A stretch of DNA of 64,000 nucleotides, from contig NC_092035.1 of the NCBI RefSeq assembly GCF_042242105.1, forward strand, positions 11,999,477 to 12,063,476, in the 5' to 3' direction. The position numbers and the translations under genes were made by a program. The stretch comes from Pempheris klunzingeri (Eukaryota; Chordata; Actinopteri; Acropomatiformes; Pempheridae). The notes beneath the pieces were generated by a model that had not been told where the DNA came from, searched no databases, and saw nothing but the letters and a program-made list of their open reading frames with translations. Below, one piece after another: positions 1-64,000 of the stretch; the stretch's first letter is position 1, and every line of letters begins with the position of its first letter.

Positions 1-2525
1 GCGACAACATTGGATACATCACCTTCGGTCAGCGCCTGTTAAAGCGGCGAGTGAAACCTTCTTTGCATGTGATTGTTGAACCGATTTACTCACTTGCGCT
101 GTGTTGATGCTTTCAGTCCTGTTTCCACGTCACACCAATGCCAATGCCAGAGACAACACCATCAACCTCATCCACACCTTCAGGGACTATCTGCACTACC
201 ACATAAAGTGCTCCAAGGTGAGTTCAACTCAACCAGCGTCCAATATCAGAACCAAATGCCCCAGTGGCTCCTGGCAAGGACTGTTTTTAATACTGTTATG
301 TTTTTTTATCACAATATTTGGACAGATGATCCATCAAACGTAGTGATCTTTTAAAGGTTCTCTATACGACATTCAGAACAATAACATGGTGTTAAACAAC
401 TGGCATGTAAAGATACAGTAGAGTAATGGTGACCTGAGCAGAGAATGAAGTTACAGCAAAACTGAGCAGGAAAATGAGTCAGAGCCGCTGCTCAGCGACA
501 GACTCAGCTAAGATACTGAGCTGACACAGTGGCACAAGAGCTAAGAGAGGCCGTCAGTCAGCGGTTGTGTACAGAACGAATGAGGCACAGCCTCATGGAG
601 TACATTTGCTTTGGTCTGATCTGCTGAGATATTGTATAGAGCCTTTAACCTTTAAGGCTCCAGGCTGAGCTCTTTGATCAGATGAGAAACATTGAGTTCT
701 CACACTACAAGCTGAAAGTCTGCTTTAATCACAGGCTACAGACATGTTGTTATGTCCTCCCCTATAATGGTATGTTCCATCCTCTATGTCAGGGTCTTTG
801 TAGTACTTTAGAGTACCTTCTCCACATTAGAAAGTCCAGTCGGAGGTGAGATGAAACAACGGCTCAACCTGATGACGACCTACTCGGCCACCTTCAGTGA
901 TCATACAGGTTTTTAGAGTGGTGTGTGGGCGTTTTTGCAAACACAACCGAATGACACATGCACCTGATGGACTCGTCTGGACTGTAAACCCTAATCAAGG
1001 AGCATTTTTTGAATGACTGGCATTTTATAGGCATGTCAGGCTTTCGTGTTATTACACAAGCATGTGGTGTTCAGGCTGCAGATAATGGAAATGGATGTTG
1101 GATGTTTTTGCATCAAACAGTGGGGAGTCTGTGTGGGTGACACAACAGATGGATTTATGGGTATTTGTGTGTGGGTTAAGCCTGAGACACGGGAGATTAT
1201 ACACTGTCAGAACAACTGTTGTCTATTGTCCCCGTGTCTGCTGCACTCTGTTTAAAGTGTAACTTCGCCCACAGGTCTGAGGCCAGCTCCACCCACTGCA
1301 TCATTTTGAAAAATGCTAAAAAGTGGGGGCTAACGAGGAGGTCAAGGATAAGTCCCAATGAGTAGCCTCCATGTTAGCACTGGCCTTGCAAGGTTTGGGG
1401 CTGATTTCAAACAGTGAGCCCGTCTACAGCTGAGTTATGTTGTGTACTGTGGAAACCTGATGAGAATCTCCCTTCCGCAGGCCTACATTCACACACGCAT
1501 GAGGGCCAAGACGTCAGACTTCCTCAAGGTGCTGAACCGCGCTCGACCCGACGCCGAGAAGAAGGAGATGAAAACCATCTCGTAAGTAGCGCCTCTGCTG
1601 CTCGTCTGCTTGTCGACACCCACCGCTCCTCTCCGCACTATTGCTGTGCTTCCTAGTCACCATTTGATCAAAAGGCTGTACTGATCCAATACAGTCATGT
1701 AAGAGGAACAAGATCGGGACGAGCAGCGAGCCGGAAGCAAGTGCGTCCACTGAAAGTGCTTGTTTTTACTGACAGAAAGGATCCCTTCACAGATTGCTGT
1801 ACTGTTCAGATATTGAATGAACGCCCGCAGTAGCGATGCTCATCATTTAAGATGAACCATGAATGGATTTTTGCAGCTGAAAGCAAAACACAAGCACATT
1901 GAGCCTTGAGATACACTATCTCTGCATTTTCTAGGATAGGATTCTTTTTCATCTGTCTGTGTGAGTTGACTGTAATCTGCAGCTTTGTACCTTTTGTGTG
2001 TTTTTGAGGTGTGTGGCCGTGTTTGCCTCCACTGTTTTTGTAGTCTTTGAAATGAGTCAGGAAGGAATTTTTACAGATCTCAGCTTTGCGAAAACACCTC
2101 CAAACAGTTGCACGCACTCTTTCTTTTTTTTTCTTTTGCCCTGTAGCTTTGAAATAACTGGGAAATGTATACTGTCTGAGCACAGAGAGTCTTTGTTCTG
2201 TGGTTAATGGGTAACAGGAATAAGTACGGAACCCCCACAGCTGCCGTCCTCACTAGCTCCAAAGAATTAGAAATATTTCACATGAATCCTTTTTGGAACA
2301 AGGTGTCAAGTTGAAGCTTCCAAGTCATTTCCAAGTATGTACAAACAAAAGGACTTTGACAGTGAGCCAAAGTCATCATCCAAGCAGACAGAGAGGCAAA
2401 GATGACTACATAACAGATAGGAAAGGAGGGCAGGATATGTTGCAACATGCTGTAGTTCCTCGTAAAGGGTTTGATATTTGATGATTGTTTTTTGTTTTTT
2501 CAGTGGAAAGACGTTCTCCCGCTGA
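1..2525 (+). CDS. arpc2: Actin-related protein 2/3 complex subunit 2 (3' part of gene)
   Basis: ARPC2 (p34-Arc) is a core subunit of the Arp2/3 complex, which nucleates branched actin filaments; with ARPC4 it contacts the mother filament. Four coding segments are present. 1-27 (DNIGYITF, entered mid-codon and running off the left edge) joins 117-217 ([18 protein letters not shown] onward to HIKCSK). Then come 1481-1581 ([18 protein letters not shown] onward to KKEMKTI) and 2504-2525 (SGKTFSR, stop TGA). All junctions are GT-AG and the phases agree. The segments match the C-terminal helix region of vertebrate ARPC2 almost residue for residue. The end reads TFSR where I recall TFSSR in human, one serine fewer. 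The N-terminal two thirds lie outside the window. Identity is certain for practical purposes; exon edges rest on consensus sites and phase. Confidence 0.96.
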
Positions 2526-3000
2526 GGCCGAGCCCAACCAGAGCAATCCAAACCCACATGGACACGCCCAAACGCGCTACACTGAGACTCAACGCCACAT
2601 CGGACAGGACTCCAGGACTCTTCTAAATGCCCTCGCCCAACCCCCAAAACGTGTCCAGTCTTTTTTTTTTTTTTTTTCTTTTTTTTTTGAATGAATAATA
2701 ATGTTGGCTCCACTTAGGGACAGCCAAGGCTCAAGATAAATGGAAAAAAGGGCATTCCTTGCTTTGCATAGTTAAAGAGAATTATTAGTCCTATATAAAT
2801 ATATATATGAAAAAAATTGAAATTTTTGATACGATATCTTTTACTCCATTTGGTACTCTTGCTTGCCCCTCGACCCTCACCATGCAATATCCAATATATG
2901 TGTTGGACGATTTCAATCCCCCCTTCCTCCCTCTCTGTGCTTTCTGTCGTCTGTACCATTGTCATTGAAAAAATAAAATAAATCACTCTTACAAAACTCT
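2526..3000 (+). other. arpc2 3' UTR with poly(A) signals
   Basis: Non-coding sequence after the arpc2 stop. It holds a T-rich run near 2660-2689 and two overlapping AATAAA signals at 2972-2977 and 2977-2982, followed by a TG-rich stretch (3001-3020) that fits a cleavage and polyadenylation site. The UTR end near 3000 is inferred. Confidence 0.7.
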
Positions 3001-3660
3001 GGTAGTTGTTTTCTGACTGTGACTCTCGCACTTATAGCTTCTTTTTTCCCCCCAGAATTTTACCAACCTTTATTATTGAGTTTTTAGTGTAATTTTAGTT
3101 TACTTCAGTTTAAAAAAAGGACATGGTTTATACAAATTCTTGAATGTTGGTAAAATGCTCAGTATTATCAAGGTTAGGAATGTGCTTAAATTCTACACAT
3201 GTAATCCAAAAATCTTGAAATATTTTAAATTAAACGATCTCGTCTTATTGGTTCACCTCGAGGGGCCACTCAGACTTGATAATAATCATCAAAACGTAAA
3301 ATCAGTCAATAGTTTTGGTTTAGGTGCCTTCAAAGTGCTTGTATGATAATAAGCTGTATGAGCTGTTGTTTTGAATTATAGGGAATTGAGTATTTTAGAT
3401 ATTTTTATATTTCGGACTTCTAGTGGGACAAAACAAAACATTTCAAGTTGCCATTTTGTATTTTTCAGAAATGTGTAGATCAAACTGTTCATTGAGAAAA
3501 ATAAGGATAAGTGTTGGCTGCAGGCCGACTACAAAAGGTTGGGAATCAGTGCACTTTGAGATGATTGAAGTACACTGTACAAAAGTGAATGAGTGCCACA
3601 TAATTCATGTATGAAAAGAGGGAGTAAATCAAACACTGCTGAGCGACTTTCTCTCAAAAT
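3001..3660. other. Intergenic spacer between arpc2 and the type I keratin gene
   Basis: AT-rich sequence between two convergent gene ends. No open frame with coding character was found. Confidence 0.6.
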
Positions 3661-3668
3661 CAGAAGCC

Positions 3669-3674
3669 TTTATT
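3669..3674 (-). terminator. Poly(A) signal of the type I keratin-like gene
   Basis: AATAAA on the minus strand, about 100 bases past the stop codon at 3776-3778. It is the first canonical signal downstream. Confidence 0.7.
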
Positions 3675-3775
3675 GACTGAGAAACGACACCACAACAAGC
3701 TGACAGCAGCTTCACAGCTCTGATGTGAAACCTGTCTGAGTGACAGAAAAAAAGAACAGAGAGCAGCAGAAAAGA

Positions 3776-6738
3776 TCACACTTTGGCCGTTTTAGCCTCA
3801 TTCTTGGGCTTTCCATCTTCATTCTCAGAGGAAGAGGAGGAGGAGGAAGACGAAGAAGAGGAGGAGGAAGAGGAGGAGGAAGAGGATGAATCCTTATTCT
3901 TCTTGGTCTTGGGTTTTTTGTTTTTAGCAGGGCCGTTGCTCGGGGTGATCGGAGCCTCTGCATTGTTGATGGTGCCCTTCACCATTTCAGCAGTGGCATC
4001 CTCGGGGGGGGCTTTGGGAGCAGTGGATTTGTTGGAGGGGGCACTCTCTTGCTTCTCAATGCCTTCTTCTGTCACTACTTCCTGCTGATCTTCAGGCTTT
4101 TGCTGATCTGCAAACAAGATGAATGAGATTTATAAATTAAATGTGTTCACTGCCCTTTTGGCCCTTCAGATATCCGTCAGTCTGTGTGTGATTCTGCTAT
4201 GTTTCCTTTTTTGTGATTGATGTGCTCGTTAAAATCACTGCATGTATGACTCCCATGTAGTGTTAAAAAGTGGTGTGATTGCATGCAATTACAGGGTGCA
4301 GTTTAGTGACACGGCTAGCTTCAAAGGAATCATTTCACATTTTGGGAAATACACTTTTTGCTTTCATCTAAGTGTATTTCCCAAAACTTTTCCCTCCAGA
4401 AGTGACGTGAGGGTTACATTTAAAGTTTAACTCTGCACGCAGTTTTTGTTTCCTGTTAGAAAGGAGCCAATTAGACTGCAGGACCAAACTGAAAGCGTTT
4501 CACTCAGTTACTGATCCAGGTTTTCTTTCTTAGCAGCAGAGATAAACTTTTCGATCAGGCACCAGCACGGACACGCCGAAGTCATGATGATTTCAATTCA
4601 AGATACTTTTTCAGTTTGGATCCAGAACTTACCGCTGTGCAATGCATCTTCTAAAGAAAACTCCAAGCTGTCGGGGAAGAGGAGGATAGATATGCTAGTG
4701 CACCAAGTGGGAAACAGGTATGACATGTTTCTGTGTGTGTTGCAGTGTGTTTATCCACTTAATCACCCTTTAATTCTGCACATTAAAACACCTTAGGAGC
4801 TCATGTTAGGTGGTCACGGTCATTTAATGTGAGCCAATAGGATGCATCTAAAGCTCTGGCATCATGTCTCGTGTCTCTGCCTCACCGCCTCACCTCTCAG
4901 GATCAGCTGTGGTGCCTTGAATCAGCCGCTGGTAGCTATCGATTTCCGCCTCCAGCTTCATCTTGACACACAGCAGGTTGTTGTTGTTTTCGATGTGGCG
5001 CTCCACCTGCGACCTCACCTCCTTCAGCTCCGCCTCCAGGCTGAGGATCACCTGGTTGAGGGGGGCCAGGCGTTGGCCGTACTCCACTTTGCTGCTCTTC
5101 AGGGTTTCCTCCAGATTGTGGATCTGAAAGGATGACAAGGTGATTTTTGGACGGCCATTTCTACTATCTGACTCTGAGCCTTGACCTGATCCAGGTGGCT
5201 GTGAGACACATCGTCTGGCTGAAAGTAGCAGGTTTAGAACATAATGACAGGGCAGTCAGGAATGTTTGTGAAAAGAACAGGTAGACTAACAGCCCGTAGA
5301 CTGTTTTATCATTCCTGACATGGGTCACGGTTAGGGAAAGACTTTGGCAAATATTTTGTTCCACACACCTGCTGAAGAATTGCTTCAACAGTTTCAGGAC
5401 TCTGCTGTGTGTTATGGCAGTGTTACTGTGCTGTACTGGTTACCGTGCTGTGCAGACTCTGGATTTTAATTTCCAGGAATTGTTTCTGTTTGAGCAGATC
5501 CTTGAGATCCGTCTTCCCAGAGTTCAAGACCTCGTTGTTTTGGGCCTCCACCACCTTGATGTTGTCAAACTGGAGAAGGAAAGACAAAATGGGAATGGTG
5601 AGAGAAAGAGGAGGAGAAAAGAGTGCGATCCGACTTAAGGATCCTGCAGGTACCCTACCTTGCTCTGGTACCACTCCTCAGTCTCCTTCAGGTTCCTCTT
5701 GGCTAGTTTATCGTACTCGCCGCGGATCTTGTTGAGAATCTCGGGCAGGTTGGAGTTCTGGGAATCGATCTCCACCTTCACCTCGGAGGCCTTGACCTTC
5801 TCACGCAGGTCATCCACCACCTACAAGAGCCACGGGTAGAAGTTCGCCTTATGATTCCAGTCAATACACCTTGTTCTTAAAGTGTGTGTTTTTGTTTCCA
5901 GTCCCACCTCTTTGTGTTCCCTCTTGAGGCCATCGAGCTCCTCCTTCACCAAGTCGATCTCTTTCTTTGTCTGATCACGGTTCAGCTTGGTATCCTCAAT
6001 GGTCTTCTTCAGGTCCTCCAGGTCTTTTTCTAATTCCTTCCTTGCTTTTTTCTCATCATCCAGCCTGCACAGAGGGGGAGGAACCCAACAATGATCCACA
6101 CGAACACCAGTGACTCTTACTGACTGATATCATCAGGTTATAAATGTTAAACTATTATTTATTCATCTCCCGAGACCCGTTTTTTTACATGCAGGTTGCA
6201 TAAAACTCACTTGTTCTTGAAGTCATCATCAGCCAGTTTGGTGTTATCAATCTGGAGCAGCAGCTTGGCGTTGTCAATGGTGATGTCTTTGATCTACAGA
6301 GAGGAGTGCATGATGTAAATAACCAGTAGTAGTAAGAAAGGAAGAAAGAAAGAAAGAAAGAAGGCCAACCTGCTGCTTGAGGTCCTCCAGGGGTTTCTCA
6401 ACCTCGTCCCAGTCGCGCCCCTCAGGTGCTTTCCTTTTGGCCAAAATCTCATCAATCTGTTTCTGCAGGTCGCCGTTCTCCTCCTCCAGGTGCCTCACCC
6501 TGCCCAGGTAACCGGACAGCCGGTCGTTCAGACCCCGCAGTGTCTGCTTGTCGTCCGCAGGGACGGCTGGAGCGGCCGGAGCGGGGGGTGCGGCAGTTTT
6601 TGCGGGAGCAGCGGGTGCGGAGTCTTTTTCCGTCTCGTTGCGCAGCACGTTCCGCAGCCCCTGCAGGCTCGCCACAGACACCCTGGAGCCCCTTCCCCCG
6701 GCTCCTCCAAACATACTGGCGGCGGTGTTTGAAGGCAT
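3776..6738 (-). CDS. Type I keratin-like intermediate filament protein, acidic polyserine tail
   Basis: Predicted 497 aa from eight exons: 6738-6370, 6293-6211, 6064-5908, 5820-5659, 5569-5444, 5123-4894, 4667-4633 and 4107-3776. Exons 2-5 are 83, 157, 162 and 126 nt, the canonical type I keratin pattern. The head (about 1-65) is rich in Ala and Pro. Coil 1A begins at LNDRLSGYLGRVRHLEEEN. The rod runs to about residue 370 and closes with KLEAEIDSYQRLIQG, a diverged form of the type I helix-termination motif (usually LEXEIATYRXLLEG). The tail reads SLEFSLEDALHSDQQ, then a Lys-rich stretch, about 21 consecutive serines and an acidic/Lys end. The 35-nt seventh exon was chosen because it alone restores frame. 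It should pair with the divergent type II gene at 7105. KRT18-like or thread-keratin gamma-like are the candidate names; orthology is inference. Confidence 0.88.
3826..3893. repeat. GAG/GAA trinucleotide-type tract coding polyserine
   Basis: On the plus strand this is a purine run of GAG, GAA and GAC triplets. On the coding (minus) strand it reads about 21 TCN serine codons in the keratin tail. The mix of TCC, TCT, TCG and TCA codons shows it is not a recent pure expansion. Confidence 0.85.
4340..4386. repeat. Perfect 17-bp inverted repeat inside a keratin intron
   Basis: Arms at 4340-4356 and 4370-4386 are exact reverse complements (TTTTGGGAAATACACTT), with a 13-base loop. It lies in the last intron of the type I keratin gene. 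A similar ATTTTGGGAAAT core occurs near 16258, so it is probably a relic of a dispersed fish repeat. Confidence 0.8.
6336..6364. repeat. (GAAA)n microsatellite
   Basis: Short GAAA/GGAA run in the first intron of the type I keratin gene, just inside the splice donor at 6368-6369 (minus strand). Confidence 0.8.
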
Positions 6739-7104
6739 GACTGCTGCTGGATGGGAGAGACCTGACAGAGACAGAGAGAGCTTCAGACTGATGAATGCCC
6801 TGATGGATGCAGGTGCGTCTTATACCTGGCCTTTACGCATCAATCCGCCCCCAACGATGCCATTGGCCCCCACTCCTGGACAAACCGGTGTGGAGTCGAA
6901 ATTCAAGAACTTCATGTTGACTTTTTTTATTTTTCTCCCTGTAATTTTGTACTTGTCCTGTCTTGATTGGACGCAGGCAGAGGTCTGGGGGGGTGATGGG
7001 TGGTTCTTCTGCACCTTAAAAGCAGGTGATCCGGGGGGCTGCAGGTACCTTCGCCGCTCACCTGGTCAGCTTCAGGATCTCAGCTCGCTGTTCCGCGCTG
7101 CAGC
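6739..7104. promoter_or_regulatory. Shared divergent promoter region of the two keratin genes
   Basis: Only 366 bp separate the two divergent start codons. On the minus strand there is a TATAAG box at 6819-6824, about 80 bp before the ATG, with a CCAAT box at 6861-6866 roughly 40 bp further upstream. For the plus-strand gene a CTTAAAAG TATA-like element lies near 7015-7022, about 85 bp before its ATG. Elements were identified by eye; co-regulation of the pair is inferred. Confidence 0.6.
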
Positions 7105-10054
7105 ATGTCCAAACCGAGAGATTACAGCAGCCAGTCCTTCTCCCCCAGCGGGACAGGACCGGCCAAGAGCTACCCCACCAACAACAAGGTGGATCCGTCA
7201 GGCAAGTCCAGGGAGAAGGACGACATGGTGGGACTCAATGACAAGTTTGTCAGGTTGATTGACAAGGTTTGTTAATTACATTCTTCTTATTATTATTATT
7301 ATTATTATTATTATTGTTATTATCATTATTATTATTATCATTACTACTACTACTTGATCTAACAGTTCTCTTAAATTAATTAATTGGTTAATTACTATAT
7401 AAATACTATTGATTATAGCTTATTTGCCATTCTTCAATTAAGCAGGAAAAAGACTTAAGATGGACTTATAGATAGATAGATAGATTCAGTTAAGCACCAT
7501 TAAAGGATATTCAGAACAACTTCATACTGGTCCTGGGGCATGACTTCTAAAAGGCTCTGACTGCTGTGAATAATTCTGTGACTTGAGGCCATGAAAAGTG
7601 TCTCCTTGTTTAGGCTTTGAGTCATGTAGTCTAAAGATGGGTGGAGGTGCATGTAGGACGCCACCTTGTGGACAATGAGGTGTGTCTCTGTCTCAGGTGA
7701 AACACCTGGAGGATGAGAACAAAAAGCTGGACACCAAACTGAAGATCCTCAAGGATCAGGAGGGCTACGAGGGGAAAATCAACGACATCGTGAAGCAGCT
7801 GGAGAACGAGATGGAGCAGCAGATCGAGAACTTGATCCGTGACCAGGAAAAACTGCAGGCCGAGCTGCTCAAGAAGCAGGACGACGTTAAGGACACCAAG
7901 AGGAGGTCAGCAGGGCTTTAAATAAAAAAAACCAAGAGTGTGCACACATAGAGGGTGTTCGATTTGGGTAAGAATGTGTTACATGAAGGTAACTTATGAT
8001 AAATAAAATTCCATTGGTTTCAGCTATGAGGATGAACTTAAACAGAAATCTGAACTGGAGAACGAGTTTATCCTCACCAAAAAGGTACTGTTGAGCTTTT
8101 TATCCTAATTAATTATTTGACCATTTAGAACTCTCATAAATCAAAGTTTTATGAAATCTGCGCATGTTTAATGTGTGTGTGTGCAATAGGAAGTGGATGA
8201 GGGTCACTTGGAGGCAGTAGATCTGGCTCTGGAGCTGGAGGACCTGGTTGGAAAACTGGATTTCCTCAGGGTTGGCTATGATGAGGTAATAATGGAGTTT
8301 ATGTTATTTGTTTTGTTCTCTCCTTTATTTTTTGTGGTTTCCAGGTGATACAATGAAAGACTATGGAGAAGCGCAACTGATTTTTAAAAAAATTCCAAAA
8401 GATTTATCCCCTTAATGTGCTGATGTGTAGGAAAAGGGAAACAAGAAAGAATTGGAGTGATGCTGATGTGTAGTAAAGGGCTTTTTTTTTACCCCACTAA
8501 CTCTGTTGTGATCATGTCTGCCCCCTGCAGGAAATCAAGGAGCTGGAGTCGCAAGTCCAGAATGAAAACGTGATCTTACGTGACAACAGCAAGCGGTCTC
8601 TGGACATGGACGAGATCGTGGAGAGTGTCAAGAGACAATACACCGACATGGCTGCCCGCACCAGGGAGGAAGCTGAGCAGTGGAACCAGAAAAAGGTGAA
8701 GAGAAAAAGGGTTATTTTTCACCCCAATACTACTGAGGACAATCAAAAGCATGACTAAAGCATGTATTCTCCACATTTTCACCCCCTTAGATGAATGCCA
8801 TGGTCCTGAACGCAGGACAGCGTGAGCAGGAAGTGCGTGATTTAAAGCGTGACATCTCAGATATGATGCGCCTCATCCAGAGGCTCAAGGGGGACCTGGA
8901 GGCTCTCTTGAGGAAGGTCGGGCTCACACAGATAGACACTCCCAGAGTTCAGGCCTAGACACACCCACTGCCCATCCAACTGGCCTCTGATCTCTCTGTT
9001 CTCTTGTCAGGAAGAGGCCCTGAAGAAGGAAATCAGTGACGTGAGGGCAGAAGGTGAAGAAAACCTGGAGAAGGCCCGGGAGGACATCACCCAGCTGGAG
9101 GAGGCCTTGAGGCGGGCCAAGCAGGACTTGGCCGGGCAGATCCGCGACTACCACGAGCTGATGAACCTCAAACTGGCGCTGGACATTGAGATCGCCACCT
9201 ACCGCAAGCTGCTGGAGGGCGAGGAGCAGAGGTATGTGAGCAGAGGGGAATAGATTCTGGGGTGAGAGCACAGCAATAAGTATGATCTGTTTGTTAAAAT
9301 ACACCATGATGCATTAATGCGTGCACTAACAACTGTCTCTGCTTCTTCTCGGCAAAGAATGAACCACCTCATGCACAACGCAGGTGAGAACAGTTTTGTT
9401 AGGCTACTGTTTTCTGATATTTCTGATATTAGCCAGCCTAGAAACTGCTGACACTTCTGGGTTCACTAGGTCGCTTTGTGGTCTATTTGACGTCTCTCCA
9501 CTCATATCTGACAACTAGAAAGATGTCATATTTTCAGAACAGCTGTAGCTCGATGAAATGATTGGTTTCCCCCCTTGTTTAATGTGAATCATTTTCAGAA
9601 TTGAAATCATCCAGAAATTCACAAGAAAAAAGCTAAATTTAAAAGAAAGAAATCCTAAAAATCAAGACTACTTTGAGCCCCTTTGGACTTGTCTTGTGGT
9701 CCCCAACCAGACCCCCAGGTTGGGTCTAAAGCATTGATACATTTCGTCCAATTTTTACACCAATAACATTCTAAAGACTGATTGATGTTTTGTGTCTGAC
9801 TAAAATCAAACCTCTCTTTCGCTCAGATTTCTAAAAACAAACCAAACAATCCAAGTCCTTACTTGCACGCAGACGTTCACTTGCCACCGAAGAAACCCCT
9901 GCCAGAGAAGCCACGAGCCCCAGAACCCACCGTCGCCCTACGGGACACCTTTATCTCGCCAGAGTACCCCCAATCCAAGAAACGCCTGCTGATCCGGGTG
10001 GAAGTGGAGGCGGGCAGAGTCGTGTCCGAAAGCTCCCATTACACTGAGGACTGA
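7105..10054 (+). CDS. Type II keratin-like intermediate filament protein
   Basis: Predicted 415 aa from nine exons: 7105-7266, 7697-7905, 8024-8084, 8190-8285, 8531-8695, 8791-8916, 9011-9231, 9358-9383 and 9873-10054. Exons 2-7 are 209, 61, 96, 165, 126 and 221 nt, the canonical type II keratin layout. The head is very short (about 43 residues, starting MSKPRDYSS) and lacks glycine loops. Coil 1A starts [20 protein letters not shown] and the rod ends [20 protein letters not shown], a near-perfect termination motif. The tail is Pro/Lys-rich and ends [18 protein letters not shown], which resembles the tail box of vimentin, desmin and K8. The acceptor at 9873 is preferred over a stronger-looking one at 9827 because only it keeps frame with exon 8. 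It probably partners the divergent type I gene. KRT8-like or thread-keratin alpha-like; orthology not settled. Confidence 0.88.
7282..7353. repeat. (TTA)n microsatellite
   Basis: Imperfect ATT/TTA trinucleotide run in the first intron of the type II keratin gene. Confidence 0.9.
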
Positions 10055-10172
10055 CTAGCACTCTCCATCACTCCTCTGTGTGCAGCATTACTGTATATCC
10101 ACAAATGTGAATCAAAAAAAGTCCATTTTAAGTTAAATGAAATGCTTCAAGATAAACATGAAAGTGGCTTTT

Positions 10173-10752
10173 AATAAAATAATCCATCATTTGCTTTCTG
10201 GCAGAGAGGTTCAACTTTTTTTCTAGAATTCATGTTTGAGACATTTTGTTTATGTGAAGCAGTGTTTTTAAAAAGGTTTTCTTATCTTTGTTTGCATTTG
10301 CAAAAACTCATGGTGTTCCTGTTACCATCAGCGTATCTTTTCAGTTTTCGTGCAGATACCTTTGTGAGCCAAACAGGAGAAAGACTTTGCCTTTGTGAAA
10401 AAGAGAATCACCCATTAAACAGTGTCAAGGTTTCTTAAAATAAAATGAGGAACTTGCGGGATCCAGCATGTGGTCTCTCTTTCCTGTTCTCTTGTTAGTA
10501 TCAGGCAAAAGTAAAGATGTGTCCTCGAATCATCACATTAAGGGGGAGCCTCTGGGTGCATGAAATGGCTTTTCAAATTCAACATACAAACAAAGACTGT
10601 ACAAAATGTGGCAAAGGGAAATGTTTGTGTGTTCTCCTTATTCACATGTATCTGCACCTGAAATATGTCTAAGTAATCACAAGAACATCAGAAGACTTTA
10701 TAGAGTTTACTGTTGGGGTGACAAGCATTTGCAATGCAATACAATCAATAAA
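10173..10752 (+). terminator. Candidate poly(A) signals of the type II keratin gene
   Basis: AATAAA occurs at 10173-10178, 10439-10444 and 10747-10752 after the stop codon at 10052-10054. The first, about 120 bases downstream, is the simplest choice; use of the others would lengthen the 3' UTR. Confidence 0.5.
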
Positions 10753-10844
10753 TAGAGAAACATGAGCAATGTGTCTGCTCTCTTTTTCTTTCAATGCACA
10801 CACAGAGTCTAGTCACTTCAATAAATATTTAGACATTTTGGGCG

Positions 10845-11300
10845 CTCATAGACCATACATGTATGGTAAATATTTACCAGCTGGAGCTTAGCTTAGCATG
10901 AAGCCCAGAAAGAAGGAAGGCGGTTAGGTTAGCTTAGCATAAAGCCTTAATAGAGAGAGGACAGTTAGCCTAGCTTAGCATAAAGCCTGAAAGAGGGAAA
11001 ACAGTTTGCTTAGTTTAGCATAGACTTTGGAAAGAGGGAGAACAGTTAGCTTAGCATAAAGCTTGGAAATAGGGGGAAACAGCTAGCTTGCTCTGCCCAA
11101 AGGTGCTATAAACCCTAGTTATAACCATAGTATATCTTGTTTAACAAAGTGTTCGCATCACTATTCATCACAGAAAAGGGATGGTTTTATATCTCCATTT
11201 TTGTACAGATTAAAAAACCAAGACAACCTGTTTAAATGTTAAGCTAAGCTAACAGGGTGCTAGCTCCAGCTACATTTAACTAGAGACAAAACAGCAAGTG
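10845..11300. repeat. Dispersed fish repeat with about five 40-bp tandem units
   Basis: The core TTAGCTTAGCATAAAGCC recurs with a period near 40 bp from about 10887 to 11095, each unit ending in a GAAAGAGGGAAAACAG-like stretch. An inverted form lies near 11241-11275 (TAAGCTAAGCTAAC, then GCTAGCTCCAGC). The same core occurs at 16306-16345. I recognise it as a common interspersed percomorph repeat; its transposon class is not determinable here. Confidence 0.7.
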
Positions 11301-12196
11301 TTCAGAATCCAGACACAATTCAGGCACAGTGCATTTGGTAAATACAACAAGTCAGAGGTTTTCTAGTTGATACAGTTCAGTCATTAGGAGCTGGAGCCCA
11401 ATAGTCTCATCCTGTCTTCATTTTTCCTTCTTCGTCCTCCTCTCGGTTCACCTCAGTGTGCCGGTTGCATCCGTACACCATGTTCTGATGTGGAAAACAC
11501 GCTGGTGCATGGCTTAGCAAAGCAACACAGACCAAAGACATACAGACGGTGTACACTGACCCCATGATGATATCCCATCTCTTCTAATGTCCCATAACAG
11601 TTCAGACCTTGTTTGCTTTTTAATTCAATTAAAGTCTGCTTTTCCTCCTCAGTGCGCCTCTCTTTTCCACCCACACACTGTATGTACACATTTAAAACCA
11701 TCTAGCAACTGGGGGAAACAAATTGCATGACAAACAGTACATGTTGTGTTCAGTCAAGTCTTAAAAATCTAATTTCTCTCGTATGCATCTTACAGCACAG
11801 AGAATATTCAGTCTTTGAATACAAGCCTGCTTTTATAGTATTAAATGTTTCTGTTCTTGTTCTAAACATGGCAGAAAATGGAAACTGACGTTATGACTTG
11901 CAAAATGGTTTACAGTCATGGCTCTTCCCCGTGTGTTCTTGCTGAAGTCCTAATCTCCTCATGTCTTGTAGATATATAACAGACTGAATGCATCCCTCTC
12001 CCCTCTTCAGCTTGCATACCAGTGTATTGATAAACACCAGTGAGGGGAGCAGGAGTAAACAGTGCAGGCATGTGGGTGAAGATCTACGACTGGTTATCCT
12101 AACGTCCAGAGCAGGTAGCACAAAGAGAAGCGAGGATGCTGTCTGTCTTCGAGCTGCTAGCGTGGCTGTAGACTCTTAAGCACCATTTGGACTGGA
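11301..12196. other. Intergenic sequence and distal gpbar1 3' flank
   Basis: I see no gene or strong repeat here. Open frames are short and lack coding character. Confidence 0.5.
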
Positions 12197-12202
12197 TTTA
12201 TT
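12197..12202 (-). terminator. Poly(A) signal of gpbar1
   Basis: AATAAA on the minus strand, about 200 bases after the gpbar1 stop codon (12403-12405). Confidence 0.55.
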
Positions 12203-12402
12203 TCTCTGATTTAGATTTTCTGGAGCTGTAGGTGGGTCATTTTTCACACCCACACCAGTAATAATTACAGCCTTGTATTGTATAGTGTATAGTGTAGTGG
12301 GGGCGAAACAATATGTTGCCTTTTGTTTGGAACACTGGTAAATGTTGTGAAAAAACCTATGCAAATTCATCTCCATAAATATTAATATTTATCAGTATTT
12401 CC

Positions 12403-13431
12403 TCAGACTGCCACCTCCTCTGATCCGTGCGTCCTTCGCCTCCATCTGTCTCGGAGTTTCTGGAGAAGTTTGTACGCAGGCTCTGTGTACTGCCTGTTCG
12501 CCAGGCCGAGCACCAGCGGCACTACCGCCATGCTTCCAATGCCAGTGCACGACAGCACAATGTGAGTGGTGGAGCTCCACTTGGTGTCGCTGATCAAGAA
12601 CGCTATGCAGACGTGCATGTAAATGAGGTAGGGAACCCAGCATGCAAGAAAGGTCAGCGACACCGCCACCACGCAGCGAGTGTACCGCAGGTTCAGCCTC
12701 TGCTCTCGGTCCGAGGCCTGACTTCCCCGCTCCACTGAACGATGGAGACGACAAATGTCCTTCAGCTGGCCTCGGGTGATCCACAAAACTCGTCCAGTCA
12801 TGCCAGCGATGGTAAGAATAGCAGGTAAGACAAGTCCATACACCTCCAAGTAGATAAAAGCATTGGGGAACACGCGCCTGTATGAGCAGCACGTGGTTCC
12901 GTTTGTTGAACAATTTGAAAGTGCTGTTGTGTTTTGGTTATTTGCACAACAGCCATTCCAATCTGGCCCTGTCCAGTTATTCCACCCAAAAGCAGGTAGA
13001 GATGCATAAAGAAGAGGTGGAGTCCACACCACAAGCAGCGCTAGGGGAAAGCTGCGGTGCATCCACAAGTTATTGTAATGCAAGGGGTCGACGATGCAAA
13101 TGTAGCGCTCGTAGTGCACCATTACCAGGTTGAAAAGGAACGCCAGGAAGAGGAAGTTTGGGAAAATGTGAGCCACCATGCAGGAGCTGAAACTCAACTC
13201 CCGGTTCACACCCATTAACGGTATGAAAGGCAGCGCCACGCCCGTGCACAAATCTGCCACCAGCAGGCTGAGGAAGAAGTAGTTGGGCGTGTTGTGGAGC
13301 TGGCGGTTCCAGGCGATGCCCAAGATGATGAAGAGGTTGGCCAGGATGATGGAGGTCGACAGTGGAATGGTGATGGCATAGATGAGCTGCTCCCCAGACA
13401 GCAGAGCATGGGAGACGTTGCAGTCCATCAT
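12403..13431 (-). CDS. gpbar1: G-protein coupled bile acid receptor 1 (TGR5)
   Basis: A rhodopsin-class GPCR of the plasma membrane, known to bind bile acids and raise cAMP through Gs. The 342-aa single-exon reading frame has seven hydrophobic segments. Family landmarks shared with human GPBAR1 are LGIAWNRQL after TM1, HYERY at the end of TM3 (in place of DRY), LPAFGWNNW before ECL2, LEVYGLVLPA in TM5, QLKDICRLHRSV in ICL3 and LGLANRQYTEPA after TM7. ECL2 is expanded and carries four N-X-S/T sequons. Adjacent ATGs at 13431 and 13428 are both possible starts; the second has the better Kozak context (A at -3, G at +4). A splice acceptor (CTCTTCCCTGCAG) just before 13496 implies an upstream, probably non-coding, exon. 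An N-terminal extension from that exon cannot be excluded. Its position next to arpc2 and aamp matches human 2q35. Confidence 0.95.
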   Translation of the reverse strand: MMDCNVSHALLSGEQLIYAITIPLSTSIILANLFIILGIAWNRQLHNTPNYFFLSLLVADLCTGVALPFIPLMGVNRELSFSSCMVAHIFPNFLFLAFLFNLVMVHYERYICIVDPLHYNNLWMHRSFPLALLVVWTPPLLYASLPAFGWNNWTGPDWNGCCANNQNTTALSNCSTNGTTCCSYRRVFPNAFIYLEVYGLVLPAILTIAGMTGRVLWITRGQLKDICRLHRSVERGSQASDREQRLNLRYTRCVVAVSLTFLACWVPYLIYMHVCIAFLISDTKWSSTTHIVLSCTGIGSMAVVPLVLGLANRQYTEPAYKLLQKLRDRWRRRTHGSEEVAV

Positions 13432-13496
13432 GGGTGAAATCTGAAGACTTCCCTCGATTTGCAGCCCGGCTCCACTCCCATCAAGGTCCAGCTCCC

Positions 13497-14360
13497 CTGC
13501 AGGGAAGAGACACACTGTTAGAGTAGAAGCACTGAGTAAAGGTGGTGGGTGGTACGATAACTGAGGGTAAGCTGAGAGATCGATGAATAAGAGCTACGTG
13601 TATCATATCAAGTGAGCAGAGAGTTTTTGCTGACCTATTTCCTGAACATTTAGCTTGTTATTATTGCTCAGCAAGCATAGACTACAGACTTGGAGAACCT
13701 TGCAAATGCAATTGAGCGGAGAGAAATGGGATTCAGTAGAAAATGTAGCAGGCGGTGCAGCAGAGTGGATTATCAGAAATGGATTGAAAGAGATGAGAAA
13801 CTGTGAAGCTCAGAACGGAGAACTTCACATATTCAGGCGGATGAACATGTCATGGGTTGAAAAAAAGATCTCCAGGCACTTGATACCCAATTAAAGTTAA
13901 TAAAAAGTACAATCTCATTGTCTTGTCATGCTACTATCACTGGGAATAAGAGAAGCTCTCATTGAAATGCCTTCCAACTTTAACTTCATCATCTGGAGCA
14001 GCATTTCTTTTCTATCTATTGCAGAACCACTGAAACAAATTCATCCCCTTGTTAGCGAGGAGCCGAGATAAGAGCACATGTTCCTGGACGTGAGGCCGTT
14101 GTCACTCAATAATTCATCAGCCGGGACTCTGGAGTTACACCCTGCTTTGTACCTGTTATACTAGAAAGTGATACATGTGCTGCGGATAATTAAGGGAGTC
14201 TCACTTTATTTTTCAAACAAATCAGCTTATGGTCAAGGGGAAAATAGATTTTACACATAGTTTTATGTCTGTATGCTTTATGTTTGGGCTTTATTGTGTC
14301 TGTTTATGTGAGTCAATAGATAGATTTAGCGAACTGTGTAACAATCCTTCATTTCCACGT
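13497..14360. other. Upstream flank or first intron of gpbar1
   Basis: Non-coding sequence upstream of the splice acceptor of the gpbar1 coding exon. It probably holds the 5' UTR exon and promoter, but no convincing promoter element was seen. Confidence 0.4.
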
Positions 14361-14364
14361 GTGA

Positions 14365-15035
14365 ACTGTTAGGATCGTGTTATTTTCCCTGTCCTTTTCC
14401 CTCATGTATGTTTGTCTCCCCCAGAGTCGACGAGGTCACGGTCATCCCACCCACACACCTGCAAACATCACACACCTGTTCCCAATTGGCAATCAAGCCG
14501 CCCACTCCTTCCCTGCCTATTTAACCCAGCTCTGTTCATTCCCTCACTGCCAGATTGTCTGTTTCTGAGGGTGCACTTCAGGCTCTCGATCCAACAATTC
14601 CTCACTACGATAGATTTTCTTGCTCCTCGTCTCTGCTCTGGTTTTGTCTCCCTCTCCTGTCAGCTATCCTGGTCTCTGTCCTGGTCCTGCTCCCTGCACC
14701 TCCAGCCTGTCTACCCTGGTCTCTGTCCCGGTCCTGCTCCCTGCCTCTCCAGCCTGTCTACCCTGGTCTCTGTCCCGGTCCTGCTCCCTGCAACTCCAGC
14801 CTGCTTCCCCAGGTCTGCACTCCGGCCCTCTCCCCCACACTACGCCTGGCAGCTTCCCCTGATCTCCCCTCCGGCCCTGTTCCCCGCTACACCAGCCTGC
14901 TTCCCCTGGTCCCTTCCCCGTTCCCACTCCATTTTTTGTGTTTCAATTAAATCAAATTGTCTTCAAACTAATCATGTTCTGTGTCTGCATCGTGGGTTCA
15001 GCCAGTCCGTTCCACTTAACATACACATGACAATG
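14365..15035. mobile_element. Transposon-like dispersed repeat carrying a minisatellite
   Basis: This block begins near GTGTTATTTTCCCTGTCC and ends near ACATACACATGACA. Inside it holds a pattern I know from many teleost genomes: CACCTGTTCCCAATTGGCAA, then a CCTGCCTATTTAACCC TATA-like motif, then CCTCACTGCCAGATTGTC, followed by C/T-rich tandem units. It has no protein-coding capacity. The family name and exact ends are uncertain. Confidence 0.55.
14664..14804. repeat. 47-bp minisatellite, three copies
   Basis: Units start at 14664, 14711 and 14758 (CTAYCCTGGTCTCTGTCC, then CGGTCCTGCTCCCTGC), and degenerate copies continue to about 14915. It lies within the repeat at 14365-15035. Confidence 0.9.
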
Positions 15036-16235
15036 TCACTGAAACATTACATCCAATCTGCAATCAAGCTCACTGAAGGCAAATGTACGGTATCAAAGTC
15101 CTGTTTTTAACAAATACTGTCTTTAGAGTGTCTTTAAAAGGTCGATACACAGAAACAAATAGTTTTTTCAGCATTACTGCTTACATGCAATTTGGCTTAG
15201 ATGAATACTTCTGTTGGATTTATTTAAAATGAGCTTCAGTTTTTAAATGCATTAAAATTGTGCTTCAATTTAGAAATAGTTTTTAAAAATTGTAATTCTG
15301 CAGTCTGTTTAATGTAGAAACCGAAGTTATAGAGTAGCAGCAAAGCAGCACCAGAAATACTTAATAATTTGTTGCACAATATGAAACAAAAGAGAAACAA
15401 AACTAGTAAGGCTGTTACCTTTGAGGGACGAACAGTTCAGTCATGTGTTCTTTGACAAAGGAAATGCAAATAACAGCCTCTTCAAGCCTGTTTCCCTGCA
15501 TGTCAAAGGAGCTTCTTCTTTATCGGTTAAGATCCTCTCAGTACATTTAACCGCAGCAGCCTTTTCAAATCCTCACCACAAAGTCCATGAGAGACAGAGC
15601 AAGCGGCCAAGTGCAAGACTGCTCCTCTCTGACACTTTAAAGGGGAAGTGCACACTAAAGGAGGAGGAGGGATGAGGTGACAGCAGTTAAACTGTAGGTC
15701 TGTCTTTTCCTGAAGGTGGGCGGGGGGGCACGCTGAGGATGAGGTAGCAGGGACCACTAACCCGTGACCACATCAGCCCCCCTTGCAGGCGTTTCTTACA
15801 TTTGTCCAGGGCTGCAGTGCACGTCCATGGATGGAAGAGGATGGAAAGCTGTTATCGCTGCAGCCTGACGATGATAAGAGCATTCCTGGGTAACATCAGC
15901 AGGCTTGGCATGTGGTGTGGTTTCACACACTGGGGGTGTGATGGCCCCCAGGTGCCAGAGGCTTTAGATATTTATGATCTTCAACTACAAGCCCAGTTAG
16001 AGAATCAAGGGATGAGCATTTGAAGTAGAAAACACAGACATCACTTTCCATAGTTTCCATAGTTGTACATTTACAAGCCAAGAAAGGTTGTCTAACTTAG
16101 AATAACATGTAATATGCAACTACAGTTTAGCTTCCTTAAATCTACATTCACATTCAGATGCAACAAGTCATCCAGAGGGTGATTCACATCCGAAACTGAG
16201 AGAATATTTCATTGGCATCCATACATGTTTAAGGC
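15036..16235. other. Intergenic, no feature seen
   Basis: I see no exon with coding character, RNA gene or strong repeat. Confidence 0.5.
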
Positions 16236-16236
16236 T

Positions 16237-16680
16237 GAAAGAGAAGACAGTTTGAAATTTTGGGAAATGGTTTTACTCTTACTCTCTAGGTTGGTACCAC
16301 TGTTATGCCTAGCTTAGCATAGTTAGCTTAGCATAAAGACTGGAGACACATGGGAACAGCTAGCCTGTTTATCCAAACATACACCTTCAAAACACACTCT
16401 GGAATACATTACATGCTTAGTTTTTTTTAATTCAAATACAAACAGCAATGTAAATCATTAAGTTGTGCTTTCATGAGGAGTTAGCCGTGACTAGCAGTGA
16501 GCTAACCATGGCTCTCTCGGCAAGAAAGGAAATTAGCACATTAATTTCCCCAAATTTAAACTATTTCCTTGAATTCAGCTTCACTTCACTCAGTAAATCT
16601 GGAGTCATTTTAGTAATTAATCTGACGTTCTCAGCGCTGTCTGTGAAGCCTGTCAGATACCACCGTGTCGTTCTCCAAGT
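16237..16680. repeat. Second copy of the TTAGCTTAGCATAAAG-type dispersed repeat
   Basis: ATTTTGGGAAATGG near 16258 is followed by CTTAGCATAGTTAGCTTAGC and AAAGACTGGAGACA, then GGGAACAGCTAGCCTG. The same modules occur at 10845-11300, here without the fivefold tandem array. The right end is poorly defined. Confidence 0.55.
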
Positions 16681-19600
16681 AGGTTAAAACAAATACTAAG
16701 ATGTATTTGCTCCTTTTGTTTAGCCACCTAAACATATACATACAACAGTGTGTACGTCTGATTCATAACAGCTGTCACACGGCGTTGGATGGAGGGCTGC
16801 TGGTGACCTGTTTTATTAGCCAAACACGGAAGGCTCCTTCTCTGATAGTCCGGAGCAGACCTGGTGCCGGTGGAGATGGACGAGCTCCAGTCAGATAATG
16901 GTTTTAAACAGAAATGTTTGTGAGCCCTGGAGCGTCTGGAAAGACACTACGCAGGGAGGACAAGCTGGACATGAAACCACAACATCCTCACATTACAAAG
17001 GAGGCCACTGAGCATCTTGGCCTTTGTGGAACACCAGTTCCTGTTCAACAGTAAATCAATGATATAATCTTGATTTTGTTTTTTTATACACAGTGGAAAA
17101 ATTGAATCTAATGATTAATTAAAGTTGCATTCACTGGCAAAGGAGACCGAAGCGTCAGGCTAAAACATGTGACACCTCTTCCTTTCTCCAGATGTCAAAC
17201 TCAAATAGCTGTGATTTTATCTTATTAGTCATAAGTTAAATATAACAAACACACTCAGCTGTCAGTTTATTAGGTGCACTGAGCTGAGATTAAATATAAG
17301 ACTTGATGCAAAAGCATTAGATGCTCTGCAGTTCAGTATGGCACACAGATTTTGATTTTATTTCTTCTTCAGCAAACAGCCAATCATTTGTAACTACAAA
17401 AAGGGCCATTTTCTCTGATACTGAATCTCAGCAATGTGTGCTGCCTCTGTTTGACCTCCCTTAAAAACACTTTCAGTCCATCATAGTGTAAAACAACGTG
17501 ACTTTAATCTCAAATCACCCAATTTAAAAAAACTATTTGTGCATATTAAAACATATTTATTTATAGCTGAGACCTGAACCTTGAATGTGTCACTGGTTTG
17601 AATTGTGTGAAATGTGTTCCAGCTGACCCCAGTCCCCCCCCCCCGCAGTCAACATGGCAGCGAAGACGACATAAAACGAACCATCCCTGCACACCTTCTT
17701 AACAATGTTTAGAAATCAGTTATTTCACCTGATGCTACAAAATGTTTTCTCCCTTGAGTCAGTTTTAGTGAAACAGATGTATTTTAATGGGTTTGTCACT
17801 TGCCTCCTCTTCCTCCAGACGTGTTTACCTTGGCACCAGCACCTGTCTCTCTCTGCTCAACCGATTTGTTCGGCATCTGTTGTCAGCGCAGCAGCCCGCA
17901 GAGAATATGAGCTGCAATTTAATAGTTGTGGCTGTGGCCCCGTCGAGGTCTAAAGGTGATAATCCCTCTGGCCACTCCTAGCCTTTGTCTTCATATGGGT
18001 TGACCTTTGAGGCCAAACACATTGCTGTGACAGATGAGGAAAACATCCTGCTGCTGAACGTCACACCTGACAGGTGTTTTTGTCCCCTAGTTGAGCTTTA
18101 TCCCAGCTGTTTTCTGCAACAATACACCACACACATCTTTTTTTAAATCATGTGCTACATCTTCAGATGATACGCCACCAGACTCAGCAATATTTTCACA
18201 ATGCCTGCAAGACGTACGCAAACATGTTTGTGCGTGCAAGTGTTTTACTGCCTTCCTGTCCGGGTGAGTTAACACACATGTGCACATGAAGACACACACA
18301 ATGACTGCTTGAGCTGAGAATGCAGGTTTGAGGAAGAAGCACTTGTGCACAGGATACCGATGTTTTTCCTCGTTGTGACGGACAGCTGAGAGGAGAGGAA
18401 GACGAAGGGGCCGAAAAATAAGCAGAACAACTACGCAGTTTAAGGAAATAAGATTTCTAAGACATCTGAATGTAAGACAGGGCGGGGACGTTGTGCAGCA
18501 GTGGTGTTTGGGGACATACAATTTCAAAGTTTCCTTTCTGTTAAGCCGCATTGCCCAAGTCTGATGTTTATCAAGGTCTGAGTAACCAATCAAAGCCCTG
18601 ACTGCTCACCCCTGAATCTCCTCTCCGTACATACAAGGTACTGCAGTACAATGTGAGTCACTGCCAAGGTGTTTTCTTGATAACTCCCATAAAGCGCCAT
18701 TATTTTGTGATCTTTTCATCTAACACCCAAATATGCACTGACATACAGTGGCAGCAAGCAACAAAGTGGCTGGTGAGCTAATGTAGGACACGTGAATCAG
18801 GGCAGAGACGTGTCACAATCACCGTCAACAAACATCCACTTGTTTCACAGAAATACTCTGAGGTGGTCTGTTAGATTTATGGTTTATTTCATGTAAATAA
18901 CAAAACAAAACTGGACCCTTTTCAAGAGAAAACTGAGGATTCTGTGTTTTCAACTCAGGATTTTACTCCCATATTACAATTAGTTATCTGTCTGGTTGCC
19001 CAGTATATTTAATCTAAAGTACTTATACTTGCTTACATTACAATGTGTCAGAAACCATTCATGACAGGTGCATTCACTGACTCCTAAATATGGGAATTTG
19101 AGTGAAGTATTGCCAAAATGGATAATACAAGACTCAATTCATAGTCAATCAATTAAATACCAAATGTATATAAACACCTAAATACACCTTTTCCCCCAAT
19201 TAGCATTTCACATTTGACAGCCAGGTTATTAACATTTATTCATCCCTGCCTTTAATTCACAACACATAGAACTTTTTTTCATTAATTATCATTATATTAA
19301 ATATAATATAATAATTATCATGTATCTATTATTTTGTGGGGCATTTTGGCTTTAGTGCAACTCAGTGCTTTAGTGACAAACAAAGACAACTTGTACATAA
19401 CTTGTGGTCCTGCTCTTTCCAACATGCTGACAATAAACAGAAAAGCTGCTCAAACTTATAAGGAAACATGAGTCAGACCGCTCAGGACAGACCAGATGAT
19501 TGATGATGTTGAAAGTGTGTTTCTGGAGTCCCTCGGGTGGCTTTGGTGCCAGTCAGACCTGCTGCGGTTCCACATGGCAGGAAAACAGACGGCAGCAAGA

Positions 19601-20180
19601 AGACAATCTTATTTAGGAGTGGAACATTTTAAGTGAATCTCCCTGATCAACGTAAGCAGATGTACAGATTGATGCGTAGATCACTGGAGGCTCTTTGGGC
19701 TAAATATGAATGAATTTAGGCTTTTCTAAATGACAGTCAGCCACTACGACTGTGCTCATCACCTCCACATGTACAGTTTTCTTTCATTTAATCAGATCTA
19801 TGCTGCGCTTTTGGGCAGATCTACTTCCTTCAGGGTCCTGTCATCTCCAGACCGACTCACCTCCTCCCTCCACTCCCACCTGATAAAAATCAATGAAACA
19901 GAACCGAGTTGAAACTGAATCGAATCACACATTAGCCTGAACGAGGAATAGAGCCCACTTGAGTTCAGAATGATCCTACAGTAGTCTGCATCTTTTTCTC
20001 AGCTCCTCCACGTCCACTGTATTTTCTCCAGAAGCATGAGCTTCATGTCCTCTGAAATGTCACACACAGACAAAAATAGATGCAAGCATAAACCGTTCTG
20101 CCAGATGCAGAAGAGGTTTAAGTGTTTTAAGAGGTGGGGACGAACGACACAGTCAGATACAGGTTGAAAGTGAAGAAAGT
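16681..20180. other. Intergenic between gpbar1 and aamp
   Basis: About 3.5 kb of AT-rich sequence. A C-run lies at 17635-17644. No exon with recognisable homology was seen on either strand. Confidence 0.5.
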
Positions 20181-20186
20181 ATATTA

Positions 20187-20363
20187 TTTATTACTTCGTA
20201 TTTACACTTAAGTTTACATGAAAGACAAATGGGTGAGATCATTTCTGACTGAACACTGTGTGTGAGAGCTGGAAGACCACATACACATACACACACACAC
20301 ACACAGACACACACAGACACACACACACTCACACACACATACAGACGCACACGCAGACACACA

Positions 20364-20401
<38 letters not shown>

Positions 20402-20907
20402 GTGAACTAGGACTTTGGGAATTTCAGTCCTGACCTTTATCAAAGACAAAAAACCAAATTGTAATCAAGACCAAAGGAAATTCCTCTTTTCTCTCATGTT
20501 TTAAACATTTTGGACTGAACATTAAAAGGGGATGTCAAAGGCAGAAGGACACTAATGTATCACTCTTTGAATGTTTCTGTGTTTAGTCTCTCAGATTATT
20601 GAACAAGAACATATTTAGAAAAATAAGGAGCAGCTTGTTTTAAAGAATCAGATTAGATGCACTTGAATTAACTTGAACATCCGCCAGTGACACAAAACTG
20701 AGGTACTGATGAAAAGTTAAAGTATAAATCTTTTGGATGCTACAATCCCACTAAAGCACGTCAGATAAGATAGTGAGGCGACTACGTGTTAAAATCCTGA
20801 GGAGAAGGAATATTAGAGAACAAAAAGTGTGATCATTAAATGTCTCTGCTATTTCTCCTGAAACATTTCCTCTCCTCTTCGTCCCGTTTCCTTTCTTCCT
20901 GCTCTCT
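20187..20907 (-). other. aamp 3' UTR, probable
   Basis: Sequence after the aamp stop (TAA at 20910-20908, minus). The nearest minus-strand AATAAA is at 20192-20187. A CA/GT microsatellite would lie within this UTR. The extent is inferred from the signal alone. Confidence 0.4.
20283..20399. repeat. (CA)n microsatellite, interrupted
   Basis: CA dinucleotides with GACA and GCACA interruptions over about 117 bp. Confidence 0.95.
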
Positions 20908-23900
20908 TTACCGATCAGGTCTTTGGAGGCAGAACACTTTTGCCTGGTTGTCTCCTGAAGCGGTTACAGCGAGAGACGCTTCCCTGGAGAAGAGATGGAT
21001 GTAGAAATGAATATCATTTATTACACTCTTTGTTGCAATAAATCATTTTTAAATCAATATTTATGACAAAGTATTGGTTTCTTTAGTATGAAGCTGTGTA
21101 ATAAGCAGAATAAAGTAAAGCGAGCAGCAGCCATGATTGCAAAAAGATCCCCTTTAGGATTATTCAGGTCCTGCATCACTCTGTCCGGGTTCATTTTCTA
21201 ATACATCATCCCTCACTTAGTGATTGAAGAAACAGGCTAATAATAATGAAATACCTCAATGCACTAGATATCTGTCAACTGTGACGGTGTTTTTATATGC
21301 AGCAACACTTCCTGCAGAGACAGAACGGGTGTAGCAGAGTCGTACCTGTTGATGATGAAGTCGAGGATCTCCGAGGTGTGACCGCTGTACTCGGACAGCA
21401 TGCTGCCTGAGCGAGCGTCCCACAAGCGCAGCGCTCCGTCTAAGCTGCCTGTGGACACCACAGAAGAAGACTCTTCCCACTGCAGGTGGACGATGCCAGC
21501 CTGGAGGAACACGGAGAGGGGTTTTAAGTGACGCCAGCTGCTAACTGTGTAAACTGCGAAAATTAATCCCTTCATTGGACGCTCTCTATCAGGTGTCTCT
21601 GTCTGTGTATGTTAAGACATCATTTGCAACTACCCCCCCCTATGGCAACAGAGGCGGTTGCTAGGTGATATGAGTGCAAAGCCTCCATACAGTAAACACA
21701 GTTAAGATGAGCGAGAATCCAGAGTGGTATGCACAGGCAGCTGATGGAAGCACACACAAACTGTCCCTCTTCCTGCTGCTTGTTACCTCGTGTTGACACC
21801 GGTGTCTCAAGACCTGTGTGGAGAGGTCATATATGGCCAGAGTCCCGTCCAGGTACGCCACAGCTATGAGAGGAAGGCTGGAGAAGACGAGAGAGAGACG
21901 AGGCATTCAAGAGACTGCAGCAGAGCTGTGAAAGTCTGAAGACAAGATCCAGGAGACCCTCTGGGATTTCAGGTTAAGTTTCCTCGACAGGCTCATTCCA
22001 AAACATCTTTTATAGTCAACAAAGGGCTTTTTTTTTTATCAAAAGGCAAATATCTGAAGCAGAAATGAACACAAATCCTGACATTTGATAAGGCCTGACC
22101 AGCAAATGTTTTAATTCAATGGATTCAACTGGTGACACCTGAATTCAGCAGGCTGGGGTCTTCTGCAGTTTAATGTACATGTGAGGTCTCATCAAATCAC
22201 TCGGCTGGTGATTCCCAAAAGCACAATTACAACACGCTAAAACTCACATGTTGCAGAATCCCACAGACTCGACAGAATTGGAGTCTTCCTCGTCTTTTGA
22301 TCCTTTGGTTTTGCCTCCATCCACAGAGAACGATCCAATCACCTTCACACACACACACACAGATTAGAAGCTGATAACTCCAGTCTTACAAAGTGCACAA
22401 TAATGACTGGATGATGTTTCTGTGTACCTCTACATGTGTCCCTGACACCCACCTTGCCTGAGCTGGTGTTGATGAGTTTGGCACAGCCGTCCACCGACCC
22501 CGTCAGCACCAGGGAGCCGTCCTTGTTACACGCCAGGCAGGTCAGCGCCCCCTGGTGTCCGTCCTGACCTGTCAAACGAGACAAAACAAAGTGATACTCT
22601 GACTGTGAAACTAGCGGTTTGTTCAACTACTTTTTCCTAATGCAGAATCTAATTTCTTTACACAGATTGTATTTTTCTGTTGCTCTTTATATTTACCGTG
22701 GTCTTCTGTTTGTATTCAACTTTGTAGCTATCTTGGGAAAAACTTCAAATAAAATGGACTGGGGCAGGAGCTTCCTCCCACTTCCTCTCACACGCTCTTA
22801 TCTTGAAAATAAAAACCTCTTCATTGTCGGAGAGACACACAGCAGCAGGACGAAGCCACATTTAAAAGCAGCCGGACTCACCTTTAATGACGTGGACGGC
22901 ATTCCCCTGCTTCAAATCCCACACGCGAACTGTCCCGTCCTCATAGCCCACCACAGCCCGTTTACCTGGAGCCAAATTTTGGAAAAAAAAACACACATTT
23001 CAGTTTGTTGATGCTGTTTTTACTGTAGTTCATTGTGTCCGTTTTATCATATGTTTTAGGGAGTTCTTTAGACATTATTAAGTGGCTTTTAAATGGTGTA
23101 ACGCATCCAAATTCTCCTCTGTGGGTGACTTTGTGTCATGTTTTCCCGTCTCTCACCGTCAGGGAGGACTTTGCCGCTGGTGGCCTGACACGCAGAACTC
23201 TGGAAGGTCTTACAGTCTCCTGAGGGGATCTTCCACATCCACACGTTGCCGTCGTCCGCTCCCGCCAGCAGCACTGGAGCACAGGGATGCCACTCAAACC
23301 ACTGAGGAGGAAGAAGGGCAGACGGCCGCAAATTAACTGCTACTTTACACACAAACACAGATTATTTCCCTACAAGTCCCACCGCAGTTTACCACTGGTG
23401 GCCAATGAGCAGATCTTATAATCATCATAGGTTTTGTGCCTTGCTAAAGGGCAACCTAGCAGTCGCGGTTGAGGGCGTGGGGGGGGGGGTGTCTGATCAT
23501 TCACTTCCTACACAAGACCACAAGATCTCAGCATGAGAGCCCATCCTCTCTCTCTCTCTTCCTCATAAATTCCTTCAGCCCCAATAAAAGCTTCCACACA
23601 AGTGCTTCCAGATGCGCAAACTAAACAGATGCACAAATACACACTCAGGCCACGGCAGTGCTTTCTGGATCCTCACCTCCAGATCTCCCACTTCGAAGGA
23701 CCAGATCTCTTCTTTGGTTTCTACTTTCCAAACTTTAATGACGCCGCTCAGGTCACCCGAGGCCACCAGAGAGGAGTCATGGCTGAACGAGGCGCACGTC
23801 ACGGAGTCTTTGTGACCTGTGGAGACAAAAGAAAAGAAAAGAAAATGCTTTCATAGATCCCATGTTGAATATATTTATAGTTGAGTATTTCAACAATCTT

Positions 23901-24781
23901 CTCCAGATTATTCTCTCTAATTGACTCCACTAAATAACACTGTTTGACTCACTGACTTCTCTCTCTTCTCTTCTATGTTTCTGTTTAGCTTATCTGGATT
24001 TTTCCTTTACAACTATCTGAGTTGTGATGTCATACTTGCAGTAAAAGCAACATATGATTGAATATGTTTCATCTATTCATATTTAAGAAATAGAAAACTT
24101 TATTTTGCTTCAGACACATTCTTTCTGTTCTTGAAGCCCGATTGCAGATTAGTCAGTTTACCTGCATCAAGAGGGGACCAGAGGTTTACCCTGCTCAGAC
24201 ACAGCACAGTAACCCCTCACACACAGATTTAGTGTAGGTTTCTTCTGCCTTTACTAACTAACTAACCTGTGCACTCCAACAGGACCTCTCCATCGCTCAC
24301 TCTCCAAACATAGGCCTTATCATCCTCTCCTCCCGTCACAGCCATGCTGTTTGTGGCAGGATCCAGACTCACGCAGAACACAGAGCCTGGACGGAGCAAA
24401 GGGAGGGACAGGAAGGGTTAACACGGTGGACGTGCCCGCTGACAAGAGCGTCAACCTGCGGCCAGGTGCTACCGGTGTGTTTGGAGAAGGTGAGCTCGCT
24501 GTCATCTTGCTCTGCCTCAGCTTCCATCTCGTCCTCAGTCTCCCAGCCTTCATCATCCCCGGGGTCCTCAAAGTCAACGTCCCCCAGGTCATCAGCCAGA
24601 TCGTCTGACAATGAAACAGAGAGAGAAAGCTAACATTTGAAGTCTAAAGGTGAGCCTTGCTAAAAGTGACTTCAGTCGTTTCCTACCTACCAGGACCAGG
24701 CTCTGTCTCATTCAGATCAATGACTTCAATAATTTCCTCATCGCCGTGGAGCTCAATCGCGTTCTCCCCCGTGTTATCCAT
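20908..24781 (-). CDS. aamp: Angio-associated migratory cell protein
   Basis: A WD40-repeat protein of the cytoplasm linked in mammals to cell migration and angiogenesis. Eleven exons give 414 aa (human 434): 24781-24691, 24604-24473, 24386-24267, 23816-23677, 23301-23157, 22965-22882, 22568-22453, 22342-22248, 21877-21787, 21500-21346 and 20983-20908. Every junction is GT-AG and the phases close. The N-terminus has the family signature [12 protein letters not shown] followed by an acidic segment ([14 protein letters not shown]). The WD repeats follow: [108 protein letters not shown] and [15 protein letters not shown]. It ends [11 protein letters not shown]. No broken exon is seen. It lies next to gpbar1 as in human. 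Confidence 0.97.
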
Positions 24782-25060
24782 GCTGTTAGCAGGCTAAAAG
24801 CTGGCAAATCTACCGAAAAGTAGCCTCGGGACTAAAACTAGCTAACTTCCCTCTAGGCTGCCTCACTTTTATGTTCCTACAGAGTCCCGATCTGGCTAAA
24901 AAACACTCTCCGATTTAGATAAACAGTAGAGTTAAATGTCAAACTAGCTTCCTCCCCATGTTTTCCTCACGTTGCCGTGACTGGAGAGACAGGCGCGTGC
25001 TGATGACGTCACACCTCTGCGTCGTTTAGCTGCGCGTCCACAAGATGGCGGCGTTGTACA
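24782..25060 (-). promoter_or_regulatory. aamp promoter region with CRE and YY1-type site
   Basis: Upstream of the aamp ATG lies a full palindromic CRE, TGACGTCA, at 25004-25011, and CAAGATGGCGGC at 25041-25052, the YY1 consensus typical of TATA-less housekeeping promoters. No TATA box was seen. The YY1 site on the plus strand also creates an ATGGCGGC start-like context, so divergent transcription is possible. Confidence 0.6.
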
Positions 25061-27370
25061 AAATGAAGATAGTTAAACTGATAAAAAAAGACACCACATG
25101 AGTGTGTTTACATCGCTGAAGCGGGTTTTTAAAGATAATTCAGCCTCCTACTGTGTCATGTATCCTCATAAACAGCGACATTAATGGTAAAGGAATCTGC
25201 TCTTTGTGTTTTTATGCCTAACAACAACAATAATGCCTGTACACATTGACTCAGCGTCACTTCCTTCTCACATGTAAATGTTGTCGAGTCCTTCCACACC
25301 TCCTATTAATGATACTAGTCTAGTCCACCATCATCATTATCAGCAGCAGCATGCAGATAATGTGTTTTTTGTTGTTGCTTCTACACAGTTTCTATTTGTG
25401 TGTTGTTTTTTTTTCTTTGAGAAGCAGCTGAGGAAGCAAAAGTCCTTGCATCTGCAAAAAATGTCATGGCCACTTTGAAACGTTCCCTTTTTGTGTGCTA
25501 GTGATAACATGGCCCCTTCTGTCTCACCAGGCTTCGTCCCCCTTCTCCTACGGCACAGCGTGGTTACGTGAATCACAATTCATCCACTTCCATTCCCTCT
25601 GGTGACCCTGTGAGTTCAGACTGCTTGTGTCATTTACACGCCTGTGATCACCAGAGCACAGGATGAGCACTGTGTTCTGCATAAAGCACTACATTCACCT
25701 AAATGTAATGAAATGAACATTGTTTTTGTGTGGCTCGGTCAATCAAACTGGTGATTACTTTGCTTCTTTTGACCTGCGTTCATATACAAGTATATCAATC
25801 AACATGTGTAATCAATCAGAACTGATGAATTATTAAAGTCAGGTTGAGTTTTCTTGATAGAGACCGAACACTTCCTGGTTAATAATGTGTCTGTACCAAG
25901 TTTCTCTCATCTGGACTTTGGCAGCTTGATAGTCAGATGATGCTGCTGAGAGAGAGAGAGAGAGACAGAGATTAACTACTTTGGTGATTAAAGTAGGATT
26001 TTGTCGTAAATATGCAATGCATGATGAATCCCTGCCACCTGCAGGTGTGCTGAGCCTGACCTCTGCCCTCCCTGCTTGGGGGGGGAATGAGATGACAAAC
26101 TGCTCTCTTCTCCTCTTCCTTCCAAGCTCATAAGACATCTGTGAGGCTGCAGTAAACCACAGGAATATCATCAGAGGCAGAGCAATGCTCCATTTTAAAA
26201 GGGGCACTCCTGTCTTACTTAATCTCTCCATCAAAAGTTCCCTCGCCAGAGATATTTTATGAACACTTAACACAGTTTGTCTACTTCAGGTTTTTGGGGT
26301 TTTATATCTCTTGCTATATGCTGCTGGCAGGGCTCGCAGCCTGCATGCCCAAGTACATTTTACTGGCTGCCCAGGCCCTCCATTTCAAGCCTTCCCTGGA
26401 AAAATACAACCATCTCATGATGTGGTGAGATGTGGAAACATCAGGGTGTACGTTATTTAGACATTTTAAATCTGCAGTGAGTGAGAGATTTATAAACTCT
26501 CCGCTCAGTTATGAGTAAGGCTGGAAGAGACCGCTGAACGCTCACACTGGAAAGTTAGATGACATTAGTTACGACGCTGGTTACGGCCGCTTCATTTCAT
26601 CAATCTGTTTCTGCAGCTTGTCGTTTTTTTACTGGCCGTCGCGGCAGCAAAGGACTTCATTCAGCTCTTGTTCACAGAACTTAAAAGCCTCTAACACTGT
26701 AGGATTAATTTGGGAATATCAATCATGCTTTTGGGCGTTTTTACTGCAGTGGCTAGAAGTTGATTTTGAAGGATGACACAAATACTGATCCAAGAGCTGA
26801 TACTTTTTCCCCCCATATGATTTAATTAGCTCATTTCCATACAAAAATATGGCAAGTAGTCACTGTTTTCCCATGAAAACCCCTTTGAAACAGTCGTTAG
26901 ACCATCATGAGACACTCAAAGTCTCCATTAAAAGCCAGACTTAGGAAATTCTTGTAGGCTTAGCTGCTCCTCGAGGCAGTGCGGTTTATAAATAAAATTC
27001 AGAAAATGTCCGCAAGAATAAAAATAAAACTTGACCGCTCACATCAAAGATTGACAAGATGGCCGGGAAAGCAGATATACAGATTTAATCCTGGTCAGCA
27101 GCTCATGCTGTAAATGCAGTCTCTGGTCAGGAGTAACAGGAAATACTATATGTGACCATGAGCCGGACTGACCTCAGAAAACATGTGACTCAGTAGTCTG
27201 AGCAACCAGAGCATCCAATTAAAGATCAATCATGGACTGAAAAGAAGTTATTTCCTTTGTTGTGAGGATACTTGGTGAGGTTAGGAACAGGTTTTTCATA
27301 ACATTACACTCACAGATAGTCTGGATTAGATGGATCTGGGCTGTGAAGTGAATGTGAATCCCATAACTGA
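25061..27370. other. Gene-poor sequence beyond aamp
   Basis: No supported gene. In human, PNKD lies on this side of AAMP, but no PNKD-like sequence is recognisable here. A minus-strand membrane-segment frame near 25857-26226 is treated as a finding. Confidence 0.45.
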
Positions 27371-27377
27371 ACCTCAG

Positions 27378-27490
27378 TAGTGGTGGAAAGTGTATTTATT
27401 CAAGTACTGCCCTTTTACTTGCAATAGAGTGTTTTTACACTGTTGTATTGGCGTGTAAGTAAAAGATCTGAGCACTTCTTCCAATACTGA
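27378..27490. repeat. Dispersed fish repeat (AAGTACTG...AAAAGATCTGA type)
   Basis: GGTGGAAAGTGTATTTATTC, CAAGTACTGCCCTTTTACTT and GTAAGTAAAAGATCTGAGCA, then CTTCTTCCAATACTG, follow the order of a very common teleost interspersed repeat. Recognised from memory; class not assigned. Confidence 0.6.
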
Positions 27491-30400
27491 ACATCAGTCA
27501 AACTTTACTCCGATGTATTACTCTAATAACACAGACGGAAACTTCATTTTAATCCAAATTTAAATGTGCAAGGAACGATGCCTTCAGGTGTAACAGCAGG
27601 CGAGAGGATTGTTCAGCGCTAGTGGGGGGTTTCTTGCTCTAGGTGCTTTTGTCTCAGTCTTTTGAATCTGCCTATTTTTACCCAGACTCCGGAACAGCAC
27701 ATTGGGTGGGCTTCTCTTTGCCGTCATCAAGACAGCAGAGACCAGGAGCGACCCGTCATAACAACATTTCTCGGTTTATCACTCCTGCAAGCTGGTTTAT
27801 GTCTGAAAAGCAGGACACTCTGGGGTGCTGTTACTTTATAGGCACACACACATGGAAACACACGCTCTGCCTGACCAACACATGGAGGCATATTCATCTA
27901 CTTCTTTGTGTGCGTGTGTGTGTGTGTGAGCTGTTCACGCACCTTTATGCACACACACATGCACGCACACACAAACAGTATCATTAATAAGGCCTGGGAG
28001 CTGTTGCTGTGTGAGAGGTAATTACTCCATGCAGCTCAGCGAGGCTTTGATGGAAAGTTTTAGACTAACTGGCTCGACTGTAAGAAGCCTTGACTCTGCT
28101 TCTTTTTAACAAGAACTCTTTATGGCTCCTTTTTGCTCTCCTTTCTCTCTTAAACGCTGCAGTTTCATGGCATCCTGGAAAGATTTTATGTCTCATTTTC
28201 AAATATTAGCAACCAGACATAGAAGAAAAGGGCTTTATTCACCTAGTATCACCGTACAGCCCCATCACATGCTGTCAAATGCACTGTGAAGTGTTTAAAA
28301 GTGTTTCTCTTTCTTGCTGGCAAAGCAAAGCTTCTTTATGACGCTGAGGTCCGCCTGCTTTGTCTGCACGCCGCGTCTGACTCATGTGGGACGGTGTTGG
28401 GTGAGATGACGGCTTCCCTTCTCAAACCACTAACAGCCAGTTGTGTGTGTACTGCAAGAGGTCTGGTCCACAGCCTGTGTGTGATGTGTCTGCTGTGGTA
28501 GCAGAGCGGTAGTTTGCGCAGGCCGTACACGCTCGCCTGTTGACTTTCTACCCTGATTGCTGCTCCTTTTCCAGCCGCTGGCCAAATACATGGTGTATTT
28601 TTGGAACATCATTACTCAGGATCTGTGTTTTTAGCCAGAGCCATGTAAGGTACTTTGGTACAGATGCTTTTAAAGGCATCATGTTCCAAATAAGAGGACT
28701 TATAGCTATCCACACTGTATAGAAACCTGAAATGGAAGGAGGTGATGGTTTCTCTCATGGATGCAAAATAGTTAAACTAACATAATCAGCGATTTGGCAA
28801 CCCGAGTGTGATGTGCACTGAATTGCAAATGTGCTGCTCTGGGCAATATAAGCCAATCTAATCCCTGCTTTGACATCACTGCTCTGGACACACTCACTGA
28901 CACACACGCACATATACACACATTTGAGCGTTTTATACATTTCTGCGTCAGCAGATGCCTACAGACAAACAATGCAGATGCAGATGTCTAAGACCATCTG
29001 TGCTCGCGGACAGAACAAGTATAAACTTTGTGCTTTTTGTGTCACAGTGACGTTTATGTCTGGATATGATGAGAGGATTGTCTGTTGCTACAATTCTTCA
29101 CACTGAAACATGTTTTATCGATTTTTTTTTGGGTTACATTTGCTCAATAAACAACAAAAAGTGTATGTTTTATCTTTTAGCATTTCTAGCTCTGCCAAAT
29201 CAAACTTTCAGTTTATCTAAACTACAATGATGAGCATGGTGAACATATCAGCATGTTAGCTGTCAGTTCAGCCTCATTATTCTGCTTGTATGGCTGTAGA
29301 CGTCAGTTATCTATTTGCCTATATATTTGTTTTTAAATGTATGTAAATTCAGTGGTGATTTGGCGGTTTTCATTTAGTTATCATTCAGTTTTAGTTCTTG
29401 TTTTAGTGTTTTGGGGAGACGTGTGATTTTTAGAGGCAGCTATCCTCACAAACATCCAAAACAAAACAATTTGTGTGAATTATTTCTGGTTGAATATGGT
29501 GTCCAGCAAGTTCACAGAAGGATTATAAAGGGAGCTCATGTCCTCTCAAGTACAGAAAAAGGAGGTCTGCAGTCATCTATGGTTTAGGCCTAAAGAGCTT
29601 ACTTAAGCACAACAACATCAGAGATGCCTCCAAGACCGACCGCCTTACGTAACCAGTGCTCCGTAGCTCATCCACAGAAATTATAATCCTCTGTTGCTAT
29701 GGATACGGCTGTCCCAGTGGGCCTCCCCTGTACTCCAAAAGAGGAGCGACCTTGATTAATAAATTCAAGTTGTACCTGAGCAGCACAAAATCACAGGGCC
29801 GAGTTAAAAATAATAAAAAGGTTGTTTTCTTTCACAGTAATAAAAGTGCTGATAGAGATCCAGAGGGAAGGTCAGGATTCAAGACAGAAAGCACCTGCGC
29901 TGCTGAAGTGCCCTTGAGCAGCATGAGGAAACGCTGGTGGATCTCCTTGAAGAGGAGGAGGGTAAGTGAAAAGATTTTACCCTCTCACAGAAGAAATGAT
30001 AATGAACTTTATGAATATTTACCATAACGACACGAGGAAGAGATAAAAACTGTGATTCTAAACCGAAGGGATTTCCAAGAAGAAAGGTTCTGGAGCAGCT
30101 GGACTAGTTTGGAAACCAAAACACATATTTAAAAAAGCCACACATATTGAAGTAGTTAGTTAAAAGTAACGGATAAATATTTTAAATAGATACTTAAAGT
30201 AATGAAACATGTTAAAGCACCTTTATAACAGGCAATAACAAGGCAACTCAACAAGACATAAAAGGCCTGAAGATAAGATATAAAAGAGACACTCATATAA
30301 AAAGCACTTTTAAAGAAAACAAAAAGAAGAAAAACATGAATTAAAATAGAATAAAACTGGAGAATAACAGTGACAATAGTTAGTTTGTTGTAAAATAGTT

Positions 30401-32685
30401 AATAGTATTGGATTAATGGTGAAAACAAGCTAACAAACTAGAGGATAAATTGGTTGAAATATTCATTTTCTCCCACTCAGAGTGATACTTTTACAAATGC
30501 AAACCTGACTGAACCGACCAAAGTATTTCCAGCTCATTTGTATAAAACATTCTTGCAACAATATCCACTTTCTTATAATCAGTGTTGTTAAATAATTAGT
30601 TTATCTGACAGAGCTGGTGGCTGCATCACACACAAAAGAGATAACTTATATTAACATACATGATATGATTTCACTATAAATAACCTAAGGATATGACAAC
30701 GACACGAGAGCACGTGACCTTTGACATCCTTGGGAAAAAAATGAAGGTAATATTTTCCCTTTGGCTGTAAGAAAGATAATCTAAAGTGCTGCTGATGAGG
30801 ATCTTTATGTGTTAGCTCTCTGAGGGAAATTAAAAAAGAAGGTGATTAAATTGTCAAACTGTCAAAGCTTTCTTTCCTTTGCTGAACGGGACACTGGCAC
30901 TAATCTTGGCAGTGGTGAAGTTCAGTCATATATCAGCCACTTCTACTTCTTTAGTGTGTTGGCTGAGTCCTCTCAGGCCTTGAATCGAGTCCTTCCAGAG
31001 CTTCACCGAGCCGTCAGAGGAGCCCGAAGGTATGAGAACCACTTACCTCATAGCAGAGCTGCGTCGTCTACCTGCTCTTGGTGAATAATAACACCGTCTG
31101 TGCCTGCAGACGTAGCCTACATAGAAACTAGTTAGCATATTATAGTAATCAAGTCAGCTAAACCAGGCAGTGGTGTCGCAGATTTGCCTGTGGGTGGCTT
31201 CTGAGATGCAAAATCAAATCTAAAGTAATGGATATAAAAGCATATTGGATTAGAGAAGGCAGAGGGGAAGGCGTTTCATGTTGTAGAGAGCAAGAATTGG
31301 ATGAAAACATTTGTTTCATTTTGCAAGTGCTGGTTATGGAAAGTGTTGAATGATGGCAGGAAGGTTAGTAATCTCAGGCACCAAATATGTATATATATAT
31401 AAACATGTCAGATTATTTCACTGATTAATGACATGTTGATGGGCTCGCACAGGAGGTAAAAACATATATGCACTCATGATGAAGTTGCAGCAGACGCACA
31501 GATGAACTGTAAATCCATTGGACAACTCCAGGAACGTTTTAGCAATGTAATAATGACACCATACTAGATAAACCTATCATATTGGCTATTAGAAGCTAAC
31601 CACTGTAAGTGACAGCCTGTTATTATTATTATGATAAAGTATATTAAAGATATAATTATCGCAATGGAAAACAGGCACCATTAAGTTTTATTAAATTACT
31701 GGAAACTAACCTCTGAGTAGCACAGAGCCAGTAATTATTAGTGTAAGTATATTATAGGGATGTCATAAGGCTATAAATTAGTATAAAGTTATAATAGACT
31801 CACTACTGATACAATATGAATAATGTAGGAGCATTCAAATGCTGTGTTTTTGAGCTAAAATGGGATAAAGGTCTTGTAAGCTCACTAAAGAGTGGTGCAG
31901 AAACACCATAAGAGACTATAACATGTTGGGGATTGTAGTAATGATATCATGGTCAATAAAAATGCCATAGAAGAGGAAAATGTTATTAAAAAGTCATTAC
32001 AGTGTGCCACAGACATACAGGCTCCTATAGAAATATTATACAGCAGTTACATCACATTTAAAACACCATGAAGTAGGTTAAGGTTATTAAAAGCCAAAGT
32101 AGTGACTACGTTAGACACACGGGGAGGAAAGCAGATAACACTTTAATACTTTAATAAGTTCAGTTGCTTTGCAGATTGAGATTAATAATACAAAATGTAA
32201 CCAACAAATAGATAATGATGTATTAAAACAATAAGAACCCTAAAAAATGAGTACGAAGATAAGAGCGACTATAAAAAGCGATATTGATAAAAGCTTTTAT
32301 CTTCATACTCAGGTTTATTTTAGACCTCCTATTGTTATTTAGACATCACAATTTATTTATTTTTTGTAACTTATTGTAACCTTCTTCCTCCTGCCTCTTG
32401 TCCTTTACATAGTGTCCTTGACTTAATTATTAATTATTGCTTGTCTGGATCAGGATAAACCTGAATCTGAGTGTAATTATAGAAGATAACACATTAATGG
32501 GGGAACCTCACATGCTGCCCCCTGCACCAGTAGATCTACTACAGTAATAGAATAGATCTCACTCTAACTTTTTGCTGCCTGTGCTTTTGTACTTTACAAC
32601 ATGTGCGCACTTCTTCCACAATACAGGACACGCCCCGAGAGTTTTTCCTTATTAATGACACAGCCCTAACTACTACCTTCCATCC
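27491..32685. other. Gene-poor sequence, no supported gene
   Basis: AT-rich, with many short stop-broken frames. A weak match to another common fish repeat (GAGCATGGTGAACATATCAG then CATGTTAGC) is at about 29230-29265. It is likely the 5' flank of hdac4. Confidence 0.45.
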
Positions 32686-32689
32686 AACC

Positions 32690-32711
32690 CACACACACAC
32701 ACACACACACA

Positions 32712-32775
<64 letters not shown>
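32690..32775. repeat. (CA)n microsatellite
   Basis: About 43 CA units with one ACTCAC interruption. Confidence 0.97.
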
Positions 32776-32776
<1 letters not shown>

Positions 32777-32799
32777 CACGCTGTATCCTCGTAGATGAT

Positions 32800-33360
32800 C
32801 ACATTTTCAGCAGACTGAGCCCGCCCCTGGTAAAAGTAGGGGCTCCATGTGACTGTGCTGGGGCTGTAACAAAAATCCAGTATGGCGGAATCTGTCAGGA
32901 GATGAATTTCTTCGTCCCCCCACCCCCCCTCCACCTCTCTCTCTCTCTCTCTCTCCTTCTCTCTGCGCTGAGAAAAAAAAAAGCCCCACAGAGTGTAACA
33001 TGGGAGAGGAATAACACCCCCGTGGGACACATGTTGTCTTCCTCCTGGCCCGTGTAGGTGAGCTGCTGGTGCGTTTACGTGCTCTCGGGATGAGCGTGTA
33101 GCCGAGCTGCGCCGCTGTGATGTTGATATTCAGGCAGGGATGCGATGCACAGACCGGATTCATCAAAACAATGTCCGGCTGAAGTTTCCTCTCCGCTCCG
33201 CTCCGGCTTCGGCTTCCTGCTTGTTTTTCCGCTCGCCAGACTCCTATCTACACCTGGTAGGAGCTATTTCACATCTTTAAAACCATTTCGAGGAAGGTTT
33301 GTTGTACTGAAGCGGGCGGGAAGTGTGTAGGGGGGGTGGGGGGGCGCGGACAGGCGATGT
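32800..33360 (+). promoter_or_regulatory. Candidate hdac4 promoter / 5' UTR exon block
   Basis: This is the only locally CpG-rich, non-repetitive block in the 23 kb between aamp and the first recognised hdac4 exon. It contains GCCCGCCCC-like, GGGCGGGAAG and CCGCTCCGCTCCGGC motifs and a CT-initiator-like tract (32935-32958). There is no TATA box in good position. Assignment to hdac4 and the plus strand is inferred from position only; a long first intron of about 15 kb would follow. Confidence 0.3.
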
Positions 33361-33994
33361 TTATTATGCCGATTGTTGCTGAGCTATTTTTAGTGCACGG
33401 CCGAGCCTTGGGCTTTAATGCAATATACATAGTGCCGACACAGATCTGTCGCCGTGTACTCGTGTTATTGGCGAGGAAAATGCGTAAAATGAAGCTACAG
33501 GCCTGCGTAAGTGTGTGTTTGAGTGTGTGTGAATGGTTCGGGATGGGCGGTGGTAATTCTCTGCATGCGTCAATCTTTTTTTTTTTGTGAATGGGGGCGT
33601 ACGGGCTGTTAAAGCAACATCAAAGCAGCATAATAGGGCTGCTGTAAAGAGAGAGGAGAGCAGGGAGAGGTGGACGGGCAGGAAACGTTGGATAGAAGTG
33701 GGGAATATGTGAGGGAGTTGGAGTTTGGACTGAGCGTGGCCACCTTTTTTTTGTGACAGGCATTTACAGCAGCTGCTGTCATGATCAGGGCAAGTTTGAC
33801 GCTTCATTTCAGACTTTGTGGGGAGAAATCCAGCTGTTTTGTTTGTGCACATTTTAGTCTTGTTTACTCACCACAACCCCAACGTTTTCCATCTCTGTGT
33901 TTTTATTATTATTTCTTCACTTTGGGCCGCAGGGCTCGTCTCCCCAGATCTGTCACCCTGCATCAAGCAAGCTCTTTTTAGGGACAATGGCCTA

Positions 33995-33996
<2 letters not shown>

Positions 33997-34048
<52 letters not shown>
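33997..34048. repeat. (CA)n with a TATA tail microsatellite
   Basis: About 20 CA units followed by ATATATAT. Confidence 0.95.
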
Positions 34049-34162
34049 GAATACCCCTCCCGAGACAGATGAGATGCCCTGGAAGAATGGTGTTGCATGA
34101 AGCCCCCCTGGTGTGTCAGCTACTCCCCGTGACACACACGTTCAACCCCCCCCCATCCACTA

Positions 34163-34266
34163 ACACACACACACACACACACACACCCCTAGCCCCACCC
34201 CGCCCCACCCCAACCCTTGCCTTGCTTTTCCATCACAAAGCACAAGTGTGTGTGTGTGTGTGTGTG
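34163..34266. repeat. Inverted CA/TG microsatellite pair
   Basis: A (CA)n run at 34163-34187 is followed 58 bp later by a (TG)n run at 34246-34266. The two arms are complementary and could fold into a hairpin of about 20 bp around a C-rich loop. Confidence 0.85.
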
Positions 34267-37200
34267 CGCACTGTGCAGTGACCGACTTTTTTGGGGCAAT
34301 TTGTCCTGCGGCTGAACTGTCTGGCCCTCTTGTCTTGAGACCCACCCACCCCCCCACCCTGCTTTAAGTGCACACACACACACATATGCATCCATCCTAC
34401 TTCAGAGGACCTCTGAGACCTCTACCAGCGCACACACAAGGGCGTGAACATGCACACTACCCCCATACCCCCCCCCTCCATCCACCTCACCCTCAGGCAG
34501 TTTAACCCGTTTCTATTTGCGGTGGTGAAGTCGAGGCTCGAGCCGTGATCACATCTGACACTCCTGCTCCAGGCTCCAGGAATTCAGGCTACTCTCCGAA
34601 AACGAAGAGAAAAACAATCATTTATCTCCAGAAACAGTAAAAAGACCAATTAGTTATTTCCAAAACAAAGAAAAGATCATTATCCCCAAAGCAAATGCAA
34701 GAATCTCTGTAAAATTCAAATGTTCACGAGACTAACGGGACCATTCCCACATTGAGAGTAATACATCATACTTTTTCCATATTTTTTCTTAATCTTGGAG
34801 TCCAAAAGAAACTATGTCCGAGACAAGCAATTTATTGCCTGATTGGCTTACAGCTTCTTGCAGTGTTGTATTGAGTTTTCGGCGGCGGTTTTGGTTTTTC
34901 ACTGCAACTGTATTTTACTTTAAAAAAAAAACTCGGGATGTGTTTCCAGGAGCAGGAATCCATTCTCAGTCAGAATAAACAACAGGAAATAGATGTCTGA
35001 AAGGTGTCGTGTTGTCGGACAACAATGCAAGTATTGAAAAGTGATTAAATCATGGGTCAGAAAATGCTAACAGACCAGGAATTCCCCTTCGTCGTGGTTA
35101 GCTAGGTTGCATTTTGAGCGATTGAATTGCTTGTAATAGTCATGCAGTCATCTGACATTGGGAGGCAAAAGAAGTTCACTTCTTAACACTGCTGGGAAAT
35201 CGGGGAGTGAATTTATTTGGTAACTGGTAACTTGTGATGGGCATTTCTCATTATTTTCTCTCATTTTATCGGTCAAGCAATCATCCTTACTTTATTATTA
35301 TCCTAATAAATCTTAGCTGCAGGCCTGGATTGTTTAAAATTGAACAATTATGGATGACCACACCATATCAACTCTATACTGGAAGTGGAATCCAAGACTT
35401 AAGCCAACAGATGTCACTGAAAGATCAATACTATGATGAAAAATGATCTGTGTGTGTGAGACATTAATAGGGATGCACATAGCAAGCTTTATCTCACCTC
35501 ATAGCCATTTCCATTAATCACTGCATCCTGATATCTCTTTTTTACAACTTTAAAATCTATATACAGCGTTGAAATGATTATTCTGCGAGTTCACAGGAGG
35601 CCAGGGATTGTTGTTGTGGTATTAAAACGAGAGATGGCAGCCCACCATGACCGGATGAATGCACCTGATAGTGGAAACACTGAATTTCAGAGTGAAACAG
35701 ACGAAGTGTCTTGTTTATTTGCTGCTTTGACGCTGATGGTGCTGTATCATGCAAATAAAAACGTCCAAAGACCTGATGAAAGTTGTATGACATCAGAAAT
35801 TAGATGTTATTTTCTAAAAGACAAGTAGTGACATGGTCCTTTTTGTCCTCTCTGATAGGTTGGTACCGCTCTGATCGGAGTAGCCAAATCAAAAGTCTCA
35901 TGGGGATTGGCTGCCGCTGCTGGAAGTCTGCTTCCTGTTTCCAGCCTTGAGGGACTCTTGAGGGAGCGTCCTGTTGGATCAGCCCGAATACACATCCAAA
36001 CACACTCCCAGATAGCTGCAGATTTGGCAGGATAACAGCATCCCCATCGGCGCCCTGTAAACCACATCTGCACTCGCACAAACAACACACACCAAGCCGG
36101 GCGCTCACCTGCCGCACTGCGTGGACGCCCAACCACACCGACCCGTCAGCAATGACATCACACAGCCACCAAGGTAAGATCGATGTCATTATTAACATAC
36201 TGTCTGTCAGCATGAATCTGTCTTTGCACATGGTGGAAATTAAGATATTTGACTGAACAGATTTTTGGGGTAATTTCAAGTCTTACGTGTCTGTTGATAG
36301 CAAGGTTGGATCCATGCATCCAGACGATATCGGCCTTTCATCACACAGGATCAGGATCAGGATCAGCTCTTTAAATCAGCATTTTATTAGTCTGGATTCT
36401 TGTAATACGTTGGCACAAAAGTGACCCAAATAAAACAGGACTTTGCTTATTTGTGCACAAATACCAGTGTAGGATACTGATAAAACATGAGAGTAAGTTG
36501 AATCAACTTCCCTCTAAGGACTCTATTGTTTTAAAAGTGACAGAGAGGCAGAAATTTTGCAGCATCTCCTCGGCCTAAGCGCTGAAGAAACACCAATCCA
36601 TCAGTGCGGCTGAAACGCGTCGGGATTCTCCGACAGAATTTGTTACTGTCATGTGTGGAGTAATGAGAACTTAGCTCCTCAGTACAGTCACATTAAGGGA
36701 AATCTCTCCACTGCTACATCTGCCATATTGATATATGTGCACATTTGATTCTCAGCGCACACAGACGAGTCTGCTCGCTAAAACGCAATAAAACATTTTA
36801 ATCTGGTTTTATGAGTGTTAATTGGATTGATTCAGTATGAATGAGCTCCAGAGGACGAGAGAAAAAGCCCATAACGCGGGCTCATTAAGAGAGTTTCCTC
36901 TTTGACACCTAATCAAGCTCAGTTTAGAAGCTTTGGCTCGTGTTTTAGCGAGCTGATAAATTATTTGGTAAGCAGCTGGCAGATGAAAAGGTTAGCTTCC
37001 TGCCCTCGTCGGTGCAGTACCTGACAGTGTCGACCGTGTTTACTTTGTACACCTGGGAGTGTGTGCACTATAAATACCACAGCTGAGGTAACCACCGGGT
37101 CCCGAGAGATATGAACGAGCTGCAGCCTCAGCCGGCGCCCTCAACCATCTAACATCTCCATCAGTGACACATCTGAGCACGCCACACGGGGCTGATATCT

Positions 37201-37875
37201 CTGGTGCACATGTGTATGCTATTTAACTTGCCTTTCAGAGAAGGCGCTCCGTCCGCAGACGTCTCACCGTGGTGTCGGCTCACTTTCCCACTCTCCAAGT
37301 AGGGCCAAGCGCGTTATATGGTTAGATCAACCTCAGATTAGTGTGGCTCAACAGTTATCATTAGACAGCCCATTCTAATTCCACCACACCTTAACTCGTC
37401 TCGACAAAATTAATGCCCTGCTATTCCTAAGAAATGATTGTGGCAGTGACTAACGCCCGCATATGCAAAGTGGCATGTTACACGGTCACTCGAGTGTTCA
37501 CCGCCTTGAGATAAATGGTAAATGCAGTTAATTCTGAGGAATCATTCAAATAATATTCAGTAATCTGTGTGTGAACATGTTTTAACTACTGTATTTAAGT
37601 TTTTATGATCAGGTCAGACACCACAATTGCTCAAGAAGTCGATACTATAGATGATAAAAAGAATTAAATGATGTCTGATTTTCCAATAAATCTGTTTGTG
37701 GTTTAGATGCCTTTATAAAAATGTAATCACTCATGCAGACTCTCACAGTTAAGTTAACTTAAGTTGTTTCTGCACTCATTTTATGACAACTTTTACTGAG
37801 TACTTACTGTTTTTGCTCAATTTTGTGTCTGAATTGACTTTGATTTAGTGGTTTGCGTCATTAACCTTTAAAAAT
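34267..37875. other. Gene-poor sequence, probable hdac4 5' intron
   Basis: No exon recognised. A GGATCA triple repeat lies near 36350-36366. Confidence 0.4.
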
Positions 37876-38095
37876 GTCTTAAAGGGCTATTCCCCGATTT
37901 AGTTGTGCACTACCATACGGAAATACATTTTAAAAATTGTCAAAATTGAAGCAGTAGAGGCTGAGATGTCCTGACATTTAGTCCCTAGTATGGGTCAAGC
38001 TCTAAAAACACTAGATCCTACGTTTCCCATAATGCAGCTCAACAGTCTCTTTCATTATACACAGTCTGTCTCGAGTACACTGAACGTCACGTGTA
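37876..38095. repeat. Dispersed fish repeat (GATCCTACGTTTCCCATAATGC type)
   Basis: AAAGGGCTATTCCCCGATTT, GTGCACTACCATACGGAAAT, GAAGCAGTAGAGGCTGAGAT and CCTACGTTTCCCATAATGCA occur in the order I know from an abundant teleost interspersed repeat. Class unassigned. Confidence 0.55.
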
Positions 38096-41000
38096 AAATC
38101 AGCAAAATCCCTCAATGAAATTAAACCAGACATGCAGACTCGTACAGTCTTTTTACAGATCAATGATTGCTTTTATTTTCAACCATTTTCTGAGATGATA
38201 CTTCTGACATTATTTCATCACAGTACGATTCTGCTGGAAGAAGACAAGAAGTGACATTGAATCAATTCCCAAATCTGAACAAAGCCAAAGCAGGAAATTT
38301 TACTCCTTTCTGGCGACCGGCTGCAGCAGCTAATAGAGCAGATAAACTAACCAGCTCCTGTCAACATATAATAAGATTTAGCTGTTAATTTCCCACCCTG
38401 CCCTCCTCTACCTCCTCATCTCCGCCGTTTGCTTCCCACGAGAGGGCCAAACGGGGCTGCCCGGGACGTGCCTGTCACCCACGTTAACTCACCTCTCACC
38501 ACAACAAAAATAGCTGTGATCTTTTGTGAGTCCTGGAGAGACGATTCATATCTGCAGCTGCCGTTTCTCGCTCTCTTGTTTCCCTCTGAAAAGCCTTCGG
38601 AGGAGACGATCCTGGTCCTCTGAGTGCTGCCAAGTGTGGGCGTCAATTTGAGGTGTTGCTTCTCTTGTTTGAATGACAGATCAGAGACACACTTGTTGGA
38701 TGCTGGTGTGCCGAGAGAGAGAGAGAGAGACAGAAACAGGCAGCCAAGAGACATTTTAAGACATGAAATGTGAAAAATTGGCCTTGTGGCGCTTGTCTTG
38801 TGGCTTTTTTTTTTCACAAAATGTTTATAGCAGTGATGTTTACTGAAGTGAGAATGAGCAGGGTGATGATTTGCTCTGTTTTAACAGATGCATCAGTGTA
38901 ATTTCTCTGTTCTTTGAGAAATTAAAGCAAGGGAATTGATCCTGTGGCTTCAGGTTGCATCAGGGTCGCCTGCTGATACCACCGTTAAACTGAATTTGTT
39001 TTATATTGAATGTAATTGAACAACATTGGCTTTGTTCTCGGGGTGAACAATGAGACTTTCAGACCCACAGCTTTGTTGTACTCTTGTATTTGCAGCGCGA
39101 TCCAAAGCTGCCAACTTTTTCCTGAGCTTGCTTTGCACTTATTTCCAATCATGTACCAGCCCTCCAAGTAAAGCCTCGAGTGTGTGTGTGGGTGTGTGTG
39201 TCTGCATGTTCGCCCTCATGCAGCAGCTCTGGCGGGTGTTTGCGACCGTGCATGCGTGCCTGCCTGCTTGTGTGCCATTTTTGTAATCTGTAAATGAGCT
39301 TACTAGCACGCACGTTTTTGATCCAGGACTTACTCATTTTCTTTATTACTGCAGCAGTGGGATTTTTAGATTAAATATCATTTACCATAAATCTCTTCCT
39401 AGAAAAGTGAAATGTAAAACACTTTGTCGGGTTTATATTTCCCAGAACAAAAGGGGGTCGGGCTGATAAGACCTTCACATCAGTCTTTTTGCAGGCATAT
39501 CAGCAAACAGGCTGTAGTGTTTGCACAGGAGTGATTATTCTGTGTACCGAGAGCTTTAGCACATTAGCTGGCGACATTTGTTTTACACTTGTGCCTAGCA
39601 ATGAGCTAACATGTTGACCGTGTTTGGTTGAACAGGGTGCTTTGTGTAAATGTCACGCTCAGGATGAATTACACTTGTCAGTAGCAGTCAGGCTAAATGT
39701 GGAGTGCAGTTTGTTCAGTAAAAAACTGATTCATAAGCGGAAGCATCTTGATTAACTAGCGCCACCTACTTGCCAAAAACATTAGGCCCAGTCCGCTCAG
39801 CGAATCACCAATCAACAAAAACAATTTGTCCATTTTTTTTCAATTTTTAGAGAGTGAGATAGACGCTGAAAAAGCAAATTTGTTTCTGTTTCCATGGTAA
39901 CCACAGTGTTGACTTTTGATTTCAATGAAAAGTATAAATGACAGTTTTAAAGTCAGTCTATTTTGTCTTTGGTTTATTTCGCTGTACGCTATCCTAGTGT
40001 CTGGACTCTGGGTCCATCATCAGGCTTCTTTCCCATGATTCTCTGGGGCCCCTCTGTGGTTGTGGTCACCTGCCAAACAGCCTCATCAGTTCCTGGTGAG
40101 GCCGTCTGGGTTGCCCTCGATGGAGATAAAAGGGTGACAACACAAACCTCACGTGCCTGTGTATTTAGACGACACCCAGGGGAAAAAAAGGACAATTACA
40201 AAAAAAAACAGAAGCCAACATCTAATGGTCAGAAGGGAAAGCTGAGTAAAACACCAAATGAGTCATATTCTCATACTTCCATCGTAAACCAATGAGAAAC
40301 CTGCTTCACCTCTGATGCTTCACTGTGAAACGGATGCAGGCAGGTTGAAGTTTAAGTGAAAATGAAAACATAAGTTTAAAAAGAGCAGCCAGCATCTTCA
40401 GGTGTTACAGTCTTATTAAAGGGGGAAGGTGATGCCGCTAGCTGGCAACGATTTGTTTTTGTCTTAGTCAGAAGTGCACCGGCTTTCCAGGAAAGTCTGC
40501 AGTGTTTACCATCGGAGATAGAGCTGGGTCTGCACATGAGTCATCCACACACACATACGTACACACACTGAGGCAAGCAAGTGGTTGGTAAGTAAGTGCC
40601 AGGTACAGTAAGTGATTATTTGTGAATGAGAGGTTTGAACTTTACATTGCTGTATGCAAAAAAAAAAAAAAAAAAAAATCAACACATCTCCAGCAGCACA
40701 ATCAAAAGCATGTTTACAGCAGGATATAAACTGTGTTCGGGTTACATTTTTACTGCTTTATTTTGCAGGGTCTGTGTGGGCGTGAGCACCTTTTATGGCT
40801 CTGAACCGGTGAACTTGACACAGTGCTCCTTTCCTCGAAGGCTCACTGGTATCTAGGTTACAAGCGCAACCGTTTTTAGGTTTATACAGCCTTGCAACAC
40901 AACAAAAACAGAGAGGGAAATAAAATGATGTAAAATAAATACTAATGAGTGGGGTCAGGAGATTGCGTGGTTTGTGCTGGTACACAAGATTCCACACAAG

Positions 41001-41255
41001 TCTCCTCCAGCTTCAGGCGCCGAAAGATTTGCTGCTTTGCATACGCAGATTTACCGTGTCTTGTACAAACTAGTCAAGTTGTGTTTGCCTTAGTGAAGAT
41101 TCAGTTTATGGGCACTGGTTAAAAGGGAATCACAGTATTTTCAGTGTCTACACAGTTCTGTCTGTACACCTGCCAGTTTCCATGATTATTTCTTAATTGC
41201 CTCCAAGTGATTTCTAAACATAAATACACCAGTTTGAAAAAAAATTTGTTCCAGT
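38096..41255. other. Gene-poor sequence, probable hdac4 5' intron
   Basis: Short low-complexity runs only, including about 20 A at 40657-40678. No exon recognised. Confidence 0.4.
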
Positions 41256-41256
41256 T

Positions 41257-42006
41257 AAAGGATAACTCTGGTATTTTTAAACCTGGGCCCTATTTTTATA
41301 CATTTACTGGGGTGCAAAAATGTAGCAGTCGGTCCAGATTGCCTCCGCTGGCAGCTAAGAAATGAGCTACAATGGCTGCAGTGTAATTCTTCGGGTAAAT
41401 TCTTAAAGTGTGTTTGCTAGAAGTGGCTGTTTTGCCCCTGACAGGCTCAGAATGTTACTTGGTGTGTGTGACAACTCAAAGAAAGGATCCCTACAGTGAT
41501 AGATCTGTAAGATCCTTTTTGTTTAACCAGAAATACTCGTTATGTTGCTTGGTTCAAAGCTACCTGATTACGTTGATAAAACAGTAATTTACCGCTGGTC
41601 TACCGCAGTCTCTTTTGTAACACACAATAACAAAACAAACCGACCTATCGACACAGCTGTAGATTAGCAAGTCATGTGTGCAGCAGGGTAAAATGACTGT
41701 TTTTGTCAATGGAGTCTGGTGGATTTGAATAGAATGATAAAAAGGATCTCACAGGTCCAATGCCTATAGGGATCCTTTCCGTAATGTTGACAAACACTTA
41801 ACAATCTGAGCCTGTCAGTGGCAAAATTAAGCACTTTTAGTGGGGGCTTACAGTCCAGTGTTTGCAGCCTGTTCTCGGCTGTCGGGAGAGGTGATCTACT
41901 GGACCAATTCCAAACGTTTTTGCACCTTCTACTAATGTCGAACCCAAAAATATGTAAAACTAGGGCACTTTAAACTGAGGTTTAAAAATATCTGAATTAT
42001 CCTTCA
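41257..42006. mobile_element. Foldback MITE-like element, about 750 bp
   Basis: Outer inverted ends are AAGGATAACTCTGGTATTTT at 41258 and its counterpart GAATTATCCTT ending at 42004, both flanking TTTAAACC/GGTTTAAA. The inversion continues inward for about 260 bp on each side. For example, AAAGGATCCCTA with GATCCTTTTT near 41484-41522 mirrors AAAAAGGATCTCACAGG with AGGGATCCTTTCCG near 41738-41781. A unique loop of about 215 bp separates the arms. There is no coding capacity, and no clear target-site duplication was found. A related copy lies at 55910-56268. Confidence 0.75.
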
Positions 42007-45000
42007 ACAGATGTCCTAAATGAAGACATACAATATGATGTGATAGTGAAGTTTGCATGGTCACATGTTCTCAAGAGTTTATTTGGTGTTGACTTTGCAT
42101 TTCTTCCTGAGGGTGTCAGGCAGTTGACGGTAAACAGAGCATAATGTGATGTGACACTGATATGAAAACACAACCACAAATGGTGAAGTTAGCCACAGGA
42201 AATTGGTTGGAAAGAGTAAACACATTTAGCTTGAGCTAGCTCACCAGCTAACCATAGCTCTAACTCAAGTTAGTCTTGTGTCTTTACATGCTTGATGGAG
42301 TTTTAGGTGTTAAGTGGCCAGTATATCTTTGGAAACACCTTCCCTATACTCCTCTCCAATTGTTTCCCACGGTAGATCTAGCTGTAACCATTCACCTCAC
42401 AGACATGAGAGTGGTATCAGTCCTCTCATCTTTTGCCAGAACAGGGAATAAGCATATTTCTGAGAGTGTCAGACTATTCTTTTAATCATCATGATCTGTT
42501 TTTTTTCTGAACCTGGGTCTGCTGCAGATTGTCTTTGTGTGTGTGTAACTGTGAGTTCACTTTTAATATCTGGTCATTAGGGAGTTTTGGCTGGAACAGC
42601 AAGGGACCGCTGCTGACGTAAACAATGCTACAGACAAGGCAGTGACACACACATGTATATACCCTGGTGTAGGGTTTGTCCCTTGCTGGTGTGAGACAGG
42701 TAGCACAAAGGACACCGAGCGCTCTAACCTACTAAACACACACAGTTTTTACCAATGTCACCTCTAAGAAACAGGACCCATGGGCGTTAAACGCACACAC
42801 CCTGAAGATGCTGTGTTGTCCATACTTGTCCGCACTGCCCTATCTGGAGTGTTGATAAAAACCCTGGAGGTTGTGTCTAACCCTCCCTCTCCCTTTCAAG
42901 GTAATTGTTGTTGTGGCCAAAAACTAATCTGGTAGGTTTGTTAGGACAGGCTCTAATAAAACTCATCACTCTGCTGCTAACAGTCTTATATTTTTCACCA
43001 AGGGGGTTTCACATTCATTTCTACTTAAGAATGACTGTTTTTTGCCATGAGATTTGGGATTATCATTTTTGACAATGCTAATCTCTCATTTTGCATCATC
43101 TGGACCAATTTTGGGCCTCACACCAATCTTTGACAAACACTGCAGCACAGTATGCACACAGATCTCCGGATGGCTATAAGTCTATATTATGGATTTGCTT
43201 TTTATTACACCTGCCTGATACTATTGCCAGGGCAGCACCGGCACAGAGATTTAAGGAACAGACTTGGGACTTAAAGATCACTGGCCTTTACCGACTGAAA
43301 TGGAAAAAGTGAATGAGAAGCACTTTCCCTTCCCTCAGTAAGAGAAAGACAGGAAAATGAGGTGTCCTTGAGCAAGATAAATAATTCCCAACTGGTGCAG
43401 CACAGCTGCCACAGTAAGGCTATGGTTTACCTGGGCTTAGGTCAGATCCATAATTGTTGAGAGGAACTCAGTCACCTCCTTAAAATGCATTTAATGCACG
43501 CATCCATTAAATTTACTTTTCTCTCAATCCCCTTCTGGACCCAAACACATCACACTGCTTAAATTCAGGGGTGAAGGGGTTAAAAGTTTTCACTGCAATA
43601 AAGAGGGCCCGGCTTATCCCTGAGTCTATTTTTAGAAACACACACACAAGATATGCACACGTGCATGCATGGCGAACAAACAATCATTATTTTTGGTCTC
43701 CCGTGTTTATTCTTCTCTTCACGATTGAGCGATTTGTTGCCGTGTGTCGTGCAGCTAAAACTGGAGCGCAGGACGAGTGCATTTGTGACACGACCGCTGC
43801 CTCTTTTCAGCGCTGGTCAGTGTGATACAAGCATGAGCCTCATGCAGAGTCATTCAAAGCCTTATTGTCACGTTTTTCTGCTGCTCACTTGTGCTTACAT
43901 GTTGTTTCTATCCTACAAAACCAAATTATGAAATTGTGGCAAATTTCAAAATGCACCTCAGCGGCGTGTTCCCACAATGCTGTGCCCTCCCTCCCTTGCT
44001 GAACCCGGTGAACAGAGATGAGGCTCCTGCCAGCCAGACAGTTCGTCAGTTCTGTCGTTCCATGTGCCACCAACTTGGCTGAACATGACCAACAGTCCAT
44101 CCCAGAACAACCCCAAGGGGGGTCTCTTGTGCAACGGCCGACTCTCTACATGCACAAGTGCCGCTTTGTCCTGGTGCAAATGGTGCGCAGCACCCATCCC
44201 CCTCCAAAAACAAACACCTAATCATGGCCTTTATACAGGGTGGGTGTCCTGGTATATTAGAAAAGTTCTGTTTTTAATTGGTATTAGAACAGAGACAGCT
44301 GAGAGGGAACATGAGCTAATGAACGGAACGGGACGCATCTTTTGTCCCCGTGTCTTTTGTCTCGTCCCAGCTGAGAAATGGGATACACTATGTTCTGCCA
44401 ACGAGCTGTCAGCTGCAATTATGGTTTACACTGCTGCCTCAGAGCCCCATCCTTGTGCCTTTTGACATTGTGCTCCACAGTGCTTGACAGGAAACATGGA
44501 TGTCTGGTCTGGGCATCAAGGAAATACCGTCGTAATGTAAGAGGATCAAAGTATGAACATTGCTGGGACATTAAACTTCACAATATACCAGTGGATAAAT
44601 GGTGCACCTGTTACTCTGTAAGCATAGTAGCTGCAGAGCAACTGTCATCTCACATATTGTAGGTGTTTGTTGTTGTAAAGCATTAGGCCCAGCTACTGAG
44701 GCTTTACAGTTGCATCACAAATCTCCTAGCAACCAATGTGTGGCACCAACATGGCCCGTTAAGACTCAGCCTGTGTGCAAATAAAGTCTAAACATATGAT
44801 CTCCACTCTGGATGAAGAGAACAGTGTATGTACAAAGTGGTGCTTCCAGATCAGTTCAATAATTTATGCATCCATCCACTTTGTGTGCCTTATTATTGCT
44901 GCGCTGGGTCACTGCGGGGGGGCTACAGTCTGCCACTGATGCCAGGGAGCTTTGCACCTCCAATATGGCTGCTTTGGGGTGTGTTACAGCACTGCCTATA

Positions 45001-46378
45001 TAGAGTTATGGCCTTGTTTTGAATATGACCAGCATAGATCATATTTAATAACAAAATCTTGATATCTTTTAGAAAAGCAGTTGTCAAAGTTTTATGCCCA
45101 TAAAATAGTTGTTTTGTTTTGTAATAGTAGTTCTGAATTCGCATTCCTTAAATTATAAAAGAGCTCATAAATTACACACAAATCCTTACCCAACAGTCAC
45201 GGTCATATTACATTCATAAATCAGAACTTCAGATGTTTTTGCAGACGCTGAAAAACAGTAGTCGTTTTTCTGATTTAGTCAATGCATTTGTATCATGTGT
45301 GCAGTCTTTTTTTGGTCTACTGACCTAATGACTGTAATGTGTGTTGGATGTGCAACAGACACCCGTAGTCTAATTACCAATTCCCGACTAATTGGTTGTT
45401 TTTTTTATCAAATGACGACATTCATGGAGAAGCACAAAGAAACACTTGGAGACCACGCCAAATTGCATTACCGCTGTGTTTTTCCGACTCCACCAGCATG
45501 AAATGAGGGTCAGATGGTTGTTTCCGACTGTTCACAGGACGCAAAGTGGTGGCGGCTCACACAGGGGTCACCCATTCTCTTTTATCAGTCGCCATGACGT
45601 CAGCTGGTGCCCTCAGGAAGCAAATTTGCGACCCAGAGGAAAAGGCTCTTCAAGGAGAGGCGTGTTTGATTAATCGTATTGTTCCTGTCTAGTTCACCTT
45701 GCCCACTGGAGTCACCCTGGACGAAGCAGCCAGAACGGAAGTGCACTGAATGTAATGAGGCTGGAGCATCCTTCCTCTCCTTCTCTCTGTCACTGTCGCT
45801 CTTTGTAAACGCCACAGCGGCACAGACAGACATCTCATTTCTCCTTCATAACAAAGGCCTCTGTCATCATACAGTATGCGGTCCAGGGTCAAGCTCGCCT
45901 GTCTCTCGATGCTGTCAGAAAAATACTGTGCTTGGCAATGCAGTGGACAGAGCTCCCCACAATTCAGCCGGCTTGTTACTCCTGCACCCCTCCCCATTTA
46001 CAGCGCAGATCATAACATGCATGTTTTTTCGACGAGCGGTAGCTGCATTAGCTTGAGTTGACTGACTCTGCGCCTGAGGCTAGCTGAGGCTATTTATAGC
46101 TCCTCGTCTCCCGATGCTTGCCCACTGGGACCAAGAAGAGAGGAGAGAGAGAAAGAAAGAAAGAAAGAGAAGGAGGGAGGAAAGAGGGAGCTGGAAGGAG
46201 GAGGGGCTGCTGGGTAACTAGGCTACATTCAAGATTGATGGACCCTGTTGCCAAGGTATAGGGTACTTCTACTCTGCAAGTGTGGTGGTTGTGCATGTGG
46301 TTTGTTGCTTCATTTAGTCACTCACCCTCGTTGTCTGCCTCCTACGGTCTCCTACTCTGATTGACTACCGACTCTTAC

Positions 46379-46379
<1 letters not shown>
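42007..46379. other. Gene-poor sequence, probable hdac4 5' intron
   Basis: No exon or RNA gene recognised on either strand. Confidence 0.4.

Positions 46380-46424
<45 letters not shown>
46380..46424. repeat. (GT)n microsatellite
   Basis: Uninterrupted GT run of about 22 units. Confidence 0.97.
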
Positions 46425-46427
<3 letters not shown>

Positions 46428-47577
46428 TACACACCTGTGCTCCCTCCACGTGCGTCTCAGGTATCAGCTGTGCGGTTTGGACTGAAAGCTTATACGCTTT
46501 GTCTAACCAACCACAGACAAAGACATCCGTCCCCCTAATTCCCCACACTTAAGTCGGAGATGTAAAGCTGCTACCAGCAATTTGTGCGAAAAGCGGCGTA
46601 GAATTACTCCAAGCCACAGGTGTCATCACACACAGATGCACCTCATTTCCATTGCAAAATCCAGCAGCATGCGTGTCATTTGAATAGGGTCGTCAGGAGA
46701 TATCAACTACCATTGATGTGAATCTGCTTGTTTAGAGAGGTGGGGAAGTGTGAGGCGGCATGACCACCTGTCTGCTCTTGCAGTATTTCCTCAGCTTTTA
46801 CATAAAGTCCGACACTACGTATGTACATGAGACCGCAGATTTGACCTGCAGCCAGTGTCTTGCAAAAGTTTAGACTTGAATAGCACCTGTTTTGAGGTTG
46901 TTGTTTTTTTTTTAAACCATCATGCATCAGACAGCAAGGTCTGGCGGCCACTGGTGAGAGGATTTCGGTAAATAAACCCATGTGTGTTGAAATGCGTTTG
47001 AACAGGACCAAACGTGATGTTCGAGTCCACACCCAAGTCCTCACAGGGATTGGTGCATCAGGGGTGCAGCCATTCATGCAAGGTGGTGCGAGACGAATAC
47101 ACACACATAATCAGCGCATGATGCGTCCTCCAGTTTCATGGCTAATTAAGTGCGTGTGTGCACGCGTCTGTGTGTATGTGCCAGTCTGGTCCGGAGAGAA
47201 TTCCAGAAATAGATCGTGCACAGTGAGACGTTCGCCTGTTTTCCTCTCTTTTATTCCTCCAAAGGGATTTTACATGGCTTTTCATCTCCCATCCAAAGGA
47301 ATAATTGCATGTTTGTGTGTCTTAGATGTCTTTAAGCCTGGCGCTCAGAATACACATGGATCAGGTGCTTATGATCACTAAAAGTACATACATATATAGT
47401 GAATGTGTGTGTCAGTAGTCACAGATTTATGTGGAGCTGCGATGCATGTCAATTCTGTCCTCTCCTCTCTCCTCCCTTTTTGCGCCGTTTTGTTGTTTTT
47501 CCTCCATCGCCTCATCCTCCTCGCCTCCCTCTTTTCTCTCCCCTCCTTACCTCTGTCTTCCCCCTCTCCCCCGATGC

Positions 47578-47622
47578 GTCCTCCTCCTCCTCCTCCCCCT
47601 CCTCCTCCTCCTCCTCCTCCTA
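47578..47622. repeat. (CTC)n trinucleotide repeat in a pyrimidine-rich block
   Basis: About 14 CTC triplets within a C/T-rich stretch running from about 47457 to 47650. Confidence 0.95.
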
Positions 47623-48317
47623 CTCCACCACCCCTCTCTGTCGCTCTGCTTTTTATAGCCATGTCTTCCCAGGGCTCGGCAGCTACAAAAGCCTTTTCAT
47701 GTTGCCACTATAATTACAGCCTACACACTTGCACACACACCCACGGACATGCATGCACACACACACACAAACACAGCAGAGGAGCAACAGCACTGTGTCT
47801 TTGTGTCTGCATGTGTGTGCGTTGTGTGTGCGTACCTCGCATGTGCTGTTATACACAAAGGGTGAGCTATTTTTACCTCTCTCCCTCCCTCTCCTGCTCT
47901 CCATCCCCCCCTCATCCCTCTCTGCTGCTGCTGCCAGCCACATTTGCTATGCTGAGCACAGGCAGTATCAGTCGAGCCCCAACATCCCTCCTCTCGCACA
48001 CTGAACTCACACACAAGCACACACGAGCTGATGAAGGCTGCTCCCTCGGTATCCCTCAGATTTCAAGCTTATTTTAGAGCACCTCTGCAGCCAAGCATCT
48101 CTGCACATTCACAGCTTGCTCTTTCACTGATCATGCATCAGGCAGTCGCTCAGGTGGTGGTAGCGGCGCCGCGGCATGTGCTCGCAGCTTTGCAGATGAC
48201 CTGAAGCCCGCTCGCTTGGACTGTGGTCTTAACTGCCTTATTAGCAGGTTCGCTGCCGGAAGCTTGTCCAAATGTTGCGGACCATATTTGAAGCGGAGTG
48301 TGCTCTCTCTCCCACAG

Positions 48318-48386
48318 AGGGGATCCTGGGAAAGGAGCAGCCGCTGGAGGTTCTGAAGACATCGGCGCTCAACCACATCCCAACAG
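48318..48386 (+). CDS. hdac4: hdac4 coding exon A
   Basis: Starts after CTCTCTCTCCCACAG and ends at CCCAACAG|GTTGG. It translates (x)[20 protein letters not shown], then PT, with the first codon split after one base. It corresponds to [20 protein letters not shown] of human HDAC4 but is clearly diverged. The frame is open upstream to an ATG at 48272, so use as an alternative first exon is conceivable. Confidence 0.82.
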
Positions 48387-51300
48387 GTTGGACACTCTGT
48401 CTCTATGTGTGTTTGTGCGTGTGTGCGTGTGTGTGCATGAGCTTCTATAAGTCAAAGCCGGTGTGTTTGTGTGTGCACCTACGTGATTTAACTATTAACC
48501 ACATCCTGTGTGACTTTGCATGCATAGGTGCTCTTCCAACGATTTCTCAAATTGTCATAATTGTTTGAGTCCAATTATTCAAGTGCTTTCTTCAAAGATC
48601 TTCTGCTCTTATGTAGCAGCACAATTTCAATTGTAACTGGAATCTAATTGATAGTTTGTGGGTTTTTTAAGTATTAAGAGGAGTTCAATCGTACTCTCCT
48701 GCACGTTATATTTATGCAGTTATCTCACAGTGCCATTTTGTTGAATGGAAATACAGCCGCCCGATTGTAGGCGCTCTATTTGTGAGCTTATGTGAAATTG
48801 TTGTCGGATATCTCCAGAGGAAAGGCTGCCGGAAATATACAGCAAAACAAGCAATTGTGATGTGTTTGCTGCGAGTTCCGCAGACAGTTTGACGGTCCCA
48901 AAACAAATCAGAGCTACCTTTTCTGAGCCGCCTCTTGTGCAGCGAAAATATTTAAAAAAGAAAAAAGAAAAAAAGAAAAGGTTTCTGCATCTGAATCACC
49001 ATCTCCTGCAAGTATTCTGTCTTCTTTGCGAGGTCAAAACATCACTAAGTATTTCACTGAATTTACAACAGTATGCTCTGCCTCCGTTGAAAATGAAGAT
49101 ACAAATCATAGGAGTGAGGAAGAGGAAGGAGCAGTGATGAAGCAGCATAGAGGGAGGCAGAAATGAAAGGGGCACAGATGGAGATGAGGTAATCTGAAGG
49201 AGAAATGAGTCTGAGGTAATATATGCATAATGCATTATCTAATTCCATAATGAGGAGGCTTAAGCTGTTCTGCACATTTCATTTTTCACCACACGATTTG
49301 GAATTTCCCCTTAAAAAGTAATGAAAATAGTGTGATTCATAATTTACTCCCTATGGCGCTCTTTGTGTTGAGTTTCTATGATTTCTCAGAGCAGCAGTAA
49401 GCAGGCAGGTGCTGTTGAACACTTGAGCTCAGCCAGCCTGTTGCTTCGGAAGAACAAATAGATAAAAGTTTAGATTCCTCTTCACTTTGACCCAAAGTTT
49501 GGTCCTCTTGCCCATGACCCGACTAAAGCCTCACATGTGCTCCTCTGTTGTTGTCGGGGTTATTTTCTGCGTGCCTCCGGCTCGGCTGATGAAATATTGA
49601 AATTCGCTGGAGTTCCTTCATCAGATATTCTCGAAATCTGTTGTCTTGGATACAGAGCTGCCAGGGCCTCCACGCTGGTAGCATGTGTGACCCGGGCTGT
49701 TTAGATCGGCTCCTCACAGGATGAAGAGAGCGCACCTGTCTAACAGCATTTGCACCGCGCTCTGCAGCATCCCTCCACCACAGTCTCCTCACAGAAAATG
49801 CAAAATCCGATTGCTGCATCGTTAAAGTCCTGAATGCTTTGTCATCTAATCTAATCGGATCCCGGTGGACGCGTTTAAGGACGCGCACAACAAGCAGTGC
49901 TTTCTTTTGAGATGCAAAGTGGTGGTCGTGCACCTGCAGGGAGCTTCACGGCTCAAAGTAAACACCTGAGTTTGGTTTCCCACAAAGTAGTGCTGTTTGT
50001 TTTAGATGAGTCTGCTTGAACTTTTGTTATGTGACAAGGAAAGAGAGGGCTTTCTAGTCTGTTTTTGAACTAGTGCTAATATGTTAGTCCTTAAATTGAT
50101 GAATCAGTCAACAGAAAATGAACAAATATTTTGGTCCTTTGAGTCATGAAACTCATTTATCAAGCAAAACTAGAAAAAAATCACAGGTTCATGGTTATCC
50201 GTTTTTCTCTATTAGAAATGTAATGATTTTTGGGTTTTTGCTGTTAGTCAAACAAAACAACCAGTTGTCACGTTTTTGGATGAGCATTTTCCCCTATTTT
50301 CTGAAACTTCATAGGCTCTAAGGCCAAGACTGCCTAAAATATACAGTATATACTCAAGGAACTGAGCACGTCCCGGCATGCACAGCACCTCTACCTTCAC
50401 ACGTCGTCCCCCTGTGCGTCTCACGTGTTACGTCTCTGCCTTGCATTCACCCATCTCCTTCCTCGTAAGCCGCGGTGCTCCAGACCGTTGCATGATGTCA
50501 TTGAGACCGCGACAAGTCGTAGCTCGCTTTTGGTAGAACAAGACTCGCTGCACCTTGACACGTCCTTCCCTGTTCCTCTCCTTTCCCTGTCAGAGCGCTA
50601 TCTGTTTTTTTAAGAGGATATGGTCCCATTTTTGCAATCAGACAATCAGCTTTTGCTGCGTTTTCGTAACCGGTAAATTATTTTCTCCAAGAGTTTGAGA
50701 TCACACAGAGGCAAAACCGCTCAGTGGGAGAAAGTAACATAGGCTGATGCTCACCCAACCCACCCTCAGAGACCAATCAGTAAGCAGACCGCAGCTATTT
50801 TCCAGCATCAACAGATGTGCTACTTGTTGCCTCTCATCTCGTCCCTGCTGCTAAATTCACTGTGAAACCCTGAGCAGAATATCTCCTCTTCTTTGTCATC
50901 TCTTTGCATGATTTAAAAAGAAAAAAAAAAAAGATCTCAGCCACATTTTACTGAGGCCGCTCTAAACAACTCTGCTCGGCTCAGTATGACATCTATTAAG
51001 CCTAACGAGTGTGAAGCTCGTGCAGTCAGACCGTGGGATATACACTCGGCGAACCGAGTCTCAAATCAGAGAGGCCCTCTGCATTGTCTGGTATAAATAG
51101 ATCTGCAATTGGAGCCAGAAGAGTTGTGGAGTGCGCCCGAGGGGTTGTAAACAGATTGTGATTTGTTGTGGGGAGATGCAGGGAAGAAAGGCGTGAGGGA
51201 GCCACTGAACGGGGGTAGGATGCAGAGCAGGGCCGGAGGATAGGGCAACAAGGAGCAGGATGGAGGGAAGCGAGGAAAGGAACCTGCTGAAAGGGAAGAA

Positions 51301-54300
51301 AAAAAGCTTCCCAAGAGCCAAATAACCCATGGTGATGTCATAAAAGCACAGCGGTGGAGAGACACCTGTGTGCTGAGATGTTTAAATCGTGAATTTTGCC
51401 AAATGCAACTGTCGTGGAGATTCCCTTTCATGCATAAAAATGCTCCATATCAAACGGAAGGGAACTTTTAAATGCTCAAAGGAAAGAAGAGAATAGGAAC
51501 AGAAATGTGAGGTCTCGTCTCCGTTTCCCTTCAGGCTTCAGGCTCTAGAGGGAACTGTAGAGAAAACACCTTCAGTTTGAGTGGAATTGAACTGAAGTCT
51601 TTGCTCTTGTCAAACTCGTGTTGATCCAGGTAAGGTTGTCAGTTGTGTAAGACTCCTGGAAGCTCCTGCGGTGTCCCGCGAGACAGCACGTTTGCCTTTG
51701 TTTTGGTTTTCTCTGAGTGCCCCCATGTTGTCTTCTATCTGGCACACATCTGTAAACTGATGTACGTGTTTGACGTCACTGCTTGTACACAAAGATGTGC
51801 TGATATCAGAGTTTATCTTTGGCGAGTGGCAGCCAAGTTCGTCTCTCTTTTTTTTAATAGATGTGAACTGTCAAGTGAACCTGCCACATATACAACAGCT
51901 TAACAGCACATAATGGGAGTAAAGCGATGGGACAGGGGAGCTCTGAAGCATTAAGAAAATGCTAAACGCTAATTAAAACATGATTCAGCAAAATACAAGT
52001 AAATGAAAGTATGAGACACAATTAAACAGAACATGCTACAAAATTTCAAAATAAGAGACCTGCGCAATGTTTGGATAACAAACTACAGTGGCACAATCAG
52101 AGATAACAAAAAAGAAATGATAGCAAATGATTATCTGATACTAATCCCTAATTTTATTATGATCCTCCAGTATTTAAATATCAGGGGAGCCTCCCTGCAG
52201 GGAAAGTCCTTGCTCGGCTTCACCTGAAACCATTTTGTGGTTTAATTTGTTTAAGAAATGCAGGCAAATTCCAGGCCAGGAATTTGAGCACACAGTATTA
52301 AAACCTCACAAGAGAGAGGGAGAGAGGGAGAGAGGGAGAGAGGGAGAGAGGGAGAGAGGGAGGGGGAAGCCAGAGGAGACATGCAGCCGAATGGGACGCC
52401 TGCAAGTGAGTGGGAAACGGAGGCAGAGATATTTGATGCACTACAACTGGCGAGGAGGGTTTTCCTTGGCCTTAGAAGCAAGGAAAGCAGGTCGAGCGGG
52501 GAAAAGAGTGGAGAGGGTAAGAAGAAAGAGAGACAGAGTGAGAGAGAGGGTGCTCTGTGTGTGTGTGAGTGTGAGTGTGTGACGCTGGTTCCTGGAAAAG
52601 CAGAGGGCTGCAGAATAAACAGGCTGCATGCCTGAGACTGCCCTGTGATGTCACCACTGGGCAAACGAGGGACGAGGGGAGGAGAGAGAGAGAGAAAGAG
52701 AGGAGGAGAGAGAGAGAGAGAGAGAGACGCCCATCAGGTTAAACAGGAGGTGGGATGAACGAAGGGTAAAAAGTGATGGAGGTGGAGAGCAAGAAGAGAA
52801 GTCAGATGAACAGGAAAGGGAACGTACTGTCATTGCCTGTAACAGACTGAAGGAGGAAGGGAGGAGGAGGTGCAGTGATAAGGAGGAGAGGACGGAGTGA
52901 GGAGGCTGCTGAAAAGAGGAGGAGGAAGAGGAGGAGGAGGAGGAGGGCACTGATGGGTACGTTTAACAACAGCACCAATTCCCACCTCCCTGTCTCTCTT
53001 TTTGCATCTCCCTCTTTCTCTTTTGTGTGGCAAGCAATTAGCGCTGCCGGTGTGACAGGGATGCCATATGAGGTGTGTTTGTGCATTTCGTGCGTCACCA
53101 TCAATAAGCGCATGAGGCTGTTTGTGTCGTGTGAGGGACTCAATATTCGTAGAGGAACATTTTGTACGGGGAGAGTGTGTGTGCACGCGTTTGTGTGTAT
53201 GAGTTATGGATTTGCATTAGTCGGGACTGGAGCCGCAACGCTTTGAGAAGTGCGGTTTTCAGTCATAATCACGTCTCTCCTGCCTGCCCTGTCTTTCTTT
53301 CCTTTTGTAATACATAAAATGACTGGCTTGCTCACACATATTAGATTAGAAGAAAAAAGGGCAAAATAAAAGAATAATTAGGCCCTTTTCCAGTTGGATG
53401 TAAGTGGTCACAGTGCATTTTTACCTTTGACGTCAGCTTGAAACTGACCCTGAAGACTTAATATGGAGTCTCTGCTACTTTCAACCTCCAGCCAAGACTC
53501 CTTAATAGTCAGGAAGACATTGACTCAGGATCTCAAAATGCAAAGTGACTCATACAGATCCAGGTACAATTGTGACAAGCCTAACTGCAAGGGGCAGTCA
53601 AAAAACAAACTGCTTAAAAATCCAAAATGTCACTGTAAATAAGAAGTTTCCTATTAATTAGATTATTTCAAGATCTGAAATCATTCATGTTTTGATGCAA
53701 ATGTGAATTGTCTCTATAAAATGAGTCATGATTGTAGGAGTTAGTCTTTACTAACTAGCACTCTCTCCTTCCCTTCTGGTCTCACTCAACTGCCAAACTG
53801 TAACGGTAAAATGGCAAAGGGCAAAACTGAGGGTGTTAATTAGAGATTGGGTACCTTCTTAGTCACAGTCAGTGGCTTAGTTGGAAATTAATAGTGATGG
53901 AGCACAAAAAGGAAATAAAGGCATCTTATGACGTGGGAAATGTCAAACTGCATGTCCTACAGGCTTAGACACATCGAATAACTTTCACTTCGGAGTCATT
54001 GTAAGAGGGTGCCGACTACTGACTCATGTTGTTGCCATCCCCCTCATGATGGCGGTCCTCAAGGACCCGCTGCATGTTGTTGCTCTGTTCTCCTATGGCG
54101 TGGATGACGATAGCCATGAGGGAACGATTCATCTGCTGCACGAAAAACACCAAAGAGGAAGTGGAGAGTTTTTAAAGGACCCATATGACTTGAATGACAA
54201 GCGATTACAGTTGTTTTGTGCTGAAGGTGATGTTCAGAAGAAGAAAAACACTCTTTCTGCAGTTCAGCATCTGGTTTATTGCCATTAGGTTTTCTCGTTC

Positions 54301-57300
54301 CAGGTATTTACTTTGATACATTGCTGCAACAATAAACTCAGTAAGTAGAAAATATAGAAACATAAAATATAAAGAAAGCAAGTACTGCTAGTCAAGTAGT
54401 ATAAATGTAGTACAGAAAATTGACAATAAAATGGAAAATGTTCTAAGAAAAATATGTACATGATGACAGATTTGCAGAATATTGACTGGGGAATGTGCGA
54501 AGGTTCACGTTTAAAGAATGCCTGCATAAAATTATGTCTGCAATCCATTTAAAAAGATCTTCTGTGAGTGCTTTATGGCTTTATTGTTCAAACGTGGCAC
54601 GTCTCAGCGAGTGATGTCTAATAGATCAAACCTGAGGAGAGTGTGCCTGTGCCGGGGCCCAGCAGATGCAGGATACTTGGTCCCGTCTCAAAAATCAGAG
54701 TGGAAATGAAAAGATATCAGCAAGTCTCCACGAGACTTCTAGTGAGAGAGATATGTCCAATTTCTTTGTCAAATCAGTTAGCTCTGGTGTGTCTGAGTGG
54801 CTATTTGACAAGAGAAGTGAATTCATCATCATTGAAGCCTTTTTAAAGGTATTTTCACACTTCGATTGAGTACAAGAATGAATTTCAGTGATCTCTCAGA
54901 GTTTTACATGTATGTGCTTCAAACTGGTGCAACCCAAGCATAAATTTGCCCCTGGATAATGCTTGCTGTGTATCTTCTCATGTAAGTGGCTGCATAAGTG
55001 TATCTGTGCGTTTGTTTGGGTGCGCATGTGGTTCAAGTAAGTCCACTATTAAGTGCACCAGTGATGGCGTGTTTGCCTCTTTATTAACACAAAGTTCCAG
55101 GCAAGTATCTCTGGCTCTCGCCGCGCTCTCAGCAAACATGTAGGTAAATAATCAGCCAATCGACTCCTATTTATTCAGATTTAATAGGGAGGAAGCGGCG
55201 TGATTGGATGGCTTCCTGTGCAGTGATTTGTGGGTGGCTGGTCCGGCTCAAGGTCTGCACCTCGCCGGGTCAATGCAGTCTTTGTCAGATGTCGCCGGGC
55301 TTGATGTGTAACTGCAGCATCAGTCATAGGTGGCGTGAGTGCAGCAGGTTTTTGGCGTTTACCAAACAGATGAGGAAAAAAAGGCATCAATGTCACTTTG
55401 TCATTGCTACAGATTTGTTTTAATGCAATGTGAAGCTTTGTCGATTCCATTAAGAAGATTCTCTTATCACCTCTTTCACAAGGAGGTCAGAGGTGAGATG
55501 CTCCTTCAACTGGAACAAAAATGGGGACTTCTGTGAGCACCACACCACCCTCAGGTGTCGGTTAACACAGAGTGCAGATTGATTGGTTTTGATACATATT
55601 AAAGATTTAGGCCTGTTTTGCATCACTGGTCAAATAACAATCAATACTTCTCAATTACAGCATCTATCATGTTGCACATGGCTATGAAGATGTGTTATTA
55701 TCAGATGAAACCCCCCTTACACCTTTACTGTATGTTAAAAGATGGCTCTTGTATTTTTACTTTTCTCTTTATATTGTTACATATTTTGGTTTCAAAATGA
55801 CTTGTAGATATAAAAATGTTTGGAATTGCAAGCGGGTTTCAAACGAGCTGTGATGTTTGCAATGTAATCCTTCGAGGCAACTGTGCCAGATCAAAGTACG
55901 TCCACCAGCCACAACAAGGGAGATAAAATGACTGCTTTTGTCAATGGAGTCTGGTGGGTTTGAATAGTGTGATACAGGGCTGTTTCTGGCCAAACTAAAA
56001 GGATCTTACAGGCCACTCTCTGTAGGGATCCTTTCCGTAATATTGTCAGACAGTTAGTAGAACAATTTGAACCTGTCAGTGGCAAAATTAACCATTTTTA
56101 GTGAATGTATTTTGATCAGGTGCAATTGCCCTGAAGAATTACACTGCAGCCATTACAGCCCGCTAGCCACCTGTTCTTGGCTGCCAGTGAAGGCGATCTA
56201 CTGGACCAATCAATTTCAAACGTTTTTGTATTTGTATTGTATCATTTCGGACTTATCCTTCAATTGAAAGCATATTTTGAAATAAAAGCAAGTGATCTAA
56301 GTATATGCAGCCATGTATTTCCTGATGAAAAGCTATTTATTAATATCACAAAGCTCTGGGCCTCTTTTGATGCTTCAGAATTGACACTGATACGGATATT
56401 GCTGCAGATTGGTGCCAACAGGTTCTTTTTATAACGCTCCCTTCTGCATCCTTGAACAGGCAGATGCCTTAAATAACATTTTGAAGGACTTTGATTTAGT
56501 CCAATTCAGCTGCACAATGTGTCTCTTTGCAGTTAACTATGCACACATGAAGGTGCCTTGTAGCGTCAGTGTGACGTCATTTTTGCTCTACAGTCTGTGT
56601 TGGTCCTGCACCACAGCATTTATAGGCAGCCAACATCTAAGGCTCAGTCTAAGGGTGTGCAGGTGTGGAGGTAACATGACAGTATTAGACAGAAATTAAA
56701 AAATGTATTCAGCAGTTATTCTCTCTTGGATTTAAATTAACAGTGTAAAAAGTCAGACTACTTCCTCACGCTGTCCTGTATGGTAACAACTCTGTTCCAA
56801 CATCCCTCTGTCTCTGTCCGTCCCTACAGTGGACATAAACTCGGCGCTGCCCCTGCGTCTCCCTCCGGCCGCCATCCCCATGGACCTGCGTGTGGACCAT
56901 CACCAGCAGCAGCAGGTGTCCTCGCTCTCCCCACCCGGTCAGCAGTCGTCCAGCCCGGGATCGCTGGGAGGAAGTTCCCAGCCCGGCGGGGGCGTGGTGG
57001 GGGCCTCGGTGCGCGAGCAGCAGCTGCAGCAGGAGCTGCTGACCCTGAAGCAGAAGCAGCAGATCCAGCGGCAGATCCTCATCGCTGAGTTCCAGCGGCA
57101 GCACGAGCAGCTGTCCCGCCAGCATGAGGCCCAGCTCCAGGAGCACATTAAGGTATATCACTCAAGTATTTGTACTATGTAAGATATTACATAGTGATAT
57201 CTTTGAGATATTATTCTCTACCAAATGCTTTTTAGATATACATACATGTTCTTTTTTTTTTTCAACAAAATATTTTCAAACCAATTTTCATCTGAACTGA

Positions 57301-60300
57301 TCACTTTTTTCATTCACCAGCAAATCCTGTGGAAAAATGACATCATTAACCATTAAAGCTGTAGACCAACAGCAGCCAACAATGCACATACATAAATACA
57401 ATAAAGCCGCACAAAAGAGCAAGAGTAAGTCCTCCAAGAGGCACCAGACCCATTTAAAACTTTACTAAACAAAGCAGAGGCAGCTCTTAATTTAGTCTGC
57501 CCCGGGATTCGTCATGAACAGGCTGAACTCACCGACAGAGAGCAGCTCTGTCAGCTTTAAATCACTCTGCTCTGAGCAAAAAGGGAGCGGAGAACAAGGA
57601 GGCACTTTGGCTTAATTTGCCTCAACTTCAGAGATGGATAACAGCAATGCAAGGATTCAGAAAATGTGTTTAAGACGGACTTTTGTAGCGCTGGTGGTGT
57701 GTTACATAACTAAAACCTTATGTACCAGTCCTGTTGCAGCCTTACTTTAAATATCAGCATCCAATAATACACAGTGTGCGTCCAGCAGGAGCACGTTTTA
57801 TTGTGAACGGCACGTGTTTGACTCTGTGGACCGCGCTTGGTTTTTCTAAAACCAGAAACAAAAATGAGACAAGATTGCCCGACACGTCGAGCGGTACACG
57901 ACATATAACAAGACAGAGTTGCGTGCTCGTATCGTAGTGACCTGGAAATACAAAGTGAATCTAGATCAGCACGCCCACACTCCCAGGCTCTAATACATCA
58001 GGGCCCCAGAGAGCAGCGCAGAGCTCCTGTGGGGCTGAAATGTCATATAAAAATATTCTAGTGTTTGTTCTTTTTTAGAATATTACTGCTGTAATATGAA
58101 TTGTAATACGCGCAGATTCAGCTGAACTACTTAGAATGAAATGTCTAAAAATGGATTGTGGGGGCAGGAGATTAGATTGCAGCGTGCAGGATTACAGTAG
58201 TTTGAATGTAATGATTTTAATTCCTTATGTTCAACTTGATTCATAGTGCAGCTCTGTATTTCCTCTTTCTTTCCTTATTCATGCCCTTTATTACGTCCGT
58301 CTACCTTTTGTTCTTCTCCCCTCTCTTTCTCCCTTCTTCCTCTCCTTCCTGTCTTCTTTCTTCTCTTTCCCCTTCTCTCTTTTTTGTCTGCCTTCCTCTC
58401 CCTTCTTTAATCTTTTCTTTCTTTCTTTCCTCCTTCCTTCCTTCCTTCCTCCATTCATCCATTCCTCTCTTCTCTTCACTCTTCTTTCCTTTGTTTCTTT
58501 TTCTTTGTACTTTCTTCCCTTCTCTCCCTAATGTTTCTTATTTCCTCTCTTCTGTCTTTTCTCTCTCCCCCTTTTCTGTATTAACTGCCTTTCTCTCTCC
58601 GTTTATTCTTTTTTAAATAATTCACATATCTTGGAGTTTTATATCACCAAATTTGTTTGCACATCTACGGACCATCTGTGATGAAGAAGCCTTTGCAGAT
58701 GCTTCAGGTTTGGCACATTTCACATTGTGTGTCTCTCCTGCAGGTCTGTAGTGTTATCGGCCTGTAGCGTCTACTGTAGCACCGTGCCCTCCCCTCTGTT
58801 GGGTCGTTTAGTGATATTGAAGGATGAGTGATGCTCTCTGAAGGCCTGTCTGGCCTGTGGTGGGGCTGCAGGACCACTCAGGTGGAGGCCAGTGACGCAC
58901 AGCCTGAGCAGGGCGGCCCGGCCTCAATCAGCCCCATTCACAGCCCCTGTGTACACACACACACACACACACACTCACAGGCGTACAGGCATTAAAACAT
59001 ACACATCCTCTCAAATATCAGCAAACACACGGTCACACGCATGCCCAGTTTAGCACACACTCACTCCGACTTCTGCACACATTTCCTGCGTGTTGACAAC
59101 AGCAAAGCATCATAAAGTGAGAGCTATCCTGAGGTGCTTCTCAGCATTAGTCCAAAGGTAAAGTCTGTGTGCGCCTCTCTGGTCTATTGAGCCACAGGGG
59201 TTTTGGGTGTGTGTGTATGTGGGTGGGGAGGTTACTTTGAGCCTTCCCACCCACTCAATCCCTTATCCCCAACGTTGATTGAAAGGCAAAAAAAGGACGG
59301 AGGCTCAGACTGGAAGTGGGCCAGAGGACTGATGTGCTTTTCTCACGAGCCCCGCCTCACCTTCCTCTCACCTTCAGCCTCTGATTTATTCACAGACTTG
59401 TCTCAAACATTTGATTTGCCCTCACGGTAAACACGGGCGCACGTCCCAGCCACTGAGCGTCTATTTAGGCTGTTTAAAAACGCCATCAGAAGTTGATTAC
59501 ATGCAGTTACAGTAAACCGATCAAATATTGCCATTGGGTGTGTGATGATAAGGAGGAGAGGAGGGCAGAGCGTTGATTCCTCGGCACGTCAGAGAGAGGT
59601 CATTATGGAGCCGCCTGAGTGCAAGCTCAGACAGCTTTCCTATTTATTGGATATTACAGAGACATTAAAGAGTAATTGGGACACTTGATTTGGTGCCTTA
59701 GGTTGAAGAAATGTATTAAGGCTCAGTAGAAGGTGAAAGCAGGCTTTAGTGTGCATTTTCAGCATTTAATTGATGCATTTATCCACAGTGACTCACTGTG
59801 AGCTCTGGGTCTCATTCAAGGACACCTCGATGAGCTGAAGAGGTGTTTGTGAGCACATTTTGGCTTTTATGGGGATTTTATTTTTGACCTTTTGGTACAG
59901 GACAAACTGTCAAGCCACGGTTTGGGTTTGTTCCTTCAGTATAAAGGGCCGAGAAGGACAGATTTTACATTTAAAGCATTTAACAGATGCTCCTCTTGCT
60001 CTTTCCTGGAGTGATGAGGAAGTGAGCAGATTGGATTATGTGTCTTGCTAAAGCCTCATCCCCAGTTAAATTGTTTATATTTATTTAAAGGCTCAAGCTT
60101 GTGGCCTGAGGTTTTTACAGAATTGCAATGGTTTTATTTTATTGCTTCAAACAGCTGTCGGACTTAATTATTTCAGATGTCAAATGAAGTAGACCAGGAC
60201 TAAAACGTAAATAGATGCTGAAAGCCGAGAAAGTCATAAAGTGATTACTTTTAGAACAGAAAATATGAAGTTGCTGTATCTTATCGTGCTGCTCAGAGGG

Positions 60301-62600
60301 CTTTAACAAGTGGCAAATAGCTCCTAAAAGTTTAAATATCTTCTCACCTCTGTTGGGAACATTAGATTTTCAAGCGTTTATCAAACAATTGTCTTCCACA
60401 CAGTCTCTTGAATGTGATGATTCTGATGTTTCTCCCTACAGCAGCAACAAGAGCTTCTGGCGTTGAAGCACCAGCAGGAGCTGCTGGAGCACCAGAGGAA
60501 GATGGAGAACCACCGTCTGGAGCAGGAGCTGGAGAAACAGCAGAGGGAGCAGAAACTGCTGCTACTGAAGAACAAGGAGAGGGGACAAGAGAGTAAGTTG
60601 CAGACGAGATTGAAAAGCACTGTCCTTTAAATCCTGTGAAGCAGCTCCAACCTGTGTTTTCTCCCACTTTTCTGATAGTCTAACATATTTTAAGTAGAAA
60701 AATCACACAAAACCACATTTCTAGTGGAAAATGCAGCTCAAGTCTGACACCTAATTCATACTTTTTTTTTGTTTTCTCTCACCTTCCACACGACATGTAT
60801 TCACACATGGCCACACAAAGGGCTGCAACAAACTGTGGAGGAAGGAAAACAATGAGAATAGCGGTTGTTGGGGAACTGTAAGAGATATTGCACGGTTTCT
60901 CTGGAGTTCTTTACTAAATTCTTCCAACAAGAAAAGATGTCTGACCAAACCAGGGCTGTTGGTTGGGGGTTTGTAGGGGATACTTTCTTTGTTTTGCTGT
61001 CTATCTTATGTGGATGTGTTTATGAAAGATTATATTTTACTTTTAGTATATTAAATAGTGTTGCTATCACAGCAAATAAATACTTTGTCCAAACAGTCAT
61101 TTGTAAATTGCACTGTGACCGTGACCACATTTAAAACCTGAAATTACCTGTCTGAGTGTATTAGTGAATGTTTTAGGACTCCTGCACCGCCGTGGGTGAT
61201 GGACAAAGAGTTCACTTTGCTGTATTTGGTCACTGAAATGCTTTGCAAGAAGTTTTGATTCAGAACGTAGCAAGGTTGACAGGGCCGTTGAGATCAGTAT
61301 TCACAGTGTTTGTGCATGCCAGTGTGTGTTTGCATGTCTTTGTGTATTTCCATTTTACTTGGAGAACCTGTGTGTTTACCGTGGTAAGCGAGCTGTGTTA
61401 GCCGGTGGCCTTGGCTGGGGTTATTACCGCTGCCTGCTGGATGTCTCTCAACAGTTCATTGAAATCAAGTGGACAGGAGTCCTTGAGAGCAGTTTAAACA
61501 CTATATGGAAAGCGGTTGCAGTTCGAGGCTGCATCCGTGAGAGAGAGGGATTGCTCTGTGTGGTCACTCTCACATGTGCCTGTGCAAGAGCACTATTTGC
61601 ACGATTTTCTCTGCATTTTGCGTTGATTTCATTTACTTTCCCCACATTCTCATTTAAAAATCCCACACCCCTAGCTGTGATGGTCAGGCATTATCAGTTA
61701 ATATGCTAACTTTTTTTTTTTTTTTAAATTTTTAATTAATTTATTGATTGATTGTTTTGTCTCAAAAATGTCAGAACAGTGAATAGTGAAAAATGTCCAT
61801 CTCACAGCCCAACGGGAACTCCTCATATTAATTCAATATTAATTGCAATTCATTTATAATAATAAATAAATAAAATAAAACCGAGAAAAGCACCAGTTTT
61901 CCCCCTCTGGACAAGCTGAAACTTCAGCTGAATCCAGTCAAGTATTGGATGAATGAACTAATTGCTTCAGCTCCAGATATCAGGCAGCACCTGATATTGT
62001 ACTGGACTTATTAAGCTTGGAAGACACAATAGGACATTTAACTTAACAACTAAACTCTGAATGGTCGGTTTGTCTTTTTTTCAAGTCATATCTGTTCAGA
62101 TTTCCATAATTAGTCATCTCAAATGTGAGATTATGGCAAATTCAGAGCAACCAGGTGGGTTTAAGACGCTGAACGATTTCCATTTCACTTCATCATATAG
62201 TGTAAAGAAGAGCTTGAACAAATACAGAATACACAGTCTGTGATATACTTTTAGACTACCTGAGGACAAATTAGTGGATGTTGAGTTGAAAATGAAATGT
62301 GAGACATTTGAATCATTGCTGCTTGACCACATGCCCATGATACTTTTTCACAGAGCAGCAAGGGAGTCACTCAAGTTGTTGTGGCCATTTCTGATTAAAA
62401 ATATAGAGAATAGAATCTGTAAATGTGTTTTTGTACAATTATGCCATCTGGCTTACAGTATATCTTCACTCCGTAGGTGCCGTGGCCAGCACTGAGGTGA
62501 AGATGCGGCTCCAGGAATTTGTCCTGAACAAGAAGAAGGCACTGGCCCAGCGGAGCCTCAACCAAGGAGGCGTCCCCAACGACGCTCCGTACTGGTACCG
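48318..62600 (+). CDS. hdac4: Histone deacetylase 4, N-terminal coding exons (partial)
   Basis: A class IIa histone deacetylase and signal-regulated corepressor that shuttles between cytoplasm and nucleus. Four consecutive coding exons are visible: 48318-48386, 56830-57152, 60442-60592 and 62477-62600. They are phase-compatible throughout and end with an open donor (CG|GTGAGG). They cover the N-terminal regulatory part: the LNHIP segment, IPMDLRVDH, the long Gln/Leu coiled coil ([20 protein letters not shown] onward) and the MEF2-binding helix [21 protein letters not shown] and the MEF2 helix fit HDAC4 rather than HDAC5, 7 or 9. The first coding exon (about eight residues in human) was not found. 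The 14-3-3 sites, catalytic domain and export signal lie beyond 64000. A teleost hdac4 duplicate cannot be told apart from this fragment. Confidence 0.93.
52311..52366. repeat. (GAGAGAGG)n 8-bp tandem repeat
   Basis: Six or more copies of an AGAGAGGG unit. Confidence 0.9.
52680..52943. repeat. Purine-rich (GA)n and (AGG)n tracts
   Basis: (GA)n at about 52680-52727, followed by AGGAGG-rich sequence up to about 52945. The plus strand is almost all purine in places. Confidence 0.85.
55910..56268. mobile_element. Truncated copy of the foldback MITE-like element
   Basis: AAAATGACTGCTTTTGTCAA, TGGAGTCTGGTGGGTTTGAA, AGGGATCCTTTCCGTAAT and GAACCTGTCAGTGGCAAAAT match the loop and right arm of the element at 41257. 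TTACACTGCAGCCATTACAG and CGATCTACTGGACCAAT match the reverse complement of that element's left arm. It ends with the shared ATCCTTCAA. The outer left arm is missing. Confidence 0.75.
56830..57152 (+). CDS. hdac4: hdac4 coding exon B: start of the glutamine-rich coiled coil
   Basis: 323 nt, acceptor GTCCCTACAG, donor AAG|GTATAT. It encodes [20 protein letters not shown], then RVDH, a Ser/Gly/Pro/Gln-rich linker of about 37 residues, and the coiled coil up to QLQEHIK. The linker is about three times longer than the human stretch between DLRLDH and REQQLQ. G+C content is much higher than in the flanking introns. Confidence 0.95.
57153..60441 (+). other. hdac4 intron, 3.3 kb
   Basis: Contains the long pyrimidine tract and a short (CA)n at about 58950-58973. 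No extra exon was seen. Confidence 0.75.
58256..58618. repeat. Long polypyrimidine tract
   Basis: About 360 bp almost entirely of C and T on the plus strand, built from imperfect TTCC, TTTC and CTCT units with very few purines. Confidence 0.9.
60442..60592 (+). CDS. hdac4: hdac4 coding exon C: coiled coil
   Basis: 151 nt, acceptor TCTCCCTACAG, donor GAGA|GTAAGT. It encodes [20 protein letters not shown] and continues to KNKERGQE, the rest of the glutamine-rich tetramerisation helix. Confidence 0.95.
60593..62476 (+). other. hdac4 intron, 1.9 kb
   Basis: AT-rich toward its middle (TTTTTTT and AATAAATAAATAAAATAAAA near 61710-61880). No exon recognised. Confidence 0.75.
62477..62600 (+). CDS. 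hdac4: hdac4 coding exon D: MEF2-binding helix
   Basis: 124 nt, acceptor CTTCACTCCGTAG, donor CCG|GTGAGG. It encodes [20 protein letters not shown], then [11 protein letters not shown] and PYWYR. The MEF2-interaction motif is intact. The last codon is split (CG|), so the next exon is beyond 64000. Confidence 0.95.
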
Positions 62601-64000
62601 GTGAGGAACACTTATTGTTGGAATACACAGACAGAAAAGGAGAGTAGGGCCTGGGCCACGCTGCCTTCAGAGCAGTGCGTGTGGGTTGTGAAACTTGTTG
62701 GCTTTTATTTTGGCACCCATGTTAAGGCAGTCGCACAGCCTGCGTGAGCGGCTAACGTGAGGTTTGGCTGCGGCACATGTACAGAGTCAGTGGCTCTCCT
62801 GCTTTTTCTGTGACACATGCAGTTCACTGCAAAAATAGATGGTGAAAATGAGGTGTTGATAGTCATATTGGCTTCACACCAGCAACATTAGACCTGTCAC
62901 TACAGTTTCCATGTTTATACCTGTAGAGTATGTCACACACATATATGTATATATATATTTTTACTCCTGTATCTGTGTCAGATTAAAAGCCCTGCAGCTT
63001 GTCTGTAGACAGAATCCCCCCAGGCTTTTATTTGATGGCCGTTATCAAAGAGTACAGCTAAATCAGGTAGTGGCTTGCATTAAACAGTAAAAGAGAAGCT
63101 TCATGGCATGTTTTGACATCATCACCTGCCTCATGTTGATAAATCGCTACCACTCCTGTCAGTTTGCATGCCGGAAAACAATTTGAATACATTTATATAC
63201 CAAATTCCTGTAATGATTGTAAGCAGCGGAATAAAGTAGCAGCTAAGTGCAGATCCTTATAAGTTTGGATGGTAATTCTCTCTCTGACAGCAGATGAATA
63301 ATGCATTGGATTCCGTCTTAATTTGTCACCGAGCTTCTCCTCTTCCTCACCTGCCACGCTGTATGCGCCTGACTGAGAGATGGATCGAGCAGGGTTATAA
63401 AACACAGATGCGAATACACATGCACTCTCACACACATACACGTGAGAGCAGGATATTGGAACCTGATGATAGGGGCTCTAACAGTGAAGACTCGGCCTTG
63501 AATGTTTATTGTAGCATCTCTGGAGCCCTTTGCAGGTGTGTACATTAGCTGTTTCCTCTTTGTTCACTCTGGTACTTGCCAGATACTGTGTATTCTTTGC
63601 ATGACTGAAAACATGCTAATGCAAGCCAACAAATTTAATATGCAAATACATTCATGGTAAAATCTGTTGTGACTCTCCCAGTCATCAATGTTATTTCCTA
63701 CTTTTGCAGTTTTTGAATGAAAGATGGAAGTTAGAAGTTACCTGAATTTGTATTTATACTGCTTTCTAATGGCATTGACGACATTGAAATAATCTTGCAA
63801 CACTGTCAGATTTAATGCACTTTAAATGTTTTAGAAGCTGATTTTATGTTTTGTATGTAGTATAATATGCAAAAAAAATATCCACTGAAATACAGTTAAC
63901 CCTTTAATGCCTGAACCATGAAAAACTTGCCAGAAAATTCAAATTTCTTTGAAACTGGAGTGTTCTGACGAATTACAAAAAAAAAAAATTAAGTTTAAAA
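62601..64000 (+). other. hdac4 intron, continues past the window
   Basis: Starts with the GTGAGG donor. No acceptor with a plausible following HDAC4 exon was found before the right edge. Confidence 0.7.

Follow-up and report, generated by a model that had tools for sequence, protein, structure and literature searches.

Keratins function only as type I/type II pairs, and the human genes for K8 and K18 are neighbours; K19, a type I keratin, is tail-less. In human and mouse the genes of the two types are described as lying in separate clusters, with KRT18 the exception (PMC8733776, in excerpt), so that gene position does not explain how the two partners are kept in balance in these species. The mammalian corneal pair K3/K12, a type I/type II pair of the corneal epithelium, has PAX6 among its listed regulators (PMC10052683, in excerpt). 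For zebrafish, the available excerpts describe zgc:92380 as a gene of the epithelial layer of the adult cornea, whose level there exceeds that in dermis 14.56-fold and whose expression disappears in pax6b mutants (PMC4334901); it is likewise missing upon loss of Pax6a/b (PMC7323998), and in the corneal epithelium it is co-expressed with krt4 (PMC10079958).

We analysed a 64,000-nucleotide stretch of DNA (the window) from the percomorph fish Pempheris klunzingeri, in which one keratin gene of type I and one of type II are arranged head to head. Our preferred reading, to which we assign a probability of about one half, is that the two genes encode the partners of one surface-epithelium filament, most probably that of the cornea, under a likely shared promoter.

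Organization of the keratin locus

The type I gene occupies positions 3776–6738 of the minus strand and comprises eight coding exons (6738–6370, 6293–6211, 6064–5908, 5820–5659, 5569–5444, 5123–4894, 4667–4633 and 4107–3776) that encode a long form of 497 aa. The type II gene lies at 7105–10054 on the plus strand, and its nine coding exons (7105–7266, 7697–7905, 8024–8084, 8190–8285, 8531–8695, 8791–8916, 9011–9231, 9358–9383 and 9873–10054) encode a long form of 415 aa, a model that full-length relatives also support. Both genes are intact, with GT-AG junctions throughout, and both proteins carry a full intermediate filament rod, matching the Pfam Filament domain (PF00038) with 240 bits for type II and 230 bits for type I at a cut-off of 40; the type I query used here and in the search for relatives was without the 12 residues of exon 7.

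The original prediction had placed the two genes head to head between arpc2 and gpbar1 and had described the heads of their products as short and free of glycine loops. The pair, its place and the short heads were borne out, and glycine is scarce. The ATGs, at 6738 (−) and 7105 (+), have 366 bp between them, the heads measure 61 residues in type I and 33 in type II, and glycine accounts for 4.0% and 3.6% of the whole proteins, respectively. On one side, the 3' end of arpc2 (117–2525, +) matches ARPC2 of the Arp2/3 complex in the PDB (E 1.9e-44); on the other, gpbar1 (12403–13512, −, start codon approximate) has the bile acid receptor GPBAR1 as its best PDB match (E 4e-52). Type II keratins usually, though not by definition, have a higher pI than their type I partners; here the pI of the type II protein is 5.12 against 5.30 for type I, and with skate K8 at 5.66 and 5.69 the type II proteins of this branch are acidic too.

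Several repeats accompany the pair. An imperfect triplet array at 3828–3886 (−), located by repeat scan and translation, encodes a poly-serine run in the type I tail; relatives differ in it, and it may also vary within the species. Intron 1 of the type II gene holds a TTA triplet array (7287–7343), and between that gene and gpbar1 there is a tandem array of a 41-bp unit (10885–11055; about four copies, 75% matches, theme TTAGCATAAAG). A Pfam search with 10 of the 23 frames of at least 130 aa between 14000 and 64000 gave no match, and Rfam and tRNA scans of the 64-kb window returned nothing.

Tail-less forms of both proteins

Exon 7 of the type I gene (4633–4667, −) is 35 bp long (SLEFSLEDALHS), as supported by the gene model, by the NCBI protein P0121 and by relatives; lengths of 18 or 15 bp were ruled out by those relatives, which show the 35-bp exon. 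When exon 7 is skipped the reading frame shifts in the last exon and stops after RSAKA, giving a form of 380 aa that has no tail and is 100% identical to P0121, which is itself from Pempheris klunzingeri. The type II gene offers two starts for its last exon, the alternative one being at 9827–9832 (+). With the acceptor before 9827 the protein ends in DF-stop at 357 aa, and this tail-less form is 100% identical to the Pempheris klunzingeri NCBI protein P0001; with the acceptor before 9873 it gains a 60-residue tail that ends at 10054 and whose end resembles the aligned ends of K8 and vimentin. A single acceptor for this exon was ruled out, since 9827 alone would leave the protein without the conserved tail.

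Relatives were counted among the best 120 of 3,106 matches for type II and the best 120 of 242 for type I. By simple patterns, the short end is present in 52 of the 120 type II relatives and the long tail in 53, the remaining 15 having neither; for type I, 36/120 have an RSAKA-like end and 74/120 are shorter than 400 aa. Several short forms, among them P0049 (357 aa, on 1,231 bp) and P0195 (384 aa, on 1,412 bp), lie on contigs too small for the introns and are for that reason read as transcripts, the others being gene predictions. As judged from the gene models and the matching proteins, tail loss in both partners is brought about by alternative splicing. Because the early stop falls within the last exon in both genes, the resulting mRNAs should escape decay. 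K19 is comparable in being a keratin without a tail, but at this locus the tail is lost by alternative splicing and in both partners.

Helix-termination motif: lost in type I, kept in type II

Few stretches of intermediate filament proteins are as well conserved as the helix-termination motif. LLEGE was replaced as the test motif by Y..LL(E/D), since K18 itself reads LLEDGE. The latter pattern is kept in 121/121 type II proteins (the locus protein and the best 120 of 3,106 matches) and is present in 0/121 of type I (the locus protein and the best 120 of 242), the locus type I protein reading YQRLIQG at this position; a looser pattern recovers 2/121, both from killifish (P0219, P0222). The thread keratins TK gamma (10/10) and TK alpha (13/15) have Y..LL(E/D), as do both cat-family type I keratins. 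Loss of the motif is old, given that it is common to salmonids too.

The motif is usual in type I keratins and does not define them; membership rests on descent. The tail-less type I protein, modelled with AlphaFold from its single sequence (mean pLDDT 71.6), still has the usual keratin coils 1A, 1B and 2. That one partner has lost the motif and the other has kept it raises the question of how the filament assembles.

Phylogenetic placement of the two proteins

The original prediction favoured a reading of the pair as thread keratins of the alpha/gamma lineage. We built a tree of 45 proteins that comprised TK gamma (4, hagfish only), TK alpha (9, from hagfish, lamprey and teleosts), vimentin, K8 (3, one of them human), other type I keratins (3, one of them human) and the two locus lineages (type I 14, type II 11). 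The K8/K18 references in our trees are few, namely two skate K8 sequences and one human sequence each for K8 and K18, the human ones being supplied from outside the sequence databases; the trees did not include epidermal keratins of fishes. Each locus lineage forms one teleost clade of its own (100/100). The type I lineage joins the other type I sequences to the exclusion of TK gamma, and the type II lineage joins K8 to the exclusion of TK alpha (100/99 in each case). Forcing type I together with TK gamma was rejected by the AU test (p-AU 0.009), as was, more weakly, forcing type II together with TK alpha (p-AU 0.041), and holding type I with the human K18 sequence brought a gain in likelihood.

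A repeat tree was run without the human K8 and K18 sequences, with stricter columns and with four more thread-keratin sequences (12 TK alpha, 5 TK gamma). Here type II grouped with K8 at 98/95 and type I with the type I sequences at 99/97, the latter carrying a warning of long branches between the cat-family type I sequences and locus type I; thread-keratin placement was again rejected, with p 0.024 for type I and 0.048, which is only just significant, for type II. The stems of the two lineages measure 0.79 and 0.74 changes per column.

With both proteins outside the TK clades and AU rejection in two runs, the thread-keratin reading was not sustained, and on these trees the pair is not a thread-keratin pair. 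Grouping with KRT8/KRT18, which the original prediction had named as evidence against itself, was largely what the trees returned, qualified by the long, separate teleost branches on which the locus proteins stand. K8 and K18 form the nearest branch, and the locus proteins may or may not be K8 and K18 proper. By descent and by their intermediate filament rod both proteins are, on sequence evidence, keratins, and the parentage of the pair may lie in the K8/K18 pair or in an older split. It follows from the tree that fish genes annotated as K8-like, ON3-like and K18 form lineages of their own.

The teleost TK alpha proteins (P0260 and P0262–P0265) are from eel, catfish, salmon and carp.

Linkage across fishes

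In 45 of 46 species, Pempheris klunzingeri counted, both genes are found on contigs of equal length among the matches listed. Equal length in bp serves here as a stand-in for the same contig, and the value given is for the longest contig of each 90% cluster. Lampris, Myripristis and Stegastes belong to this set, the Stegastes contig being only 58,460 bp long. The exception is Menidia, for which two different contig sizes are listed, perhaps from two assemblies. Consecutive locus tags were found in Scortum (L3Q82_009823/009824) and Pampus (PAMP_016435/016436). Type I relatives also occur in salmonids and smelts among the best 120 of 242 matches.

The head-to-head orientation was read in the Pempheris klunzingeri genome only. 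The keratin pair is real and conserved among fishes, and a literature search found no description of a keratin pair between arpc2 and gpbar1 among the matches listed.

The interval between the two start codons

The 366-bp gap between the ATGs (6739–7104) is a likely shared promoter region, its length lying within the start distance of less than 1 kb that characterizes divergent pairs with a bidirectional promoter. We tried 13 motif patterns in it, some of which were composed only once its letters were known. Each of the two genes has a TATA-like box oriented towards it: TATAAG at 6819–6824 (−) faces type I, with 0.46 expected in mononucleotide shuffles, and TTAAAAG at 7016–7022 (+) faces type II, with 0.04 expected for a pattern that was written after sequence reading. 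Between them stand two CCAAT boxes (6862–6866, −, and 6966–6970), where 0.66 were expected.

Beside the type I TATA-like box lies a PAX6 paired-domain-like site, TTTACGCATCAAT (6832–6844, +), which differs at one base from TTCACGCWTSANT, the PAX6 paired-domain consensus. Across the 64 kb such matches are at chance level, with 2 found against 1.45 expected, and a match in a stretch of 366 bp has a probability of about 0.8% before correction for several motifs. When two mismatches were allowed, the 64 kb contained 19 matches against 21.62 expected, and a longer PAX6 consensus gave 9 against 11.53; the 366-bp gap does not contain the strict core TTCACGC. With 13 patterns tried, some of them composed after reading, the PAX6-like site is a lead, not proof. 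A promoter shared by both genes is plausible.

A putative link to the cornea

Two type I relatives among the best 120 of 242 matches, P0227 and P0233, bear the UniProt name Zgc:92380. Under the same naming scheme hagfish TK gamma is Zgc:136930 and TK alpha is Si:dkey-183i3.5, and the name Zgc:136930 is on 0/120 of the listed type I relatives (best 120 of 242). By these database names the type I gene is predicted to be the counterpart of zebrafish zgc:92380. The zebrafish gene differs from the locus as described, since in the available portions of the literature it is a lone marker gene, and a type II neighbour, a tail-less form and motif loss go unmentioned there; the zebrafish keratin catalogue (PMC6778804), too, does not mention it in its main text.

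The link from locus to cornea rests on the database name and the zebrafish papers. Because zgc:136930, a TK gamma gene, is in the same pax6b list (PMC4334901, in excerpt), dependence on pax6b is not specific to the type I branch of the locus, and K8 and K18a.1 are expressed in the zebrafish cornea as well (PMC11394277, in excerpt). As excerpted, the zebrafish catalogue gives krt4 as a type II keratin, and krt4 could be the partner of zgc:92380 in that species. The head-to-head type II partner may be absent in zebrafish, given that the zebrafish keratin lists, in the parts available, hold few type II genes, six or three.

Interpretation of the keratin pair

That the pair represents the thread keratins TK alpha and TK gamma, which in fish likewise combine one keratin of each type, would suit a head-to-head type I/type II arrangement with short heads, and teleosts are known to have thread-keratin relatives (PMC10005773 and PMC6778804, in excerpt). 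We nevertheless regard this as very improbable, since both trees and both sets of AU tests exclude the two proteins from the TK clades, hagfish TK alpha is joined in the 45-protein tree by the TK alpha proteins of salmon, carp, catfish and eel, and two type I relatives carry the name Zgc:92380. Composition points the same way: glycine makes up 15.6% of a hagfish TK gamma and 18.8% of a salmon TK alpha, the ends of hagfish and salmon thread keratins being rich in it, and both locus proteins are poor in glycine. A more serious contender, possible though on balance unlikely, is that the two genes are a duplicate of the K8/K18 pair that evolves fast yet keeps a general role in simple epithelia, with nothing specific to the cornea. 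The gain in likelihood when type I is held with the human K18 and the grouping of type II with K8 at 98/95 are consistent with it, annotators name the relatives K18 and K8-like or ON3-like, and the adjacency of human KRT8 and KRT18 would fit such an origin. The long stems, the loss of the motif in type I and the activity of the zebrafish counterpart gene in the cornea argue instead for specialization, and the tail-less splice forms are a further difference from K8/K18.

The two genes could also be neighbours by descent only, each with its own promoter and with other partners, krt4 for type I being an example, and under no shared control. One TATA-like box facing each gene would agree with this, as would the co-expression of krt4 with zgc:92380 in zebrafish cornea; the equal-size contigs in 45 of 46 species among the matches listed and a gap here of only 366 bp speak against it, and we consider it distinctly doubtful.

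Under the preferred reading, that of a single surface-epithelium filament, the type I and type II proteins would pair with each other, as keratin biology leads one to expect, and the type II gene would be expressed in the same cells as type I. PAX6 would act on both genes by way of the PAX6-like site between the start codons, and one control region would serve both partners of the corneal filament. The head-to-head arrangement with its 366-bp gap makes the proposal testable in one reporter. A stronger version, which we put forward tentatively and think rather unlikely, is that the pair gives spiny-rayed fishes a self-contained cassette for a corneal filament, in which one PAX6-driven bidirectional promoter would balance the two partners of an unusual filament, marked by motif loss in type I and by optional tail-less halves. 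Such a cassette would be a fish counterpart of K3/K12, reached independently; the likeness to K3/K12 is by description, and the mammalian pair differs in that type I and type II genes lie apart in human and mouse. Were the cassette real, the tail-less halves and the loss of the motif might perhaps be a route to a fine, transparent network.

Two groups of database records among the relatives deserve mention. P0074, P0120, P0188 and P0231 are relatives of both keratins on contigs of less than 2 kb from a JGI source, and perhaps represent fish transcripts shed into the environment. P0095 is a tilapia keratin that one source files under Mustela putorius (ferret), likely a mislabelled or contaminated record.
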